From Deltaproteobacteria bacterium (GTDB lineage Bacteria > Desulfobacterota > Desulfobacteria > Desulfobacterales > UBA5852): 64,000 nucleotides of DNA. This document shows positions 1 through 64,000 of the stretch, piece after piece. The notes beneath the pieces are model-generated. The model was not told the origin of the DNA. It was given only the letters and a program-made list of their open reading frames with translations, and did no database searches. A program made the translations under genes and the position numbers. Position 1 is the first letter of the stretch, and the number at the start of each line of letters is the position of its first letter. The stretch spans positions 1 to 64,000 of the forward strand of contig JAHLLS010000007.1 of the NCBI GenBank assembly GCA_020444045.1, given 5' to 3'.

Positions 1-2
1 TC

Positions 3-119
3 ATCAACTTGCCGGACAAACTTGTAAATAACAGCAGTGAGAACATCGTCGTATTCACAAACACCTACAACCCGCCTAAGTCAGTTTGGTGGGGTGTGGG
101 TAACGTGTTCGTTGAATAA
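3..119 (+). CDS. C-terminal end of an unidentified protein (5' end outside window)
   Basis: An open frame enters from the left edge and ends at TAA 117-119, giving about 38 residues. It contains NIVVFTNTYNPPKSVWWGVG, which has the hydrophobic and aromatic pattern of a beta-rich C-terminal domain rather than of random sequence. A terminator-like hairpin lies about 120 bases downstream, which fits a gene end here. The family is not recognised. The overlapping frame at 37-222 looks like a shadow of this tail. Codon content matches the AT-rich island that follows. Confidence 0.45.
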   Translation: MNLPDKLVNNSSENIVVFTNTYNPPKSVWWGVGNVFVE

Positions 120-242
120 AACAACAAAAGGCTATAAAGATTTGTACTGTCAATGTGACACATTAGGGATTCCATTCGATCCGTTCATAAGCTTTGTTTT
201 ATCTAAGAAACATAATCATTAAAAACCATATCGTCTTCTTCC

Positions 243-280
243 AAATGTACCGGCCAATATCCCTATTGGTCGGTACATTT
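243..280. terminator. Hairpin, probable terminator
   Basis: Two 17-base arms (243-259 and 264-280) are inverted copies with one G/A difference and a four-base loop. The right arm ends in TTT and is followed by CTTAC, so the T-run is weak. It lies downstream of the partial gene ending at 119. It could instead be a remnant palindrome of a mobile element. Confidence 0.5.
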
Positions 281-531
281 CTTACACCAAAGAATTAAAT
301 CTACCCTTTAAAATTTAATCCCGATTTCAAAGATCCTAACAATATTCAGTTGAGTCCTTTGAAAAAAAGGCCGCATCTTCAATTTTATACTTTGGGGAAA
401 ATTTTTCAGAAGATTTCAGCGTGTGCGACTAAAATTTTGAGGGCAACTGATCGATTGAGCCTACCATTTCCTCAGTATGAACCCCATCTGCTCCAAGATC
501 GCTAGACTGGAGTTGCTGAAAACCAAATCTG

Positions 532-548
532 AGTTGTGCAAAGGTCTC
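532..548 (+). repeat. 17-bp exact repeat, copy 1
   Basis: The 17 bases AGTTGTGCAAAGGTCTC recur identically at 5649-5665. Each copy places AAGG a few bases before an ATG: here before a mini-ORF (MGSNQFR, 550-573) that ends TAA immediately before the acyltransferase ATG at 574. The repeat therefore appears to supply translation signals, and it may mark the end of a mobile element or a duplicated leader. Confidence 0.6.
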
Positions 549-573
549 AATGGGTTCGAACCAATTTCGCTAA

Positions 574-2454
574 ATGATTAAATATAGACCTGATATAGAT
601 GGACTAAGAGCGTTTGCTGTTTTGCCCATTGTGCTTTTTCATTTTAAAGTGAATGGATTCGATGGTGGATTTGTAGGTGTCGACATTTTCTTTGTTATAT
701 CAGGTTTCTTAATTACTAGTATTATAAAAAGTGAAATTGAACAAAATATATTTACGTTTAAAAAGTTTTACCTGAGGCGTGCAAAAAGAATAATTCCAGC
801 TTTTTTGCCTGTTCTTATACTACTTGTCATTTTTGGTTTTTTAAAACTACTTCCTGATAAGCTAATCATTCTTTCTAAAAGTATTATTTCAACAATCCTA
901 TTCGTTTCGAACTTGTTCTTCTTATCTGAATTAGATTATTTTGGGCCAGATGCGCATGATTTACATTTATTGCATATGTGGTCGCTTTCTATAGAAGAAC
1001 AATTTTACTTTCTTTTTCCTATATTCATTTTGTATATTTCAAAGTTTAAAAAGAGTGTTATCACTTCTACTATTTTATTCATATTTTCACTATCCATGAT
1101 AGCTAATATTCTGCTTATAAATTACAATCGGCAATTAGCATTTTATATTCTTCCGACACGAGCGTGGGAATTATTACTTGGAACAATCATTTCACTTATC
1201 CCCAGTCTAATTGTTAAAAAAAAAAATATGGCTTTAGTATGCGTGACCGCTGGATTGGGCCTTATCCTATATTCAATTTTTACATATAATTCGACAACTT
1301 TATTCCCAGGTATCGCGGCTGTTCCTCCTACTTTAGGTGCCGGCTTGATTATTATGGGAGGACAAAATGCACCTTTTATATGTCGAGTGTTGCTGACCAA
1401 CAAATTTATGGTTGGTATAGGAAAGATATCATATTCAATGTATTTGTGGCATTGGCCAATAGCAGTAATATTTCTTAACGAAAAAGTTGAAAAAGAAACA
1501 TATTTTTTATGCATTATTTCCCTGATACTTATTTCATACACTTCCTATCGATATATAGAACAACCTTTTCGCTCAATTCCCAATACAAAATTTAAAAATA
1601 GGGCAATAGCAGGATGTACTGCATTATTGGTACTATTAGGTTTTGGAATTGTTTCAGTTTATACAGACGGAATGATGTTCCGCTTACCTCAAAATGCTAT
1701 TAAATTAGCAAAATTTTCAGAATACGAAGATCGAAAAATTATTTATGGGGGAGAGTGTTTTTCAACAATCCCCTGGAATGAATTTCCAATTTTTGATTGT
1801 TTAGTTCCCAAGCCCGGGAAGCGGAGTATTTTAATATGGGGCGATAGCGTTGGTGCCCATTATGTCCACGGATTAAAATTGGCTGCCCGAGGTACAGAAT
1901 TTGATATTACACAAGCTTGCGCTGGTGGTTGTCCCGCAGCCTTGGATTTAGTGCCTCTAAAAATATCACGCCCTTATTGCAAAGAAAGAAACGATGCCGT
2001 CCATTCTTATATCACCGAGCATCCACCTTCACTGGTAGTTCTAACTGGACAATGGCGTAGTCATTATAAATATTATGAACCTTTTCTGGAACAGACAATC
2101 AAAACACTAGTTTCAGAAGGAATAAAGGTAGTTGTATTAGGTCCTCCGATTAAATACATAAATCCCTTACCTGATATACTTATTGAAAATATTTTCAAAG
2201 GAAAAGTTACTAAATCAGAAGATTATTTGGATCAAAAGACCCTTTTGGTTGATAAAGAAATGAAAAATGGAACGATAAATATGAACGGTGCAAAATATAT
2301 CTCGATAATTGAAGAAATGTGTCCGAATCTTAACTGTCCATTGTATATGAATAATGTCCCGTTACAATGGGACGCACATCATCTGACTCGAGAAGGATCA
2401 GAATTTGTTGGTCGAAAATTATTTCCTATTCTGGAAGCAGAAGCTAATAAGTAA
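574..2454 (+). CDS. O-acetyltransferase, acyltransferase-3 plus SGNH domains (OafA/OatA-like)
   Basis: An integral membrane acyltransferase predicted to carry acetyl groups across the inner membrane and attach them to a surface polysaccharide or O-antigen sugar. The N-terminal ~370 residues show acyltransferase-3 hallmarks: RPDIDGLRA at the start, FFVISGFLIT, RRAKRIIPA, WSLSIEEQFYFLFP and YLWHWP, spread over about ten membrane segments. The periplasmic C-terminal part is an SGNH hydrolase-like domain with the GDS block at residues 423-425 (Ser425 nucleophile) and the D600-x-x-H603 dyad. Length 626 aa is usual for the two-domain type. Start at ATG 574, directly after a seven-codon leader ORF (TAAATG junction), suggests translational coupling. 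AT-rich, like the island around it. The exact acceptor sugar cannot be told. Confidence 0.9.
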   Translation: MIKYRPDIDGLRAFAVLPIVLFHFKVNGFDGGFVGVDIFFVISGFLITSIIKSEIEQNIFTFKKFYLRRAKRIIPAFLPVLILLVIFGFLKLLPDKLIILSKSIISTILFVSNLFFLSELDYFGPDAHDLHLLHMWSLSIEEQFYFLFPIFILYISKFKKSVITSTILFIFSLSMIANILLINYNRQLAFYILPTRAWELLLGTIISLIPSLIVKKKNMALVCVTAGLGLILYSIFTYNSTTLFPGIAAVPPTLGAGLIIMGGQNAPFICRVLLTNKFMVGIGKISYSMYLWHWPIAVIFLNEKVEKETYFLCIISLILISYTSYRYIEQPFRSIPNTKFKNRAIAGCTALLVLLGFGIVSVYTDGMMFRLPQNAIKLAKFSEYEDRKIIYGGECFSTIPWNEFPIFDCLVPKPGKRSILIWGDSVGAHYVHGLKLAARGTEFDITQACAGGCPAALDLVPLKISRPYCKERNDAVHSYITEHPPSLVVLTGQWRSHYKYYEPFLEQTIKTLVSEGIKVVVLGPPIKYINPLPDILIENIFKGKVTKSEDYLDQKTLLVDKEMKNGTINMNGAKYISIIEEMCPNLNCPLYMNNVPLQWDAHHLTREGSEFVGRKLFPILEAEANK

Positions 2455-2628
2455 TTTTTACCCTTAGACTCGGGTCATCGATGTCATGGACTTTGGCAAG
2501 TAATTTTAATTGAGAGGGTAGTAATAGCGAAACGAGGGGTTGACTTTAAGCGGCTACCTATTTGAGCCTAATGGTTTCTTTAGGGTGAGTAGCACTCACT
2601 CAATGCAAGCCTTATAGGGAATTTGATT

Positions 2629-3417
2629 ATGTTATCTAAGCACTACGCATATTTGATGCCGAAAATGCTGCAAAAAGATTATTGGGAAGAACAATGGTAT
2701 AGTCGAAATCTAATGAAACAAATTGCCAATGCAAAAAAGAAAGCCTGGTGGCCAATACTCGAAAGAATGACAAATAATATCGCAAATAATGAAATAATTC
2801 TTGAGGCTGGTTGCGGTATGGGACAATTTGTTTATGTTTTAGACGAAATGGGAAAAAAAATTATTGGGATTGATATTGCTGAAAAAGCAATTTTGAATTG
2901 TAAAGACTTATATCCAAAATTAAATTTTATCATTAGCGACATCAATGAAATTCCCTTACCAAATAATTGTGTGAAGCTACTAATTTCATTAGGCGTAATA
3001 GAACATTTTGAGGAAGGCCCGGATAAATCATTGAAAGAAGCCAATCGTGTGCTTAAACATGGTGGAACTCTTTTTTTGACGTTTCCATACTATAATATAG
3101 TTAGACGAATTAAATCCCCCATAAGAAGATACAAAAACAGATCCAAATCTAAAGATGATTATGTTTTTTATCAATACGCCTTTTCATTAAATCATATTGC
3201 CAAAATGTTAGATGAAATTGGATTGGATGTGCAGTCGTCTTTTCCGCATCATAGTCATATTTTTTTAAAAGATGAAATACCACTATTTAAATATTTAAAA
3301 AATCCTTTTAGAAAGCAAAGTGACTCTGCAACATATAAGTTGTGGGGGAAGAGAATTGATAAAATATCAAAACATATTTGTTCCCACATGTTACTCGTAA
3401 CGGCTAAAAAAAGGTAA
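2629..3417 (+). CDS. SAM-dependent methyltransferase (type 11)
   Basis: Class I methyltransferase, 262 aa. Motif I is ILEAGCGMGQFVYVL, followed by the acidic residue of motif II in IIGIDIAEKA and by the post-motif IEHFEEGPDKSLKEANRVLKHGG typical of Methyltransf_11 proteins. It probably methylates a sugar, a lipid-linked glycan or a small amino-sugar precursor, but the substrate cannot be read from sequence. ATG 2629 is chosen over the upstream in-frame TTG 2623 because AGGGA at 2616-2620 is well placed. The sulfotransferase gene begins four bases after its stop, so the two are probably co-translated and may act on the same glycan. Confidence 0.85.
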   Translation: MLSKHYAYLMPKMLQKDYWEEQWYSRNLMKQIANAKKKAWWPILERMTNNIANNEIILEAGCGMGQFVYVLDEMGKKIIGIDIAEKAILNCKDLYPKLNFIISDINEIPLPNNCVKLLISLGVIEHFEEGPDKSLKEANRVLKHGGTLFLTFPYYNIVRRIKSPIRRYKNRSKSKDDYVFYQYAFSLNHIAKMLDEIGLDVQSSFPHHSHIFLKDEIPLFKYLKNPFRKQSDSATYKLWGKRIDKISKHICSHMLLVTAKKR

Positions 3418-3421
3418 CTAT

Positions 3422-4144
3422 ATGGCACTTCTCTTAAAAAATGGATCAATCTTTTTACATATACCTAAAACAGGCGGTAACTGGGTGAGGGAAATTTTAT
3501 CAAAACTTGATTTGGTTGATAAAGAAATTGGACATAAGCATGCCGATGTTGATCGTGTTTTATACGATCGTATCGTAAATCTGTCTTTTATGGAATTTTT
3601 TAAAAAAAAGTTTAGTAAGAGTTTAACACCCTTTAGAAATAGTCAATACCCATTTATTTTTTGTTTTGTGAGACACCCTCTTCAGTGGTATGAATCTTGG
3701 TTTAAATATATGTCGCAACCGAATAGAGAATGGCGTAATTGGCCAAAAAGAATAGGCGACTTCGATTGGCATCCTAATTCATTGATAAATGGTACTGGGA
3801 GTAATGATTTCAAACAATTCGTGAAGAATGTGTTAAAGTTATATCCGGGTTATGTCACGCATCTTTATGGTTTTTATACAAAACGTGAGATCGATTTTAT
3901 TGGGAAACAGGAAAATCTTAGAAATGACTTAATAAATGTTTTGAATATAATGAAATTAAATTTCGATAAAGACCTGATAATTGAGTATGAAAGAGTTGGG
4001 GTCAGCCCTAAACCAAGAACTCCAATGATATGGGATATAGAGTTGAGAAATAAAGTGATTCAAGTTGAATATTCTGGACTTCTACGCTACGGTTATTTAG
4101 GCGGTCAAAGACAGAACACCGCAGGTTTACCCAAGGATGAATGA
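3422..4144 (+). CDS. Sulfotransferase family protein (PAPS-dependent)
   Basis: Predicted cytoplasmic sulfotransferase, 240 aa, moving sulfate from PAPS to a carbohydrate. The 5'-phosphosulfate loop is visible as FLHIPKTGGNWV (residues 11-22), and the 3'-phosphate-binding part as FVRHPLQWYESWFKY (residues 82-96, with Arg84 and Ser92). The C-terminal region is divergent. It follows the methyltransferase by four bases. Together with the second sulfotransferase at 10128 it argues that the island makes a sulfated polysaccharide. An IS-like remnant follows downstream. The family is clear; the acceptor is not. Confidence 0.82.
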   Translation: MALLLKNGSIFLHIPKTGGNWVREILSKLDLVDKEIGHKHADVDRVLYDRIVNLSFMEFFKKKFSKSLTPFRNSQYPFIFCFVRHPLQWYESWFKYMSQPNREWRNWPKRIGDFDWHPNSLINGTGSNDFKQFVKNVLKLYPGYVTHLYGFYTKREIDFIGKQENLRNDLINVLNIMKLNFDKDLIIEYERVGVSPKPRTPMIWDIELRNKVIQVEYSGLLRYGYLGGQRQNTAGLPKDE

Positions 4145-4218
4145 GACCGATGGGGTTATATGGCGCTATGGAAGTTCTAAATCTACTATTGACACTATAA
4201 AGATGATTTGCGTGCCGG

Positions 4219-4314
4219 TGTAGTGGTCAACTCAAAACTGACACAGGGTTAAGCAGCATTTTGCAAACGTTGTTTTCTATACTCTTGGGTGAATCCTTCT
4301 GGTTCGGGGAGCAT
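4219..4314 (-). mobile_element. Insertion-sequence end with a transposase C-terminal tail (remnant)
   Basis: On the minus strand a 21-residue open frame (4249-4314) ends in FTQEYRKQRLQNAA and stop. It is followed at 4219-4245 by a sequence starting TGTAGTGGTCAACTC with the look of an IS terminal inverted repeat. Only the last bases of a transposase-like gene remain, and no second end was found nearby. The IS family is not identified with certainty. The remaining bases 4315-4439 hold a stretch (around 4355-4400) that loosely resembles 5418-5470, but no gene. Confidence 0.45.
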
Positions 4315-4439
4315 TCATGGGACAGCTATCTTTTATATTTTCCGTTTTTAGCAAAGTGTCCATTTCTTTTAAACCACATAACCGGGTGAAAAGTGTAAAA
4401 TGTGTTCCTTAATAAGTGTGGAGGATTTATAATAACGTT

Positions 4440-5396
4440 ATGGTACATGAAAAAAAGTTAAAATATATCTTAAAGCTTATGAAGCAGGTCAATTTTTTAA
4501 AGAACATACTTTTGCCTGCCGAAATTAAATTGCGCGACATTATTGAAATTGGATCATTAGATAATAATAAACTGTCAAAAGAGCAAATAAAATCTATAAA
4601 AAGAGCTATCAAATTTGGTTACTTGCCTTGGCCTAAAAAAATATCTTCATATATTGTTAATAAAGATGTGTTGGATGTAGGATGCGGTACAGGATTACAC
4701 TCAATTGGATATCATGTCTATGGTGCAAAAAGTTATACTGGCTTAGACCCAAAAATTAATTATAATAATGATAAAGGGAAAAATTTACGGAAAAGAAAAT
4801 TTGAAAAATTTGGATGGACTCCAAATAACATAATGGATTTGTTTCCAACAGTCCAATTTATTCAAGGTATTTTTGAAGATATTGCGCCAAATAAAAAATT
4901 TGATATCGCAATTCTGCACAATGTGACTGAGCATCTTCACAATCTTGATCAAGTCTTTGAAGGTATATCAACTAGATTGAGAGAGGATGGGAAAATTTTA
5001 TATAATCATCATAATTACTATTGTTGGAACGGTCATCATCAAATGCCAAAAAAGATTTACGACATCAATTTGTCTGATAAAAACCAGCTGAAATACATAG
5101 ATTGGGGCCATCTGAGTTTTGCAAAAAATTCTAATGACAAACTTTCAAAAAAATTAAATAAAATTACCATTAACCAATTATTTGTGATGACTGAAAAATA
5201 CTTTGAAATAGAAATATGGGACGAGATTATTTCGAGACCAAAAGAGGGTATTGATCGGTTAACTGATGAAATTTTAAAAAAGCATCATGAATATTCAAAG
5301 AAAGATCTTGCTACACAACATATATTTTGTGTTGGTAATCTCAAATGTAAAAGGCAAAAATCTTCCGGACATTCATCTCTCTCCTGTGCTGGATAA
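4440..5396 (+). CDS. SAM-dependent methyltransferase
   Basis: Class I methyltransferase, about 318 aa. Motif I is VLDVGCGTGLHSIG; motif II is YTGLDPKIN; the motif IV region is FDIAILHNVTEHLHN, followed by LREDGKILYNHHNYYCW, a pattern found in methyltransferases of glycan clusters. ATG 4440 is the favoured start; an in-frame GTG at 4416 precedes a GGAGG sequence (4420-4424) and would add eight residues, so the start is uncertain. The last residues (SSGHSSLSCAG) run into a stretch that looks like mobile-element debris, so the natural C-terminus may have been replaced. The substrate is unknown. Confidence 0.75.
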   Translation: MVHEKKLKYILKLMKQVNFLKNILLPAEIKLRDIIEIGSLDNNKLSKEQIKSIKRAIKFGYLPWPKKISSYIVNKDVLDVGCGTGLHSIGYHVYGAKSYTGLDPKINYNNDKGKNLRKRKFEKFGWTPNNIMDLFPTVQFIQGIFEDIAPNKKFDIAILHNVTEHLHNLDQVFEGISTRLREDGKILYNHHNYYCWNGHHQMPKKIYDINLSDKNQLKYIDWGHLSFAKNSNDKLSKKLNKITINQLFVMTEKYFEIEIWDEIISRPKEGIDRLTDEILKKHHEYSKKDLATQHIFCVGNLKCKRQKSSGHSSLSCAG

Positions 5397-5640
5397 AATC
5401 GTGTATTCTTTCGACTCTTTAGCAAAGAAGGCCACCTTTTTTAAATTTCACGTTCCATCACCAGTGTGAAATCAGCGAAATCCAGGCTGTATTCCATATT
5501 TTTGGGGACACCTCCTGCTGTTGCCAATATACATTGGGCTTTTCGAGGTGTCCACTAAATTGGGGGAAATTCACCTCCAAATAATTTGGTCTGACTTATA
5601 GCTTAACACATTGTCCAGTTTTTGGGGGAAGCTTACGTCA
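5397..5640. mobile_element. Mobile-element debris with inverted and direct short repeats
   Basis: Non-coding stretch between the methyltransferase and the GT4 gene. GGACACCTC (5506-5514) is inverted at 5545-5553 (GAGGTGTCC). A motif GTCCA followed by TTGGGGGAA appears twice in the same orientation (5550-5568 and 5613-5630), which looks like two copies of an IS terminal repeat. A TTTAGCAAAG string near 5419 recurs near 4355. No transposase frame survives. The reading as IS debris is inference from repeat structure. Confidence 0.4.
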
Positions 5641-5648
5641 CCACATCA

Positions 5649-5665
5649 AGTTGTGCAAAGGTCTC
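5649..5665 (+). repeat. 17-bp exact repeat, copy 2
   Basis: Identical to 532-548. Its AAGG at 5658-5661 lies about nine bases before ATG 5671 and therefore serves as the likely ribosome binding site of the glycosyltransferase. The flanks of the two copies differ. Confidence 0.6.
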
Positions 5666-5670
5666 TTTAT

Positions 5671-7026
5671 ATGGAAAAAAAATATGATATTTTATTTTTT
5701 ATAGCGCATATGGGTAAAGGGGGATCACAGCGTGTAACATCAAATCTATTAAATTATTGGGCGGATAAAAATAAAAGAATTTGTTTGATCACTTTAATCC
5801 GAGACAAACCAGATGCTTTTAAATTACGAAAAGAAATCGATAGAATTATTTTTGATAATAAACCGAGTACATCCATACTTAAAAATATAACAAAAGCATT
5901 AGAAAATAAATATAATCTTGTGCCGAATCATCAATCTTTAAAATCACGTGAAAAATTAAATCGGAATTTGAAATATGATTATTTTAAAAAAAACTTAAAA
6001 AGATGTATTTTGATCCCATTTTATATTTTATTAAAACTAAATAAGTATTTATATAGGCATATAGGCGTGAAATTAGCTCAAATAATCATCGGAAAATTTA
6101 ATATTTCCGATGATTTAATATTAAAATATTGCAGCAAAATATATTTTTTATTGTTCATAGGAGATTATCGAAGAATACGTAGAATAAGAAATTTAGTTGC
6201 TAATACTGAACATCAATGTGTAATAAGTTTTTTAGGTGCAACCAATATAAAAACAATAATCGCTTGTTGTGGGATAAAAAATAGCAAGATTATAATCTCA
6301 GAACGAAACGATCCTAATCGACAAAAGTTAGACGAGCCATGGGAATTTCTGCGTAGAAAATTGTATAAATATTCAGATGTCGTTACTGCTAATAGCTATG
6401 GAGCAATAGACGCTTTGAAAAATTTTGTGCCAGAAAAAAAACTGGCATATGTTCCTAATCCATTAACATTCGATATTGAATGTGATTTGGAATGCCATAA
6501 AAGGAAGATAATTCTTTCAGTCGGTCGTTTAGTTGAGCAAAAAGCTATTGATCTACTTATAAATGCGTTTTCCAAAATTCACAAAAAGCTGCCTGACTGG
6601 AAAGTTTATATAATTGGAGACGGGCCGTTAAAAATAGAACTTGAAGAACTATCTAAAAGCTTATGTTTAGAAGATAAGGTTAGTTTTTTTGGCTATAAAA
6701 AAAATCTAACACCATATTTTAGGATGGCCTCAATATATTCTCTTACCTCAAAATTTGAGGGCACCCCAAATGCATTACTTGAAGCAATGTGCTTTGGTAT
6801 GCCGGCAGTTGTTAATAACTCTTCCCCAGGCCCACTTGAATTAATTAAGCATGGATACAATGGATTAATATTTGAAAATGACAATATTTCTGATTTAGCT
6901 GATAATATCTACAATTTAGCTATTAACGATAAGAAACGTCTTTTAATGGGAGAAAGACATAGGGATCTTATTCAAAATTATAAGATTGATAAAGTGGCTG
7001 GAATTTGGGAAAGCTTAATTTATTAG
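5671..7026 (+). CDS. Glycosyltransferase family 4 (GT-B fold)
   Basis: Retaining glycosyltransferase of about 451 aa that adds a sugar from a nucleotide donor to the lipid-linked repeat unit at the cytoplasmic face. The N-terminal domain opens with ILFFIAHMGKGGSQRV, the usual GT4 acceptor-side glycine motif. The C-terminal donor domain has ILSVGRLVEQKAIDLLINAF, VYIIGDGPLK and SLTSKFEGTPNALLEAMCFG, containing the E-x7-E type donor site. ATG 5671 is preferred to the upstream in-frame TTG 5611, whose extra residues translate repeat and IS-like DNA. A long Lys- and Ile-rich insert sits at about 60-200. The next gene starts three bases after its stop. Confidence 0.88.
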   Translation: MEKKYDILFFIAHMGKGGSQRVTSNLLNYWADKNKRICLITLIRDKPDAFKLRKEIDRIIFDNKPSTSILKNITKALENKYNLVPNHQSLKSREKLNRNLKYDYFKKNLKRCILIPFYILLKLNKYLYRHIGVKLAQIIIGKFNISDDLILKYCSKIYFLLFIGDYRRIRRIRNLVANTEHQCVISFLGATNIKTIIACCGIKNSKIIISERNDPNRQKLDEPWEFLRRKLYKYSDVVTANSYGAIDALKNFVPEKKLAYVPNPLTFDIECDLECHKRKIILSVGRLVEQKAIDLLINAFSKIHKKLPDWKVYIIGDGPLKIELEELSKSLCLEDKVSFFGYKKNLTPYFRMASIYSLTSKFEGTPNALLEAMCFGMPAVVNNSSPGPLELIKHGYNGLIFENDNISDLADNIYNLAINDKKRLLMGERHRDLIQNYKIDKVAGIWESLIY

Positions 7027-7028
7027 AT

Positions 7029-8681
7029 ATGGCAACCAGTAATATCTATCAATATTTAAAAAGATATTATAACCAAGGCAAAAACTATATAGAAATCGTT
7101 AAGTGGGTTATTAAGAAGGCTTTTTTTAAAAATTTTTTTAAAAAACCTTTAGGCATAATAATTTTTGGGGGGTTGCGATTATCTTGCCAGGCATCCGCAG
7201 TTACAATTATATACTTTTACTCTAATGCTTTAAAAAACCAAGGAAAATTTTCATTTCTTAATTATGAGTTATTTGCTAGAGAATCAATTCTTTTGATGTG
7301 GCTTGTTATTATTGCAACCTTTTTAATGTTTGCTTCAGCTTCTGTTTTTCAATATCTAACCAAAATTATTTCAATCTCGCTGGCAAAAGAACTTGAAATG
7401 AGAATAGCAAATGAAGCAGTAGATGCTATTAGTAACCTGCCACATTATAAGACAAAAAATATCAGTAATAGTTTTATAAAAGGAGAATACAAAAGAATTC
7501 TGAGTGACGCGCGGCGAACTGGAATGTTGGTTAGGACATTTGGATATTCAATCCCTGAGCTTATGAGCGCAATTGGTGGCGCTGCCTCTTTAATAATTAT
7601 TGATCCGTTTTTAACAGTAACGTTATTAATTGTAGTTATTTTAGTATTTATATGTCAATACCCATCGAATATAAGGGGCGCAAATTACAGCAAATTGTTT
7701 GAAATTTATGCTGGAAAGTCAAACAAAATAATAAATGATCTTATTGATTCTTTGTTCAATATTGGTCATTCTAAAAGTGATAACGCTTATTTAGTTAAAA
7801 ACTTCTTTTTAAAAAAGGAACTTAAAAATTCAATTGATGGTTTTAGCGGTAGAGTGAAAGTTTTAGAAGAAAGTACATTAATTAATCAAATAGGAACGGC
7901 CCTTGTACTTTCTCTGACTGTACTTATTGTCGGTTATAGATTGATTACTGGTAACGATCAAAATTGGGGATTATTACTTGCGTATATTGTTTCGCTCCGA
8001 GTCGCGATGCACGGGGTTGTCGCAGTAGGTCGGGCATTAACAAGCGTCAGCAGATTTTATCCGCAAATTATTAGGCTATATCAACTTGATATGACTAATA
8101 CAGTTGAAATCGCAGAACAAGATAACTTGATTAGAGGTGATAAATTATACATAAGAAATCATAAAGACATAGAATTTAATCAAGATAACTTTCTTGTAAA
8201 AATTCCGAATAAGATTGGTATTTACACAATTGATGAAATTGACCGTAAACTATATTTTATTTTGCATGATTTAATTTTGGTCAAAAAATGTGGAAAAATA
8301 GTTGGATTGAATAAAAAGCCATTTTATTTAAGCGATACTTCAGAATGCAATAATTACTTAGAACGGTGCAATTCAGACAATATTGATGAAATTGAAATTA
8401 TATTCATAAAATATGATACTTTACAAAAGCTATCTACAAAAAAACAACAAGAACTATTAAAAAATAACTTGATTTTCATAGTTTACGATAAATTGAATAA
8501 CCCAATTTTCGAAGAAAATATTTATATTTTTTGGAGCAAATTTAAGATTCATAATTATTTAATCCGAAATGAATTAGAGTTAGATAATATTATTAACGAA
8601 ATCAAATATCGCTATTCTATTTTGAAGAAGAAAAAGAAGAGTGTTTTAGAAGAAGATTTTGAAGATGACGATGATGTTTAA
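7029..8681 (+). CDS. ABC-exporter-like membrane protein with degenerate ATPase domain
   Basis: About 550 aa. The first ~340 residues look like the transmembrane domain of a type I ABC exporter: several long hydrophobic helices (for example IIIFGGLRLSCQASAVTIIY and LMSAIGGAASLIIIDPFLT) and the usual coupling-helix spacing. The C-terminal ~200 residues occupy the nucleotide-binding domain position, yet no Walker A (GxxGxGKS), no LSGGQ signature and no Walker B DE can be found. A faint echo remains in LSTKKQQELLKNNLIFIVYD where LSGGQ...ILDE would stand. The tail is Lys-rich then acidic (EEDFEDDDDV). ATG 7029 was chosen; TTG 7005 would overlap the preceding gene. It may be a non-hydrolysing partner of another ABC half, or a decayed exporter whose frame stayed open. 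Next to glycan genes, so a polysaccharide or lipid-linked substrate is likely. Confidence 0.65.
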   Translation: MATSNIYQYLKRYYNQGKNYIEIVKWVIKKAFFKNFFKKPLGIIIFGGLRLSCQASAVTIIYFYSNALKNQGKFSFLNYELFARESILLMWLVIIATFLMFASASVFQYLTKIISISLAKELEMRIANEAVDAISNLPHYKTKNISNSFIKGEYKRILSDARRTGMLVRTFGYSIPELMSAIGGAASLIIIDPFLTVTLLIVVILVFICQYPSNIRGANYSKLFEIYAGKSNKIINDLIDSLFNIGHSKSDNAYLVKNFFLKKELKNSIDGFSGRVKVLEESTLINQIGTALVLSLTVLIVGYRLITGNDQNWGLLLAYIVSLRVAMHGVVAVGRALTSVSRFYPQIIRLYQLDMTNTVEIAEQDNLIRGDKLYIRNHKDIEFNQDNFLVKIPNKIGIYTIDEIDRKLYFILHDLILVKKCGKIVGLNKKPFYLSDTSECNNYLERCNSDNIDEIEIIFIKYDTLQKLSTKKQQELLKNNLIFIVYDKLNNPIFEENIYIFWSKFKIHNYLIRNELELDNIINEIKYRYSILKKKKKSVLEEDFEDDDDV

Positions 8682-8719
8682 TTCTTTAGATTCACCATTG
8701 AAGATGTACGTCTAATTCA

Positions 8720-10060
8720 ATGCTCGACATCCTCAAATTAAAATTTGCCGATGTGATGCTGGACAAAAACTTTTCAGAAGTTTTAACAGGATCATTCTGG
8801 GCCCTTGCGGCAAGGGTTTCGGCAACATTTGCATCATTGCTAATAAGCGTTTTTGTTTCACGTTTCTATGGCGCGACTATGTTAGGCACCCTCGCTATTA
8901 TTAATGCGAGTTTTACGATTCTATCGATTTTCACATTGTTTGGCATAAATACTTCAATCATCAGGTTGATCCCTGAATACCTGACAAAATTTTCAGCATC
9001 TTCAGCATTTAAACTATTCAGAACTACTCAAACTATTGTAATTTTTGCCTCAATATGCATGAGTATATTTATCGCTATGTTTTCGAAATACATAGCGATT
9101 CAAATTTATCATAAACCTAATTTATCTCATTTTTTTATGTTCGCAGCATGGTTTATTGCATTTAGATCTCTGATGGATTTATACTCCCAGGCTATCCGTG
9201 GGTTGGGACTTATCAGGGCGTTTGCTGTAATGCAATTTTTACCTTCATTTTCGATGCTTCTTATTCTTACCGGTTTGACCTTATCATACCACGATAATGC
9301 CAATCCTGTGTATGCACAAATTTCCGCATGGATATTCACCGCCATAGTAGGATATATATTAATATCTGTTAGTTTTAAAAAAAAAAGACATATTGACGAT
9401 GTCATTGTACCTATCTCTTACAAAAAAATATTGGCAATATCTTCTCCAATGATGATGACCACATCAATTCATTTTATCATTTCACAAACGGGTATAATAC
9501 TGCTCGGGATATTTAGAACCGAGGCTGATGTTGGATTTTATTCCATCGCTGTTAAATTATCAACATTAACCGTGTTTGCTCTATATGCTATTAACAGTAT
9601 GGCTGCTACAAAATTTTCAGAGCTTTATGCTAATGGACGCATCGATGAATTGTTTTTACTAGCCCAAAAATCCTCAAAACTTATTTTTTTTGTTACTGTG
9701 CCAATTATTTTTATCTTGATTATATTTGGAAAACCCTTGATTTCGATTGCATTTGGAAATGAATTTACAAAAGCATATTTCGTGCTGGTTGTATTAATAA
9801 TCGGGCAGTTTGTCAGCTCGACCTCTGGATCAACGGGATATTTTATGAATATGACCGGTAACCAGATTGTTTTTCGAAATATTATGATTACCACTGGTAT
9901 TTTGAATATATTATTTAATTTATTTTTCATTAAATTATTTGGTATTTTCGGAGCTGCCCTGTCTAGCACACTAAGCTTGGCATTATGGAATATTTGGGTA
10001 TTACTATTTTTGAAAAAGCGTTATGGAAAAACGCTTTGTTATTTACCGTTCATAAAGTGA
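8720..10060 (+). CDS. Wzx-like polysaccharide flippase (MOP superfamily)
   Basis: 446-aa multispanning inner-membrane protein expected to flip lipid-linked repeat units to the periplasm for polymerisation. The N-terminus GSFWALAARVSATFASLLIS...VSRFYGATMLGTLAI is characteristic of the polysaccharide biosynthesis/MATE-like family, and about twelve to fourteen hydrophobic segments follow, with loops rich in Lys and Arg. The length is typical. It lies in the middle of the island, which places it as the exporter for the glycan made by the surrounding transferases. No Wzy polymerase was recognised in the window. Confidence 0.88.
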   Translation: MLDILKLKFADVMLDKNFSEVLTGSFWALAARVSATFASLLISVFVSRFYGATMLGTLAIINASFTILSIFTLFGINTSIIRLIPEYLTKFSASSAFKLFRTTQTIVIFASICMSIFIAMFSKYIAIQIYHKPNLSHFFMFAAWFIAFRSLMDLYSQAIRGLGLIRAFAVMQFLPSFSMLLILTGLTLSYHDNANPVYAQISAWIFTAIVGYILISVSFKKKRHIDDVIVPISYKKILAISSPMMMTTSIHFIISQTGIILLGIFRTEADVGFYSIAVKLSTLTVFALYAINSMAATKFSELYANGRIDELFLLAQKSSKLIFFVTVPIIFILIIFGKPLISIAFGNEFTKAYFVLVVLIIGQFVSSTSGSTGYFMNMTGNQIVFRNIMITTGILNILFNLFFIKLFGIFGAALSSTLSLALWNIWVLLFLKKRYGKTLCYLPFIK

Positions 10061-10127
10061 AAATCTGCCTTATGATCTTGTGGAATATTCTTTCTTTCAA
10101 ATTGCATAAATTACAAAAATAAATTAA

Positions 10128-11012
10128 ATGAAAACGATCGTATATATCATTTGTGATACTCGATCAGGGTCCACCCTGCTTGGAGATATGCTATCCAAAT
10201 CACCCGATGTTTTTTTTGGAGGCGAACTTCAAAATATCGGAGGATATTTATATGAAAAAGGAACCGGGGCTTCTTGGAATTATTCTTGTTCCTGTGGCGA
10301 CAGCTTGAGATGTTGCCAATTCTGGAGGAAAATTCTAAGTAACAGAAATATTATGAATTTTGATAAAAAATTTGACACGCTAATTGAATGGAAATTTAAT
10401 AAAAGATTTGCGATAAGATACTTAATTTCACTAAAAAAAAACAACTATATTAAAAAATTACTAAAAAATAGCTGCAAAAAACGCATATTAAACAATATAG
10501 AAAATTTATATGAAACGATATTTTCTATCGGCAAATCAAAGTATATAATCGATTCATCAAAACGCCCCTGGCAAGCTTTACAAATATATAAATACACCAG
10601 TTTTAAAATTAAATTTATTTATTTGAAACGTGATATAAAAGCGGTAACAATTTCCAAATTAAAATGGGATAAATGCCAAAGCAGTATTTATAAGCAAGCT
10701 ACCTATTTTTTTAGTACATATGTATATAATTTAATTTGTTGTAGAATGATAAAAATGATAAATCCACATAATTTAATGGAAATTACATATGAAAATTTAA
10801 CTAAAAATCCTAAGGAATCAATATCGCTTATATTTGACTTCTTAGGCATAGAAAACTACTACTTTTCAAAATATATGGATTGTAAAAAAGGGCATTCAAT
10901 AGGTGGGACACCTACCAGATTTAAAAAAAGGCCTATCATTTACGATGAACGGTGGAAAAATGAAATTGAAAAGATGCCTATGCTGAAAGTACTTGGAAAA
11001 TATTTTGGATGA
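10128..11012 (+). CDS. Sulfotransferase family protein with Cys-rich insert
   Basis: 294-aa PAPS-dependent sulfotransferase. The PAPS 5'-loop is DTRSGSTLLGDML (residues 10-22), and the 3'-phosphate strand-helix is FIYLKRDIKAVTISKLK. The family's C-terminal YENLTKNPKESISLIFDFLGI signature is present. The insert SCSCGDSLRCCQFW contains Cys54, Cys56, Cys62 and Cys63, a feature seen in one subgroup of bacterial and animal carbohydrate sulfotransferases. It is distinct from the one at 3422, so two different positions may be sulfated. Substrate unknown. AT-rich, like its neighbours. Confidence 0.85.
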   Translation: MKTIVYIICDTRSGSTLLGDMLSKSPDVFFGGELQNIGGYLYEKGTGASWNYSCSCGDSLRCCQFWRKILSNRNIMNFDKKFDTLIEWKFNKRFAIRYLISLKKNNYIKKLLKNSCKKRILNNIENLYETIFSIGKSKYIIDSSKRPWQALQIYKYTSFKIKFIYLKRDIKAVTISKLKWDKCQSSIYKQATYFFSTYVYNLICCRMIKMINPHNLMEITYENLTKNPKESISLIFDFLGIENYYFSKYMDCKKGHSIGGTPTRFKKRPIIYDERWKNEIEKMPMLKVLGKYFG

Positions 11013-11079
11013 TTGAACAATCCTAAAGGGATCTATCTTTAATCTGGCTGTTTAAATATTGTAATGCGAAAATCACCTA

Positions 11080-12174
11080 TTGAATAAACAATCAAAAATT
11101 TTATTTGTTTTGCCGTCTTCTCAGTGTGGCGGGGCCGAAAAAGTTATTTTTACAATTATCGAGAACCTTTCAAGAAAGAGATTTCTAACTGCTTTAGTAT
11201 TGATTAATAGTGCTGGTCCTCTTCTCAGTAAGACACCAAATGATGTTAGTTTGTTTTCTTTGAATCGAAAACGCGTAAGCCGCTCTTTTTTTCCTATACT
11301 AACTATCGTTTGGAGGCTAAAGCCAGAGATTATATTGACGAGTATATTCCATCTCAATCTCGCCTTTCTTATATTGAAACCTCTTTTTCCCAGAAAAACA
11401 AAAGTCGTTATTCGAGAAAGCAATTTGCCATCTTTTGTGTTAAGGCGTGAAAGATCTCCAAAGCTATTCAATATATTAATAAAACAATTTTATTCAAAAG
11501 CTGATCGGATCATCTGTTTGGGCAATTCTATGAGGGATGATCTAATTAGAAATTTTCGTGTTCCCCCTAAGATTATACGAAACATAGAGAATCCTGTTGA
11601 TATTAATGTTCTAAAAAAACTCTCACACGAATATAAAAACCCTTTTGATAAAAATAGGTTTAATTATTTGGCTGTTGGCTCTTTAACTTCTCAAAAGGGA
11701 TTCGATATTCTAATTGATGCTATGGAATTAATCGTAAAAGAACGGTTAAATGTTCATCTATCAATACTGGGTGATGGCCCTTTAAAAGATGAATTATACA
11801 ACCTCATTGTTCAAAAAGGTCTTTCAAATTTTATATCGCTTTATGGTTTCGTAAATAACCCTTATCCGTATTTCTATCATGCGGATCGTTTCATTCTATC
11901 ATCGCGTTACGAGGGGATGCCCAATGTCGTGCTTGAATCCCTTGCATTAGGGACACCTGTCATCGCATTTGACAACCCTGGTTGTATCCGTGACATCATC
12001 ACGAATATTAAGCAGGGGATTTTAGTAAAACCCTGCACCGCCGACGTATTAGCGCGTGAAATGCTTAATGTCTGCCGATTAGGAACTTCAGAGCAGAAAG
12101 AATCGCTGCTGCCTGAAAAATTCTTGCTCGAGAATGTAATCAAACGATATGAGGATCTGCTTGAATCTGTGTGA
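11080..12174 (+). CDS. Glycosyltransferase family 4
   Basis: GT-B retaining glycosyltransferase, 364 aa. It opens with KILFVLPSSQCGGAEKVIFT (the N-domain glycine motif and acceptor side); the donor domain has YLAVGSLTSQKGFDILIDAM, LSILGDGPLKDEL and SSRYEGMPNVVLESLALG (E-x7-E site). TTG 11080 is the only start that keeps the first beta strand. A seven-codon frame (ATG 11064, ending TAA 11087) overlaps this start in another frame and could couple or restrict translation. Sugar specificity cannot be assigned. Confidence 0.87.
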   Translation: MNKQSKILFVLPSSQCGGAEKVIFTIIENLSRKRFLTALVLINSAGPLLSKTPNDVSLFSLNRKRVSRSFFPILTIVWRLKPEIILTSIFHLNLAFLILKPLFPRKTKVVIRESNLPSFVLRRERSPKLFNILIKQFYSKADRIICLGNSMRDDLIRNFRVPPKIIRNIENPVDINVLKKLSHEYKNPFDKNRFNYLAVGSLTSQKGFDILIDAMELIVKERLNVHLSILGDGPLKDELYNLIVQKGLSNFISLYGFVNNPYPYFYHADRFILSSRYEGMPNVVLESLALGTPVIAFDNPGCIRDIITNIKQGILVKPCTADVLAREMLNVCRLGTSEQKESLLPEKFLLENVIKRYEDLLESV

Positions 12175-12231
12175 TGTATCGATTTTGGCCGATACCGAAA
12201 AACTTTATTCTTTAATGGTTTTTTTCTCCTA

Positions 12232-13299
12232 ATGCGCAAGATATTCATCCTCCTTCCATCACCGCATCCGACAGGGCCGATAAAAGGCGCTATCGCATTA
12301 GCGAATTTCATTTATAGAGATCATCCGACGACCATCGTGTACATAAAATCCGGACCCGGCGTCGATACCGCAATCGCACCCTCCATCAATATTGTTTCAC
12401 TGGCTAATCAAAAATTCCTTATTCAAAAAATAATTGCCTACCGACGAATGATCAAAAGGGAAGGGAGCGGTCGGAAGAACGTATCGCTATCCTTTTGTTT
12501 TTCCGCTGACTTTACAAACCTCTTTTGTGCCAATAGCGCCACAACGATCAGCTACGTGAGGGGCAATCTGCCCATCAACTACCAATTTGCATTCGGGAAA
12601 GTTGGCTTTTTAGTTGGTGGCTTTCACCTTTGGTTTCTAAGATGGTTCAACCACGTCATTGCCATGAACTCCATTATGGCGGATCAGATCGAGCACTATT
12701 GCGGCAAACGACCGCACATCGTGGGGAATTTTATAGACGAAAACTTTCTTCATCCATACCGAAAGCGATCCACCTTGAAGAAAGGCCCCTTTCGGTTCAT
12801 CTATGTCGGCCGTCTGACGGCGCTCAAAAACGTACAATCGATTTTTAACGCTTCGAAAGTTTTAAAAGATAAAGGAATTGCCTTTCATCTGGACATCGTC
12901 GGGGACGGCGAATCGATGCCCGAACTAGCTCGATCAGCCAATCAGTTGCACATCACGGATGTGCTTACCTTCCATGGCCACTTGAAATTCCCTTATACCC
13001 TGATGGCCCAAGCCGACTGTTTGGTGTTGCCGTCCGTTACTGAAGGCGTGTCGCGTTCGGTGTTAGAGGCGCTTTTTTTAGGGGTACCGTGCCTGGTCAG
13101 AAATATTGACGGCAACGTGGAACTCATTTTTGATGGGGAGAACGGGTATTTGTTTCAGAATGACGAAGAGCTCAGCGACTTGATGATCAAAACGGCCGGC
13201 TTGTCCAGGAGACCTTTGAATAAAAGTGGTAATTTATTGCCTGATAATTATCGTCAAAAGGTGAATACCCAAAAATTGCTTGGAATCATCAATGGCTGA
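12232..13299 (+). CDS. Glycosyltransferase family 4
   Basis: 355-aa GT4 enzyme. The N-domain begins IFILLPSPHPTGPIKGAIAL, and the C-domain shows FRFIYVGRLTALKNVQSIFNA, LDIVGDGESMPEL and VLPSVTEGVSRSVLEALFLG (E-x7-E). Base composition is clearly less AT-rich than the genes to its left, so the boundary between the accessory island and the older part of the cluster may lie just upstream. There is no good Shine-Dalgarno before ATG 12232. Its stop overlaps the start of the next methyltransferase by eight bases (ATGGCTGA), indicating co-translation. Confidence 0.87.
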   Translation: MRKIFILLPSPHPTGPIKGAIALANFIYRDHPTTIVYIKSGPGVDTAIAPSINIVSLANQKFLIQKIIAYRRMIKREGSGRKNVSLSFCFSADFTNLFCANSATTISYVRGNLPINYQFAFGKVGFLVGGFHLWFLRWFNHVIAMNSIMADQIEHYCGKRPHIVGNFIDENFLHPYRKRSTLKKGPFRFIYVGRLTALKNVQSIFNASKVLKDKGIAFHLDIVGDGESMPELARSANQLHITDVLTFHGHLKFPYTLMAQADCLVLPSVTEGVSRSVLEALFLGVPCLVRNIDGNVELIFDGENGYLFQNDEELSDLMIKTAGLSRRPLNKSGNLLPDNYRQKVNTQKLLGIING

Positions 13300-13855
13300 A
13301 CATGAACAATACTTTGATTATCTGACGAAAAGAAGCTGGCGGGCATTGCTGTATCGCAAATTCTATTTATACCCCCGACTTTGCTATCACCTCAAAGGGT
13401 TGACCCTTGACGTGGGGTGCGGTATCGGCGACATGCTTCAGTCCCGCCGCAATACGATCGGCGCCGACATTAACCCGTATCTTGTTGCCTACTGCCGGCA
13501 AAAAGGACTGGATGCTCGGCTGATTGAAGATGGCCGTCTGCCATTTGAAAATGAAACCTTTCAATCGGTCGTATTGGATAACGTGCTCGAACACATTCTC
13601 TCGCCCAATGATCTCATCGATGAGCTTTACAGAGTCATTGAACAAGGTGGGCGGCTGGTCATCGGGGTCCCTGGAGCAAAAGGATATCGTCGTGATGCCG
13701 ATCACAAAGTTTTTTATGATGAAAAGAAACTTACCGATACCATTCAAGGAAAAGGCTTCGTTAGATCTTCGACCTTTTATACCCCTATCAAATCAGACTG
13801 GATGAACCATCATTTGTCTTTTTATTGCCTCTTTGGGGTCTTCTTGAAGTCATGA
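13292..13855 (+). CDS. SAM-dependent methyltransferase
   Basis: Short class I methyltransferase, 187 aa, with motif I LTLDVGCGIGDML, motif II IGADINPYLV and the Methyltransf_11 stretch FQSVVLDNVLEHI followed by ELYRVIEQGGRLVIGVPG. ATG 13292 is chosen since it overlaps the upstream GT4 stop; an in-frame TTG at 13280 is less likely. Probably methylates a cell-surface sugar, given the cluster. Specific acceptor unknown. Confidence 0.82.
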   Translation: MAEHEQYFDYLTKRSWRALLYRKFYLYPRLCYHLKGLTLDVGCGIGDMLQSRRNTIGADINPYLVAYCRQKGLDARLIEDGRLPFENETFQSVVLDNVLEHILSPNDLIDELYRVIEQGGRLVIGVPGAKGYRRDADHKVFYDEKKLTDTIQGKGFVRSSTFYTPIKSDWMNHHLSFYCLFGVFLKS

Positions 13856-13916
13856 ATCACTCTAATCGCGCATAAACCGCGCGGCAACCTAAACATCAGC
13901 GCAATAGAATCAACAT

Positions 13917-14996
13917 ATGGCACCCACTGCGAAAGCAACCAATACAAACGCCCCTTTCAAAAAATGGCTAATCTCGTCCTTTTCTGAATCCCTTCCCAAA
14001 GGCCGCATTAAATCCCTCGACATCCTTCGAGGACTTGCCATCATCATGATGACCATTCCTCATCAAACGATTGTATTCGGACTGAAACATTCGCTTGTTG
14101 GTCACCAACTCTATATGATCGGTTACTACTACACCCGTCCAATGTTCATCGCTGTATCGGGAATGGCAATCGTGTTGTACGAAAGAAAATACCGCTGTCC
14201 TTTCCGCATGATTGTCCACGGGGTTGTTTTATTTCTGATGGCCTGGTGCGTTGATATTATCACTCACCAGAATTATGGAATTGATTGGGATATATTCCAA
14301 CTCATCGGGGGGTGCTATGCCCTTGCGGGATTATTCAACTATATCGAAAGGAACGATTTAAGATTGTTGGGGGTCTTTGCATTGATTCTTTTTTGGTTTT
14401 TCCTACCCGGTATGCGACCCGATCAAGGTCATACACCCATCTGGCCTTTCGGCATTTACTTTCTTGGCGGGTATCTGATCGGCAAATGGGGGATCGGCCA
14501 GTACAATCGCATGTGGTCAGTCCTTATGGTACTTATGGCAAGCATTGCTTACCTGGTCTATTTCTATATGTTTTGCGAGCGCACGTTAGAATTGAGCACA
14601 AACGCCTATGGTATTGCCGCAACCCATGCGGTTATATTCGTTCTTTTGTGTCTGACATTGTTCTTAGAAAAGCAGAATTTTGCAAACAAACAACCGCTAT
14701 CGATGATATTAAGGTTCGGAATCTATCCGGTAACACTGTATTTCATACAACAATTTTTTGTGGTGTTCGGTCTTGCCATCAACTTGAAGCTGGCGCTGAC
14801 GGGCAACGCCAGCATCGATTGCATACTGCACACGACAGTGCTTCTTATCGGTATGTATATTTCAACCTATTTGTTTGACCGATTGAAGTTTTTGAGCATC
14901 GAATTCTGGCTCCGTAAATCCGAATCCATCGTTATGGATTTTGTTCCTGAGCGGGGCATATTCAAACCTTTTTCCTCCAAAGAGTTCCTTGGTTAG
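13917..14996 (+). CDS. Membrane acyltransferase of the DUF1624/HGSNAT-like family
   Basis: 359-aa polytopic membrane protein. The opening RIKSLDILRGLAIIMMTIPHQ (from residue 30) is the signature of the heparan-alpha-glucosaminide N-acetyltransferase catalytic-like/DUF1624 group, in which the Asp-Ile-Leu-Arg-Gly helix begins the domain and a nearby His is conserved. About nine to ten hydrophobic helices follow. Members are thought to transfer acyl groups to sugars across the membrane. This would be a second membrane acyltransferase in the window, unrelated in sequence to the OafA-like one. A role in decorating the glycan is inferred from location. Confidence 0.75.
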   Translation: MAPTAKATNTNAPFKKWLISSFSESLPKGRIKSLDILRGLAIIMMTIPHQTIVFGLKHSLVGHQLYMIGYYYTRPMFIAVSGMAIVLYERKYRCPFRMIVHGVVLFLMAWCVDIITHQNYGIDWDIFQLIGGCYALAGLFNYIERNDLRLLGVFALILFWFFLPGMRPDQGHTPIWPFGIYFLGGYLIGKWGIGQYNRMWSVLMVLMASIAYLVYFYMFCERTLELSTNAYGIAATHAVIFVLLCLTLFLEKQNFANKQPLSMILRFGIYPVTLYFIQQFFVVFGLAINLKLALTGNASIDCILHTTVLLIGMYISTYLFDRLKFLSIEFWLRKSESIVMDFVPERGIFKPFSSKEFLG

Positions 14997-15011
14997 CCGA
15001 CCCACACTTCT

Positions 15012-15779
15012 ATGATCGATGATCTGCTATCCATTTCAATTGTCGTCCACAGCCAGGCAGCCATTGCCCACCAGTTGCTTGACGATATCGCGGCCCTCGG
15101 AAACCAGGTGTCTGTTGAGGTCATATTTACCCTCAACACCGATGAATCGCTTCCTTTCGACCCTCATGGCTACCGTTTTCCCTTAAAGATCATTCGGAAT
15201 CAAACTCCCAAAGGGTTTGGTGCCAATCACAATTTCGCATTCAAGCAATCACGGGGAAACTATTACTGTGTCCTGAACCCCGACATCCGTCTCATCGGGA
15301 ATCCTTTCGACACCCTCATCGAATGTCTTAAAGAACACGGCAATGGCGTGGTGGGGCCAAGAATTATCAACCCCGCGGGAACGATAGAAAACAGCGCCCG
15401 CCGTTTTCCGACCCCTTTCAGTATCCTTAAAAAGGCCGTCGGTGGATCGATAGAACTTGACTATCATCAGACCGAAGCGGTTTTTGAACCCGACTGGATT
15501 GGCGGAATGTTCATGCTTTTTGACAGGAGTTGCTTTGAGATGATCCAAGGTTTCGATGAACGCTATTTCTTGTACTATGAGGATGTCGATATTTGTGCAC
15601 GCCTGAAGATGGCCTGCATGTCTGTTCTTAAATGCCCGGATGCCAAGGCCGTACACGATGGCCGCGGTGACAGCCATCGCAACCTCAAATACATGCAGTG
15701 GCATCTTCGCAGCATGGCGCGATTTTTTATGTCGAAGGGGTTTTGGAAATTGGCCGTGCTGCCGCGATCGAGAGGTTAG
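15012..15779 (+). CDS. Glycosyltransferase family 2 (rhamnosyltransferase-like)
   Basis: 255-aa GT-A inverting glycosyltransferase. The donor side shows NQTPKGFGANHNFAFKQSRG followed by the metal-binding NPDIRL motif; the catalytic base region is GFDERYFLYYEDVDICARL. This arrangement is typical of WbbL-like rhamnosyltransferases, although the exact sugar cannot be certain. The first strand LSISIVVHSQ is a little unusual, lacking the common Asn-rich turn. It ends six bases before the epimerase start, in the same operon. Confidence 0.85.
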   Translation: MIDDLLSISIVVHSQAAIAHQLLDDIAALGNQVSVEVIFTLNTDESLPFDPHGYRFPLKIIRNQTPKGFGANHNFAFKQSRGNYYCVLNPDIRLIGNPFDTLIECLKEHGNGVVGPRIINPAGTIENSARRFPTPFSILKKAVGGSIELDYHQTEAVFEPDWIGGMFMLFDRSCFEMIQGFDERYFLYYEDVDICARLKMACMSVLKCPDAKAVHDGRGDSHRNLKYMQWHLRSMARFFMSKGFWKLAVLPRSRG

Positions 15780-15785
15780 AACAGC

Positions 15786-16769
15786 ATGCGCGCACTCGTT
15801 ACCGGGGCCACGGGAATGATAGGTCCGGCTCTTGTAAATCAGCTGTTAGCAAAAGAATGGAAGGTCAGGATTCTCGTCCGTCGTTCTTTTGTTCCGGAAC
15901 TTTTTACAACATCGGTTGAGAGCGCTATCGGAGATGTTGCAGTTCCGCAGTCCCTCCAACCCGCAATGGAAGGCGTGGATATCGTTTTTCACCTGGCTGC
16001 CAAACTTCACCTCAACGATCCCTCCTCAGATCAGGTGCAGGAATACCGGCGAGTCAACCACGACGGGGCAATAAATGTCGCCCAGGCCGCTATCGCGGCC
16101 AAGGTGAAACGCATGGTGCATTTCAGCACGATCAGTGTTTACGGCCCCAGTATAGGCCTTGATCCTTTTACGGAAACATCTCCGCTCAATCCCCAATCGC
16201 TTTACGCCGAAACGAAAATACAATCGGAAGAGGGGATTCGCACAATTTTTAAAGATAACCCGCGATCGTCGGTCGTGGTATTGCGGCTTGCTGCGGTTTA
16301 CGGCCCACGCCTGCAGGGCAACTACCGCACCCTCGTCAAGGCCCTGCAACGCGGTCTCTTCTGGCCGGTCGGAAACGGTCAAAATCGCCGCACCATGATT
16401 TACATTGACGATCTGGTGCGCGCCGCCATTCTGACAGCCGAACATCCTGCTGCGGCGGATTCGATTTTCAATGTCACCGATGGTAGGATTCACACCCTGA
16501 ACGAAGTAATGATAGCGATTACCCAGGCTTTAGGGAAAAAGCCACCGCTATTGCGATTGCCTCGTCGCCCGGTGCAGAAGATTGCGGCGCTGGCGGACCA
16601 CCTCACCGAAACATTGCGGCTGCCAACGCCAAGATTGCGCCTTCTGGTTGACAAGGTCGTGGAAGACGTTGCGGCCAGCGGTGATAAATTATGTCGCCAA
16701 TTATCTTTCCGTCCTCAATATGATATAGAGCAGGGCTGGCTGGCAGCCTTGAAAACCTGGGAAAAGTGA
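15786..16769 (+). CDS. NAD-dependent epimerase/dehydratase (extended SDR)
   Basis: 327-aa extended short-chain dehydrogenase acting on nucleotide-activated or lipid-linked sugars. The Rossmann glycine motif is VTGATGMIGPAL at the N-terminus; the catalytic part has HFSTISVYGP and SLYAETKIQSE (Tyr-x3-Lys); NVTDGRIHTLNEV is a common C-domain pattern. It could be a 4-epimerase or a 4-ketoreductase producing the acceptor sugar. Sequences of this kind often sit between GT2 genes and WecA-like transferases. Exact reaction not assignable. Confidence 0.82.
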   Translation: MRALVTGATGMIGPALVNQLLAKEWKVRILVRRSFVPELFTTSVESAIGDVAVPQSLQPAMEGVDIVFHLAAKLHLNDPSSDQVQEYRRVNHDGAINVAQAAIAAKVKRMVHFSTISVYGPSIGLDPFTETSPLNPQSLYAETKIQSEEGIRTIFKDNPRSSVVVLRLAAVYGPRLQGNYRTLVKALQRGLFWPVGNGQNRRTMIYIDDLVRAAILTAEHPAAADSIFNVTDGRIHTLNEVMIAITQALGKKPPLLRLPRRPVQKIAALADHLTETLRLPTPRLRLLVDKVVEDVAASGDKLCRQLSFRPQYDIEQGWLAALKTWEK

Positions 16770-16905
16770 GCCCGCTAACAACCAGCGGCATCCCTGCAAT
16801 AAGGAATAGGACTTTTTTGTCTGAGCAACTTGAGAGGCCATAGCCACTTTGTTATAGACGACCGGAGGCGGTTAAGAGTTGGATGCACTTGGGGAAAATG
16901 GCGTG

Positions 16906-17841
16906 ATGAAAAACCCAACAATTGAATTGGCCACACATGAAGACATCGAACAAATTGTGGACTTGCGACAACACTGCATGCCCCACGTGCCCACCTCGAA
17001 AAGTCTCGTTGAATGGCAATTTTTTAAGAATCCTTTGGGAACGGCAAACGTTTATGTCATTCGCTCGTCTGCGGGACTTGTTTCCATGATTGCAACCTTA
17101 CCACGGAATATTCGTGTCCGAGGCGAGGTTAGAAAAGGCCGCACCATGGTGGATATCATGACAGTGCCCGCCTATCGCGGAAAAGGCATTGCACACCAGC
17201 ATGGTTTTCGTTGCTGGCAGGACATGACTGATGCCTGCGAAATCGCCTATATACTCCCCAATCAGCATTCGGAAAAAAGCTTCCGTCGGGCGGGATGGAC
17301 GGAATTAATGCGGGTACCCTTGCGCCTTATAAAGGTCGCTTCGGGCGCCCTCAAGCCTTTTCACAATGTCTATCAGAAAGTCGAATCATTCGATTCCCGG
17401 GCAACGGAGGTCTGGAACCGCTGCCCCTTCCCGGTCGGTGTACACCGTGATGCCGATTACCTGAATTGGCGCTACAGCAAGCCGGATAGCGTTTATAGCC
17501 AATTTATGATTGGCGACGATCAAGGCGTAATCGTCCTCAAGCTGTTTTCCGATGGCACAAATAGCCTGGCGCATATTTGCGAATTGTTTGTCGCAGATTC
17601 CCAGCCCTCTGTTGTGGAAGATGCGCTGCGGTTCTGCCATGACTTTGCCGCACGTTCGGGTGCCGATACCCTGACATGCTGGATGTCTGAAGGCCACGTT
17701 GATGAATCCGTCTATACCGCTTTCGGATTCAAGCTCGAGCACCCGGAACGATTTATCTTTTTTAAACCTGCGATAGCCTCGGATAAAGCGTTAAAAGAAA
17801 TTCCCTGGCATTTTAGCCAAGGAGATAGCGATGTTTATTAG
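16906..17841 (+). CDS. GNAT-family N-acetyltransferase
   Basis: About 311 aa. The acetyl-CoA pyrophosphate loop is seen as TVPAYRGKGIAHQHG (consensus R/Q-x-x-G-x-G/A), preceded by a beta-strand with MVDIMTV. The C-terminal half repeats an alpha/beta arrangement and may be a second degenerate GNAT fold. ATG 16906 is favoured (GGGGAAAA upstream); TTG 16879 is possible. Lying beside a PIG-L deacetylase, it may re-acylate an amino sugar after deacetylation. That pairing is inference. Confidence 0.72.
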   Translation: MKNPTIELATHEDIEQIVDLRQHCMPHVPTSKSLVEWQFFKNPLGTANVYVIRSSAGLVSMIATLPRNIRVRGEVRKGRTMVDIMTVPAYRGKGIAHQHGFRCWQDMTDACEIAYILPNQHSEKSFRRAGWTELMRVPLRLIKVASGALKPFHNVYQKVESFDSRATEVWNRCPFPVGVHRDADYLNWRYSKPDSVYSQFMIGDDQGVIVLKLFSDGTNSLAHICELFVADSQPSVVEDALRFCHDFAARSGADTLTCWMSEGHVDESVYTAFGFKLEHPERFIFFKPAIASDKALKEIPWHFSQGDSDVY

Positions 17842-17859
17842 ACGGACAAGGGTGATATC

Positions 17860-18558
17860 ATGAGAGACACACCACAGCTGTTGGTTATCGCACCGCATCC
17901 AGACGACGAGGTGCTCGGTACGGCCGGCACCATTGCAAGGTTTGCTAAGCAGGGCGGAGATGTTACCGTTGGCACCATTGCCGCCCACATGCCGCCCCTT
18001 TATACCAAAGAGGTTCACGAACGCACGGTTGCCGAAGCCAAAAAGGCACACCGTTTACTGGGCGTTAAAAAATCAATTTTCCTGGACAACCCCGCCGTTC
18101 TATTGGGGAAAATCGACCTGCCGGAATTCAACGGCATGGTGTTCAACATTGTCAAAAGCGTTTCACCGGATATTCTGTTGATTCCATATGTCGACCGGCA
18201 TGTCGATCATCGACTGATATTTGAAGCCTGTATGGTGGCATCGCGTCCAGTTGATGTGGGGCGTAATATCAAAATTTGCGCCGCGTATGAGACGATTTCG
18301 GAAACCCATTGGAATGCGCCGCATCTCGAACCGAATTTTACGCCGAACTGGTGCGTCGACATCTCGGATTGCATCGACCTCAAAATCGATGCCATGCAGT
18401 GCTATCAAAGCCAATTGCAGACCTTTCCCCAGTCCAGGTCGGTTGAAGCCCTGAGGGCGCTGGCCTTGTTTCGGGGAAGTCAGGCCGGGATGGGATATGC
18501 CGAGGCGTTTCACATGCTGCGGATGTCGATGGCGCCGGATGAGATGTTTGTCCTCTGA
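17860..18558 (+). CDS. PIG-L/LmbE family N-acetylglucosamine deacetylase
   Basis: 232-aa zinc-dependent deacetylase that removes N-acetyl groups from GlcNAc-type sugars. The first zinc motif is APHPDDEVLG (His13, Asp15, Asp16, Glu17), and the second is VDRHVDHR (His114, Asp116, His117). The length is typical. Starts at ATG 17860 with AAGGTGA upstream. Its position between a GNAT and a WecA-like transferase suggests that it modifies a lipid- or nucleotide-linked amino sugar during glycan assembly. Confidence 0.88.
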   Translation: MRDTPQLLVIAPHPDDEVLGTAGTIARFAKQGGDVTVGTIAAHMPPLYTKEVHERTVAEAKKAHRLLGVKKSIFLDNPAVLLGKIDLPEFNGMVFNIVKSVSPDILLIPYVDRHVDHRLIFEACMVASRPVDVGRNIKICAAYETISETHWNAPHLEPNFTPNWCVDISDCIDLKIDAMQCYQSQLQTFPQSRSVEALRALALFRGSQAGMGYAEAFHMLRMSMAPDEMFVL

Positions 18559-18596
18559 TCAATAAGAACGCTGGATTTCAAAAGCACTCGAGCTAA

Positions 18597-19592
18597 ATGA
18601 ACTGGTTTTTCAATTTACTGATAGCACTATGCCTTGGAGCTGTCGGAGCTTGGTCGGTGATTAAAATCGGCGGAAGCTATGGTTTGATGGATCTTCCTGG
18701 CTACCGAAGTTCACATAACCGCCCCACACCAAAAGGGGGTGGTGTCGGCATCCCCCTTGCTTTTATCACAGCCAGTTTTCTAAACGCCATCCCGATCTCG
18801 TTGTGGCTTCCAACCACGATCATATCTGTGACCGGCATCGTCGATGATCGGATTGAGTTGTCAAAATCTTGGCGTTTACTGGTTCATTTTGCCTGCGCCC
18901 TGATTGTTCTTATTGGTGGAGACAATTCTTGGGGACCGGTGGCATTGAACCCGTTGCTGGGCTTGGCAATAGGCGCACTATTTATTGTCGGGACCGCCAA
19001 TTTCTTTAATTTCATGGACGGCATCAATGGCATTGCCGGGATATCAGCGGCCGTGGGGTTTAGTTTTTTGGCAGTCTACGGGATTCGACAGGGGGTACCC
19101 ACGCCTTATATCGTGGTAGACCTGTGCGTCGTGTTTGCATGTATCGGTTTTTTGCCTTTCAATATCCCGAATGCAAAAGTTTTTATGGGAGACGCGGGAA
19201 GCGTGTTCTTAGGGTTTCTATTTGCAACGATGGTTTGGGTATCCAACACGACCCTTCTCGGCGTTGTGACTTGCATCGCTTTTTTCTTTCTCATCTATGC
19301 GGATGCAGCGACAACTTTTGGAATTCGTTTTGCGCAAGGCGATCCTATAATGGTTGCGCACCGGCGACATCTGTACCAGGTGCTGGTCAACGAATTGGGT
19401 TTACCTCACTGGAAAGTCTCTTCTATTTATGGCATCATACAAATTTTGATTAGTATGATCGCTATCGTTCTTCAGAATATCAGCATGGCCGCGCTAATTA
19501 CCGGTATGACAGTTATGGGGGTACTTTTCATTGTTATCAGCGTTTTTCTTCACCGCAAGGCCGATCAGATGCCTTCTACCGGGTCTTTGTAG
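18597..19592 (+). CDS. Undecaprenyl-phosphate sugar-1-phosphate transferase (WecA/WbpL-like)
   Basis: 331-aa polyprenol-phosphate phosphoglycosyltransferase that starts lipid-linked synthesis by moving a sugar-1-phosphate (GlcNAc, QuiNAc or FucNAc type) onto undecaprenyl phosphate. Visible motifs: GGGVGIPLAF near the N-terminus, VDDR with Asp83 and Asp84, NFFNFMDGINGIAG with Asp141, VFMGDAGS with Asp198, and AHRRHLYQ (His254-His257). About ten membrane segments. It lies directly before the WbpM-like dehydratase, the usual pair WbpL-WbpM in O-antigen clusters. This is therefore the probable initiating enzyme for the cluster. Confidence 0.9.
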   Translation: MNWFFNLLIALCLGAVGAWSVIKIGGSYGLMDLPGYRSSHNRPTPKGGGVGIPLAFITASFLNAIPISLWLPTTIISVTGIVDDRIELSKSWRLLVHFACALIVLIGGDNSWGPVALNPLLGLAIGALFIVGTANFFNFMDGINGIAGISAAVGFSFLAVYGIRQGVPTPYIVVDLCVVFACIGFLPFNIPNAKVFMGDAGSVFLGFLFATMVWVSNTTLLGVVTCIAFFFLIYADAATTFGIRFAQGDPIMVAHRRHLYQVLVNELGLPHWKVSSIYGIIQILISMIAIVLQNISMAALITGMTVMGVLFIVISVFLHRKADQMPSTGSL

Positions 19593-19597
19593 CCATC

Positions 19598-21553
19598 ATG
19601 AAAAATAAACTGTTTCTTTATCGCAACCTCGTGAGCGTGATGGCAGTGGATGTCCTCATATTTTCCGCTGCTTTTTATTGTGCGCATCTGGTTCGATTTG
19701 ATTTCAATATTCCTAATCATTTCTTATCGGTTTTCTGGCGGATTCTGCCGGTTGTCATTTTTATTAAACTGGTCCTTTTTTATTGGTTCGATCTGTATCG
19801 CGGCATGTGGCGCTACACCGGACTTTCCGATCTTTTTAATATTATCAAGGCCACCAGTCTGAGTTCATTAGCGGTCATTGCCGTCATTCTTTACAGCACC
19901 CGTTTTGACAGCTCTCGATTCGAAGGCTTTTCCCGGTCGGTTTTTATCATTGACTGGTGCTTTACGATTTTCCTCGTTGCATTGTTTAGGCTGGCGGTGC
20001 GTTTGTATTACGATTATTTTGAAGATATCCGATCCGGTCGCTTATCACCGGGCTTCTTTAGCTTGTTGGGCAAAAAACAAATCGGTCAGAAAAAACTGCT
20101 CATTATTGGTGCCGGAAACTGTGGAGAAAAAATTTTTCGTGAAATACACAACAATACCTCTCTTCGTTACAAAGTTATCGGTTTCATGGATGACAACCCT
20201 GCCAAAAGAGGCTTAAAAATACACGGCATTCCGGTCCTCGGGTACATTGATGAGCTTGAGTCGACGGCCAAGCGTTTGAAAGCTGATGAACTTCTTATTG
20301 CGATACCCTCGGCCAGTTCAACGGTAATGCGCAATGTTGTCGATAAGTGCAAAAAAACTGGGTTGCCGTTCAAAACCATACCTGGTTATGGCGAATTGAT
20401 CGACGGCCGCGTGTCGATTAATTCTATCCGGGAAGTTGATTATCGAGACTTGATGCGGAGAGAAACCGTCCATCTTGAGGAAGAACGGATCGGTGCATAC
20501 CTGAAAAATACAACCATTCTGGTAACAGGGGCCGGCGGTTCGATCGGATCTGAGCTATGCCGACAGATTTCACGATTTAATCCGGAGAGTATCATTCTAT
20601 TCGAAAGAGCGGAAAGCCCCCTCTATGAAATCGAACTGGAACTCAAACGCCTTTATCCTGAAATCAACACCATACCAATCCTTGGGGACATCCTTGATGA
20701 AACATTACTCCGCCGTACCTTTGGGCAATACAGACCCTATACCGTTTTCCATGCCGCGGCATACAAACATGTACCCATGCTGGAGTTGCAACCCTGGCGG
20801 GCCATAGAAAATAATATCATTGGCACAACTCGGGTAATTGCAGCTGCCCGTGAGCATAAAACAGCCCGTTTTGTATTCGTTTCGACCGATAAAGCGGTTC
20901 GCCCAACCAATATCATGGGGGCAAGTAAGCGAATCGCTGAATTGATGATCCAGTGCCAGAAGGAATATCCCGGTGTCAGGACAAAATATATGATAGTCCG
21001 GTTTGGCAATGTATTTGGCAGTGTCGGCAGTGTTATCCCCTTATTCAAAAAACAAATCGCACAGGGTGGTCCCGTGACGGTAACCCATCCGGAAGTTACC
21101 CGTTACTTCATGACAATTCCCGAGGCTTGCCAGTTGATATTGCAAACCGGGGCGATGGGCAACGGTGGTGAAACCTATATTCTCGATATGGGAACAGCGA
21201 TTAAGATAGATGATATGGCGCGTGACCTGATACGGTTGTCGGGGTTTGAACCGGGTGTCGATATCGACATTCAATATATCGGCCTGAGGCCAGGCGAAAA
21301 ACTTTATGAAGAATTGATTACGGATGGCGAGGGGATTTTGCCCACGCAGCATAAAAAAATCATGGTGCTGAGCAGCGAGAGTTGCAATCTTGAAGCGTTG
21401 TCGGACCAGATTGCAACCCTTACTAAACTGGCTAAAGTTCATGATGCAGAAGGAATTCGCAGGCAGTTTGTCAAAATGGTTCCAGAATACCATCCAACCA
21501 TCCAATCGGATGAAAAAGCCGCATTGCAGACTCCCTATAGTGCCAATAGCTAA
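19598..21553 (+). CDS. Membrane-bound nucleotide-sugar 4,6-dehydratase (WbpM/CapD/PglF-like)
   Basis: 651 aa. About four N-terminal membrane segments, then a CoA-binding-like Rossmann domain (LLIIGAGNCGEKIFREI), then the catalytic extended SDR domain with ILVTGAGGSIGSELCRQI near residue 305. The Ser-Met-Lys form of the catalytic triad is seen at Ser429 (FVSTDKA) and in IMGASK (Met440, Lys444), as in WbpM, which makes UDP-4-keto-6-deoxy sugars from UDP-GlcNAc. It starts five bases after the preceding WecA-like gene. The full length argues for a functional two-domain enzyme. Confidence 0.92.
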   Translation: MKNKLFLYRNLVSVMAVDVLIFSAAFYCAHLVRFDFNIPNHFLSVFWRILPVVIFIKLVLFYWFDLYRGMWRYTGLSDLFNIIKATSLSSLAVIAVILYSTRFDSSRFEGFSRSVFIIDWCFTIFLVALFRLAVRLYYDYFEDIRSGRLSPGFFSLLGKKQIGQKKLLIIGAGNCGEKIFREIHNNTSLRYKVIGFMDDNPAKRGLKIHGIPVLGYIDELESTAKRLKADELLIAIPSASSTVMRNVVDKCKKTGLPFKTIPGYGELIDGRVSINSIREVDYRDLMRRETVHLEEERIGAYLKNTTILVTGAGGSIGSELCRQISRFNPESIILFERAESPLYEIELELKRLYPEINTIPILGDILDETLLRRTFGQYRPYTVFHAAAYKHVPMLELQPWRAIENNIIGTTRVIAAAREHKTARFVFVSTDKAVRPTNIMGASKRIAELMIQCQKEYPGVRTKYMIVRFGNVFGSVGSVIPLFKKQIAQGGPVTVTHPEVTRYFMTIPEACQLILQTGAMGNGGETYILDMGTAIKIDDMARDLIRLSGFEPGVDIDIQYIGLRPGEKLYEELITDGEGILPTQHKKIMVLSSESCNLEALSDQIATLTKLAKVHDAEGIRRQFVKMVPEYHPTIQSDEKAALQTPYSANS

Positions 21554-21575
21554 ATCTTCACAGGATACCGGACGA

Positions 21576-22745
21576 ATGAATCAAACACGTCGTCACAGAG
21601 TGGAAATATTGCAACAACGAGGTGTTATTATCCCCACACCTGAAACCGTTGAAATCGAAACGCATGTCAATCTCGATCGACTGTCAGGCGGCGTCCTCCT
21701 CCATTCCGGGACCAAGCTCTTCGGGGATCAAACGATGATTTCCCAAAATTGTGATATCGGTCGTGAGGGGCCCGTGACAATTCAGGACTGTTATGTTGGA
21801 CCGGGCGTCCAATTAAAAGCCGGCTATTTCAAAAATGCAGTTTTTCTGGAAGGCGCATCACTCGGCTATGGAGCACACGTGCGGGAAGGGACTATTCTTG
21901 AGGAGCAGGCCAGCACCGCGCATTGTGTTGGTTTGAAACAAACCATTCTCATGCCTTTTGTGACCCTCGGTAGCTTGATCAATTTCTGTGACGGTATGAT
22001 GGCCGGCGGTACCAGCCGCGAGGATCACAGCGAGGTGGGAAGTTCGTTCATTCATTTTAATTTCACCCCCAATCAGGACAAGGCCACGCCCTCTCTTTTG
22101 GGCGATGTGCCGAATGGTGTGATGATGAACCAGCGCCCGATTTTCATGGGCGGGCAGGGCGGTCTTGTGGGCCCATGCCGGATTGCTTACGGTACCGTCA
22201 GTGCCGCCGGCACGATTGTACGGAAGGATCAGCTAAAACCGGATCATTTGATTATAGGTGGGGCAGGGAAGGGGGGCAGTATTCCCTGGAAGGCTGGGAG
22301 CATCGGCGTTTCCACTAGAATCCTCAAGAATAACCTGATTTACATCGGCAACCTTTTCGCTTTGAGAGAGTGGTATCGCCATATACGCCGGATATTCATT
22401 TCCAGTCGTTTTCCGGAAGCCCTTTGGCAGGGACTTATCAAAACGCTTGATCTGGGGATGGATGAACGGTTTAAGAGGCTTAGAGCCTATATAAATGGAA
22501 TAGGTGAATTGACACTTGCGGACCAGTATAGTGTTTTTGAGCAGCAATATCATAAGCGGGATCAAGATTTGGGGGATATAGAACTGCGGGACCAATTCAT
22601 GCACCAATTGGAACTGTTCAAATCACAACATGATAACTACGTCGAAACGATCAAGGCGCTGCCGTATGAAACTACCCAGATCGGGACCCTTTGGCTTCAG
22701 GGCGTTGTTGACAGAGTGGTATCAGATGGTGGTTTGGCGAGTTAG
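21576..22745 (+). CDS. Left-handed beta-helix protein, UDP-GlcNAc pyrophosphorylase-related
   Basis: 389 aa. Hexapeptide repeats run through roughly residues 35-215, with glycine-rich turns such as REGPVTIQDCYVGPGVQLKAG, similar to the C-terminal acetyltransferase helix of GlmU-type proteins. The C-terminal ~130 residues are helical and charged. No nucleotidyltransferase domain precedes the helix in this frame, so it is GlmU-like only in its helix. Immediately before glmM, it probably works on UDP-GlcNAc supply, though no catalytic proof is visible. ATG 21576 is chosen with AGGAT upstream; a longer frame from 21390 would overlap the dehydratase. Confidence 0.68.
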   Translation: MNQTRRHRVEILQQRGVIIPTPETVEIETHVNLDRLSGGVLLHSGTKLFGDQTMISQNCDIGREGPVTIQDCYVGPGVQLKAGYFKNAVFLEGASLGYGAHVREGTILEEQASTAHCVGLKQTILMPFVTLGSLINFCDGMMAGGTSREDHSEVGSSFIHFNFTPNQDKATPSLLGDVPNGVMMNQRPIFMGGQGGLVGPCRIAYGTVSAAGTIVRKDQLKPDHLIIGGAGKGGSIPWKAGSIGVSTRILKNNLIYIGNLFALREWYRHIRRIFISSRFPEALWQGLIKTLDLGMDERFKRLRAYINGIGELTLADQYSVFEQQYHKRDQDLGDIELRDQFMHQLELFKSQHDNYVETIKALPYETTQIGTLWLQGVVDRVVSDGGLAS

Positions 22746-22824
22746 TCTGATTCTAAACCCTCCACGCAATCATAGTTTAACGCGACTGATTCTACCGATA
22801 ATAGATAAAGGATAACGGGGGGCT

Positions 22825-24180
22825 ATGGGCGAATTTTTCGGCACGGACGGCATACGCGGTCGGGCGAACCAATACCCGCTGACACCTGAAATGGCGGTGC
22901 GCATTGGTCGCGCCATTGGCATTATTTTCGGGGATGCCAACGGCGGACCTCCCATTATCATCGGGCGGGACACGCGGCGTTCGGGTAAAATGCTGGAAGC
23001 CGCTGTAGCGGCCGGTATTTGCTCGGCCGGTACAAATGTATTGCTGAGCAGGATTATTCCAACCCCCGGTGTTGCTTTTTTAACACGACATCAAGGTGCC
23101 GCGGCCGGAGTGGTCATCTCGGCCTCCCACAACCCGTATGAAGATAACGGCATCAAACTATTCAACCAAGAAGGCGTAAAACTTTCTGATCGGGAAGAAA
23201 CCCAGATTGAAACCCTAATTCGGGAGGATCCATCTGAAGGTTTGAAGGATGCGTTGGGTTATCAGGTGGGGTCCATTCAAACCATGAAGGGTTCCCGCAA
23301 GCAGTATCTGTCCTTTCTGCTTCGATCCATCCCTGCAGATTTCAATCTGAATGGTATGAAAATTGTGCTGGATTGCTCGAACGGTGCTGCTTCAGCCATT
23401 GCTCCCAACCTTTTTGATACACTGGGGGCTGATTTGACGGTGTTGAGCAACCAGCCGAATGGAACCAATATCAATCACGAGTGCGGTTCTGAACACCCCG
23501 TAACACTGTGCCGCAAAGTGCTTGAAATCGGTGCGGATCTGGGGTTGGCATTCGATGGTGATGTCGATCGCATGATTGCCGTCGATGAATCCGGCACTGT
23601 CATTACCGGCGACCAACTCCTGGCTATTGGAGCCCGGTTTCTCTACGGCCGCGGACAGTTGTGGAATAACGTGCTGGTTTCAACCGTGATGAGCAATATA
23701 GGGCTCAAAGAATGCCTTCAATCCATCGGCATCCGACACTTTGCCAGCGATGTGGGCGATCGCCATGTCATTGAAAAAATGACGGACTGCGAAGCCGCTC
23801 TCGGTGGTGAAGATTCAGGGCATATTATCTACCGCGCCTACCACACGACGGGTGACGGGCTGTTGAGTGCTCTTAAGCTGGTCGAAGCGATGAAAGAGGA
23901 AGACCGATCGTTGTCGGCCATGGCGAGGTTCATGACGGTCTACCCGCAAACATTGATCAATGTGCCTGTCAACGAAAAGCCGGCAATCGCGACACTTGTC
24001 CCTGTCACGGATACCATTCGGGAGGAGGAGCAAAAGCTTGGGGATCGGGGGAGGGTGCTGGTGCGCTATTCCGGTACGCAGCAGATCTGTCGTGTGATGG
24101 TGGAAGGCCCCACCAAAGAGGCCGCAGAAAAGAGTGCCCAGAATATTGCCATTGCCATTGCTGACGCCATCGGCCAATAG
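22825..24180 (+). CDS. glmM: Phosphoglucosamine mutase
   Basis: 451-aa alpha-D-phosphohexomutase converting glucosamine-6-phosphate to glucosamine-1-phosphate for UDP-GlcNAc, used in peptidoglycan, LPS and the glycans of this cluster. FGTDGIRG at residues 5-12 is the GlmM N-terminal motif. The phosphoserine loop is ISASHNPYEDNGIK with Ser101; the metal loop is FDGDVDRM; the phosphate-binding loop is RYSGTQQ. A strong GGGGGG lies before ATG 22825. The stop codon TAG is the first three bases of a 145-bp imperfect palindrome (24178-24322). Confidence 0.93.
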   Translation: MGEFFGTDGIRGRANQYPLTPEMAVRIGRAIGIIFGDANGGPPIIIGRDTRRSGKMLEAAVAAGICSAGTNVLLSRIIPTPGVAFLTRHQGAAAGVVISASHNPYEDNGIKLFNQEGVKLSDREETQIETLIREDPSEGLKDALGYQVGSIQTMKGSRKQYLSFLLRSIPADFNLNGMKIVLDCSNGAASAIAPNLFDTLGADLTVLSNQPNGTNINHECGSEHPVTLCRKVLEIGADLGLAFDGDVDRMIAVDESGTVITGDQLLAIGARFLYGRGQLWNNVLVSTVMSNIGLKECLQSIGIRHFASDVGDRHVIEKMTDCEAALGGEDSGHIIYRAYHTTGDGLLSALKLVEAMKEEDRSLSAMARFMTVYPQTLINVPVNEKPAIATLVPVTDTIREEEQKLGDRGRVLVRYSGTQQICRVMVEGPTKEAAEKSAQNIAIAIADAIGQ

Positions 24181-24322
24181 AAGCATCTCAAAATTGTCTT
24201 TTCACCCGATATCTGCGTTAAAGCCTCGCCCCAAGTCCTCGACATACTGGAGTATGCCTGCGGGTTGGCTCTCGACTTTGCCTTGATCTCGGGCGAAAAT
24301 CCTAATTTTGGGATTGCTTCTA
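24178..24322. repeat. 145-bp imperfect palindrome (ERIC/MITE-like)
   Basis: The ends TAGAAGCA (24178-24185) and TGCTTCTA (24315-24322) are inverted copies. Going inward, CAAAATT, TTTTC, CCCGA, ATC, AAAG and CCAA also match in inverted order, and the centre is CATACT-GG-AGTATG (24243-24256). Size and shape resemble ERIC-type intergenic repeats. The terminal TA suggests insertion at a TA site, as for Tc1/mariner/IS630-related MITEs. It touches the glmM stop codon. No second copy was seen in this window. Confidence 0.75.
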
Positions 24323-24363
24323 CAAACGCCAAGCTGGAGAACTTAAAGCTGAAACGATAAAAA

Positions 24364-24399
24364 CCCCCTGCCCTCGATCTAAGTGATCGGGGCAGGGGG
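24364..24399 (-). terminator. Rho-independent terminator for the BAX-inhibitor-like gene
   Basis: Arms CCCCCTGCCC-T-CGATC (24364-24379) and GATCGGGGCAGGGGG (24385-24399) pair with one bulged base. On the minus strand the stem is followed by TTTTTATC, a proper T-run, so it ends the gene at 24422-25150. In the plus direction there is no T-run, but the stem may still protect the end of the glmM transcript. Confidence 0.8.
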
Positions 24400-24421
24400 C
24401 TTGAAATTTCAGACGCGGCCG

Positions 24422-25150
24422 CTAGTCGCGGCGCCCGCCGAATATGTACAGCAGCATCAGAAACAGGTTGATGAAATCCAGATAGAGCGTCAAGGCACCG
24501 ACAATCGACCCTTTGCGGATGACCCCTGCATCCAGGCCGGCCGGCTGCGAAAGGGCCATGGCCTTCAGCTTCTGGGTATCGTAAGCTGTCAGGCCCACGA
24601 AAACGAGCACCCCGACGTAACTCACGATCATGGCCATGGCGGGGCTGCGCAGGAACATATTGACGACGGAAGCGATGATGATGCCGATCAATCCCATCAT
24701 CATAAACCCGCCCAGCGAGGTCAAATCCCGTTTGGTGGTCCATCCATAGAGACTGCAGGCCAGAAATGTCCCGGCACAGATAAAAAAGGTCGAGACAATG
24801 GATGACTGGGTAAAGATGATAAAGATGGAACTAAGCGTCGCTCCGTTAAGGGCGGCATAGGCGATGAACAAGGCCGTGGCGGTCGATGCCTGCATGCGCT
24901 GTACACGGGCGCTGATGGAAAAGACCAGGGCCAGTTCGGCGATGATCGCCCCATAAAACAGCATGGTGGGTTTCATTTGATTGCCGACGACTTGAAACAT
25001 CAATTGAAACAGATTGGCATTGTGGGCAAACAGGTAAGCTACAACGCCGGTAACGGCCAAGCCGGCGGCCATCCAGTTGTAGACACTACGCACAAACGTA
25101 TTAACATGCGTGATGGCTTCCTGATTTTGCATGGGTACGGAACGTTGCAT
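24422..25150 (-). CDS. BAX inhibitor-1/YccA-family membrane protein
   Basis: 242-aa protein with seven hydrophobic segments, from VRSVYNWMAAGLAVTGVVAYLF to LTLYLDFINLFLMLLYIFGGRR. The C-terminal pattern LTAYDTQKLK plus LYLDFINLFLMLLYI is the Bax1-I signature; the Asp pair (in AYDTQ and LYLDF) forms the pH-sensing site in structurally studied members. It is a probable calcium- or proton-leak type inner membrane protein, also reported to associate with FtsH in E. coli. ATG at 25150 with GGAGG five to six bases upstream. It reads convergently with glmM. Confidence 0.9.
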   Translation of the reverse strand: MQRSVPMQNQEAITHVNTFVRSVYNWMAAGLAVTGVVAYLFAHNANLFQLMFQVVGNQMKPTMLFYGAIIAELALVFSISARVQRMQASTATALFIAYAALNGATLSSIFIIFTQSSIVSTFFICAGTFLACSLYGWTTKRDLTSLGGFMMMGLIGIIIASVVNMFLRSPAMAMIVSYVGVLVFVGLTAYDTQKLKAMALSQPAGLDAGVIRKGSIVGALTLYLDFINLFLMLLYIFGGRRD

Positions 25151-25282
25151 TGAATCCTCCTTGCAATAAGTCAAAATTTAAGTTGTCAGAATATAACACA
25201 TCCGTTTAGGATTTCAATTCATGAAAGCGTCTTGGTGAGGATCTAAAATCAAAAGGACATCTTGAGAAAGATTCGTACGCCT

Positions 25283-25600
25283 ATGAAAGCTGATCGATTG
25301 TACCAGGAGTTGAAGGATCTTGCTGAAAAACTGGGAATAGAGGTCACCGAACAGAATTTTCGAGCGACCGGGGTAAGCGCTGTCAGCGGGTTGTGCAAGG
25401 TAAAAGGAAAATCGTTGTTCCTGATCGATAAGCATAAAAGTCTGCGAAAAAAAATCGAGATCCTTTCAGAATTCTTATCCGGGCTGCCATGCGGTGACAT
25501 ATTCATGCTGCCGGCAGTACGTGACCACTTGAGCCAATATGCGGAAGCGGACAGCTTATTTCCCAAAAGAGACCCGATCAAAACAGAGTCGTCCACCTAA
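25283..25600 (+). CDS. Small conserved protein of unknown function
   Basis: About 105 aa. Visible parts: an N-terminal amphipathic helix (ADRLYQELKDLAEKLGI), a beta-hairpin with GLCKVKGKSLFLIDKH, and a helical end (IEILSEFLSGLPCGD...MLPAVRDHL). This looks like a short alpha/beta protein found as a stand-alone conserved gene in several anaerobes, but no function is recognised. An upstream in-frame TTG 25262 has AGGA five bases before it and would add seven residues, so the start is open. It lies 44 bases before xseA, in the same direction. Confidence 0.6.
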   Translation: MKADRLYQELKDLAEKLGIEVTEQNFRATGVSAVSGLCKVKGKSLFLIDKHKSLRKKIEILSEFLSGLPCGDIFMLPAVRDHLSQYAEADSLFPKRDPIKTESST

Positions 25601-25644
25601 AAGTTTACATAATATATCTTATCAGACGTAAAAGGTAAATCGCC

Positions 25645-26991
25645 TTGGTTCCTTTTGACGATCATTCACCCACCATTTACACCGTATCGGAACTTACGCG
25701 GTGCATAAAGACCCTTCTGGAGCAAGAATTCCCCCTGGTCTGGCTTTCCGGTGAAATATCAAATTTGAGAACACCGGTATCCGGTCATCATTATTTTACG
25801 CTCAAAGACCAGCAGGCTCAGATCAGCGCCGTCATTTTCAAAGGCCCGGCCAAGCGGTTGAAATATCGTATTGAAAACGGCTTAGCCGTTGTCGGCCTGG
25901 GACGTTTGTCGGTATACGAACCCCGCGGAACCTATCAAATTTTATTCGAACATCTGGAACCGAAAGGGATCGGCGCCCTTCAGCTGGCCTTCGATCAAAT
26001 GAAAACGCGTCTTGAAGACGAAGGCTTATTCGCGGCGCATCATAAAAAAAAACTACCGGCACTGCCGCGCAAAATCCATATTATCACTTCGCCAAGCGGT
26101 GCCGTGGTGCACGACACGATCCAGATTATTCAACGGCGGTTCCCCAACATGCCCATCGTGGTGATTCCGACGCGTGTGCAAGGTGACACAGCCGAAAACG
26201 ACATCATTGCCGCCATCGACGTCCTCAACCGGCAGTCGGATGCTGAAATTGCCATTTTAGCGCGGGGTGGCGGTTCTCTGGAGGATTTGCAGCCATTTAA
26301 TTCGGAGCGCCTTGCCCGGGCTATTTTTCATTCGATGGTACCGATTGTTTCAGCAGTCGGTCACGAAACCGACTTCACCATCGCCGATTTTGTGGCGGAC
26401 CTACGGGCTCCCACACCATCGGCGGCAGCTGAAATGGCCGTACCGGAAAAGCACCACCTCCACCAGAAAATTCAGGAAATGACATCTCGCCTGACAGGAC
26501 AGATCGGTTCTGACATCACGCATTACCGATCCACGCTGAACCGTCTTGCGCGTCGTCTGCGCGACCCCAAACGACAGATTCAGGAGTTGCGCCTCAAACT
26601 GGATCACATCAATCAGCAGTTGTTGCGACGTTTTCACTACAAAATTGAAAATAAACGCGCTGCGCTGGACCACTTCATAACCCTTTTATACAGAATTCCC
26701 ATTCAAGAGAAACTGCTTTATTATCGACAAAAACTTCAACAATTAGACTCTAACATAATAAAAACAATGGAAATAAAAATCAGTAAAAATCAGACTCAAA
26801 AGCAAGCCTTGACATTACAGCTGGTGGCGTTAAACCCTTTGAATGTGTTGAAGCGGGGCTATAGCATTGTTCGTTCGCTCCCCGAAAAACAGGTCGTAAA
26901 AACGTCCAAATCCGTCATGATCGACCAACACGTTGAAATTCAGCTGTCTGCCGGCACCCTGCTCTGCCGTGTTGAAGGGAAACAAAATTAA
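25645..26991 (+). CDS. xseA: Exodeoxyribonuclease VII large subunit
   Basis: 448 aa. It degrades single-stranded DNA from both ends together with XseB in the cytoplasm. The N-terminal OB fold holds FPLVWLSGEISNLRTP and GHHYFTLKD. The catalytic domain holds PRKIHIITSPSGAVVHD, ILARGGGSLEDLQPFN and SAVGHETDFTIADFVADLRAPTPSAAAE. A coiled coil follows to the end. Starts at TTG 25645 with AAGG about nine bases upstream. The TAATG junction with xseB (one-base overlap) ensures co-translation. Confidence 0.95.
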   Translation: MVPFDDHSPTIYTVSELTRCIKTLLEQEFPLVWLSGEISNLRTPVSGHHYFTLKDQQAQISAVIFKGPAKRLKYRIENGLAVVGLGRLSVYEPRGTYQILFEHLEPKGIGALQLAFDQMKTRLEDEGLFAAHHKKKLPALPRKIHIITSPSGAVVHDTIQIIQRRFPNMPIVVIPTRVQGDTAENDIIAAIDVLNRQSDAEIAILARGGGSLEDLQPFNSERLARAIFHSMVPIVSAVGHETDFTIADFVADLRAPTPSAAAEMAVPEKHHLHQKIQEMTSRLTGQIGSDITHYRSTLNRLARRLRDPKRQIQELRLKLDHINQQLLRRFHYKIENKRAALDHFITLLYRIPIQEKLLYYRQKLQQLDSNIIKTMEIKISKNQTQKQALTLQLVALNPLNVLKRGYSIVRSLPEKQVVKTSKSVMIDQHVEIQLSAGTLLCRVEGKQN

Positions 26992-27230
26992 TGGCCAAGA
27001 AAACCTTTGAACAATCGCTGAGTGCCCTGGAAAAAATCGTCGATGAACTGGAATCCGGTGATTTGCCCCTCGAAAAGGCATTGAAAAAATTTGATGAGGG
27101 AATGGCGCTGTCCCGTCAGTGCAGCCGCATGCTCGATGAGACCGAAAAAAAAGTGACGCAACTTGTGGGTGAAACAATGGAATCCACGACTGAATCTCCT
27201 TTTGAAATCGATATCGACCATGAATCATGA
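26991..27230 (+). CDS. xseB: Exodeoxyribonuclease VII small subunit
   Basis: 79 aa. The signature FEQSLSALEKIVDELESGDLPLEKALKKFDEGM is evident. It binds the helical tail of XseA in a multimeric complex. ATG overlaps the XseA stop by one base. The acidic C-terminal tail (ESTTESPFEIDIDHES) is a little longer than in E. coli. The gene is followed by ispA, a frequent neighbour order (xseA-xseB-ispA-dxs). Confidence 0.95.
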   Translation: MAKKTFEQSLSALEKIVDELESGDLPLEKALKKFDEGMALSRQCSRMLDETEKKVTQLVGETMESTTESPFEIDIDHES

Positions 27231-27255
27231 AGATTGGCGTTGAAAAAGACGAAAG

Positions 27256-28188
27256 ATGACAACTATCTTGTCTTCCGAATCCATCCGCAATGATTTCGAC
27301 CTGAAGCCTTATCTCGAATCACGCCGGGCTATCATCGATTCTGCTTTGCTGGATTATCTGCAGGGATCCCGCCGCAACGATGCCGAAATTCTGGCGGCTA
27401 TGATATATTCCATCGAGGCCGGGGGAAAACGCTTACGTCCGATTCTATGCATGGCAGCCACCCACGCCTTGGGAGGGAGCGAAGAAGAAGCCCTGCCGGT
27501 GGGCTGCGCCCTGGAAATGATCCACACCTACTCCCTGATCCACGACGATTTGCCGGCCATGGACGATGATGATGTGAGGCGCGGCAAACCAACCAGTCAC
27601 AAAGCTTTCAGCGAAGCGACGGCCATATTGGCCGGCGATGCGCTTTTGACATGTGCATTCCAATGCCTTGCCGATCACGCCCTTCAGCAGCCTTCTCAAC
27701 AGAATGGCCAGTGGTTAAAAATAATCGCTTTGATTGCCAGCGCGGCCGGACACGACGGCATGATCGAAGGGCAAATGCGTGATATCGCTGCCGAAGGGCG
27801 AGAATTGGCGACAGATGAGCTCGAGCAGTTGCATTTTTTAAAAACAGGGGCCTTGATTTCGGCCGCCATCGAAAGCGGCGCGATCTTGGGGTATGCCGAT
27901 GCGAATGCTTACAGCAGCCTTAAAGAATATGGCCGCTGCATCGGACTGGCCTTTCAGGTAACGGATGATATTCTCAATGAGGTGGGAAATCCGGAAATCA
28001 TGGGTAAAGCTGTGGGAACCGATCGCCTGCACCGGAAAAACACTTACCCTGCCTTGCTGGGGCTCAGCGCTGCCCAGCAGAAGGCCGCCGAACTGGTCAA
28101 CCAGGCCTTGCGCAGCCTTGAAATTTTTGATACCAAATCCGATCCGTTGCGGGCAATCGCACGATACGTTACCGAGAGACGCCGTTAA
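27256..28188 (+). CDS. ispA: Polyprenyl (farnesyl) diphosphate synthase
   Basis: 310 aa. It condenses isopentenyl diphosphate with dimethylallyl/geranyl diphosphate to give farnesyl diphosphate for undecaprenol and quinones. The first Asp-rich motif is HDDLPAMDDDD (residues 96-106), with GGKRLRP before it; the second is TDDILNE from residue 236. It is a class-II-type first motif with two extra residues, typical of bacterial short-chain synthases. It lies between xseB and dxs. The chain length product is inferred. Confidence 0.92.
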   Translation: MTTILSSESIRNDFDLKPYLESRRAIIDSALLDYLQGSRRNDAEILAAMIYSIEAGGKRLRPILCMAATHALGGSEEEALPVGCALEMIHTYSLIHDDLPAMDDDDVRRGKPTSHKAFSEATAILAGDALLTCAFQCLADHALQQPSQQNGQWLKIIALIASAAGHDGMIEGQMRDIAAEGRELATDELEQLHFLKTGALISAAIESGAILGYADANAYSSLKEYGRCIGLAFQVTDDILNEVGNPEIMGKAVGTDRLHRKNTYPALLGLSAAQQKAAELVNQALRSLEIFDTKSDPLRAIARYVTERRR

Positions 28189-28189
28189 A

Positions 28190-28268
28190 TCGTGAATCGT
28201 GAGGCGGAAACCGTGAAGCGTGAGGCAGGAGTCTCGTGATCCGTGAGGCGGGAGTCGGGAATCGTGAT
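28190..28268. repeat. CGTGA heptamer cluster
   Basis: Seven copies of CGTGA occur at 28191, 28198, 28212, 28219, 28235, 28242 and 28263. They form three pairs spaced by exactly seven bases plus a lone copy, with GAGGC following several of them. The cluster fills the gap between ispA and dxs. Such short degenerate repeats can arise by slippage. No secondary-structure role is obvious. Confidence 0.7.
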
Positions 28269-28322
28269 TTTCTTTTGACCATAACAAGCAAAAATATCTT
28301 GTCAGATAGGGGTTAAAAGCCA

Positions 28323-30212
28323 TTGGGTTTGCTTGAAACAATCGACAGCCCCGAGGACCTGAAACAGATCAATCGGCTGGATCTGCCGCAACTGGCCCAG
28401 GAAATTCGTCAAACCATCATTGAGGTGGTTGCAAAAAACGGCGGTCATCTGGCGCCCAGTTTAGGGACTGTCGAACTGGCCATTGCCCTTCACTATGTTT
28501 TTGACACCCCTCACGACAAAATTATCTGGGATGTCGGCCATCAGTCTTATGCGCACAAATTATTGACCGGGCGGCGCGATGTGTTTGCCAGCATTCGCCA
28601 GCATAATGGGATCTCAGGCTTTACCCGGGTGAGCGAGAGCCCCTATGACGCGTTTACAACCGGGCACAGCAGCACCTCGATTTCGGCAGCACTGGGCATA
28701 ACCGCCGCCAAGCAAATCAAAGAGGAGCGATCCAAGGTCATCGCTGTCATCGGCGACGGTTCCATGACCGCCGGACTGGCCTACGAAGGGCTCAACCAGG
28801 CCGGCGATACGCACAAAGACAAAGACCTTATCGTCATTCTCAATGACAATGACATGTCCATATCGCCCAATGTCGGCGCGCTTTCATCGTTTCTGAGCCG
28901 AACCTTTTCGGCCAAACGATTGCAGGAAATGCGTCGCGAGATTGGTGATTTCCTGAAATCACTACCCCGCATTGGCGACGATATGTACCAGTTGGCGAAG
29001 CGATCGGAAGAGTCTTTTAAGGCCTTTGTTACACCGGGGATGCTCTTTGAAGCGTTTAATTTTGAGTATTTTGGACCCATTAACGGCCATAAGTTAAACC
29101 ATTTAATCAATATTTTGCAAAATATTAAAGTCCTTGAAGAACCAGTTCTTCTGCATGTCATTACCAAGAAAGGCAAAGGCTATGCGCCGGCCGAGAAGAA
29201 CCCGGTGCATTTTCATGGCTGTGGCAAATTCGAAGTGGCGACAGGGGAATGTTTCGCCTCGCTGGATACCCCACCCACCTACACGAAAGTTTTCGGCGAC
29301 ACCATGGTGGAACTCGCCCGGGAAGACCAGCGCATTGTGGCTGTGACAGCCGCCATGCCCGAGGGTACCGGACTTTCTGGATTTGCGGAGGCATTCCCGA
29401 AGCGTTTTTTCGACGTCGGCATCGCGGAGCAACATGGCGTGACGTTTGCGGCGGGGCTGGCTTCTGAGGGGCTCAAGCCGGTTGTCGCGATCTATTCGAC
29501 CTTTCTCCAAAGGGCGTTTGATCAAATTATTCATGATGTCTGTATTGAATCGCACCCTGTTGTTTTCGCAATCGATCGCGGCGGCATTGTCGGGGAAGAC
29601 GGCGCTACTCACCACGGCCTGTTTGACCTGTCGTTTCTGCGATGCCTCCCCAACATGGTCGTCATGAGTCCGAAAGACGAAAACGAGTTACGACACATGT
29701 TGAAGACGGCCATTCGGCATCCCGGCCCGATCGCGCTGCGTTATCCACGCGGCACAGGCACGGGTGTCCCTCTCGATGACACGACAGCCCCCATCGAGGT
29801 GGGAAAAGCGGAACTTGTTTGTGAAGGCCAGACCCCGGATGACATATTGATCATCGCGATTGGTCGCACAGTGGAAGAGGCTCTAAAAGCCCGCCGTATT
29901 TTAAACGAAGAGCATGGTTTGGCGGCGGCCGTCATCAATGCCCGTTTTGTCAAACCGCTGGATATCGATTTGATTGGGTCTTATGCCGCCCGCATTCCTT
30001 ATATTGTAACGGTTGAAGAAAACACCCTGCTCGGCGGCTTTGGCAGCGCTGTGATGGAGGCGCTGCTCGATGCCAACATAAGCGGTTTTAAAATAAAGCG
30101 GTTGGGAATCACTGATGTGTTTGTTGACCACGGTCCCCAGAAACTCCTGCGTCGCCTTTATGGTGTGGATGCTGACGCCATTGTCGATGCGGCGCTAAAG
30201 CTGACGGCCTGA
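28323..30212 (+). CDS. dxs: 1-deoxy-D-xylulose-5-phosphate synthase
   Basis: 629 aa. It condenses pyruvate and glyceraldehyde-3-phosphate using thiamine diphosphate: the first step of the MEP isoprenoid pathway, feeding IspA next door and IspF at 52772. TPP domain: DVGHQSYAHKLLTGR, GDGSMTAGLAYEGLNQAG and LNDNDMSIS. Pyrimidine domain: DVGIAEQHGVTFAAGLA and YSTFLQRAFDQIIHDV. RYPRGTG and VTVEENTLLGGFGSAV follow in the C-domain. Starts at TTG 28323 with AGGGG about ten bases upstream. Full length. Confidence 0.95.
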   Translation: MGLLETIDSPEDLKQINRLDLPQLAQEIRQTIIEVVAKNGGHLAPSLGTVELAIALHYVFDTPHDKIIWDVGHQSYAHKLLTGRRDVFASIRQHNGISGFTRVSESPYDAFTTGHSSTSISAALGITAAKQIKEERSKVIAVIGDGSMTAGLAYEGLNQAGDTHKDKDLIVILNDNDMSISPNVGALSSFLSRTFSAKRLQEMRREIGDFLKSLPRIGDDMYQLAKRSEESFKAFVTPGMLFEAFNFEYFGPINGHKLNHLINILQNIKVLEEPVLLHVITKKGKGYAPAEKNPVHFHGCGKFEVATGECFASLDTPPTYTKVFGDTMVELAREDQRIVAVTAAMPEGTGLSGFAEAFPKRFFDVGIAEQHGVTFAAGLASEGLKPVVAIYSTFLQRAFDQIIHDVCIESHPVVFAIDRGGIVGEDGATHHGLFDLSFLRCLPNMVVMSPKDENELRHMLKTAIRHPGPIALRYPRGTGTGVPLDDTTAPIEVGKAELVCEGQTPDDILIIAIGRTVEEALKARRILNEEHGLAAAVINARFVKPLDIDLIGSYAARIPYIVTVEENTLLGGFGSAVMEALLDANISGFKIKRLGITDVFVDHGPQKLLRRLYGVDADAIVDAALKLTA

Positions 30213-30278
30213 CCCTGCCAAAACGTCCTCCCTTCCCTCCCCTCTTTCATTGACCCCAACAACGGTTTTTTCCGCCGC

Positions 30279-31034
30279 ATGAAGCCTGACAAACAACGCC
30301 TTGATCAACTGATGGTGGCACGCCATATGGCGGCCAGTCGTGAACGGGCCCGCGCCCTGATCATGTCCGGTGCCGTTCTTGTGAACGGCCTTCCTGCTGC
30401 CAAGCCCGGGACCATTGTCTCGATTCAATCATCGATCACTTTGAAAACGGAAGACTTCCCCTATGTCAGTCGTGGCGGCCTTAAATTGGAAATGGCATTA
30501 AAAACGTTTCCGGTGGACCTTGAGGCGGCAGTGTGTCTTGATATCGGGGCGTCGACAGGTGGGTTTACGGACTGCTTGTTGCAGCATGGCGCCCGAAAAG
30601 TATATGCGGTTGACGTCGGGTATGGCCAGTTGGCCTGGAAACTGCGGCAGGACGGGCGCGTTGTGGCGATTGAGCGCACAAATGCCCGCCATATAAGCCC
30701 GGACGCGATTCCGGAGAAAGTGGATCTGGTGACCATCGACGTTTCTTTCATCTCCCTGCGATTGATCGTCCCGGCGGTTCTTCCGATGATGAAAAGAACG
30801 GCCGGCCTGATCGTTTTGATCAAACCTCAATTCGAGGTCGGTAAGGGGCAGGTGGGCAAAGGGGGCGTTGTAAAAGACGGTCGACTTCATCAGGATGTTA
30901 TCATTTCCCTGCGACGTTTTTTCGAATCCTTGGCGCTGCAGTATCAGGGTGATGTCCCCTCCCCCATATTGGGGCCGAAAGGAAACAGGGAGTTTCTGGC
31001 ATTCATGCGCAAGTCGAAACTGCTAACGAATTAA
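30279..31034 (+). CDS. tlyA: TlyA-family rRNA (cytidine-2'-O)-methyltransferase
   Basis: 251 aa. The N-terminal S4 RNA-binding domain (RLDQLMVARHMAASRERARALIM...VLVNG) precedes an FtsJ-type methyltransferase domain with LDIGASTGGFTDCLLQHGA and YAVDVGYGQLAWKLR. The Lys of the KDKE catalytic set lies in SRGGLKLE, and the Asp in IDVSFISL. TlyA 2'-O-methylates rRNA cytidines. Known co-occurrence with xseAB-ispA-dxs supports the call. Start ATG 30279. Confidence 0.9.
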   Translation: MKPDKQRLDQLMVARHMAASRERARALIMSGAVLVNGLPAAKPGTIVSIQSSITLKTEDFPYVSRGGLKLEMALKTFPVDLEAAVCLDIGASTGGFTDCLLQHGARKVYAVDVGYGQLAWKLRQDGRVVAIERTNARHISPDAIPEKVDLVTIDVSFISLRLIVPAVLPMMKRTAGLIVLIKPQFEVGKGQVGKGGVVKDGRLHQDVIISLRRFFESLALQYQGDVPSPILGPKGNREFLAFMRKSKLLTN

Positions 31035-31124
31035 AAATCCGCCTTGTCATAGACGGTCGCAACGATGAATTCCTGCCACTCGCGAAGCGATTTTCCCCTT
31101 GATTTTTTTAATTGAGACAGGTAG

Positions 31125-31155
31125 TTGAAATAACTTTAACGAAATCTGGTATCAT
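31125..31155 (+). promoter_or_regulatory. Putative promoter of the EF-G-like gene
   Basis: TTGAAA (31125-31130) and TATCAT (31150-31155) are separated by 19 bases, which is long, but the -10 hexamer is preceded by TGG and may act as an extended -10. It lies about 45 bases before ATG 31198, consistent with a short leader ending in AGAGGAG. Confidence 0.4.
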
Positions 31156-31197
31156 TCGGGGTATGGACCAATCACTACATGGCAGAGAGGAGCATAG

Positions 31198-33273
31198 ATG
31201 GCTGTCAACGCAGAACAAATTAGAAATATTGCCTTGGTGTCACACAATGGTGCGGGAAAAACCTCATTGGCTGAGGTCATGCTTTTCAAAGCCGGCTTGT
31301 CCAATCGCATTGGTCGTGTGGAAGATGGCAATACCCTCATGGATTTTGAACCTGAGGAGCTAAAACGTCAAACCAGCATCAGCAGCGGCATCCATCAGTT
31401 TGAGTGGAAAAAACACACGATCAATATGATCGATACCCCCGGGGACCAGAATTTTTTTACCGAAACCAAGAACTGCATGCAAGGTGCCGATGTGGCCTTG
31501 TTTGTCATCGATGCTATCGACGGCGTCAGAGTTCAGACCGAGCAGGCGTGGGATTTTGCTTCGGAATTCAATATGCCCGCAATCATTTTCATCAACAAGA
31601 TGGAAAAGGAACGCGCTGATTTTAACAAAGCCTTTCAGGATGTCTCAGAGTCGCTATCCACACCCAAACCGATTGTCATCCAACTGCCCATCGGTTCCGA
31701 AAGCGATTTCAAGGGTGTTGTCGATCTTATCAGCATGAAGGCCTTTATCTATGACGGCGATGGCAAGGTCAGCGTGACCGAAATCCCTGCCGACCTTCAG
31801 GAGTTGGCCGAATCTGAAAAGGAGACCCTGATCGAAAACATTGCGGAGGCAGACGATGCCTTAATCGAGCGTTATCTCGAGGGCGAATCCATCACCGATG
31901 ACGAATTGAAGGCCACCCTCAAGAAGGGGGTCAACGAACGGATCTTCGTTCCCGTCGCATGTGGTTCCGCCATTGGTAAGATCGCGATCGATAATTTGAT
32001 GGACCTTTTCATCAGCGCAGGACCTTCCCCCATAGACCGTGGCGCTAAGATTGGGACCGATCTTCGTGGTGAGAATGAAATTTCGCGCAATCCTGATCCT
32101 GACGCCCCTTTTTCGGCCTTTATATTTAAGACCGTTGCCGACCCCTATGCGGGCAGACTCTCAATTTTTCGTGTTGTGTCGGGTACACTGGGTTCCGATG
32201 GTAATTTTTACAATGCCACCAAAGAAACCAAGGAACGTTTCAACCAGTTGCTAACCCTTGCCGGCAAGGAACAAAAGCAGGTGAATGGGGCCGGCCCCGG
32301 CGCCATTGTGGCCGTGGCGAAATTAAAAGAATCCACCACCGGCGATACCCTTTGTGACGACAGCGACAAGCTGAGATATCCTTTTGCGGAACCGTTGCCG
32401 CCGCTCATTTCATTTGCGTTGGAATCCAAAGCCAAAGGTGATGAAGACAAGATCTATATTTCGTTGAATAAGCTACTGGAGGAAGATACGGGGCTGAAGT
32501 TGGATCGCAACTCGGAAACCAATGAAATCCTGCTGTCTGGTCGTGGACAAGTCCACATCGAGGCGACCATCGAAAAGATGAAACGCAAGTTTGGGGTGGA
32601 TGTCAACCTGAAATTGCCGAAAATACCGTATCGGGAAACCATCAAAAAGAAGGTCCGTGTTCAGGGTAAACACAAGAAACAGACCGGCGGTCACGGCCAG
32701 TTCGGCGATTGCTGGGTGCAGTTCGAGCCCCTGCCCAAGGGGGCCGGATTTGAATTTGTGGATGCGATCGTCGGGGGCGTTATTCCCAAGACGTATATTC
32801 CCGCCGTTGAAAAAGGTATCGTAGAATCAGCCAAGAAAGGCGTCCTGGCAGGGTTTCCCACCGTGGATTTCCGTGCGACGCTGGATTTTGGATCCTTCCA
32901 CGCGGTTGATTCATCTGAAATGGCCTTTAAAGTGGCGGGTTCGCTGGCCTTCAAGAAGGCTGTTGCGGAAGCCAAACCCGTTCTGCTGGAACCCATCATG
33001 GAAGTGATCGTTACCACTCCGGACGATTATATGGGCGATATCATGGGCGATTTGAATGGTCGTCGCGGCCGGGTGCTTGGGATGGAAAACGCCGGACGCT
33101 ACCAGCAGATCAAAGCCCAGGTGCCTTTAGCGGAATTTCTGACGTATGCCCCGGATCTGCGGTCGATGACCGGTGGTCGCGGGATTTACAGCATGGAATT
33201 TTCTCACTATGACGAGGTCCCGGCGCAAATCGCCGAGAAGGTTATCGAAGGGGTAAAACAGGCCGAAGAATAA
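31198..33273 (+). CDS. Elongation factor G-like protein (divergent EF-G paralogue)
   Basis: 691 aa, the full EF-G domain series (GTPase, OB, III, IV, V). The P-loop is SHNGAGKTSL (Lys21, Thr22). G3 reads DTPGDQNF, so the usual catalytic His after DTPG is Asp83. G4 reads NKME rather than NKxD (Glu136). Domain IV has YRETIKKKVRVQGKHKKQTGGHGQFGDCWV; domain V has MENAGRYQQIKAQVPLAEFLTYA. These changes place it in the EF-G-like/EF-G2 set, which may assist in translocation, ribosome recycling or stress, instead of the main EF-G, which should be elsewhere. Strong AGAGGAG before ATG 31198. Possible promoter at 31125. Terminator at 33309. Confidence 0.85.
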   Translation: MAVNAEQIRNIALVSHNGAGKTSLAEVMLFKAGLSNRIGRVEDGNTLMDFEPEELKRQTSISSGIHQFEWKKHTINMIDTPGDQNFFTETKNCMQGADVALFVIDAIDGVRVQTEQAWDFASEFNMPAIIFINKMEKERADFNKAFQDVSESLSTPKPIVIQLPIGSESDFKGVVDLISMKAFIYDGDGKVSVTEIPADLQELAESEKETLIENIAEADDALIERYLEGESITDDELKATLKKGVNERIFVPVACGSAIGKIAIDNLMDLFISAGPSPIDRGAKIGTDLRGENEISRNPDPDAPFSAFIFKTVADPYAGRLSIFRVVSGTLGSDGNFYNATKETKERFNQLLTLAGKEQKQVNGAGPGAIVAVAKLKESTTGDTLCDDSDKLRYPFAEPLPPLISFALESKAKGDEDKIYISLNKLLEEDTGLKLDRNSETNEILLSGRGQVHIEATIEKMKRKFGVDVNLKLPKIPYRETIKKKVRVQGKHKKQTGGHGQFGDCWVQFEPLPKGAGFEFVDAIVGGVIPKTYIPAVEKGIVESAKKGVLAGFPTVDFRATLDFGSFHAVDSSEMAFKVAGSLAFKKAVAEAKPVLLEPIMEVIVTTPDDYMGDIMGDLNGRRGRVLGMENAGRYQQIKAQVPLAEFLTYAPDLRSMTGGRGIYSMEFSHYDEVPAQIAEKVIEGVKQAEE

Positions 33274-33308
33274 GGGCCGCTATCGCTATTCCTTGAATGC
33301 GTCAATTT

Positions 33309-33353
33309 AGGTCGCCGGCCGGGGCTATCCCCCCGAATGGCGGCCTTTTTTTT
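33309..33353 (+). terminator. Rho-independent terminator after the EF-G-like gene
   Basis: Arms AGGTCGCC (33309-33316) and GGCGGCCT (33339-33346) pair through one G-U, with an inner GC-rich stem, and end in an eight-base T-run (33346-33353). Confidence 0.88.
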
Positions 33354-33516
33354 GGTGGAACAAGCAGAGAGATGAATCCCTCTATTATGCGCAAAGGATA
33401 ACCCGACCGTCACCATGCATTGCCGGTTGTATAGGGATGAATTCCTTGACTTTCTGGCTGTAGTGGGGTTTAAATTAAAAGCTTTTAGTTGTTAAATTTC
33501 AATTCGTGAGGACACG

Positions 33517-34500
33517 ATGAGTCAGGATAAGGATGAATACGAAGTCGGCATCCCTTTGGACGATTTGGTCGCGGATGAAAATGTGCCTGAAGGCGAATCC
33601 GACGATTTGACAGACAATGAGGTTCCCGGCGATGGCCCGGTGACAGAAAGTGATGGATTGCCATCCCTTTTTGACGAGGACGAATTGGCGGAAGTTGGTC
33701 TAAAAGCCTCCCCATTTGATGATGACGATGAAACGGGGAAACCCGAGGAGGGCTTGTCCATTGCCCCCGATCATGGCGATGAAGAAGAAGATCTGGATGG
33801 GATGCCTGAACTCGGAGACATCCCTGCGGAAATCGGGTCCTCTTTTGAGGAATCCGAAACCGTTGAGAGCGCTCACGATGATAAAACAGCGCCGGAAGAC
33901 CTGGCATCTGGAGCGCTGCCGGAAATGGGCGCGGATGAGACGATACTGGAATCACAATCCTTCGATCTTCAGCACCATCTTGATGACATCCAATCCCAGC
34001 TGGTTCAGCTCAAAGCCGAGTTTGCCGGCAAGATCAAATACGATGAACATAAAGACGAAATTATCGACAAACTCCACCAGGAATTACAGGAATACAAACA
34101 GGACATTGTAAAAAAACATATTCTGTCCATTGTTTTGGATGTTGTTAAGGTTGCCGATGATATCCGCAAATGGATTGCCTATTTCAGGTCGTTGGATGTA
34201 TCCCAACGGGACCCGGTGAAATTATTTCGCTATCTAGAGGCCATTCCCTCCGACCTGGAAGATATTTTTTATTGGCAAGGCGTCAAACCTTACACGAACC
34301 GGGAGGGTGTTTTCGATCCGGCGAAACAGCGCACCATCAAGAAAATTATCACCGATGACCCTTCTAAAGACAAGACCATTGCCAAGAGCTTACGCCCTGG
34401 ATATGAATGGGAGGGAAAAGTGATTCGGCAGGAAATGGTTGCCGTCTATGTCTATGAAGATCCGCAAGAATCAGTAAATACGGGGAATATTGATGAGTGA
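33517..34500 (+). CDS. GrpE-like nucleotide exchange factor with long acidic N-terminus
   Basis: 327 aa. Residues 1-145 are acidic and low in complexity (Asp, Glu, Gly, Pro). Residues about 150-210 form a coiled coil (LDDIQSQLVQLKAEFAGKI, IIDKLHQELQEYKQDI) resembling the GrpE long helix. The C-terminal part GVFDPAKQRTIKKIITDDPS...SLRPGYEWEGKVIRQEMVAVYVYE matches the GrpE beta domain that contacts the Hsp70 lobe. GrpE normally is about 200 aa, so the acidic extension is unusual. Its stop overlaps the Hsp70 ATG by eight bases (ATGAGTGA). It is probably the private exchange factor of the neighbouring Hsp70. Confidence 0.75.
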   Translation: MSQDKDEYEVGIPLDDLVADENVPEGESDDLTDNEVPGDGPVTESDGLPSLFDEDELAEVGLKASPFDDDDETGKPEEGLSIAPDHGDEEEDLDGMPELGDIPAEIGSSFEESETVESAHDDKTAPEDLASGALPEMGADETILESQSFDLQHHLDDIQSQLVQLKAEFAGKIKYDEHKDEIIDKLHQELQEYKQDIVKKHILSIVLDVVKVADDIRKWIAYFRSLDVSQRDPVKLFRYLEAIPSDLEDIFYWQGVKPYTNREGVFDPAKQRTIKKIITDDPSKDKTIAKSLRPGYEWEGKVIRQEMVAVYVYEDPQESVNTGNIDE

Positions 34501-36157
34501 TCCAATCAACAAAATTTTTGGTATTGACCTTGGCACAACCTATTCTTCCATTGCCTATGTTGACGAGTACGGCAAACCGGTCATCATTCCCAATGCGGAG
34601 AACCAACGTATCACGCCTTCCGTGGTTTTCTTTGATGGCAGCGAGATTGTTGTCGGCGACGTTGCCAAGGAAAGTGCCAAGCTTTATCCCAATGAAGTGG
34701 TAAGCTTTATCAAACGATCCATGGGGGAAGCCAATTTCCTATACGAATATGACGGTAAACCGTATCGTCCGGAGGAAATTTCGAGCTTTATCCTGCGCAA
34801 AGTCGCCCAGGACGCCGAGCAGACCATTGGCGAAAAGGTCCAGGATGTGGTCATCACCTGCCCCGCCTATTTTGGTATCAATGAGCGGGAGGCAACCCGC
34901 AAAGCAGGAGAAATTGCTGGCTTTAACGTGCGTCAAATTATCAATGAGCCCACGGCCGCTGCAATTGCTTACGGAACCGTTCAGGAAACGGAGAATCGTG
35001 TTGTTCTGGTTTACGATTTAGGCGGTGGTACATTTGACATCACCATGATCGACATTCAGGAAAGTTCGATCGACGTGATCTGCACGGGGGGCGATCACAA
35101 CCTGGGCGGTAAAGACTGGGATGATCGCATCGTTGCCTTCTTGGTGCAGGAATTTCAACGCCAGACCCAATCCGAGGATGATATATTAGAAGACCCCGAT
35201 ACATGGCAGGATTTGCAGCTCTCGTCGGAAAAATCAAAAAAAATCTTATCCCAACGCGATAAAACCCCCATATCCATAACGCATGGTGGTGATCGGGTAA
35301 AAGTCGAGTTGAGTCGCGATAAATTTTTAGAAATCACCGAAGATCTTTTGGAACGCACCATTGCCTTGGCGCATGAAATGTTAAAAGAGGCTAAAACTAA
35401 GGGATACGAGCATTTTGATGAAATTATCATGGTGGGAGGATCCACCCGGATGCCGCAAATTCCAGATCGAATCCGCCAGGAATTCGGCATGGAACCCCGC
35501 ATGTTTGATCCGGACGAAGCTGTCGCCAAAGGCGCCGCCATTTACGGGTGGAAATTATCACTCAACGATGGGTTAATACGCCGAATTGCTAAAAAAACGA
35601 ATCGGGAGATTGAAAACAGCGACAATATTTTTGAAACCACCCCGAAACAGATCATGGAAGAAGTCGCCAAGGAAATGTCCGAAGAGACAGGTGTTACGCT
35701 TTCGGCGGTGAAACGATCGACCATGAGAATCAGGGACGTCGCGAGTAAAAGTTTTGGTGTTGTGGCCCGTCGTCCCAACAATCAAGAGGGTGTTTTCAAC
35801 CTCATTTTGAAGAACACCGCTGTTCCGGTTGAAACAAAACGGACCTTCTATACGCCGGAAGCCAATCAGGAAAGAGTGCTGATTCGCATCATGGAAAACG
35901 AAACCAATGAAAAAGTCGTTGCGGTTGAGCACTCGATTGGAATAGGCACGGCCGTATTGGATTTGCCGGAGGGGCTCCCGGAAGATTCGCCGGTAGAGAT
36001 TACCTTTAATCTCAATCGGGAAGGCCGATTGCAGATTACGGCGATTGAAGCTACCGAAAACCGTCAGGTTGTCGCCAAGATCGAGACAAGTTCTGTTATT
36101 CAAGGTAAGGAACTGAAGGAGGCCATTGAGAGAGCTCAGCATCTGGTGGTGCATTAG
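34493..36157 (+). CDS. Hsp70-family chaperone, short form without lid
   Basis: 554 aa. The ATPase domain is complete: GIDLGTTYSS, VYDLGGGTFDITMID, GGDHNLGGKDWDD and IMVGGSTRMPQIPDRI are the phosphate and adenosine motifs. After about residue 370 it departs from DnaK: the linker DVLLLDVTPLSLG is replaced by MRIRDVASKSFGVV, preceded by a Glu/Lys-rich segment. The beta substrate-binding domain is present (FNLILKNTAVPVETKRTFYT and following strands), but the alpha lid is missing. Likely acts with the GrpE-like upstream gene and the J-like membrane protein downstream. Start ATG 34493. Confidence 0.85.
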   Translation: MSDPINKIFGIDLGTTYSSIAYVDEYGKPVIIPNAENQRITPSVVFFDGSEIVVGDVAKESAKLYPNEVVSFIKRSMGEANFLYEYDGKPYRPEEISSFILRKVAQDAEQTIGEKVQDVVITCPAYFGINEREATRKAGEIAGFNVRQIINEPTAAAIAYGTVQETENRVVLVYDLGGGTFDITMIDIQESSIDVICTGGDHNLGGKDWDDRIVAFLVQEFQRQTQSEDDILEDPDTWQDLQLSSEKSKKILSQRDKTPISITHGGDRVKVELSRDKFLEITEDLLERTIALAHEMLKEAKTKGYEHFDEIIMVGGSTRMPQIPDRIRQEFGMEPRMFDPDEAVAKGAAIYGWKLSLNDGLIRRIAKKTNREIENSDNIFETTPKQIMEEVAKEMSEETGVTLSAVKRSTMRIRDVASKSFGVVARRPNNQEGVFNLILKNTAVPVETKRTFYTPEANQERVLIRIMENETNEKVVAVEHSIGIGTAVLDLPEGLPEDSPVEITFNLNREGRLQITAIEATENRQVVAKIETSSVIQGKELKEAIERAQHLVVH

Positions 36158-36448
36158 TCCGTATTTTTTTGCTGTATTCATAAATGCCAATGGCTTTTCA
36201 AGCCTGTGGTTCCTTTGCGATAATGGAAGTACAGGCTCATCTTTAGATGCCCCGCCCGTTGCTTCCCTACCGCGTGAATTACACTTTCTACTGCGCTATA
36301 TAAACACCCTATCATGAGGACAACCCGTTGTTGATCATTAATCGGTATAAGAAACGACCCTGACCAATCAATGGTCCGCATGCGATGCCATAACCCGTCC
36401 CCTTCTTCTTTGTTTGCAGACGGTGCCGATTTTATATAAGAGGTCTTT
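36158..36448. other. Intergenic stretch between Hsp70 and J-like gene
   Basis: About 290 bases with no supported gene. AAGAGG at 36439-36444 precedes ATG 36449 as ribosome binding site. No convincing terminator stem or promoter was identified, so whether the third gene is co-transcribed is open. Confidence 0.5.
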
Positions 36449-38920
36449 ATGAGCAGAATAAATTTCTATCAACTTTTGGAATTGAAAATAAATCCACCTG
36501 AATCGAATCCCCAAGTTATTGAATCGGCCATTAAAAGAAAGCAGACGGAATGGAGCCGGCTTCGTAACCACCCTACCAAAGGAACCCTGGCCCGCCAATA
36601 CATTAGCTTGTTGACAGAGATTCGAAGCGTCATGGCGGATAACCAACTAAGGGAAAAAGAGGCCCGCCACGCGCTTGATCTTCTCAAGAAAAAACTGGAA
36701 GCCAAATTTAAAAGAATTGACAGCCATGTCAAGCTATTAGGTTGCAAAGGTGATCTTTCGGATATTGAAATAGTGAAGTTGGCCGATTTTCACAAAGTAA
36801 AACCGCAAATTATTCAAAGACGGGTTGACCGCTGGAAAAAGAAGCATGGCAGTGCTTTGGAAGTTTATCTCAGTCAATTGCTGATCGATAAGAAACCGGA
36901 TGAAAAAACGACCCAGAAAATCGCCGCCCAATTTGATACGTCGCCCGCAGAGGTGCAGGCCGTTCTAAAAAAACTGCTTGAAGATCGTTCCAGTGAGGTC
37001 GATGCGTACATCAATATCCAGATCCGCAAGGGGTTTATGACGCAAAAAGAGATTTCGAGCCTGGCTCAAATCTATTCGTTAGATCAAGGTGACGTCCTAC
37101 GCCTGATACGCTGTCCGATCAAGAAAGAATCCGAATCCGAACTTGACAACATCTATCAACTTGACAGCACCGTCGAACAGTTCATCAATGAGAATCTTAA
37201 AATCGTTGAACAAGACTCACTCTACAGTTTTTTAGGCCTTTTTCCTGGTTCGACTCTTGAAGCGCTTCAAAAAAAGGCGCTTGAAAAAGAAAAAGAAATT
37301 CGTAAAATTTCTCAAAAAGACGCGTTTGTCACGGCCAGTGGTGTTCTTGCCGGCCAGAGCATATCTATTTTCAAAACAGATGAAAGCCGCTATGCGTATG
37401 ATTTAAGCCGTGCCCGATCCTTATTAAAAAACCTTAGCCGAGATTTGACGCTCGCTGTTAGCAACAACACGGTTCGGCCGGAATATTTTCATCATTTACT
37501 TCGCGAGGCTGTCAGTTTTGGTGCCGATCCAGATGAAGCTCGTCAACATATATTTGACTACTGCCAATCCAAAAAATGGAAAATAAACTTACCCAAGAAG
37601 AAAATCGATTTTAAACGCTATGCCCGCGTTGCACTGATAACGTTGAGTGTTTTTTTGATCGCGGGAGCGACTTTCTGGTATTTCTATTTCAGCAAGCAGC
37701 GTTTGGAGGAAGCATATACCCGGACGATAGCCAAAGCCAACCAGCAGCCCACCTTAGAAGCCCAAGTGCGCGTTTATGAGCGCTACATTGAAAACACTGA
37801 TCAAGAAAATCTTAAAGAACGCGCTACAAAAAATATCGAATCACTCCAGAACCGAATTATACAAAGAGATTTTAAAATTGTCGATCAAGCCGCCGAAAAG
37901 CTCTACCCGGATAAACAATATGAAGAAATCAACGATCTCTATTCCCAGTTCTTATCCCATCATGCCAATTCCGCCTGGGCAGATAAGATTCGTGAAAAAT
38001 CAGCTCTAATTCCCAAGCTGATCGATGAACGCGACTATCAAGCGCTGTTGGATATTGCGTCGGATGAGCCTGAAAAAAAGGCCCACGCCGGGGCCGGTTA
38101 TCTGCGTCGCCACCCCGATGGAGCCCATGTGGTGCCGGTAAGAAAAATCATAAAAGAGGTTGAAGCAAAATATTATCAAAATGTCATCATCGATTTGCAG
38201 CAATGTGAAAAAAAACAAGACTGGCATCAATGTATTTCACTGTGCAGTCGCTTCATCGATGTGTATCGTGACTCCAACGCGGCATTGGAACTTAAAGAAA
38301 AACGGGATAATTATCAAATTAGCCTTCAAAATGCGGCTGTTTTGGAGAAATTGATGGCCCGGGCTGGTGGCGCAGAAGCGCAGCCTGACGCCATTCGTTC
38401 CGTCTTTGAGGCGTTCATTCGTGAATCACCGAACAGCCCGGCCGCCAGTTTGGTGCGCGACAAACTCGCGTCAATCAACCAGCAACTCGATCGACAGGAA
38501 GCGGATCGGGAATTGGAAAAACTTCAGGCAATAATGAAAGATAAAAACGGCCGCTTTACCATCAAAAGAACCGACACCTTTCACGACAAAAAGACCGGGT
38601 TGACATGGACGTTGCTTGATTCACGTTTATCCAACGGCAAATGCATGACCTACGACGAAGCACGTCAGGCTGCAAACAGGATGAAACTGGGGGGATATAC
38701 TGATTGGCGTTTGCCAAACGCCAGAGAACTGATTGGTCTCTATGCGGGTGCGGATGCCTTCAATGGGTCGTCCAGCGCATGGTATTGGTCTTCAGACAGT
38801 TTTAAACGGTATTCCGCCGGGTGGGTTACCCTGGTTGATGTTGTCACTCCGGAACCGCAGCCATCGGTTCAAAAAAAGAATGCCAACACCTGTGGCTGGT
38901 TTCGAGCTGTTCGACCGTAA
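36449..38920 (+). CDS. Membrane protein with J-domain-like N-terminus and DUF1566/Lcl C-terminus
   Basis: 823 aa. Residues 5-62 follow a J-domain helix plan: FYQLLEL (helix I), VIESAIKRKQTEWSRL (helix II), RNHPTK (HPT at 41-43 in place of HPD), ARQYISLLTEIRSVM (helix III). A second similar start, SLYSFLGL, is at 257-264, followed by two amphipathic helices. One membrane segment lies at about 392-412 (ALITLSVFLIAGATFWYFYF). Then a helical, TPR-like stretch (about 420-690) of probable periplasmic location. Residues 717-823 are a DUF1566/Lcl-type domain (GLTWTLLD, YTDWRLPNARELIGLY, CGWFRAVRP). The order suggests a cytoplasmic chaperone-contact side and an outward sensing side. Function is not established. 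Confidence 0.7.
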   Translation: MSRINFYQLLELKINPPESNPQVIESAIKRKQTEWSRLRNHPTKGTLARQYISLLTEIRSVMADNQLREKEARHALDLLKKKLEAKFKRIDSHVKLLGCKGDLSDIEIVKLADFHKVKPQIIQRRVDRWKKKHGSALEVYLSQLLIDKKPDEKTTQKIAAQFDTSPAEVQAVLKKLLEDRSSEVDAYINIQIRKGFMTQKEISSLAQIYSLDQGDVLRLIRCPIKKESESELDNIYQLDSTVEQFINENLKIVEQDSLYSFLGLFPGSTLEALQKKALEKEKEIRKISQKDAFVTASGVLAGQSISIFKTDESRYAYDLSRARSLLKNLSRDLTLAVSNNTVRPEYFHHLLREAVSFGADPDEARQHIFDYCQSKKWKINLPKKKIDFKRYARVALITLSVFLIAGATFWYFYFSKQRLEEAYTRTIAKANQQPTLEAQVRVYERYIENTDQENLKERATKNIESLQNRIIQRDFKIVDQAAEKLYPDKQYEEINDLYSQFLSHHANSAWADKIREKSALIPKLIDERDYQALLDIASDEPEKKAHAGAGYLRRHPDGAHVVPVRKIIKEVEAKYYQNVIIDLQQCEKKQDWHQCISLCSRFIDVYRDSNAALELKEKRDNYQISLQNAAVLEKLMARAGGAEAQPDAIRSVFEAFIRESPNSPAASLVRDKLASINQQLDRQEADRELEKLQAIMKDKNGRFTIKRTDTFHDKKTGLTWTLLDSRLSNGKCMTYDEARQAANRMKLGGYTDWRLPNARELIGLYAGADAFNGSSSAWYWSSDSFKRYSAGWVTLVDVVTPEPQPSVQKKNANTCGWFRAVRP

Positions 38921-38976
38921 AATCCCTTTGTTGATACAAGTTTACATGTTCGCCGATTTGGCGGACGGGAGGCTGC

Positions 38977-39657
38977 CTAATTGTGGATATCCTCGAGCGT
39001 TTTGATTAAGCGCTCTTTTGCAACCGCTTTCCAAAGTAATTCAACGATGATATTGAGATAGGCGACATCGCTGTTTTCTTTTACGTCCTTGAGCAGTCGC
39101 CAGTCGGCGGTTTTCGCTATAATACCGGCTTCTTGTACGACAACGGTCAGCATTTCTTCAATATCGCCGGACTCCCTGAATATTCTCGTAAGTGATAGCC
39201 TGACTTTGTTTGACCGCGGCAGTCCAAGCTTATCCAGGCCTTTACGAAACGTTCCGGCATCGATTCCCTTCAGTTGTTCTAAGGCATGTTGGGCCCCTTT
39301 TTGAATCAGGACCAGATCGGCGGATTTTTTGCTCATCGTAATATGAGCATAATAATAATGCGCTTCACCCCGTCGACCTAACGATGTAAATGTTCCAACA
39401 CTCGCAACGCCAAGCAGATCGTTCTGCAACTTAATCCTGATTTTTTTCAGATCATTGTCCGAAACTTCCGGAAAATCGTCCCCCCCTTTTATTTTGGCAC
39501 GAAGATGGTCCGGATTCGATCGTAATGTATAGATATCAATGCTAACGGGCGGCAATCCCGCATTCTTTATTTTAACACGAATACCATTCGATATTTCTTC
39601 CACATCCACTTTTCGAATGCGCAGAGATTTCTGTATGGTCTGTATCTTGGTGTCCAA
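38977..39657 (-). CDS. Conserved protein of unknown function
   Basis: 226 aa, starting at TTG 39657 (AGGA about eleven bases upstream). Soluble and basic, alternating alpha/beta; N-terminal strand-rich part (VEEISNGIRVKIKNAGL), then a helical C-terminal half. No motif I recognise. Reads convergently with the J-like gene. It lies 38 bases downstream of the gene at 39696-40037, in the same direction, so the two are likely one operon. No firm function. Confidence 0.55.
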   Translation of the reverse strand: MDTKIQTIQKSLRIRKVDVEEISNGIRVKIKNAGLPPVSIDIYTLRSNPDHLRAKIKGGDDFPEVSDNDLKKIRIKLQNDLLGVASVGTFTSLGRRGEAHYYYAHITMSKKSADLVLIQKGAQHALEQLKGIDAGTFRKGLDKLGLPRSNKVRLSLTRIFRESGDIEEMLTVVVQEAGIIAKTADWRLLKDVKENSDVAYLNIIVELLWKAVAKERLIKTLEDIHN

Positions 39658-39695
39658 AAGAAGAAGATCCTCAAAAATCGGCCAATTTAATCAGA

Positions 39696-40037
39696 TTAAC
39701 CCTTCGTCAGTATCATGATTTTTAGCGTTGTCGAGGGCTGATCTTTCCAAGGCCAGAACATCGCCATGATGCGATGGGTATCGATTTCGCGATAAAACAG
39801 GGTCTGGTGGTCAAAGATCTCACCAAAATCTTCGGTGAGTTGAACAATATCATCGGTAACGGGCTGCGTCTCCGTTTTTATGGGCAAGCCCAGCAATTCA
39901 CCAATGCAAGTCAACCAATCATCCATGTGGGCGTTGTCGAACACCAACTGAGCATATTCCCCTTGACGATCCACATGATATTTTTTTTGGGAATACTCCA
40001 AATGGTTAAACTTCGAGATTAAATCATACAATTCCAT
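39696..40037 (-). CDS. Small conserved protein of unknown function
   Basis: 113 aa. It is rich in aromatic residues (LFYREIDTHRIMAMFWPWKDQPS) with a helix-strand pattern and starts MELYDLISKFNHLEYSQKKYH. ATG 40037 is chosen over TTG 40043. It may be a partner of the 226-aa protein that follows it. No similarity to a known family was recognised. Confidence 0.5.
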   Translation of the reverse strand: MELYDLISKFNHLEYSQKKYHVDRQGEYAQLVFDNAHMDDWLTCIGELLGLPIKTETQPVTDDIVQLTEDFGEIFDHQTLFYREIDTHRIMAMFWPWKDQPSTTLKIMILTKG

Positions 40038-40183
40038 AATCAACTCACCATTCGCACAGTCTCATCGGCGTGATTGACAGGCATAGCCTGTGTTGCATTC
40101 ATTCTTTTGAATAACAATATCAGAATCTAATGTAAACAACGGATCCCATCTATGAATCAACCGTCTTTCGGCACTGCCATCTA

Positions 40184-41308
40184 TTAAGATTTATGCCTGG
40201 GCAATGGATCTGGGTCTAACTGACATATTTTTATAGCACTCTGGTCGAGCATATGGGGTAACCCGCCACGGTCTTCCGTTGTGAAACCGAATACTTTTTG
40301 CCAGACATGTTCGTTTTCCATGCAAAAATATACCGTGACATCGGCAGCATGGTCGCGTATGGCGCTTAACACAGCACGATAAATATCAATGCGAATCTGT
40401 TGTAAATATCTTGATTTGCCATCCATTCCCGGCACCAATTCCCCGTATATCATTTTTGATTCCGGAAATCGCGATTGGATGACGGCCTTAAGGTCTGGCA
40501 TGAATCGCAAGGTCCCCAAGCTGATCCAAACAATGTTTTCGGGATGGATTCGGCTGAAAATCTTATCGACAACCCTGCGGTAATCATCTAAACAGTCGTC
40601 GTAGTCGACCATTGGGTCAAAATGAAATGCCAATGGGTACCCCCACTTTTGACATTGGGCGGCGGCATCGATTCGTGCATCCAAACTTGCCGTACCTCTT
40701 TCGTTGTGCCGGATTATCATTGGCGTATTCACGGACCACGCTAAAATGGTTCGCCTGTTGTGACGAAGTCCTTGAATATGGTGCACGAATGTCGTTTTCG
40801 TTTTAAGTTCCAGAACAGCGTGTGATTGCGTACTGAAACGGGGGATTAATTTTTGGGATAGATCCGTCCAGAGTTCCCAAATCATGCTGTCGGTATATTC
40901 ACCCGTCCCGATACGCCGATAGTGGCGCGCAGCCAGGAATTCATCTATCTCGTCAAACATCTTTTGCTGATTCACGAAATACTGAAGAACGGGGGGATGA
41001 AAGTATGATTGCAGGATACAATAGGCACAGTCCATGGTGCAGAAAGTGCCGATATGGAGAATCATATAGTCACAACACGTATAATTTTTTGTACCCGGAC
41101 ACTTGCGGATAAAGCCACCTCTGTTGTTCGTCAAGTAAAGTACTTTCTTACCTGTTGCAACCGGGTCTTGCGAGGACCTAATTTTATCGTACAATTCATC
41201 GGGATGGTCTATGACGGATGACCGAACATCAATACGTTCAATGATGTCATTAACCTGCGGTTGCCCTGTGACCGCTCTATCAATATAAATATGTTCGATC
41301 GCCGCCAT
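40184..41308 (-). CDS. Spore photolyase-like radical SAM protein
   Basis: 374 aa. Radical-SAM cluster motif Cys90-x3-Cys94-x2-Cys97 (FCTMDCAYC). The context KCPGTKNYTCCDYMILH just before it and the following LQSYFHPP strongly resemble spore photoproduct lyase (SplB) family proteins, which use a 5'-deoxyadenosyl radical to reverse UV thymine dimers. No sporulation gene is in sight, so in this organism it may repair other photoproducts or act on a different substrate. The next protein upstream on the same strand is a TetR regulator, about 320 bases away. Confidence 0.8.
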   Translation of the reverse strand: MAAIEHIYIDRAVTGQPQVNDIIERIDVRSSVIDHPDELYDKIRSSQDPVATGKKVLYLTNNRGGFIRKCPGTKNYTCCDYMILHIGTFCTMDCAYCILQSYFHPPVLQYFVNQQKMFDEIDEFLAARHYRRIGTGEYTDSMIWELWTDLSQKLIPRFSTQSHAVLELKTKTTFVHHIQGLRHNRRTILAWSVNTPMIIRHNERGTASLDARIDAAAQCQKWGYPLAFHFDPMVDYDDCLDDYRRVVDKIFSRIHPENIVWISLGTLRFMPDLKAVIQSRFPESKMIYGELVPGMDGKSRYLQQIRIDIYRAVLSAIRDHAADVTVYFCMENEHVWQKVFGFTTEDRGGLPHMLDQSAIKICQLDPDPLPRHKS

Positions 41309-41630
41309 CGTCTATCGGTCGCTCGCATTCTGATTGGAAAGTGATCATCGATAGCATTCGCCGAAGGACCGATGGAATCAAAATCGACCAGTCCCACCTT
41401 TTCCAAACTCAAATAAAATACTATGTGATTACCCCCTGATTGGCAACCCCGGCAATACGATTCAAACACATTAGCTTGTGGTATCGGTTGCTTTTACGGA
41501 TAGTTTTCCCGTCAAGACCCAGGTATTTTTGTGGCGAGAAAACGATCGCTATATAAGATGATAGGGATCTTTGCAGTCAGAATGGATTGAAAACCGTGGG
41601 GATGTGATAATGGTGGCTGGCTTCAATTCG
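41309..41630. other. Intergenic stretch, no supported gene
   Basis: About 320 bases between the SplB-like gene and the TetR gene on the minus strand. Frames here are shadows of neighbours. No terminator stem with a T-run was recognised. Confidence 0.5.
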
Positions 41631-42260
41631 TTATCGAGCAATGCCGCGTAAAAAAATATCAAATGCTGTATCAAAAGCAGAAGCGCTGGTTTCTCTTTTA
41701 TTGCTGATGATTCGCTTACTTTCTTCCCACAGCACAACTCCCGAAAAGAGGCCCCATAAGACATCCGATAGCGTTTTAGGGTTTTTTTCGATAAAAACAT
41801 GGTCATTGACGCCTTCCGCAAATATTTTGGTAATGATGCCCAATGAATTACTGGAAAGATTGCGGATCGTCGTCAGCATTGCCGGTTCAAGATGGGTCAA
41901 TATCTCACTGGACTGCAGGTGAAAAAGATTTAATAGAATCAGCGGATCGACCTGATATACATTGTATAACATCTGTTTAAGGTCATTGATGCGCAACTGG
42001 GAATTGGGTGCTTCCTTGATATAAACCCGTTTCAGTCTTTCATGCAAATGTTCAAGTACTTCAACGGACAGAGATGCATACAGTTCATCCTTATTTTTAA
42101 AATACAGATAGAGGGTGCCTGGGCTGAGCTCGGCTTCACGCGCGATGTCCTCCATCGTCGTTTTCGTAAAACCGTTACTGGAGAACACCTTGCGAGCCGC
42201 CTTCAATATTTGACGGCGACGCTGTTCGCGTTCCCGCAGTTTTCTTTCATGTATACCCAT
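41631..42260 (-). CDS. TetR-family transcriptional regulator
   Basis: 209 aa. The N-terminal helix-turn-helix is typical: RRRQILKAARKVFSSNGFTKTTMEDIAREAELSPGTLYLYFKNKDELYASL (about residues 14-65). The C-terminal ligand-binding domain is helical and divergent, as usual. The upstream region (42261-42330) is AT-rich with partial dyads (for example AATAATATTTATT), which could hold an autoregulatory site, but none is clearly symmetric. The SplB-like gene downstream, on the same strand, is a possible target. Ligand unknown. Confidence 0.88.
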   Translation of the reverse strand: MGIHERKLREREQRRRQILKAARKVFSSNGFTKTTMEDIAREAELSPGTLYLYFKNKDELYASLSVEVLEHLHERLKRVYIKEAPNSQLRINDLKQMLYNVYQVDPLILLNLFHLQSSEILTHLEPAMLTTIRNLSSNSLGIITKIFAEGVNDHVFIEKNPKTLSDVLWGLFSGVVLWEESKRIISNKRETSASAFDTAFDIFLRGIAR

Positions 42261-42424
42261 AATATAATGAATAATATTTATTGTTTATATAGCTTTACAT
42301 TTATTGATTAATATATGTCAAGCTAAATTTTACTATAGACAAAAGGAGGGAGCGGCTTTGTCTGAAACCGTTTACGTCTGTAGATGAAAATGGACTGAAT
42401 CCCAATGAGACAAGCAGGCGGGAT

Positions 42425-43405
42425 TTAAGAAGAAGATGCGCGAGGGTATTCGTCATCCAATAATTTTAAGGCAATCGGGTTATCAATAATATCGGAAAGT
42501 TTTCCGCGTGCCTTCTTGAGATCGTCCATACAGGAAAACCTGATGGTCATGTTGCATGTGTCCCCTTCGAAATTCGTCGGAGGTATGATTTGAATATCCT
42601 TCCCAAGTTTCAACGCCGCTATTTTCTCATGAAACCGCTGCTCAATTTTTACAAGCCGGGGATACCTTCTCTGTCTGAGGTATAAACGCAGGCTGCGGGC
42701 TTTTTGATTTCCGTCCACGTCACCACAATTTAAAATGGATTGGACACCTTCATCTTCAAGCAGTTGCCATACGGGAATATCGTCCCGGGCTGAAATTTCG
42801 TTTAAATGAAGCAAAATTTCTCGCTGCTTATTCAGTCCCATGGGAAGGGTGTTGAATATAGCGGCCACGGCTTCCGCATCTTCCGGTGTCAAGTCGGAAA
42901 GCATCATCGCAACCGGCTGCGGAATATTCCCAACTATGATGCTGTTTTGGATTGTTTCCGAGGCGGCTAATACCTTACGCATTTTGGCAATAAACGCTGT
43001 ATTCAAAGGAACGCCCAAGAGGGTGGCCATTTCAGGAGACACGGCAGCATCCTTGCCGGCTCTTTCAATTAACCGCAGGCATCTTGCCTGTTCGATAATA
43101 TTAAGAGACCGCCGAGAAACGTTATCCGTAATGGCGATTTCAGCGCATTGTATCGGGGAGATGTCCTGCGGCAAGACTCGGCAGGGAATGGTCTGCCATC
43201 GCAGCCTCCGGCAGGCCTCAACCCGCCTGAAGCCACTGACCACAGACAGATTCTGGTCGATTTGTTGCAAAATGACGGGGCATATCAACCCAACGCGGCG
43301 AATTGATGTTTCAAGCGAAGCTTTATCTTGTGCTGTGCTGATCTGGTAAAAAGTATTGGCAGTATCGATACGATCCAGTTCGACGCAATCGTAGTTATAA
43401 CCCAT
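42425..43405 (-). CDS. ParB-like nuclease domain protein
   Basis: 326 aa. The N-terminal ParB/Sulfiredoxin-type domain is seen as LETSIRRVGLICPVILQQ...LSVVSGFRRVEACRRLRW, then AEIAITDNVSRRSLNIIEQARCLRLIE, the ParB box-II/helix-turn-helix region, with a CTP-binding-like GFRR motif. No ParA is next to it, so it is probably an orphan family member in regulation and not plasmid-type partition. ATG 43405 overlaps the purC stop by eleven bases. A longer frame from 43468 would merely read purC sequence. Operon with purC and probably the PilZ/GTPase genes. Confidence 0.75.
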   Translation of the reverse strand: MGYNYDCVELDRIDTANTFYQISTAQDKASLETSIRRVGLICPVILQQIDQNLSVVSGFRRVEACRRLRWQTIPCRVLPQDISPIQCAEIAITDNVSRRSLNIIEQARCLRLIERAGKDAAVSPEMATLLGVPLNTAFIAKMRKVLAASETIQNSIIVGNIPQPVAMMLSDLTPEDAEAVAAIFNTLPMGLNKQREILLHLNEISARDDIPVWQLLEDEGVQSILNCGDVDGNQKARSLRLYLRQRRYPRLVKIEQRFHEKIAALKLGKDIQIIPPTNFEGDTCNMTIRFSCMDDLKKARGKLSDIIDNPIALKLLDDEYPRASSS

Positions 43406-44291
43406 GCGTTGATCCGGTGAGCAGCTTGAGCGCTTCAAGATATTTTTCACGCGTTTTTTCAATGACATCCTCTGGAAGCCGAGGGCCGGGGGGCTGATGA
43501 TTGAATTGAACGGACGTCAAGTAATCGCGAACAAATTGTTTATCAAAGCTGGGTTGTGGGCCGCCAGGCGTGTAGGTGGCAAGAGGCCAGAAACGTGAGG
43601 AATCAGGTGTAAGCACTTCGTCAATCAATACAATCTCATTGTTGAGCAGCCCGAATTCGAATTTGGTGTCGGCAATGATGATCCCCTTTTTTGAGGCAAC
43701 GTCAACCCCCCTTTGATAAATCGCCAGACTCAGATTGCGAACTTGTTCGGCGACGTCGCGTCCAACGCGATTGACCGCTTCTTCAAAACTGATATTGATG
43801 TCATGCTGTCCGACTTCTTCTTTGGTCGACGGTGTGAACAACGGTTCCGGGAGTTTCTCCGATTCTTTCAAGCCTGCGGGAAGAGAAATGCCGCAAATGG
43901 TACGGTTTTTTTGGTAAGACTTCCAGCCAGACCCTGAAATATAGCCCCGAACGACACATTCAATCGGCAATGGTTCGACTTTTTTAACGAGCATGCTGCG
44001 ATCGGCCAGAATGTCCTTATAGGGTTGGCATTCCGATGGGAAAGACGACACATCCCCCTCGAGTAAATGATTGGGCACCATGTCTGAAAACAGGTTAAAC
44101 CAAAAAATGGATAATTGGGTTAAAATTTTTCCTTTATCGGGAATGGGATCCGGCATGATGACATCATAAGCAGATAGACGATCCGTCGCCACCATCAACA
44201 AACAATCACCAAGATCGTATATATCCCTGACTTTTCCTTGTTTAAGAAGGCTTAAATGCTCTAATTTCGATTCATATAGGGCGGCGGTCAT
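43395..44291 (-). CDS. purC: SAICAR synthetase (phosphoribosylaminoimidazole-succinocarboxamide synthase)
   Basis: 298 aa. It joins CAIR and aspartate with ATP in purine synthesis. Motifs: LKQGKVRDIYDLGDCLLMVATDRLSAYDV, LPIECVVRGYISGSGWKSYQ, IADTKFEFG and LIDEVLTPDSSRFWP. The length fits the long form. The start ATG 44291 leaves about 70 bases after the PilZ gene end. The overlap with the ParB-like start at 43395-43405 couples the two. Confidence 0.95.
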   Translation of the reverse strand: MTAALYESKLEHLSLLKQGKVRDIYDLGDCLLMVATDRLSAYDVIMPDPIPDKGKILTQLSIFWFNLFSDMVPNHLLEGDVSSFPSECQPYKDILADRSMLVKKVEPLPIECVVRGYISGSGWKSYQKNRTICGISLPAGLKESEKLPEPLFTPSTKEEVGQHDINISFEEAVNRVGRDVAEQVRNLSLAIYQRGVDVASKKGIIIADTKFEFGLLNNEIVLIDEVLTPDSSRFWPLATYTPGGPQPSFDKQFVRDYLTSVQFNHQPPGPRLPEDVIEKTREKYLEALKLLTGSTHGL

Positions 44292-44363
44292 GGGGATTGT
44301 ATCTCTCCTGTGTATTCAGTTTGGGAGTTAAGGAATGATGGCCATGTCAACGGCATATTCTCG

Positions 44364-44711
44364 TTATTTATTCTTCAGTTCACGGAATCTGTTGATAAAA
44401 TCTTTGATGACCAGAATGGCTTCCTCGTCAATGTCGGTAAACTGAATTCCCATTTCAAACTTGCCGGTTTCACCATTCAGCAGATGGATAACCTTGCCTT
44501 TGAGATTGACAAGATCCTCTTCGAATCCCAGGGTCAATTCTACATTTTGATCCGATTCAATCGGGAAATGGGTTTCCAGTAAGATGCCGGTTTCCGACAC
44601 ATTGAGAGTGCGGCCAATGGCCTGCTTGACGGCCTCCTCCCGATCATCAACAGCAACATGGGATAAATTAAGCGCATTCACCCGTACATGTTTTCTTTTT
44701 TCGGATACCAT
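44364..44711 (-). CDS. PilZ-domain protein (cyclic-di-GMP receptor candidate)
   Basis: 115 aa, a single PilZ beta-barrel. The RxxxR motif is seen as RKHVR near the N-terminus, and the D/N-x-S-x-x-G motif as NVSETG. Both are intact, so it may bind cyclic-di-GMP. The rest fits a short PilZ: LLETHFPIESDQNVELTLGF and FEMGIQFTDID. It lies after the cyclic-nucleotide-binding protein and MglA-type GTPase genes, so it may serve in motility or surface-polysaccharide control. Confidence 0.85.
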   Translation of the reverse strand: MVSEKRKHVRVNALNLSHVAVDDREEAVKQAIGRTLNVSETGILLETHFPIESDQNVELTLGFEEDLVNLKGKVIHLLNGETGKFEMGIQFTDIDEEAILVIKDFINRFRELKNK

Positions 44712-44744
44712 ACTGATTCTCCTGTCAAAAAGGTCAAGATCAAC

Positions 44745-45932
44745 CTATCGCTGGGAGGCTTTTTTTTCGAGCTCACAGATGGCCATCGCTGTCGCCAGGA
44801 TATTGGTTGAAATATTTTCAAGCATATTTTTAAAGGTCAACGATAGTTGATCGTAATGATTCTGCAGCAATTTCTGGTCGATGGTTGATACCTTCAACCG
44901 TTTGTCACCCAACACAATGGCAGAAGTGGGTTCTAATCCCATATCGAGAAAGGGAATGTGCCCAATGAAATCACCTTTGCTAAGACCGGTAATTAACGGC
45001 ACAACGCCATGCTTCGTGTTTCGAACGATCGAAGCGCGGCCACCGGTGATGACAAATGATTTGTCGTCGTTTTTTCCTTCCTTGATGACAGGGCGTTTGT
45101 CTTTCAGGAGTTTTGCAGGGTCATTTTTCCCAATTGAGCAGGCAACCATACGCGTCATAATTTCGCTGAAACGATTATCGAGACTCCTTACCATGTTTCG
45201 AAATTCGGGCGGCATGCGGCTGAATTCACTTCCCATACCCTGTGAATCAAGCATGCCCAACTGCACATTGCCAATTGCTTGAGCGGTGACATTGCGTACG
45301 CTTTCGTCCGACAGCAATGCGCTGATGCTTCCAATAAAAGCGCCATCACTGAGTTGGAGAAATTTAATCGGTCCATTGGGGGTCGAGCGGGACAACTCGA
45401 CGGTTCCCTCGAGAATGACCCATATCCAGTTGCCATGGTTGCCTTCGACGATGATTTCTTCTCCGTCAAAAAATTCTTCTTCATCGACAACGTGCAGATA
45501 ATCGACTAATGGCCCCTTAATCAGCGGTAAGGATGACTTTTTGGCCGTCTCTTTTTTCGGTGCGGATTCGGTCTGAATGCTGACGACAGGCTCGACTTTT
45601 TCTATTTCGCCATCGTCCAGCATGCGAAGGCCGTCAAGAATGATTTCCATGCGGCTTTTGTTGATGGTGACTTCGCCATCATAGGGCTCGTCACTGAAGG
45701 AAAAGTCGCCTTCCATCCATCCGAATAATGAAAAAATGGCCTCAAGACCCCGCAGCTCACCGTTTAGTGAATGGGCCGGGTTGCCGCCTCGGAAATAGAC
45801 GATCCCGGGTTCCTGACTCGACTTCGCGTCTATTCTCAAGATGCCATTACTGCCATTGGAACCCAGCAACTGAAGAAGTTCAGCCAAATTGAGAAAACTT
45901 AAATTACCGGAAAGGACAATATTACTGGCCAT
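44745..45932 (-). CDS. DUF4388 plus cyclic nucleotide-binding protein
   Basis: 395 aa. Residues 1-105 form a DUF4388/PATAN-like domain (LSGNLSFLNLAELLQLLGSN...SGILRI-type pattern). Residues about 135-240 are a cNMP-binding fold (FFDGEEIIVEGNHGNWIWVILEGTVELSR). A second cNMP-like stretch is at 285-370 (SFVITGGRASIVRNTKHGVV, GDFIGHIPFLDMG). No DNA-binding domain, so it is not a CRP regulator. It lies between an MglA-type GTPase and a PilZ gene: likely a signalling adaptor of polarity, motility or secretion. Ligand not assignable. Confidence 0.8.
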   Translation of the reverse strand: MASNIVLSGNLSFLNLAELLQLLGSNGSNGILRIDAKSSQEPGIVYFRGGNPAHSLNGELRGLEAIFSLFGWMEGDFSFSDEPYDGEVTINKSRMEIILDGLRMLDDGEIEKVEPVVSIQTESAPKKETAKKSSLPLIKGPLVDYLHVVDEEEFFDGEEIIVEGNHGNWIWVILEGTVELSRSTPNGPIKFLQLSDGAFIGSISALLSDESVRNVTAQAIGNVQLGMLDSQGMGSEFSRMPPEFRNMVRSLDNRFSEIMTRMVACSIGKNDPAKLLKDKRPVIKEGKNDDKSFVITGGRASIVRNTKHGVVPLITGLSKGDFIGHIPFLDMGLEPTSAIVLGDKRLKVSTIDQKLLQNHYDQLSLTFKNMLENISTNILATAMAICELEKKASQR

Positions 45933-45943
45933 GGATACTCAGT

Positions 45944-46558
45944 CTATTTTGCCCATTTAAGTTGTTTCTGTAAATTCAGAAGTGTTCGCTTGAGGCACTC
46001 CATGATGGTTTGGGGGACACCCTGCCCCTTGATGGCGCTGGCACTGAAATGGGGTGCTTTCAGCTGCCGATTCAAATCCTGGTCCATACGCTCGATCGAC
46101 ATGAGCGGTATCCCCTCTTCCTCCAAGTCTCTTTTATTATACTGCATCACCAGCGGGACCTTAAATATGCTAGTTCCATAGGATTTCAAGTTTTCATGGA
46201 GGTCTTTCAAAGAAAGCATATTCTTCTCTCGGCGTACCTCCAAGGAATCTGCGACGAAAACCAATCCGTCAACCTCCTTTAAAACCAGTTTACGGGTTGA
46301 ACTGTATTGGACTTGCCCCGGAACGGTGTAAAGCTGAACTTTAACATCACATCCTTTGATTTTACCCAATCCCATCGGCAAGAAGTCAAAAAACAAGGTT
46401 CGATCGCCTTCTGTGTCAATGGAAACCATCTCTCCCGCGATTTGCTTCTTGTAGGTCTTGAAGATGTATTCAAGATTCGTGGTTTTGCCGCATCGTCCCG
46501 GGCCGTAATAGACGATTTTGCACTCTATTTCTCGTTTTTTAAAGTTGAACGTAGCCAT
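45944..46558 (-). CDS. MglA-type small Ras-like GTPase
   Basis: 204 aa. The P-loop is GPGRCGKT (residues 19-26); switch regions are EGDRTLFFDFLPMGLG and the G3 TVPGQVQY; G4 is NKRD in YNKRDL. These are signatures of the MglA/gliding GTPase family that controls polarity in Myxococcus and other proteobacteria. No MglB roadblock protein is next to it; the TPR-like protein upstream and the DUF4388/cNMP protein downstream may play that role. The start ATG 46558 is well placed. Confidence 0.92.
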   Translation of the reverse strand: MATFNFKKREIECKIVYYGPGRCGKTTNLEYIFKTYKKQIAGEMVSIDTEGDRTLFFDFLPMGLGKIKGCDVKVQLYTVPGQVQYSSTRKLVLKEVDGLVFVADSLEVRREKNMLSLKDLHENLKSYGTSIFKVPLVMQYNKRDLEEEGIPLMSIERMDQDLNRQLKAPHFSASAIKGQGVPQTIMECLKRTLLNLQKQLKWAK

Positions 46559-46591
46559 TCAAATCAGCTCCAGCAATCGTTTCAGAGCGCA

Positions 46592-47599
46592 TTAAGTGGT
46601 TAAAATCGTAATATCCAGGCTGTAGTCACCTTCTTTGGGGCCTGATTTGATTTGCGTTTTCGCCGTCACGACACCGGAGCCGTTTAAAATGGCAATCGGC
46701 GAAAAAAACTGCATGTCGTTAAGTTTGGTACCCTTCGACAGCTCGTTGAGCAACGCACTTTCCTTGCTCGCGATAATCAGGTTGATGGAGTTGCCGGTTT
46801 GGAAACTGACATCGAATTCAACCATGCGTCCCTTTAACGGGCCGGACGGAAGTTGGATGCCGACGGAATTGATATCCAGGAATTCATCTTCTTCGGGAAG
46901 TTCCATCTCTTCCAGAACGGGCTCTGGTTCGTGAGAAGGCGCGACATCACGGGCTATCGGGGGCGTCTCAGGGGGGGGCGATTCCATTTCGAGTGTTTCC
47001 ATATCCTCATCCGAGATGGTTTCCTCTCTCTGATATAATTCACGCTCGAAACCTAATTTGCGAAAACGACCCTCCAGAAAAAAACGAATTTTATCAAGTT
47101 GGGGAATGCTAAACCGATCGTCTCCAGCCCATTTTTCAAAGCACAGGGCTGCCTCCTCAAGCGCCTCCGTCTCTAAGTGGCAACGGACGATGTTTTTCGC
47201 TGCCGCCACCCGCACCGCTTCGGCATCCAGGAGTTGCTCAAATTCCTTCATTGCGCGGTCAAATTGTCCGAACTTTGCGAGTGCGATGGCGCCTTCCAAA
47301 GCGCTTGTGAAATCGCCCTTTTCGTCACCGCCGGCAAACAGTTTCTTGATAAGATTTTGTTTGTTGTCCGACACCGTCGGTTTCGAAGTGGCCTGGTTGA
47401 TTTGGTTTATTTTTTGGTTAAGATCAACCACCTTTTTTACAATATTGGCAATAAGCGCTTGTCCGTTATTGATATCGGGGCTTTTTTTTATAATTTCTGT
47501 CGCTTTTTTGAACCTCTCTTTTGCTTCGTTTAAAAGCCCCTGGTTTTGATATAGATCAGCTTCCTTCAAGAGCGATATAATCTGGTCCTTAGGATCCAT
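46592..47599 (-). CDS. TPR-like protein with unclassified C-terminal domain
   Basis: 335 aa. N-terminal tetratricopeptide-like helices (LLKEADLYQNQGLLNEAKERFKKA; LAKFGQFDRAMKEFEQLLDAE; CHLETEALEEAALCFEKWAG). An acidic, Pro-rich linker lies at about 215-250, and a beta-rich end (GIQLPSGPLKGRMVEFDVSFQTG...TLNDMQF-like strands) resembles a PilZ-like or FHA-like fold but lacks the PilZ signature. ATG 47599 with GAGG six bases upstream; a longer frame exists but is less likely. It is first in the operon with the GTPase, so it may be its effector. No function proven. Confidence 0.65.
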   Translation of the reverse strand: MDPKDQIISLLKEADLYQNQGLLNEAKERFKKATEIIKKSPDINNGQALIANIVKKVVDLNQKINQINQATSKPTVSDNKQNLIKKLFAGGDEKGDFTSALEGAIALAKFGQFDRAMKEFEQLLDAEAVRVAAAKNIVRCHLETEALEEAALCFEKWAGDDRFSIPQLDKIRFFLEGRFRKLGFERELYQREETISDEDMETLEMESPPPETPPIARDVAPSHEPEPVLEEMELPEEDEFLDINSVGIQLPSGPLKGRMVEFDVSFQTGNSINLIIASKESALLNELSKGTKLNDMQFFSPIAILNGSGVVTAKTQIKSGPKEGDYSLDITILTT

Positions 47600-47747
47600 T
47601 AAAACCTCATCGTTGTTCACCCTGTGTCGCATACCAACGTATTTTGTTTGAAAACAATATCTAACAAACAAAATGAGTTATGCCTATCCTGTGGAATATA
47701 TTCAAATTTTAGAAGAAAAGTCAATACAGTCCGAACAGATAAATCTA

Positions 47748-47775
47748 TTGACATAGCTTTTAGTCGTGTTAAAAA
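47748..47775 (+). promoter_or_regulatory. Putative promoter of mdh
   Basis: TTGACA (47748-47753), a 16-base spacer and TAAAAA (47770-47775). It is about 75 bases before ATG 47850. The -10 hexamer is imperfect. The opposite-strand operon starting at 47599 is divergent from mdh, so other promoters must face the other way. Confidence 0.4.
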
Positions 47776-47816
47776 ATTCATTTTTTATCATACGCATATG
47801 AAATCGGTTATTTTAA

Positions 47817-48785
<969 letters not shown>

Positions 48786-48810
48786 TCACAAAAAGGCAGG
48801 CTGTCTGGCC

Positions 48811-48828
48811 GTGCGGGGAAAACCGCAC
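48811..48828. terminator. Stem-loop between mdh and uvrC
   Basis: GTGCGG (48811-48816) and CCGCAC (48823-48828) pair around a GGAAAA loop. There is no good T-run, so it is a weak candidate terminator between convergent genes. Confidence 0.4.
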
Positions 48829-48834
48829 GTTCGC

Positions 48835-50679
48835 CTATTCGCGTCCCGACGCCAAGCCGTGAAACAGTGCTTCCGCTGTTTTGCGATTCATGCCGGGCAG
48901 GGCACTCAATTCTTCGAGTGTCGCTGCCCGGATTGCGTTTAAGCTGCCGAAATGGCGCAGCAGGGTTTGCTTGCGAAAGGGACCGATGCCCGGGATGCCA
49001 TCCAGATCCGAGGCGAAGGCTTTCTTTTTTCGTTTTTGACGATGAAAACTGATGGCAAACCGATGGGCTTCGTCCCGAATGCGTTGTAAAAACAGAAGTG
49101 CGGCCTCATCGTTGGCAAAACTGACTGGATTGGCCCGGTTGGGGATATAAATTTTATCCCGCAGCTCCCCACGATCGACTTCCTTCTTGGCAATTGCCGC
49201 CAGGGCAAACCGTCCTTCGATTCCCAATCGATGGATGACATCTACAGCGATATTCAACTGCCCTTTACCGCCATCCAGCAGCAGGATATCGGGAAACGGC
49301 CATTCCGGATGGCGGCTGAAACGACGCTGCAAGATTTCTTCCATGGCCGCATAATCGTCCGGCTTGCCGACGGTTCGAATGGCAAACTTGCGATACTGCG
49401 ACCGGCAGGGGCGGCCATCCTCAAAAACGACCATGCCGGCAACGGGGGACTGCCCGAATAAATTGCTGTTATCAAAACACTCGATGCGTTGCGGTATTTT
49501 TTTCAGGCGAAGCCGCCGCCCGACGCTCTCCAGCAGTGTTTGTCGCTGCCTTTGATCCACCATGCGTTCCCTTAGCGCTTTTTCGGCATTCTGGCGACCC
49601 ATTTCCAGAAGCTGTTTTTTCTCCCCCCGCTGGGGATGAAAGAGCTTGACGGATTGTGCGTGTTCCGATCGGAACCAGTCTTCCAGCAGAGGCGCATCGG
49701 CAGGCACCACGGGGGTTAAAATTTCATGGGGGCACTGGGCACCGGGCGGGTATAATTGGCGAATAAAGGTGCTTAGGAGTTCGGCCTGGTCCGCGAGCGT
49801 TTCCGTAATTCGAAAATTTCGGCTGCCCTGGAGATAGCCCGCGCGGATCGAGAGAACATTGACCATGACGAGTTGATCGCCGGTCGCGATCGTGATGACA
49901 TCTCGATCACGCAAATCTTTGGTCACCGCCCGCTGTTTTTCAAGTGTCATTTCCATGGCCTGCATCCGATCCCTCAGTTGGGCCGCTTCTTCGAAAGCCA
50001 GCTTCTGGACGGCGCTTTCCATCTCATTGCGGATTTTACGGATGAGTTCAGGTGTGCGGCCTTTGAGAAAAAGGATGACCTCGTCTACGATTTTTCGATA
50101 GAAAGATGGGTCAACATCGAGACAGCAGGGGCCGTAACAGGCATCCATCTGGTAATGCAGACAGGGACGGGTTCGATGGGAAAACTCACGGTTTTTGCAT
50201 TTTCGCAGGCGAAAATACTTGTTGATAAACTTGAGCGTTTCGCGAACCGCCAGCGCGGACGCAAAGGGGCCGAAATAGGCCGCGCCGTCTTTTCCAATTT
50301 TGCGAACAATGGACAGGTTGGGATAGGGGTGGTTGAGATCGATCCGCAGCACCGGGTAGCGCTTGTCATCTTTGAGAATGACATTGTAGCGCGGCCGGTG
50401 GCGTTTGATCAGATTGGACTCCAGCAAGAGGGCTTCTTTTTCAGAGCCGGTGACAATGGTGTCAAAATCGATGACCCGCTGCAACAGGGTTCGGGTTTTG
50501 ATGTCGGATGCGCCTGTTTTCAAGAAATAAGATGCCAGACGACGCTTGAGGTTTTTCGCTTTGCCCACATAGAGAATGCGGCCGGAAGCGTCCTTCATCA
50601 GGTATACCCCGGGGGCAGTCTCGGCCTGGCGCACCTTGTCTTTGAGATCAAGCCTGATATCGTCGGGGGATGGCGTCAT
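48835..50679 (-). CDS. uvrC: Excinuclease ABC subunit C
   Basis: 614 aa. It makes both incisions around bulky lesions after UvrB loading. The GIY-YIG nuclease domain is at the N-terminus (GVYLMKDASGRILYVGKAKNLKRRLASYF); a UVR motif (MESAVQKLAFEEAAQLRDRM) links to UvrB. The RNase-H-like domain shows ECFDNSNLFGQSPVAGMVVFEDG and LLLDGGKGQLNIA; C-terminal tandem HhH (LDGIPGIGPFRKQTLLRHFGS, LSALPGMNRKTAEALF). Twelve bases after uvrB, in the same operon. Full length. Confidence 0.95.
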   Translation of the reverse strand: MTPSPDDIRLDLKDKVRQAETAPGVYLMKDASGRILYVGKAKNLKRRLASYFLKTGASDIKTRTLLQRVIDFDTIVTGSEKEALLLESNLIKRHRPRYNVILKDDKRYPVLRIDLNHPYPNLSIVRKIGKDGAAYFGPFASALAVRETLKFINKYFRLRKCKNREFSHRTRPCLHYQMDACYGPCCLDVDPSFYRKIVDEVILFLKGRTPELIRKIRNEMESAVQKLAFEEAAQLRDRMQAMEMTLEKQRAVTKDLRDRDVITIATGDQLVMVNVLSIRAGYLQGSRNFRITETLADQAELLSTFIRQLYPPGAQCPHEILTPVVPADAPLLEDWFRSEHAQSVKLFHPQRGEKKQLLEMGRQNAEKALRERMVDQRQRQTLLESVGRRLRLKKIPQRIECFDNSNLFGQSPVAGMVVFEDGRPCRSQYRKFAIRTVGKPDDYAAMEEILQRRFSRHPEWPFPDILLLDGGKGQLNIAVDVIHRLGIEGRFALAAIAKKEVDRGELRDKIYIPNRANPVSFANDEAALLFLQRIRDEAHRFAISFHRQKRKKKAFASDLDGIPGIGPFRKQTLLRHFGSLNAIRAATLEELSALPGMNRKTAEALFHGLASGRE

Positions 50680-50691
50680 GGGGCTCCGGGT

Positions 50692-52695
50692 TTAGATGCT
50701 TCCATCGAAAACAATACGGGCTTTTAGGGCCTGGATACGGTCGCGCAATTTCGCCGCATGCTCAAAATCAAGGTCGCGCGCGGCTTGAAGCATGTCTTTT
50801 TCGAGTTTTTGGATCGATTGTTCCATATCGGCGATCGTCCGATAGGCCTCCAGCGGTTCGCTGACACGATTCGGCGCCTTATCGCCGGAGGATGACAGGG
50901 TGTCGAATATCGACACGATTTCTTTCTGGATGGTCTGCGGCGTGATGCCATGTTTTTTATTGTAGGCCATCTGGATCGACCGTCGCCGTTCGGTTTCGGA
51001 TATCGCCTGTTGCATGGAATGCGTAACGCGGTCCGCATACATGATAACCTTGCCGTGCACGTTGCGGGCCGCCCTTCCGCAGGTCTGAATCAACGAGCGG
51101 GTCGAACGAAGAAATCCTTCCTTGTCCGCATCCAGAATCGCCACCAGGGAGACTTCCGGAATGTCCAGCCCTTCACGCAGCAGGTTAATGCCGATCAAAA
51201 CGTCAAATTCACCCCGCCGCAAGTCACGAATGATGTCGATGCGTTCGAGTGTTGAAATGTCCGCGTGCAGATAGCGCACCTGAAGTCCCAGATCCGTGTA
51301 GTATTCGGACAGATCTTCGGCCATGCGTTTCGTCAAGGTCGTTACCAGCACCCGTTCGCTGCGTTCGACACGTCGGCGAATCTCATCCATTAGATCGTCA
51401 ACCTGGGCGCCGGCGGGGCGCACTTCGATTTCCGGGTCGACCAATCCCGTAGGACGCGCAATCAACTCCACCAGGTTGTCCTGCCCCAACTCCCGCTCGT
51501 AATCGGCGGGTGTTGCCGAAACATAGACCCTGCGTTTGAATCGTGCGGTGGATTCTTCGAATTTCAAGGGGCGGTTATCCAGGGCGGATGGCAGCCGGAA
51601 CCCGTATTGGACCAGTGTTTTTTTTCGGCTGCGGTCGCCCTTGTACATGCCGCCCAGTTGGGGAACGGAAATGTGGCTCTCATCGATAAACAACAGGAAA
51701 TCATCCGGAAAATAGTCCAACAGTGTCGGCGGCGGTTCTCCCGGCGACCGACCGGTCAAATGGCGCGAGTAGTTTTCAATGCCATTGCAATAGCCCAGTT
51801 CATTCATCATCTCGAGATCATATAGGGTGCGCTCTTCCAGTCGTTGCGCTTCCACCAACCGATTTTCACGGCGAAGATGGTCTAAAGTCTCTTTCAGTTC
51901 CGCCATGATGGTTCCGGTGGCGCGTTTTAATGTGCCGGCTTGGGTAACATAATGACTGGCAGGGAAAACAGAAGCGCGGGAGATAGACCGCATGACCGTG
52001 CCACGCAACGGGTCGATTTCCGCCAGAGCATCGATTTCGTCGCCAAAGAATTCGACCCGCAGCGCAATATCTTCTTCATAGGCCGGGAAAATTTCCACAC
52101 GGTCGCCACGCACCCGAAACGTACCACGGTGAAAATCGATGTCGTTGCGCTCATATTGCATCGAAACCAGCCGTCGCAGCAGCACATCCCGTTCCAATAC
52201 GCTGTTTTTTTCGATGTCCACCCGCATGGCGAGATAGTCTTCAGGGGCGCCTAGCCCATAGATGCAGGAGACACTTGCCACGACGATGACATCCCGGCGG
52301 GACAATACCGAACGGGTGGCGGAGTGCCGCAGCTTATCGATCATTTCATTGATGGAGGAGTCCTTGGCGATATAGGTGTCACTGGCGGGAATATAGGCCT
52401 CCGGCTGATAATAGTCGTAATAGCTGACAAAATACTCGACCGCGTTATCGGGAAAAAAGGTCTTGAATTCATTATAGAGCTGGGCCGCCAGCGTTTTATT
52501 GGGCGCAACCACAAGGGTCGGGACGGACAACGCCGCAATGACGTTGGCCATTGTGAATGTTTTGCCCGATCCGGTGACACCCAATAGAATATGATGTTGG
52601 GCCCCTTTTTTCAGGTTCCGAATCATGGTGCTGATGGCGCGGGGCTGATCCCCTTGTGGTGTCATGGTGGTGCAAAGCGTAAACAATGGTTTCAT
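50692..52695 (-). CDS. uvrB: Excinuclease ABC subunit B
   Basis: 667 aa helicase-like damage-verifying subunit. Walker [28 protein letters not shown] hairpin motif; [10 protein letters not shown] (Walker B); helicase [18 protein letters not shown]. The C-terminal UVR domain ([27 protein letters not shown]) binds UvrC. It begins at ATG 52695. It lies downstream of ispF (76-base gap), apparently in the same operon, and upstream of uvrC. Confidence 0.96.
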
Positions 52696-52771
52696 AAAAA
52701 CAGTTTCACCCTGCGGCTACAATAGCGAATGGCGGTTGTGGCGATAGCGATCTCATCAGGCCATTTTCCGT

Positions 52772-53254
52772 TCAAGAAGATGCCGCCGCGTTGCGCAACA
52801 GCACAATACACTGGGCGGCGATGCCCTCCCCCCGTCCGACCGCGCCAAGCCCTTCCAGCGTGGTGGCTTTGACATTGATTTGAACGGGATTTAGTCGCAG
52901 CACGGCTGCCAGATGTGACACCATCGCTTCACGAAAGGGGTTGATTTTCGGTGCCTCGGCCATCACGGTTGCATCGATATTGGCGATGACCCAATCTGCA
53001 CGGATCATCTCTCTGACCTGATCCAACAGCTTAAGGCTCTCGATGCCGGCCCAAGCCGGATCGGTATCCGGAAAATGGCAGCCGATATCGCCCAAACCCG
53101 CCGCTCCTAAAAGGGCGTCACAAATGGCGTGTGTTAAAACATCCGCATCAGAATGCCCCAAGAGCCCTTTTTCAAAAGGGATCTCAACGCCTCCCAAAAT
53201 CAAACGTCGTCCGGTAACCAACCGGTGCATGTCATATCCCATCCCGATCCGCAT
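52772..53254 (-). CDS. ispF: 2-C-methyl-D-erythritol 2,4-cyclodiphosphate synthase
   Basis: 160 aa. It cyclises CDP-ME 2-phosphate in the MEP pathway (same pathway as dxs at 28323). Zinc-binding Asp8 and His10 are in GMGYDMHRL, and His42-type in [22 protein letters not shown]; then [12 protein letters not shown] and [23 protein letters not shown], all IspF signatures. Full length, start ATG 53254. It is the first gene before uvrB; ispD was not seen. Confidence 0.95.
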
Positions 53255-53527
53255 GGACCCTCCTCTGATGCCAAATCAATAGCGGGTTTCAGCAACGCTT
53301 TACTCGTTTTATGGGTTGTCAATTTAGGAATCATTTTTATTTAAGGATTTCCCATTTCGGACGATATGTACTATACACATCCATACAACAAAAATCATCT
53401 TGAAACCGCAGCGCTCGGCTGAATCAGGACGGCAACTTGTGCTCTCGCGACCCCATCGATTGACGGTTGATCAACATCGGGGAAAAGCCTGAGTTTATGA
53501 CGCTTTCGACTGTTGAACGGGAACGAC

Positions 53528-54421
53528 ATGACAATTATACCACAGCACCGCATTCAATTTAAAAAACCGGATCTTGAAAGTCTTGGCAACGATTTTACAG
53601 TCGTTGATATGCATTTTCACACGCAACATTCCGACGGTCACAACTCGGTTGCCGAGATCCGTGAATATGTTCGTCGGCTGGGTATCGGAATTGCCATCAC
53701 CGACCACAACGCCATTGGCGGCGCGGTTGAACTCGCCCGTCACGATGACCTGTTGTGCATACCCGGCATCGAAGTCACATCAGCTGAAGGCAGCCATGTG
53801 CTGGTCTATTTTTATGCGTCCAGTGATTTGGAGCGATTTTATTCGCACACCATCTTACCGGCCATGGGTGCCGAAATCATGAGTTCGACATCCCTGGAGA
53901 TGGAGGCGGTCATTGAAGCCGCCCGCCGCTTTCCGACCGTCGTCGTTTTTCCGCACCCTTACAGTGCCGCCTATTCAGGGATCCAAAACTCGTATTTTTC
54001 GGAAACGCGGCTCCTGGCGCTTTATGACATGGTGGACGGCATCGAAGTCATCAATGCTGAAAACATGAACAAATGGAATCTGCAGAGCACGGTGCTGGGC
54101 TTTAATGTCGGCAAGGGGATTACAGGCGGCAGTGACGGGCACCGCTTGTCGCAAATGGGCAAGGCCGTCACCTATGCGGATTGCCCGGCCGCTCGGGAAG
54201 CCTTCCTGGATGCCGTAAAAATGGGGCAAACCCAGGTGGTCGGCAAGGAAATCGACCTCCTGCGCAAAGTGACCTCGAACACCATCAAGCTGAAGCATAA
54301 CATCCGCAATTATCCGGATCTTATTGAAAAAAATATCCGTTACAGCTGCACGCTGTTCAGCGCCAAACAGCGTTCTCTGAGAGAAAACATGCGCCGAAAT
54401 TTTCAAGGCCTTGGACGCTGA
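53528..54421 (+). CDS. PHP-domain phosphoesterase
   Basis: About 297 aa. The polymerase and histidinol phosphatase domain has VDMHFHTQHSDGHNS (metal-binding His pair), ITDHNAIGGA, IPGIEVTSAEGSHVLVY (Glu) and TGGSDGHRLSQMGKAVT (Asp/His): four conserved blocks. Similar enzymes hydrolyse 3',5'-bisphosphates or 5'-ends of short RNAs. ATG 53528, with GGGA about six bases upstream, is preferred to TTG 53513. Substrate not assigned. Confidence 0.85.
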   Translation: MTIIPQHRIQFKKPDLESLGNDFTVVDMHFHTQHSDGHNSVAEIREYVRRLGIGIAITDHNAIGGAVELARHDDLLCIPGIEVTSAEGSHVLVYFYASSDLERFYSHTILPAMGAEIMSSTSLEMEAVIEAARRFPTVVVFPHPYSAAYSGIQNSYFSETRLLALYDMVDGIEVINAENMNKWNLQSTVLGFNVGKGITGGSDGHRLSQMGKAVTYADCPAAREAFLDAVKMGQTQVVGKEIDLLRKVTSNTIKLKHNIRNYPDLIEKNIRYSCTLFSAKQRSLRENMRRNFQGLGR

Positions 54422-54551
54422 TCTTATGTGACGGTTTTGTCAAAACCCGGCACCATCCCCTTCCAAAAACATAGCGGCTATCCACTTGACCCCGGTGGAC
54501 CGCAGCGCTATAAGCGTTCCTTTTATGCCATACCCATCCGACCCTTAGAAA

Positions 54552-56804
54552 ATGGGATGCGCAACAGATTTGTATATCAAACAGGCAAAATCCGCCTTAC
54601 CAATGGAAATGACCGTGGATATCACGCAAACGATCCGGAACGCGCTCAAAAGACCTGGTGGCGCTTTAAACGAAAACGAAGCCAAAAAGGTATTGCGTCG
54701 CTGCGGAATTCCGGTTGTCGAAGAAACCGTGGCTTTAGATGTTGAGGGGGCCCTGGCGGCGGCGGAGACTATCGGCTACCCGGTCGTACTCAAGGGTATA
54801 GGACACCAGTTGCTGCACAAATCCGAGATGGGGCTGGTCCACGTCAACCTGCAGACGGCGGACCATCTCCGACACGCGGCAACGGACATTGCAACCCGCG
54901 GCAACGGTCGCCTCGAGGGGCTCCTGGTCCAACCCTACATCAGCGCCCGGCGGGAATTGATGGCCGGTATGGTACGGGATCCGCAATTCGGCCCCGTCAT
55001 CATGTTCGGTCTCGGCGGCGTGCTGGCCGAGGCACTTTCCGACACGGTCTGTCGACTCCTTCCCCTTTCCGGTGCGGATGCCACCGAAATGATCGCCGCC
55101 ATCCGAACGACATCCCTATTGGACGCTTTTCGCGGGGAAAGCGCTGTCGACCGTGCGGGTGTCACGGATTTGCTGCTCAAGCTATCCGAATTGGCGTCGG
55201 TCTATCCCGATATCGCTGAAATTGACCTCAACCCTTTGATGATTGGATCGGATGGATCGATCCATGTCGTGGACGCCCTGATCACCTGCCGTGCACAACG
55301 TGTCGCACAGCGTTTTGTCGAAGCGGTTGCGCCCAGCGACATTCACAACCTGTTCTACCCCCGCCGGATCGCTTTTGTGGGGGCATCCGCCCAGTTCGGC
55401 AAATGGGGCCATATGCTTTTCGCCAATACGGTCGGCGGCGGCTTTAAAGGCGATGTCTATCTCGTCAATCCACGAGGCGGCAAAATCGCCGGACGCGACG
55501 TCTACGGCCGGATTACCGAAATACCGGAAGCTATCGACCTGGTGGTGGTGACCATTCCCGCAGCCCATGTGCGCGGATTGCTGCCGGACATGAAACAAAA
55601 GGGCATCCGGAACATGCTGCTGATCACATCCGGGTTCGGTGAAACCGGCGGAGATGGCCTTGATTTAGAGCAAACCTTGGTAAAGGAGGCCCGTGAGGCC
55701 GGCGTGCTCATCTTAGGGCCCAATACCATGGGCATCTGTAACCCGCATATTCATTTTTACTGCACAGGGTCTCCGGTCCGACCCAAAGCCGGTCATACGG
55801 CGGTCGTGGCCCAATCGGGGAATATGGGAACCCAGCTTCTGGCCTTTGCCGAGCAACAGGGAATCGGCATTCGGGGATTTGCCGGATCGGGCAATGAGGC
55901 CATGCTGACGATCGAGGATTTTCTGGAAGCCTTCGAACACGACCCATTGACCCGAACCGTCATGCTCTATATCGAAAGCGTGAAACAGGGCCGCCGTTTC
56001 TTCGAAAGCGCCCAGCGGGTCAGCTGCAATAAACCGATCGTGCTGCTGAAGGGAGGCCAGAGTCTGGCCGGGAACCGCGCGGCGGCCAGCCATACTGGCG
56101 CCCTGGCTTCGGACACCGCTGTGTTCAACGCCATGTGCCATCAGGCCGGCATTGTCAAAGTGGATCGCCCCATGGAACTCCTCGACCTGTCCGCGGCCTT
56201 TTCTTCCCTGCCCTTACCCGCCGGCAACCGGGCCGCCATCATGACATTGGGCGGTGGCTGGGGGGTCGTTACGGCCGATCTATGCGCCCAGAATGGTATC
56301 GACGTGCCGCCGCTGGATGATGCCATTGTCCAACGCATCGATACGAAGCTGCCCCCCTACTGGAGCCGTACGAATCCGGTGGACCTGGTCGGAGAAAATG
56401 ATCTGGATCTTCCGCTGGCGGTGATGGAAGAGCTGCTGCGCTGGGAGGGGTGCGACGCCGTGATCAATCTCGGGATCCTCGGTCGACGGATTTTCGTTAA
56501 ACGGCTGACCGAGGCAACCGCCGTGGCCGATCCGGATCTTGATCCCGAATTCCTGGAATTAGCACGAAACACCTTGCAATCGTTTGAAAAAAAATATGTG
56601 CAACGCATCGCTATGCTATGCGCTAAATACGGTAAACCGGTTTTCGGGGTAAGCCTTCTGCGCGAAGACGGCGATCGAACCGTCTACACGGTTGACGGAT
56701 GCGATTTTAACGGGGTATTTTTTGAAACACCGGAACGTGCCGTGCAGGCCTTCGCTAAAATGGTTGAGTACCGCCGATTTCTCGATCGGTTACCCTCCTC
56801 ATGA
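54552..56804 (+). CDS. ADP-forming acyl-CoA synthetase (ACD), single-chain, ATP-grasp domain first
   Basis: 750 aa. It makes acetate or another acid plus ATP from acyl-CoA, ADP and phosphate. Order: ATP-grasp half (ALNENEAKKVLRRCGIPVVEE, GYPVVLKGIGHQLLHKSEMG, LLVQPYI) and then the CoA-binding/ligase half (FVGASAQFGKWGHMLFAN, TGSPVRPKAGHTAVVAQSGNMG, ASHTGALASD with the phosphohistidine). This beta-alpha order is swapped relative to the common one-chain enzymes with the CoA-binding part first. The start may be ATG 54552, 54603 or 54609; none has a strong Shine-Dalgarno. The stop overlaps the next small gene by four bases. Confidence 0.87.
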   Translation: MGCATDLYIKQAKSALPMEMTVDITQTIRNALKRPGGALNENEAKKVLRRCGIPVVEETVALDVEGALAAAETIGYPVVLKGIGHQLLHKSEMGLVHVNLQTADHLRHAATDIATRGNGRLEGLLVQPYISARRELMAGMVRDPQFGPVIMFGLGGVLAEALSDTVCRLLPLSGADATEMIAAIRTTSLLDAFRGESAVDRAGVTDLLLKLSELASVYPDIAEIDLNPLMIGSDGSIHVVDALITCRAQRVAQRFVEAVAPSDIHNLFYPRRIAFVGASAQFGKWGHMLFANTVGGGFKGDVYLVNPRGGKIAGRDVYGRITEIPEAIDLVVVTIPAAHVRGLLPDMKQKGIRNMLLITSGFGETGGDGLDLEQTLVKEAREAGVLILGPNTMGICNPHIHFYCTGSPVRPKAGHTAVVAQSGNMGTQLLAFAEQQGIGIRGFAGSGNEAMLTIEDFLEAFEHDPLTRTVMLYIESVKQGRRFFESAQRVSCNKPIVLLKGGQSLAGNRAAASHTGALASDTAVFNAMCHQAGIVKVDRPMELLDLSAAFSSLPLPAGNRAAIMTLGGGWGVVTADLCAQNGIDVPPLDDAIVQRIDTKLPPYWSRTNPVDLVGENDLDLPLAVMEELLRWEGCDAVINLGILGRRIFVKRLTEATAVADPDLDPEFLELARNTLQSFEKKYVQRIAMLCAKYGKPVFGVSLLREDGDRTVYTVDGCDFNGVFFETPERAVQAFAKMVEYRRFLDRLPSS

Positions 56805-57019
56805 AAAATGACGACCCCAACATGAGATACCCCAAAATCCCTTTACGTAAATACACGTATACCTGCCAATTCGATTTCGATGTCGGCTATCTGGTCAAAA
56901 GTCCCTGCCGCTGTTGCGAAAAACAGGACGATCTGCCGCAATGTGCCCACGCCTGTCATATCCTCGATCGTGTACGTGGCATTTTGGTGGACACGATTTC
57001 ATGCGCCCGGCGACGGTGA
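56801..57019 (+). CDS. Small Cys-rich protein, unknown function
   Basis: 72 aa. ATG 56801 overlaps the ACD stop (ATGA). It contains PCRCCEKQDDLPQC with nearby Cys in AHACHILD and TISCARRR, about seven cysteines in all, an arrangement suitable for zinc or an iron-sulfur cluster. The short N-terminal region YTYTCQFDFDVGYLVKSP is strand-like. Translational coupling suggests a link to the ACD enzyme. The family is not recognised. The gene is real by overlap and pattern, but only at moderate confidence. Confidence 0.6.
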   Translation: MKNDDPNMRYPKIPLRKYTYTCQFDFDVGYLVKSPCRCCEKQDDLPQCAHACHILDRVRGILVDTISCARRR

Positions 57020-57047
57020 TCGTCGTCGGCGTGCAGTAAAGCCGGGG

Positions 57048-58061
57048 CTATCCGGGAAACCGGTGGATATTGGCACCCCAGGTGACGCCAGAGCCCAATC
57101 CGAGAAAAAGCACCGTGCTGCCCTTTCCGATCAGGCCCATCTCCAGGGCTTCGTCCAGGGCCAGCGGAATGGTAGCCGCCGTCGTATTGCCGTAGCGCTG
57201 GATGTTGTGAAAGACTTTTTCTTCCGGGAGCTTCATCATCTGCTGATAGAACTGGTTGATGCGCATGTTGGCCTGATGGGGAATATAAAGATCGATATCG
57301 TCGGTTGTCAGCCCGGCCTTATCCAGAGCCTCTTTCGTCACTTCCGGCAGGCGGCGCAACGCCTCTTTGAAAATCGCCTTGCCATCCATGTACGGGAAGT
57401 GGCGCCGTTCTTCCATCATTTTAGCCGTCAAACGCGGCCATTCTCTTGATGCAGGAGCCTCTGTCTTGAGGCTTTCCGCCATCGATCCCTTGGCGTGCAG
57501 GATCGACGCCAGGACGCCCACCTCCTGGTCGCTGTCCACGGCTTCAAGGCAGACTGCCGCCGCCCCGTCGCCGAAAATAACACTCACGTCGCGCCCTTCA
57601 GTCGAAAGATCGAGACCCGTGCTGTGGACCTCGGCACCCACGAGAAGAATTTTGGTTGCCATACCGCTGCGGATGTAGGCATCGGCCGTGGCCAATCCGT
57701 ATATGAACCCGGTACACTGCTGCCGGATATCCAAGGCCGGGGTGGCACTTAGCCCGAGTTTGTGTTGCAGCAGACAGCCGGAGCCCGGAAAAAAAATGTC
57801 CGGGCTCAACGTTGCAAAAATAATCAGGTCGATATCCTCGGGGGACCATCCTGCCCGATTCAAGGCGATCTGACTGGCTTCCAACCCCAGATCGCTAGGT
57901 CCAACAGGCGCTTCCTCATCGATCCAATGCCGTTGTTCAATGCCGGTGCGCTGTCGAATCCATTCATCGGTAGTCTCCATCCACCGACTAAGGTCATCAT
58001 TGGTTACAATACGCGGGGGCACATAGCGTCCGGTTCCCGTAATAACGGCTTTTATTGCCAT
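57048..58061 (-). CDS. fabH: 3-oxoacyl-[acyl-carrier-protein] synthase III
   Basis: 337 aa. It condenses acetyl-CoA with malonyl-ACP to start fatty acid synthesis. The catalytic triad is visible: Cys116 in QQCTGFIYGL, His262 in IPHQANMRINQ and Asn292 in RYGNTTAATIP. Other thiolase-fold parts are VIFGDGAAAV and FLGLGSGVTWGANI. It begins two bases after the recD stop and so is the last gene of the recB-recD-fabH unit, an unusual partner set. Confidence 0.93.
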   Translation of the reverse strand: MAIKAVITGTGRYVPPRIVTNDDLSRWMETTDEWIRQRTGIEQRHWIDEEAPVGPSDLGLEASQIALNRAGWSPEDIDLIIFATLSPDIFFPGSGCLLQHKLGLSATPALDIRQQCTGFIYGLATADAYIRSGMATKILLVGAEVHSTGLDLSTEGRDVSVIFGDGAAAVCLEAVDSDQEVGVLASILHAKGSMAESLKTEAPASREWPRLTAKMMEERRHFPYMDGKAIFKEALRRLPEVTKEALDKAGLTTDDIDLYIPHQANMRINQFYQQMMKLPEEKVFHNIQRYGNTTAATIPLALDEALEMGLIGKGSTVLFLGLGSGVTWGANIHRFPG

Positions 58062-58063
58062 GA

Positions 58064-59995
58064 TTAAGACTCCTGCTCAAAGGTTGACGATTTGCAGTTT
58101 CTGTCACACCGCACGGGGTCAGACCCTTTTATTAGGCTCTCACCCCAGAGGGCTTCGGAAAGCCCGGAGGTTCTCTGGATCGTTCGGGACAAGGCCTGAT
58201 CGATCGTGCTCTCCTGTGCCATCAGGATCAACTGGTGGCGTGCCCGTGAACATCCGGTGTAGACCAATTCGCGGTTCAATACGGGTGTGTCATGGTCCGG
58301 CAATATCAGGAGTGCGCGATCGAATTCCGACCCCTGGCTTTTATGGACAGTCATGACGAACGCGGTCTGATGTTCGGGCAGACGCTGCGGACTCATGGCC
58401 CGTAATTCGCCACTTTCCCTTCTGAACCAGACGCTGAGACGACCATCTGAATTCGGCCAAGTCAGGCCGATATCGCCGTTGAACAACCCGATGCGATAGC
58501 TGTTGCGTGTAATCATGACCGGGCGTCCTTTGAACCAGGGGCGGGTTCGGTTGATCAGCCGCTCCTTTTGCAACAGATCCGTTGCGGTTTGATTCAATTG
58601 ATCCACCCCAAAGGGACCTTTGACCAGCGCCCCCAAGATCATGAAGCGGCTGAAGTGCGACAGGGCCTCTTCTGCATCGCGGCTGGTAAGACACGATTTA
58701 TAGCCTTTGAGAACATGCGCTGCAAGTAATTTTTGAAATTCAGACCGACTGTGCCATTGCTCCCAACGAATGGTTGCCTTCGGATTTTTTCGGAAAAGCT
58801 GTTTGATCCGACCGCTGTCACCAAGGTTGATGGCCCGGGTCAGGGCGCCGATGCCTTCCCGCTGGTCAAACCGGTAATTTTTCTGCAACACGACGGTGCA
58901 GTCCGCCAGTGGCAGCGCCGCAAGCTCATGTTGATCCGCGGAAGGCAGGGACATCCCTGTCAGACCGAAAATCGAATCCCGCATCGCGGTCGAGTAGCTT
59001 TTTTCCCGGGCATCCCGGCAGAGATCGCCGAATACAGCACCGGCCTCCACCGAGGCCAGCTGGTCTTTGTCCCCCAGAATAACCAAGCGAGCGTCTTTCG
59101 GAACGGCTTGCACAAGACGGTCCATCAGGACAAGATCGACCATCGACGCTTCGTCCACGACGACGACATCGGTCGCCAATGGATTTTGGGCATTGAAAAC
59201 AAACCCCCTTCCACCGGGCCGTGTCCTTAGCAAACGGTGGATGGTGCTTGGTTCCAACTTCGCCAGCGCTGCCGCGACCGATGGCGGGCAATCCATGGAC
59301 AGACTGGCATCGGATAACGACGCACCCAACCGGGCAGCGGCCTTGCCGGTTGGCGCGCAGAGGTGGATACGCAGAGGCGTCTCCTGTGTCCATTCGATCA
59401 AGACCCCCAAGAATTTCGCAACGGTCGTTGTCTTGCCAGTGCCGGGCGCTCCGGATATGATGCAGAGTCGCTTGAGAAGCGTGATGGCGGCGGCGATTTT
59501 CTGCCAATCCAGCGACCGGTCCGAGGGAGAATTACCAAAATAGCGATTCAGCAAAGAGCGCAGTTGTTCCATTTGATCCGGCGACAACGTCTGACCAGCG
59601 GAAGCCGCGCGCTGTCGAAGGCCTTGCGCCAATTGCTGCTCATGCCGGTAGAGCCGCTGAAGATAAACCCGGCCGTGACGGTCGCACACGAGCGGACAAT
59701 GGCTGTCAGCACCGCCGACCATGAGGGATGACCGAAGTTGGTCGATCCATGAGTCAACGTCGGGACATCGCCCTATGGCGGTGCTTTCGTTCGGCCCTTC
59801 AAGCTCATGTCCGGCCCACTGGTGAAGATCGATACAGACATGCCCTTCGCCGGCCGCCCGGCTGACAAATAGCGCGGCCAATGGTACGGCAGGGGGATCG
59901 TTGGGCGCAAGCCGTGCCAGCAGACGCGCCAGAGCGATATCGATATCTCTGAATAATTTACTGTTATAAAGGTTATTTAGTAATAAAGTATTCAT
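58064..59995 (-). CDS. recD: Exonuclease V alpha subunit (RecD)
   Basis: 643 aa. The 5'-3' helicase motor of RecBCD. Walker A SGAPGTGKTTTVAKFL; motif II VVVDEASMVDLVLMDRLV; motif III LILGDKDQLASVEAGAV; motif V/VI MTVHKSQGSEFDRALLIL and LVYTGCSRARHQLIL. The N-terminal ~150 residues form the RecD-specific part. Starts 13 bases after recB (stop at 60009), so co-transcribed. ATG 59995. Confidence 0.92.
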   Translation of the reverse strand: MNTLLLNNLYNSKLFRDIDIALARLLARLAPNDPPAVPLAALFVSRAAGEGHVCIDLHQWAGHELEGPNESTAIGRCPDVDSWIDQLRSSLMVGGADSHCPLVCDRHGRVYLQRLYRHEQQLAQGLRQRAASAGQTLSPDQMEQLRSLLNRYFGNSPSDRSLDWQKIAAAITLLKRLCIISGAPGTGKTTTVAKFLGVLIEWTQETPLRIHLCAPTGKAAARLGASLSDASLSMDCPPSVAAALAKLEPSTIHRLLRTRPGGRGFVFNAQNPLATDVVVVDEASMVDLVLMDRLVQAVPKDARLVILGDKDQLASVEAGAVFGDLCRDAREKSYSTAMRDSIFGLTGMSLPSADQHELAALPLADCTVVLQKNYRFDQREGIGALTRAINLGDSGRIKQLFRKNPKATIRWEQWHSRSEFQKLLAAHVLKGYKSCLTSRDAEEALSHFSRFMILGALVKGPFGVDQLNQTATDLLQKERLINRTRPWFKGRPVMITRNSYRIGLFNGDIGLTWPNSDGRLSVWFRRESGELRAMSPQRLPEHQTAFVMTVHKSQGSEFDRALLILPDHDTPVLNRELVYTGCSRARHQLILMAQESTIDQALSRTIQRTSGLSEALWGESLIKGSDPVRCDRNCKSSTFEQES

Positions 59996-60008
59996 TTATT
60001 GCTTCATG

Positions 60009-63000
60009 TTAAAATGCGTGATCCGGGTCCTTGATGATGGTCGACGGAATGCCCAAGGCGCGACGCAAATCCCGGATCAGTTCGGGCGCCGGCCGATCAA
60101 AGAAAACACCGGTGGTCGATCCTGCAAAGGACCGCATGCCGCGAATGAACAGGTAGTAAATGCCGCCAAAATCCCTTTGGTAGGAGTAGTCGGGGCAACT
60201 GGATCGCAGGTATTGATCCAGTGCCAGGGTATAGAGATGATATTGCAAAAAATAGAAATCGGTTTGCATGACTTCCGCCAGGCGGGACAGACGATAGTCT
60301 TCAAATACCCCCCCCAGCAGATTCGATTTCCAGTCGACGATGAAATAGCGATGGTCGTGGCGCAAAACAAGGTCGATGTACCCTTTGAGATAACCGCCCG
60401 AAAGCGTGAAATCCAGCTGGTTCATTAAAACGGGGAGCCTGTCCTGGAAAACCGGCAGCCGGCACGCTGTAAAGGCCTGCCCGAGTGACGCGGCATCGAC
60501 CGCACCCAGCGGCAGGTGGAAGGCCAGTTCAGTCAACCGATGCTTGGGAGCAACCTGATGGAGGGCATAGCTTGCGCCGTCGTGCCGCTGAAGTGGTGTA
60601 TGAATTACCCGTTGAAGCGTCGTCATGATCGGTTCTCGCCAGTGACGATCAAACCCGTAATGCCGCATTCGCTCATCGACCAGGTGCAGCCATTGTTCAT
60701 CGGTTGACGCTGTGGTGAAATCGATTTTTTCCAGTAATTCGTGAAAAAAAAGTCCGGCCCGTGCACTGGCTTCAAAACGTCCGATGTCACCGATGGATCG
60801 TGACGGGTCGCCTGTCTCGGTGACACGAACCCGGTCATGGCCCATTTCTTCGCGATCCAGGCGCTCCTCCGGGATTTCCGTATCGTCGTGACGATGGTGA
60901 ACCAGGGATGAAAAACTGGCGATTTTCCATGGGGGCTTTGCGGGCCGACGGAAAATTCGGGGATTTTCCACAGAAGTGGGCGGTTTCTTTTTACCGGAAG
61001 GTTGATCTGGTGTTTGGGGCAGATCAACGACAGTAATCGTGCCGTCTGATCGGTGGGCCAAGTCCAGAATGTCCTGTCGATGAAAGGCGCTGTCCTGCTT
61101 CAGAAAAGCGCTGGCCATGGCCTGCAGCTGAGGCCACAATGCCCCATTAGTGCAACTGTCGTGACCGGCGCGCATCAGGTAGGCCATTGCCGATTTCTCC
61201 GCCGACGGCAGTTTTCCCCAGGTCAAATAGCAGCGGATCTTGGCCCGCGTGACAGCGACATACAGGAGACGAAGCGCTTCCGCCATCTGCTCTTCGGCCA
61301 TCCGGGCCATGTGGCGTTCGATTTCAATGGATCCCAGATCCAACATACGACGGCCGTCCTGATCGGCATCATGGAACAGCGCTGGTGGACGAAACGACGA
61401 AAGTCCCTCCCAGACGAAGGGACAAAAAACGATGGGGAATTCGAGTCCCTTGCTTTTGTGAATCGTCAGGATGGTGACGGCGTCATCATCACTTTCCAGG
61501 CGGGTTTGATGGGCGTCGGCGGTGTCGTAGGGCTCCAGGCGCTGCATGTTCAGCCACTGGATGAGTTCGCCCATTCCCAAACCGCGCTCGACCGATACCT
61601 GGTGCATCAATTCGGCCAGATGCAGAACATTGGTGACATAGCGTTCCCCGTCGGGACGTTTGAGCAAGCGCACCGCTATTTGTTCGTTGACCATGAGGTG
61701 TCGGAACATGCGGATAAACCCGTTTTCGATCCACAGCGCACGATAGTGGAAAAATCGATCGAGCATATTTTCCCACCAACGCGGCGTTTGGATGTTGAAA
61801 TCCAGCGCATCGCCCTTCTGCCCGAAAAAAGGGGTCGTCAGGGCGGTGCGGACGGCTGTTTCCGCCGCCGGGTCCGCCACGGCATCCAAAACCCGTCGCA
61901 GGTCAAGCGCTTCCGGCCGATGAAATACGCTGCCCGCGTTGTACACCACGGCCGGGATGTTCGCGGCGGCAAAACAGCGTTTGATCTCCTGGGCTTGTCG
62001 GTTGGTGCGCACCAGAATCGCCATATCCCTGAAAGCGACGCCCCTCTTTTCCGGTGTCGACATCCCGACCAGCCGTGCCACCTCATGGGCAACGGCGAAA
62101 CCAATGTGCTTGGATGCCGTCTTTTTGGTAACTTTTCCGCGCCCCTTTTCTTTGGCGGGGTTGTCCAGAAACCAAATGGTCAGCGGTGACAATCCATCCG
62201 TAATCGACGGGACCGACGAACCGGCGAGAGCAGCCGTCGCCGGCCGAAAAGCGATATCCGGCCATACAAAAGGATACTTGCACTGGCCGAACAACACATT
62301 CACGGCGTGCACCATGTCCGGCGTCGAACGCCAGTTTTGTGTCAAGGTATACCGGGTCCCGACGCTTTGGGCGGCTTCCAGATAGGTGACGATATCGGCA
62401 CCGCGAAAACTGTAGATGGACTGTTTGGGATCCCCGATCAAAAACATCCGGTGCTCGCCGGTCATAAAAAGCGTTTTGAAGATCGCGTACTGCACCGGAT
62501 CCGTGTCCTGGAATTCATCGATCAGAACAGCACGATAACGCGACCGCAGCATGCTGGATAGCTGACCGTTATGATCCTCCCGCAGGGCATTACGGACCAG
62601 CACCAAAAGGTCGTCGAAGAACAACACTTGCTTGTCCTGTTTGTAACGCGCCAATTCTTCATCGATGACGTTAAAGAACCGAACCTGCCACGCGATCACC
62701 CACTGCTGGATGGCTGTTTCCAGCCGTTGGGCTTCCTCCCGCAGACGGTCGCAGCCCACAAAAAAAGGATGCTGCGGCGCCTGGGTTCCCTTTTTGATCG
62801 AGGCATCCAATTTGGTTTGACTCAGATAGGTCAATGCGTCCGGCAGTGGCAGGCCGCTGGTCGATGAAAGGCTCCATCGATCCATCTGGTGGCGCCACAT
62901 GTCAATTTTTTCATCACGCTTGCTGCGTAAATCATCCCGGCTGGCCGGACGGTCCGAGCTGCCGTAGATATTGGCTTTCAGGTTCGGTGTTGCCAACATC

Positions 63001-63689
63001 GGCAGAACGGTGTCCCAGCATTGACGCCACTGCCGGCGTGTTTCGGCACAGCGTTCGAGAAAAACCGTGTTGGAAACTGACGTCAAAGGAGGGGGATCCG
63101 GCAGAATTTTGAGATCCGGGATAGCATAACTGCTGTAGAGTTGGGCCAGATCATCCGGTTTTTTTATGGTTTTAAAGACCGTGTCGATAAGTTCCGGCGA
63201 AGCGTCGTACCAGGTCCTGCGCCAGAAATCATCGGCCAGCCCCTGTATGATCGACCGGGCATCCGTCACCAATTCGGCATCAAACCCGTTGCCGGTTTCA
63301 AATGCCATTTCGTTGAGGACGCGATGGCAAAAGCCGTGGATGGTAAAAACCGGCATGCGGTCGAAATTGGCCAGGGCGTCCTCGATACGTGCCAGGGCGA
63401 TCTCCCGGGGGCCTCCCTGGTCAAGGAGAGCGCTCAAGACCGCATCACCGGATGATCGCCCCTGAAGGATGTGGCGGGCGTCCTGAAGACGACGGCGCAC
63501 ACGATCACGCAGTTCAGCCGTGGCGGCCGTCGTAAATGTCACGACCAGAATCTGTTCGGGAAGAAAGGCCTCTTCAAGGATGAGCCGCAATACTAGGGTG
63601 GTTATGGTATGGGTTTTCCCGGTACCGGCACCGGCTTCGATGAGACAGGTGCCGTTAATCGGGCTTTGAATGGCGTCGAATGGTTGCAT
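60009..63689 (-). CDS. recB: Exonuclease V beta subunit (RecB)
   Basis: 1226 aa. The 3'-5' helicase and nuclease of RecBCD in double-strand-break repair. Walker A EAGAGTGKTHTITTL at the N-terminus; motif II ALLIDEFQDTDPVQY-like (LIDEFQDTDPVQYAIF); motif III FLIGDPKQSIYSFRGAD; UvrD motifs V/VI ILTIHKSKGLEFPIVF and LLYVAVTRAKIRCYL. The C-terminal nuclease has the Asp and DWK of the RecB family (LRHDHRYFIVDWKSN). The long middle shows the 1B and 2B insertions. Full length. Starts at ATG 63689; recC is not adjacent within the window. Confidence 0.94.
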   Translation of the reverse strand: MQPFDAIQSPINGTCLIEAGAGTGKTHTITTLVLRLILEEAFLPEQILVVTFTTAATAELRDRVRRRLQDARHILQGRSSGDAVLSALLDQGGPREIALARIEDALANFDRMPVFTIHGFCHRVLNEMAFETGNGFDAELVTDARSIIQGLADDFWRRTWYDASPELIDTVFKTIKKPDDLAQLYSSYAIPDLKILPDPPPLTSVSNTVFLERCAETRRQWRQCWDTVLPMLATPNLKANIYGSSDRPASRDDLRSKRDEKIDMWRHQMDRWSLSSTSGLPLPDALTYLSQTKLDASIKKGTQAPQHPFFVGCDRLREEAQRLETAIQQWVIAWQVRFFNVIDEELARYKQDKQVLFFDDLLVLVRNALREDHNGQLSSMLRSRYRAVLIDEFQDTDPVQYAIFKTLFMTGEHRMFLIGDPKQSIYSFRGADIVTYLEAAQSVGTRYTLTQNWRSTPDMVHAVNVLFGQCKYPFVWPDIAFRPATAALAGSSVPSITDGLSPLTIWFLDNPAKEKGRGKVTKKTASKHIGFAVAHEVARLVGMSTPEKRGVAFRDMAILVRTNRQAQEIKRCFAAANIPAVVYNAGSVFHRPEALDLRRVLDAVADPAAETAVRTALTTPFFGQKGDALDFNIQTPRWWENMLDRFFHYRALWIENGFIRMFRHLMVNEQIAVRLLKRPDGERYVTNVLHLAELMHQVSVERGLGMGELIQWLNMQRLEPYDTADAHQTRLESDDDAVTILTIHKSKGLEFPIVFCPFVWEGLSSFRPPALFHDADQDGRRMLDLGSIEIERHMARMAEEQMAEALRLLYVAVTRAKIRCYLTWGKLPSAEKSAMAYLMRAGHDSCTNGALWPQLQAMASAFLKQDSAFHRQDILDLAHRSDGTITVVDLPQTPDQPSGKKKPPTSVENPRIFRRPAKPPWKIASFSSLVHHRHDDTEIPEERLDREEMGHDRVRVTETGDPSRSIGDIGRFEASARAGLFFHELLEKIDFTTASTDEQWLHLVDERMRHYGFDRHWREPIMTTLQRVIHTPLQRHDGASYALHQVAPKHRLTELAFHLPLGAVDAASLGQAFTACRLPVFQDRLPVLMNQLDFTLSGGYLKGYIDLVLRHDHRYFIVDWKSNLLGGVFEDYRLSRLAEVMQTDFYFLQYHLYTLALDQYLRSSCPDYSYQRDFGGIYYLFIRGMRSFAGSTTGVFFDRPAPELIRDLRRALGIPSTIIKDPDHAF

Positions 63690-63789
63690 CAGGGGAAACG
63701 AGCCTCAGGAAGCCTGAAAAAAATATTTGTGCGACGGCGTCGACCATTCGGTTCTTTCCCGGCGGTCGTGCGGAACAAACTGCCGGTCC

Positions 63790-64000
63790 TCAGAAGGTCG
63801 AATCTGCCGGTAGTTTATGGCGCGGCATGACGGTGCAGCTTTGATCGGCTGGATCAAAAACGATAACGGCCGATCCTTCATTCAACTGGCGGCGAACCTG
63901 GTCGACTTTTTCGCGAAGCGAAGGCGGTGCCATATGCCCATAGTCCGTGCCTTCCCGGTTGACATAAGCTTCCAGCAAACCCGTCAGCGCTTCCGGGCTC
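63790..64000 (-). CDS. YheU/UPF0270-family protein, N-terminus beyond window
   Basis: The frame ends at 63790 and runs off the right edge. The visible ~69 residues read ...SPEALTGLLEAYVNREGTDYG...SLREKVDQVRRQLNEGSAVIVFD...CTVMPRHKL, matching the YheU family (E. coli YheU is about 72 aa; REGTDYG, KV-x-x-VRRQL and MPR are the shared parts). Only the first few residues should be missing. Function unknown in the family. It is followed on the same strand by recB after about 100 bases. Confidence 0.78.
   Translation of the reverse strand, partial: SPEALTGLLEAYVNREGTDYGHMAPPSLREKVDQVRRQLNEGSAVIVFDPADQSCTVMPRHKLPADSTF

Follow-up and report, generated by a model that had tools for sequence, protein, structure and literature searches.

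A widespread family of ERIC-like palindromes in Desulfobacterota, with a copy that begins in the glmM stop codon

ERIC sequences have been used for strain typing for decades, and to our knowledge no enzyme that moves them is known. MIRU elements of mycobacteria, which are not palindromic and have a different size, insert in the sense orientation at stop/start junctions. The palindromic YPAL elements of Yersinia were reportedly found by De Gregorio in 2006 just downstream of stop codons, with effects on 3′ UTRs. In the part of PMC2229807 that deals with it, ERIC is a dispersed 127-bp sequence that forms one long imperfect palindrome and has TA at each end; the corresponding part of PMC2759123 gives a consensus that ends in TA and has the boxes GCGTT...GCCTT, and mentions two genes whose 3′ ends are fused to ERIC copies, one of them having lost its normal stop. 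BOX copies of Streptococcus pneumoniae encode the extreme 3′ end and the stop of 36 genes, with no strong evidence of truncation in the relevant section of PMC3049150. As far as that section of PMC2229807 goes, YPAL (RU-2) has no TA termini, has internal inverted repeats, and makes target duplications of 3–26 bp, while the pneumococcal RUP (about 107 bp) and the Correia/NEMIS elements of Neisseria have TA termini and are MITE-like.

The element described here lies in a 64,000-nucleotide window (positions 1 to 64,000 of contig JAHLLS010000007.1, assembly GCA_020444045.1) from a deltaproteobacterium of the Desulfobacterales. Its parts and neighbours are as follows.

24178–24322, plus strand: whole element, an imperfect palindrome of 145 bp of the GAAGC subfamily (sequence, BLAST copies, covariance-model scores of 150.7 bits with R1 and 122.3 bits with R2).
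24178–24180, plus strand: TAG, at once the glmM stop codon and the leftmost bases of the element (sequence, open reading frame).
24178–24195, plus strand: left outer arm, TAGAAGCATCTCAAAATT (sequence, folding, repeat search).
24304–24322, plus strand: right outer arm, AATTTTGGGATTGCTTCTA, with the terminal TA (sequence, folding, repeat search).
24214–24219, plus strand: left core box TGCGTT, GGCGTT in the family consensus (copy comparison).
24280–24285, plus strand: right core box GCCTTG (copy comparison).
24243–24256, plus strand: central perfect inverted repeat CATACT-GG-AGTATG, the apical helix of the consensus structure (sequence, covariation).
22825–24180, plus strand: glmM, phosphoglucosamine mutase by its Pfam domains, whose stop is the first three bases of the element (open reading frame, four PGM/PMM Pfam domains).
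24361–24402, either strand: short G+C-rich hairpin between the convergent genes, outside the element, probably a two-way terminator (repeat search, relative G004).
24422–25174, minus strand: Bax1-I family membrane protein, convergent and downstream (Pfam domains).

The sequence reads as the original prediction had it: a palindrome with inverted ends (TAGAAGCA on the left, TGCTTCTA on the right), a perfect centre (CATACTGGAGTATG), and the glmM stop codon inside the element. The orientation is that of the family consensus. A repeat search of the window picked up no more than an 11-nt arm pair, owing to the imperfect arms. Folded as RNA, the element reaches −56.2 kcal/mol against −38.15 ± 4.38 for shuffled sequences (z = −4.12), and none of 200 shuffles folds as well. 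The curated covariance models of Rfam placed no family on it up to an E value of 1. The G+C-rich hairpin downstream also occurs in G004, where the element is absent, and is probably the two-way terminator of glmM and the Bax1-family gene; a simple terminator scan of the window did not report it, and a RybB match on it (24359–24402) stays below threshold at 23.4 bits with a cut-off of 40. Integron attC sites carry boxes of the form RYYYAAC...GTTRRRY and lie among gene cassettes served by an integrase. Judged by eye, the polarity of the boxes in the element looks wrong for an attC site, and the glmM–Bax1 neighbourhood recurs in relatives.

The palindrome is not a product of chance, since its own genome (G000) contains further copies. 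BLAST at E below 1e-7 gives seven distinct copies there, the remaining rows being short, weak or opposite-strand matches, and at E ≤ 1e-3 it finds copies in 12 of 40 relatives. The covariance model R1, built on 26 copies, extends this to 32 of the 40 at E ≤ 0.01, and has 75 matches in G000, of which 6 are the opposite strand of a listed copy. In a phylum-wide sample, 36 of 198 genomes have covariance-model matches at E ≤ 1e-4. A search of 80 loci found one copy on a Syntrophus contig, and the plasmid and phage collections gave no match to the window element. Copy number differs by more than an order of magnitude among related genomes: the end motif is counted 9 times in one genome, 75 times in G002, 171 in G013, and 250 in G038, and its reversed control 0 times in all four. 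Two identical copies with identical near flanks lie on two contigs of G000 (L080, C29:22699–22844; L081, C48:860–1005), which may reflect a strain mixture or a duplicated assembly end, given a contamination of 6.2%. A literature search, which covered sources outside subscription journals, found no Desulfobacterota family of such palindromes. The element at 24178–24322 is one copy of a widespread new family of an already known kind, probably the small non-autonomous mobile palindromes, and the dispersal foreseen for an ERIC-like element is borne out in its own genome and in its relatives.

The arms in G000 and G002 group into subfamilies. Two of these are TA-GAAGCYATCTC, to which the window element belongs, and TA-GTGYCCATCC; a T-GACGG type of about 127 bp and a TAAAACGCTC type of about 100 bp also occur. 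Common to the subfamilies is a core of GGCGTT followed by GCCTTG, which flank the apical helix at a box-to-box distance of 70–73 bases in most copies (about 60 between the boxes). The pattern GGCGTTN{52,82}GCCTTG alone is not specific because it occurs 119 times in G000 against 66 for its reversed control. Among 36 copies of the first two subfamilies and near relatives, 30 of 37 pairs are changed on both sides, with 281 double-changed cells against 95 in shuffles. Paired cells amount to 90.9%; shuffles give 69.1%, and sliding the partner by 1–3 columns gives no more than 44.1%. In our reading, the box regions pair asymmetrically, which gives the palindrome a direction. The spans between end motifs are discrete (142, 124, 151, 170, 209, and 218), and element interiors are conserved and of fixed length. 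These quantised lengths and the conserved core point to recognition of the folded unit as a whole. A 222-bp composite, with its set of embedded small hairpins, recurs at three G002 loci (L381:4311–4532, L380:12362–12583, and L387:18850–19071) and was therefore copied as a whole unit. The two smaller hairpins within it (GGGAAGTCCCGC.. and TACCCCA..GGG..) are themselves probably another repeat.

Of 74 copies in three relatives, 49 are bounded by TA on both sides, and beyond it these 74 copies have only a weak GANTA preference and no longer target duplication. Insertion at TA, as proposed, is probable; the IS630/mariner origin that had been attached to it is not supported, as the DDE_3 transposase is absent from G002, G013, and G038. 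Element-free relatives of the kind suggested for finding the target do exist at three orthologous sites, namely glmM in G004 and two gene ends in G002. All three have TGA and downstream spacers that do not align, which leaves no base-exact target, and the putative TA duplication is deduced from the element ends. At stop codons of G000 the left TA is kept in 12 of 15 copies and the right TA in 5 of 15; this decay on the right is as expected if the left end serves as a stop codon.

The placement relative to stop codons is exact and largely one-sided. At 27 places in G000, the stop of the upstream same-strand gene coincides with element bases 1–3 in 13 and falls within 3 nt in 15, and none of the 27 has an antisense stop at the right end. 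The left end lies exactly on a stop in 6 of 21 places in G002, 2 of 23 in G038, and 9 of 30 in G013, and the right end in 0 of 21, 2 of 23, and 2 of 30, respectively. The one-sided rule is less strict in the two more distant genomes, G013 (9:2) and G038 (2:2), and in G038 stop codons are hardly favoured at all. In 1.57 Mb of long stretches searched with R1, the left end is within 3 nt of a stop in 21 of 52 copies and the right end in none, after removal of 16 of 68 rows that were opposite-strand, truncated or partial duplicates. With R2, a model built on 36 copies of several subfamilies, the left end is on a same-strand stop in 25 of 53 copies and the right end in none over 1.50 Mb of two species, the window included, 14 of 67 rows having been dropped on the same grounds. 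Both counts are to be read with their sampling in mind: the two sets overlap, several of the 53 copies had gone into R2, the choice of stretches was guided in part by contigs in which copies had already been found, and orthologous copies of the two species are not independent.

If each non-coding TA were equally likely to be hit, 5.4% of the TA-type copies in G000 and 4.0% of those in G002 would be expected at a stop; the observed figures are 7 of 11 and 8 of 22. The same picture emerges from a family-blind scan of 12-mers with an inverted partner 60–260 nt away. For offsets +1 to +6 relative to the stop, the counts are 5–7 of 701 and 7–9 of 609 genes, as opposed to 0 of 701 and 2 or fewer of 609 for offsets −9 to −3, so that such repeats, like the family, set in sharply at stop codons. 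When all copies in three relatives are considered, their flanking genes are not preferentially oriented: the left neighbour is on the same strand in 10, 12, and 16 cases, and the right neighbour is antisense in 9, 11, and 15. Insertion at the TA of a TAA or TAG stop would keep the stop because the element supplies TAG. Plain TA targeting, however, keeps the stop in both orientations, and the absence of right ends at stops (0 of 53) is not accounted for by it. Survivorship, that is, retention of old copies at stops, is neither supported nor countered by nearest-sibling identity: copies at stops are no different from the rest in this respect in any of four genomes (p = 0.86, 1.0, 0.98, and 0.19).

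The suggestion that insertion may have altered the last residues of GlmM is not borne out. The protein ends in ..AIADAIGQ here and in ..AIADAIGT or ..AIGA in relatives that have another repeat or none, and its end position is the same in G002 and G004. In ten further genes that carry a copy at their stop, the orthologous protein of G002 terminates at the same residue in nine cases and differs by one residue in the tenth. Inspected by eye, the same ten ends in G002 have no element in two cases, the same element by descent in two, a different palindrome on the stop in five, and an ambiguous remnant in one. Of 131 orthologous genes, 6 bear an element at the stop in G000; at 4 of these 6 stops G002 also has a palindrome (2 under strict criteria, 2 by eye), compared with 1 of the remaining 125. 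This exceeds what independent insertion allows and points to hot spots, to old positions whose arms were replaced, or to a function. With the structure predicted from the G000 copy, four orthologous copies have 17 pairs that are double-changed and still paired (3, 3, 5, and 6 per copy), 4 that are single-changed and paired, and 23 that are broken. Since co-occupied stops often carry a different subfamily and pairs have changed, positions are conserved or preferred while arms turn over.

Related palindromes also occur side by side. After glmM in an uncultured Desulfobacteraceae contig (L159, CAJXSL010000010.1) there are two copies; in G002 (L240/L159) the palindromes in tandem after glmM are related but different, the first beginning one base past the stop. 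In G000, a second, different palindromic repeat (L341:301–389, C14:178501–178589) lies directly 3′ of the copy at C14:178326, and G002 carries its own palindrome at the stop where that copy sits.

Taken together, the window element is probably an old copy of a phylum-wide, ERIC-like family of small, selfish, non-autonomous mobile palindromes. An enzyme acting in trans would recognise the folded palindrome with its core and insert it at TA. Copies at stops would be tolerated and retained, and transcription of the gene would carry them along as a hairpin in its 3′ UTR, which at glmM would sit between the stop codon and the terminator-like hairpin. The converse order of causes, in which the host maintains a 3′ UTR structure whose RNA hairpin protects or processes the mRNA at certain gene ends and spread is secondary, seems unlikely even though several observations agree with it: the exact position and single orientation at stops, the co-occupancy of orthologous stops with different arms, the strong covariation, and the double changes within orthologous copies. 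The covariation between subfamilies can also stem from palindromic birth or arm-templated repair. Mismatches in the outer stem of 79 copies, moreover, have no G-U excess (29 GU, 41 AC), a pattern that fits DNA and would not be expected of a sense RNA under selection. Neither the lack of orientation preference among flanking genes nor the wide variation in copy number among related genomes fits a structure kept by the host. In a bolder and quite improbable reading, undiscovered machinery would aim insertion at translation stops in the sense direction, perhaps by way of the mRNA or of the ribosome during termination. ERIC and the Desulfobacterota family would then be branches of one superfamily that this machinery serves and that is recognised by the asymmetric GCGTT/GCCTT core.

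The probable reading as a mobile palindrome leaves the type of enzyme to be considered, and neither familiar class fits well. Derivation from an IS630/mariner element as a MITE, to which the TA ends and inverted termini would point, is very unlikely: the DDE_3 transposase is missing from the three genomes named above in spite of their many copies, and its one partial match, in G000, has no family end within 3 mismatches at its locus save chance-like degenerate ones. Pairing of end motifs up to 4 kb apart over about 1.6 Mb identified no transposase-sized or autonomous element, the long pairs enclosing other genes, only some of which were read, or none. The conserved, fixed-length interiors are also unlike those of ordinary internal-deletion MITEs. 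Movement as a single-stranded hairpin by a Y1 (HUH) transposase, as for REP/RAYT elements, would explain an asymmetric hairpin with conserved bulges and directional junctions at stops, and yet is scarcely probable. G013 is rich in copies and has no Y1_Tnp, and none of 12 Y1_Tnp loci of the other genomes contains an R1 copy; an end motif occurs in one of these loci and another end motif in two overlapping ones. The TA ends differ, too, from the GTAG/CGTC tags given for REPs in the part of PMC3733652 that describes them.

Among the known systems, ERIC is closest. Both are single long imperfect palindromes with TA at both termini, dispersed and intergenic, and the GCGTT...GCCTT pair recurs in ERIC at similar spacing. 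They differ in length (145–147 against 127 bp) and in their arms, and the family starts with TAG, which keeps the stop, where ERIC reads TAT. Model comparisons are mixed. R2, built only from the family, matches 3 of 14 ERIC loci, all with strand and register in agreement (E = 3.6e-5, 0.017, and 0.12), with no other match in 40 kb and with three further loci left out as near-duplicates. R1 matched 0 of 8 ERIC loci, the ERIC model R3 found no family copy in 1.5 Mb (best E 4.4), and pairwise alignment of the element with ERIC was no better than with shuffles. Given these results, the element appears to work like ERIC and is not filed as ERIC. In 11 distinct ERIC loci, the left end falls 1–6 nt after a same-strand stop in 5, and the opposite end lies within 3 nt of an antisense stop in 2.

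The remaining systems share single traits with the family. BOX likewise has the stop codon of genes inside a repeat copy; being modular (boxA-boxB-boxC) and from Firmicutes, it is likened by placement and not by sequence. YPAL (RU-2) is a palindromic insertion as well and lacks the TA termini that usually bound the family. RUP and Correia/NEMIS share the TA termini and the MITE-like form, and RUP has a proposed IS630 parent, whereas a DDE_3 search of G000, G002, G013, and G038 found none for the family. A second, phylum-wide family of ERIC design with a shared core and exchanged arms provides a comparative handle on the mobilising enzyme, and its stop-exact, single-orientation placement would reveal either a new way of choosing targets or strong selection for the exact base at which the mRNA hairpin begins. 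Placement at stops is known in kind from such systems; its exactness and one-sidedness are the unusual part.

Follow-up and report, generated by a model that had tools for sequence, protein, structure and literature searches.

A J-like protein with HPT at the HPD position, encoded beside a lidless Hsp70 altered at the corresponding contact residues in a Desulfobacterales operon

The window analysed here, a stretch of 64,000 nucleotides (contig JAHLLS010000007.1, positions 1 to 64,000) from a Deltaproteobacteria bacterium of the order Desulfobacterales, carries three successive genes on the same strand that encode a GrpE-like protein, an Hsp70 (Hsp70-A) and an 823-aa J-like protein. The features of the locus, with the evidence for each, are as follows.

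33517..34500, + strand: GrpE-like nucleotide exchange factor, extended at its N-terminus by a long acidic stretch; the gene opens the operon (Pfam GrpE, E 4e-15)
34490..36157, + strand: Hsp70-A, the dedicated Hsp70, 555 aa (Pfam HSP70, PF00012, E 4e-112, and key residues)
34934..34936, + strand: Gln149 of Hsp70-A, at the position of E. coli DnaK R167, the partner of the HPD Asp (alignment)
35543..35545, + strand: Tyr352 of Hsp70-A, at the position of E. coli DnaK Q378, the second Asp partner (alignment; contact from PMC8215388)
35723..35737, + strand: interdomain linker of Hsp70-A, MRIRD replacing VLLLD (alignment)
36449..38920, + strand: J-like protein, membrane-anchored, 823 aa (open reading frame; sequence and domain analysis)
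36449..36676, + strand: N-terminal J-like domain, aa 1-76 (AlphaFold2 pLDDT 86.5; Foldseek top 14)
36569..36577, + strand: HPT at the HPD position, aa 41-43 (sequence and homologue alignment)
36677..37114, + strand: helical region, predicted cytosolic, of repeated SKGxIxxxEIxxLA units, aa about 77-222 (alignment, model)
37217..37438, + strand: second J-like segment, lacking HPD, aa 257-330 (hhalign; helices in the model)
37619..37684, + strand: single transmembrane helix, aa about 391-412 (hydropathy, K/R counts across homologues)
38576..38842, + strand: C-terminal Lcl_C domain, presumably periplasmic, aa 710-798 (PF07603, E 2e-13)

A further helical stretch lies between the transmembrane helix and the Lcl_C domain of the J-like protein. 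Counts across homologues find K and R more numerous N-terminal of the membrane helix, an excess that would place both J-like domains in the cytosol, on the same side as Hsp70-A. A GrpE homologue is found upstream in 45 of the 54 related loci that have sufficient upstream DNA. Since the source genome encodes, apart from the operon, a canonical GrpE and a pair of canonical DnaKs, and has eight J-domain matches detectable by Pfam, the operon constitutes an additional machine. No match was found among the plasmids searched, and PADLOC returned no defence match for the 823-aa protein. Elsewhere in the window, on the minus strand, are a spore photoproduct lyase family protein (PF20903; 40184-41308) and a row of PilZ, DUF4388 plus cyclic-nucleotide-binding, and Ras/MglA-like GTPase genes (44364-46558).

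The assignment of a J fold to the N-terminal domain comes from structure prediction. The AlphaFold2 model of residues 1-76 (pLDDT 86.5, pTM 0.67) is helical and J-like, with predicted helices at 6-9, 21-38, 45-63 and 65-75 and the HPT turn separating helices II and III. Foldseek comparison of this model to the PDB places J-domain proteins, by title or by inference, at ranks 1-14 (probability 0.75-0.99, TM 0.53-0.66, best E only 0.19); these comprise J-domains, HscB/Hsc20 and one J-domain fusion, and include axonemal and radial-spoke chains that we take to be J-proteins. A fold search with a 395-residue model was diffuse because that model is multi-domain. The helix I-II-III plan that a first-pass annotation had read from the sequence is thus borne out by the prediction that it proposed, and residues 1-76 are confirmed, at the level of the model, as a J-like domain. 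Sequence profiles divide between the two domains. In hhalign comparisons with 14 canonical J-domains, controlled by 150 column shuffles, the first domain aligns HPT to HPD with a score of 21.3 that is within the shuffle range (best shuffle 22.0), which leaves its J assignment to structure prediction. Residues 257-330 reach 75% (shuffle maximum 2.1%) and a score of 29.5 (best shuffle 15.6); this segment, with no HPD-like tip, is closer in profile to canonical J-domains than is the first domain. The second similar segment suspected from residue 257 onward is therefore present, and of the profile check proposed for both regions the part concerning residues 257-330 came out positive, that concerning the first domain negative. 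Neither Pfam nor NCBIfam gives a J-domain match for the 823-aa protein, Pfam gives none for 17 homologues either, and a PDB sequence search with aa 1-400 found no matches. The family suggests that J-like cochaperones escape profile-based annotation.

Thr in place of the motif's Asp, noted in the first pass within NHPTK at residues 41-43, is encoded at bases 36569-36577 and is a fixed property of the family rather than a chance replacement. The whole-protein homologue search gave NHPTK in 16 of 17 sequences and NHPIK in the other, and the 17 N-terminal homologues from 58 related genomes share the tip WSRxRNHPTK, again with one NHPIK. A wider set has NHPTK in 49/55 homologues and HPD in 0/55, Asp being absent throughout; 40 more profile-picked genome stretches, many of them from the same organisms as the 55, have HPTK in 37, HPSK in one and HPD in none, two being unparsed. 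The HPT frequency from a pattern scan of genome contigs is biased, because the patterns used contained RNHPTK or KQxxWSR; less biased samples are the homologue search of the 58 relatives and a 390-genome survey of the order. His-Pro is present in every Desulfobacterales member, and the WSRxRNHPTK tip is the best-conserved part of the 823-aa protein. The profile survey detects the J-like domain, with a patchy distribution, in 87/390 Desulfobacterales genomes. Desulfonema magnum and Desulfatibacillum alkenivorans are examples of cultivable organisms that carry the operon. Linkage of the domain to Hsp70-A is strict: among the 58 relatives the N-terminal J-like domain occurs in 18 genomes, each of which encodes Hsp70-A as well, and the one Hsp70-A lacking a J-like gene (genome G043) is 525 bases from a contig end, where the contig would stop short of its J gene. 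A full-text literature search found no paper on an HPT motif in connection with J-domains and Hsp70.

In standard teaching, HPD is the catalytic signature that all J-domains share unchanged. Loss of its Asp abolished Hsp70 stimulation in every tested system (PMC8215388), in agreement with what the first-pass annotation stated of canonical J proteins. In the E. coli complex DnaJ D35, the Asp of HPD, contacts DnaK R167 and Q378, while H33 binds the backbone of L391 and P34 packs on P419 (PMC8215388); R167 is otherwise paired with the linker D393 and with D481 of the SBD (PMC7289447). Two laboratory combinations offer a close parallel: the function of DnaJ D35N is restored by the DnaK R167H suppressor (PMC7289447, PMC5519331), and DnaK R167A is suppressed by DnaJ D35N as a compensating pair (PMC13012618).

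Hsp70-A has an intact NBD, retaining the catalytic residues G10, T11, K70, E171 and T199, and an SBD-beta, together with a hydrophilic linker, no helical lid, and an insertion of about 49 residues that follows position 378 and precedes the linker (aa about 353-411, window 35546-35722). The insertion site overlaps the canonical J-binding groove. Residue comparison of 52 non-redundant partner Hsp70s with 14 canonical Hsp70s, including E. coli DnaK and both DnaKs of the source genome, finds the Asp contacts lost in the former. Position 167 is Q in 45, H in four, G in two and A in one, and R in none; position 378 is Y in 48, F in four and Q in none; the canonical proteins have R and Q in 14/14. 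The His at 167 occurs naturally in the partner Hsp70s of loci L090, L096, L111 and L120. At the linker, position 393 is N in 34 and D in 18 (canonical D 14/14), position 391 is I or V with one F (canonical L 14/14), and positions 390 and 392 are mostly K/R as against L/V/I in the canonical set; the genome's own DnaKs keep both R167 and the VLLLD linker. P419, N170, T173 and E171 are invariant in partner and canonical Hsp70s alike, and positions 206, 214 and 217 are mostly acidic. By alignment, then, Hsp70-A retains the His-Pro contacts (N170, T173, P419) and has lost both Asp contacts. Among other divergent chaperones, a contig of another genome (G011, contig C25, locus L177) has in a row three or more highly divergent Hsp70-like genes, likewise without R at DnaK position 167.

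The earlier description of the partner Hsp70 as non-canonical thus holds for contact residues, linker and lid, and the accompanying guess that J-protein and Hsp70 have changed together agrees with the residues found at the known contacts (R167, Q378 and the linker). The statistical weight of this co-change is limited, since the joint change is seemingly a single evolutionary event: Hsp70-A appears to be one clade, which points to one joint event followed by drift of 167 from Q to H, G and A. For the same reason the idea of repeated independent covariation of HPT with Q167 was dropped. Hsp70-A has lost 18 of 109 canonical-invariant positions, and the probability that R167 and Q378 would both be among them (p about 0.026) is suggestive and on its own not decisive.

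It is moderately probable that the J-like protein and Hsp70-A are a cognate pair within a dedicated operon of GrpE, lidless Hsp70 and membrane J-like protein, with the HPD trigger replaced in both partners. On this reading the three gene products would form an Hsp70 machine that is complete in itself and kept apart from the cell's usual DnaK-DnaJ system. Anchored in the inner membrane, the J-like protein would expose its J-like domains to the cytosol and its Lcl_C domain, which may act as a sensor, to the outside; it would recruit Hsp70-A by direct binding and stimulate its ATPase, and the GrpE-like protein would reset Hsp70-A. Docking would likely occur at the usual place: helix II, which is basic, would meet the acidic face of the NBD, and His-Pro would contact P419 and the backbone of the linker. 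What normally acts as the trigger, the HPD Asp drawing R167 off the linker Asp, would be lost on both sides, and Thr would instead face Gln or His at 167 and Tyr or Phe at 378, beside the hydrophilic linker and the pre-linker insertion. The stronger proposal that Thr with Gln/His and Tyr makes a working, orthogonal natural pair insulated from cross-talk with DnaJ and DnaK is more tentative, and falls somewhat short of even. Against the cognate-pair reading stand the p value of only about 0.026 for the joint loss of R167 and Q378, which are two of the 18 lost invariant positions, the single joint event, the first domain's shuffle-range profile score and the fact that, in two tandem systems outside the main set (L122, L130), the second Hsp70 retains R167 beside the same HPT/HPS domain.

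The main rival is that the J-like domain is regulatory and non-stimulating, a binding or scaffold domain of the Pam16 kind that holds Hsp70-A at the membrane or regulates it there without triggering ATP hydrolysis; Hsp70-A would then run without J-stimulation, which would free R167 and Q378 from constraint. Known HPD-less J-like domains (Pam16/Tim16, plant J-like proteins) are regulatory, the second J-like segment is wholly without HPD, position 167 has drifted to four residues, and divergent Hsp70s elsewhere also lack R167. A mere tether, however, would need neither the highly conserved WSRxRNHPTK tip nor an invariant P419, and the ATPase residues and GrpE have been retained, so that this reading is unlikely, if still a serious one. 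Far less credible is that the HPT domain is a dominant-negative or decoy acting on canonical DnaK, in the manner of D35N DnaJ, with the neighbouring Hsp70 not its partner. The abolition of canonical Hsp70 stimulation on Asp loss in every tested system would fit a decoy, as would the presence in this genome of two DnaKs of canonical type and of eight J-domain matches by Pfam; but the domain is strictly adjacent to Hsp70-A and co-occurs with it throughout the order, and the contact sites show matching changes, all of which makes a decoy very improbable.

A different rival concerns biological role and is compatible with the mechanism of the cognate-pair reading, namely that the operon branched off, within Desulfobacterales, from a GTPase-centric conflict system, that its Hsp70 and J-like protein serve against invaders as a switch of threshold or sensor type, and that HPT is a by-product of this role. 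Outside the order, Clostridium, Tannerellaceae and Thiotrichaceae have HPTK domains, and a second locus in Desulfobacterales reads HPSK; these distant relatives have tandem Hsp70s or zinc-ribbon/repeat C-termini, and several adjoin DO-GTPase2 or GAP1-N2 genes. Their Hsp70-A has G (Clostridium) or Q at position 167 and their second Hsp70 has R or S, while a Ruminococcus relative combines an NPVK tip with A167 in its Hsp70. The parts of Kaur et al. 2020 consulted describe GAP1-N2 GTPase-centric conflict systems that contain Hsp70, GrpE and an FNIII-DnaJ protein, a theme that the distant HPTK clusters fit, and those parts do not mention loss of HPD or R167 (PMC7159879). A phylum-wide search found GAP1-N2 absent from the window's genome, and the lack of a PADLOC match and the C-terminus of transmembrane helix plus Lcl_C also make this role improbable. 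Membership of the window operon in the GAP1-N2 systems is accordingly not claimed; with the GTPase and GAP1 missing and the C-terminus different, it is treated as a sister system. Other loci of note include L122, L128, L130 and L132, where distant J-like genes of HPT, HPS or NPV type have Hsp70 genes as neighbours, arranged in tandem in L122 and L130, together with DO-GTPase2 or GAP1-N2 genes; L133-L136 of Oxalobacter, with side-by-side paralogous J-like genes having NNPxK/R tips and Sel1 or transmembrane C-termini; and L188, a GAP1-N2/Hsp70 locus without a J-like gene.

A lineage-wide J-like family in which Thr is fixed, with a partner Hsp70 changed at exactly the residues that the Asp touches, amounts to nature's own counterpart of the D35N/R167H suppressor experiment. 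The pair allows a direct test of whether Hsp70 chemistry depends on the Asp-Arg switch or has it as one trigger among several, and is a candidate insulated chaperone pair.

Among known systems, the canonical J-domain (PF00226; DnaJ, CbpA, HscB) shares with the domain described here helix I, a basic helix II, the HPx turn, helix III and a terminal helix of R..E/YD-like sequence, provides its best PDB fold matches, and has in common with it an adjoining Hsp70 gene; it differs in that the present domain has HPT, a longer helix I-II loop and helix II, and no Pfam match. Pam16/Tim16-type and other HPD-less J-like proteins likewise have a J fold without the Asp and are membrane-associated, and two J-like units may pair here. 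The partner of Pam16 is the canonical mtHsp70, unlike the present case, where conservation extends over His-Pro together with its flanking tip and the matching site of the partner Hsp70 is altered. The FNIII-DnaJ component of the GAP1-N2 systems belongs to the same set of Hsp70, GrpE and J-like genes (PMC7159879), and distant HPTK-tip homologues lie in such clusters, whereas the window operon is without DO-GTPase or GAP1 and its J-like protein ends in a transmembrane helix and Lcl_C. A close parallel is with the laboratory pairs D35N plus R167H or R167A, in which both the HPD Asp and R167 are likewise lost, and His at 167 occurs naturally in the present family; the natural pair differs in having Thr rather than Asn, in the additional change of Q378 to Tyr/Phe, and in the hydrophilic linker, the insertion and the missing lid of its Hsp70.
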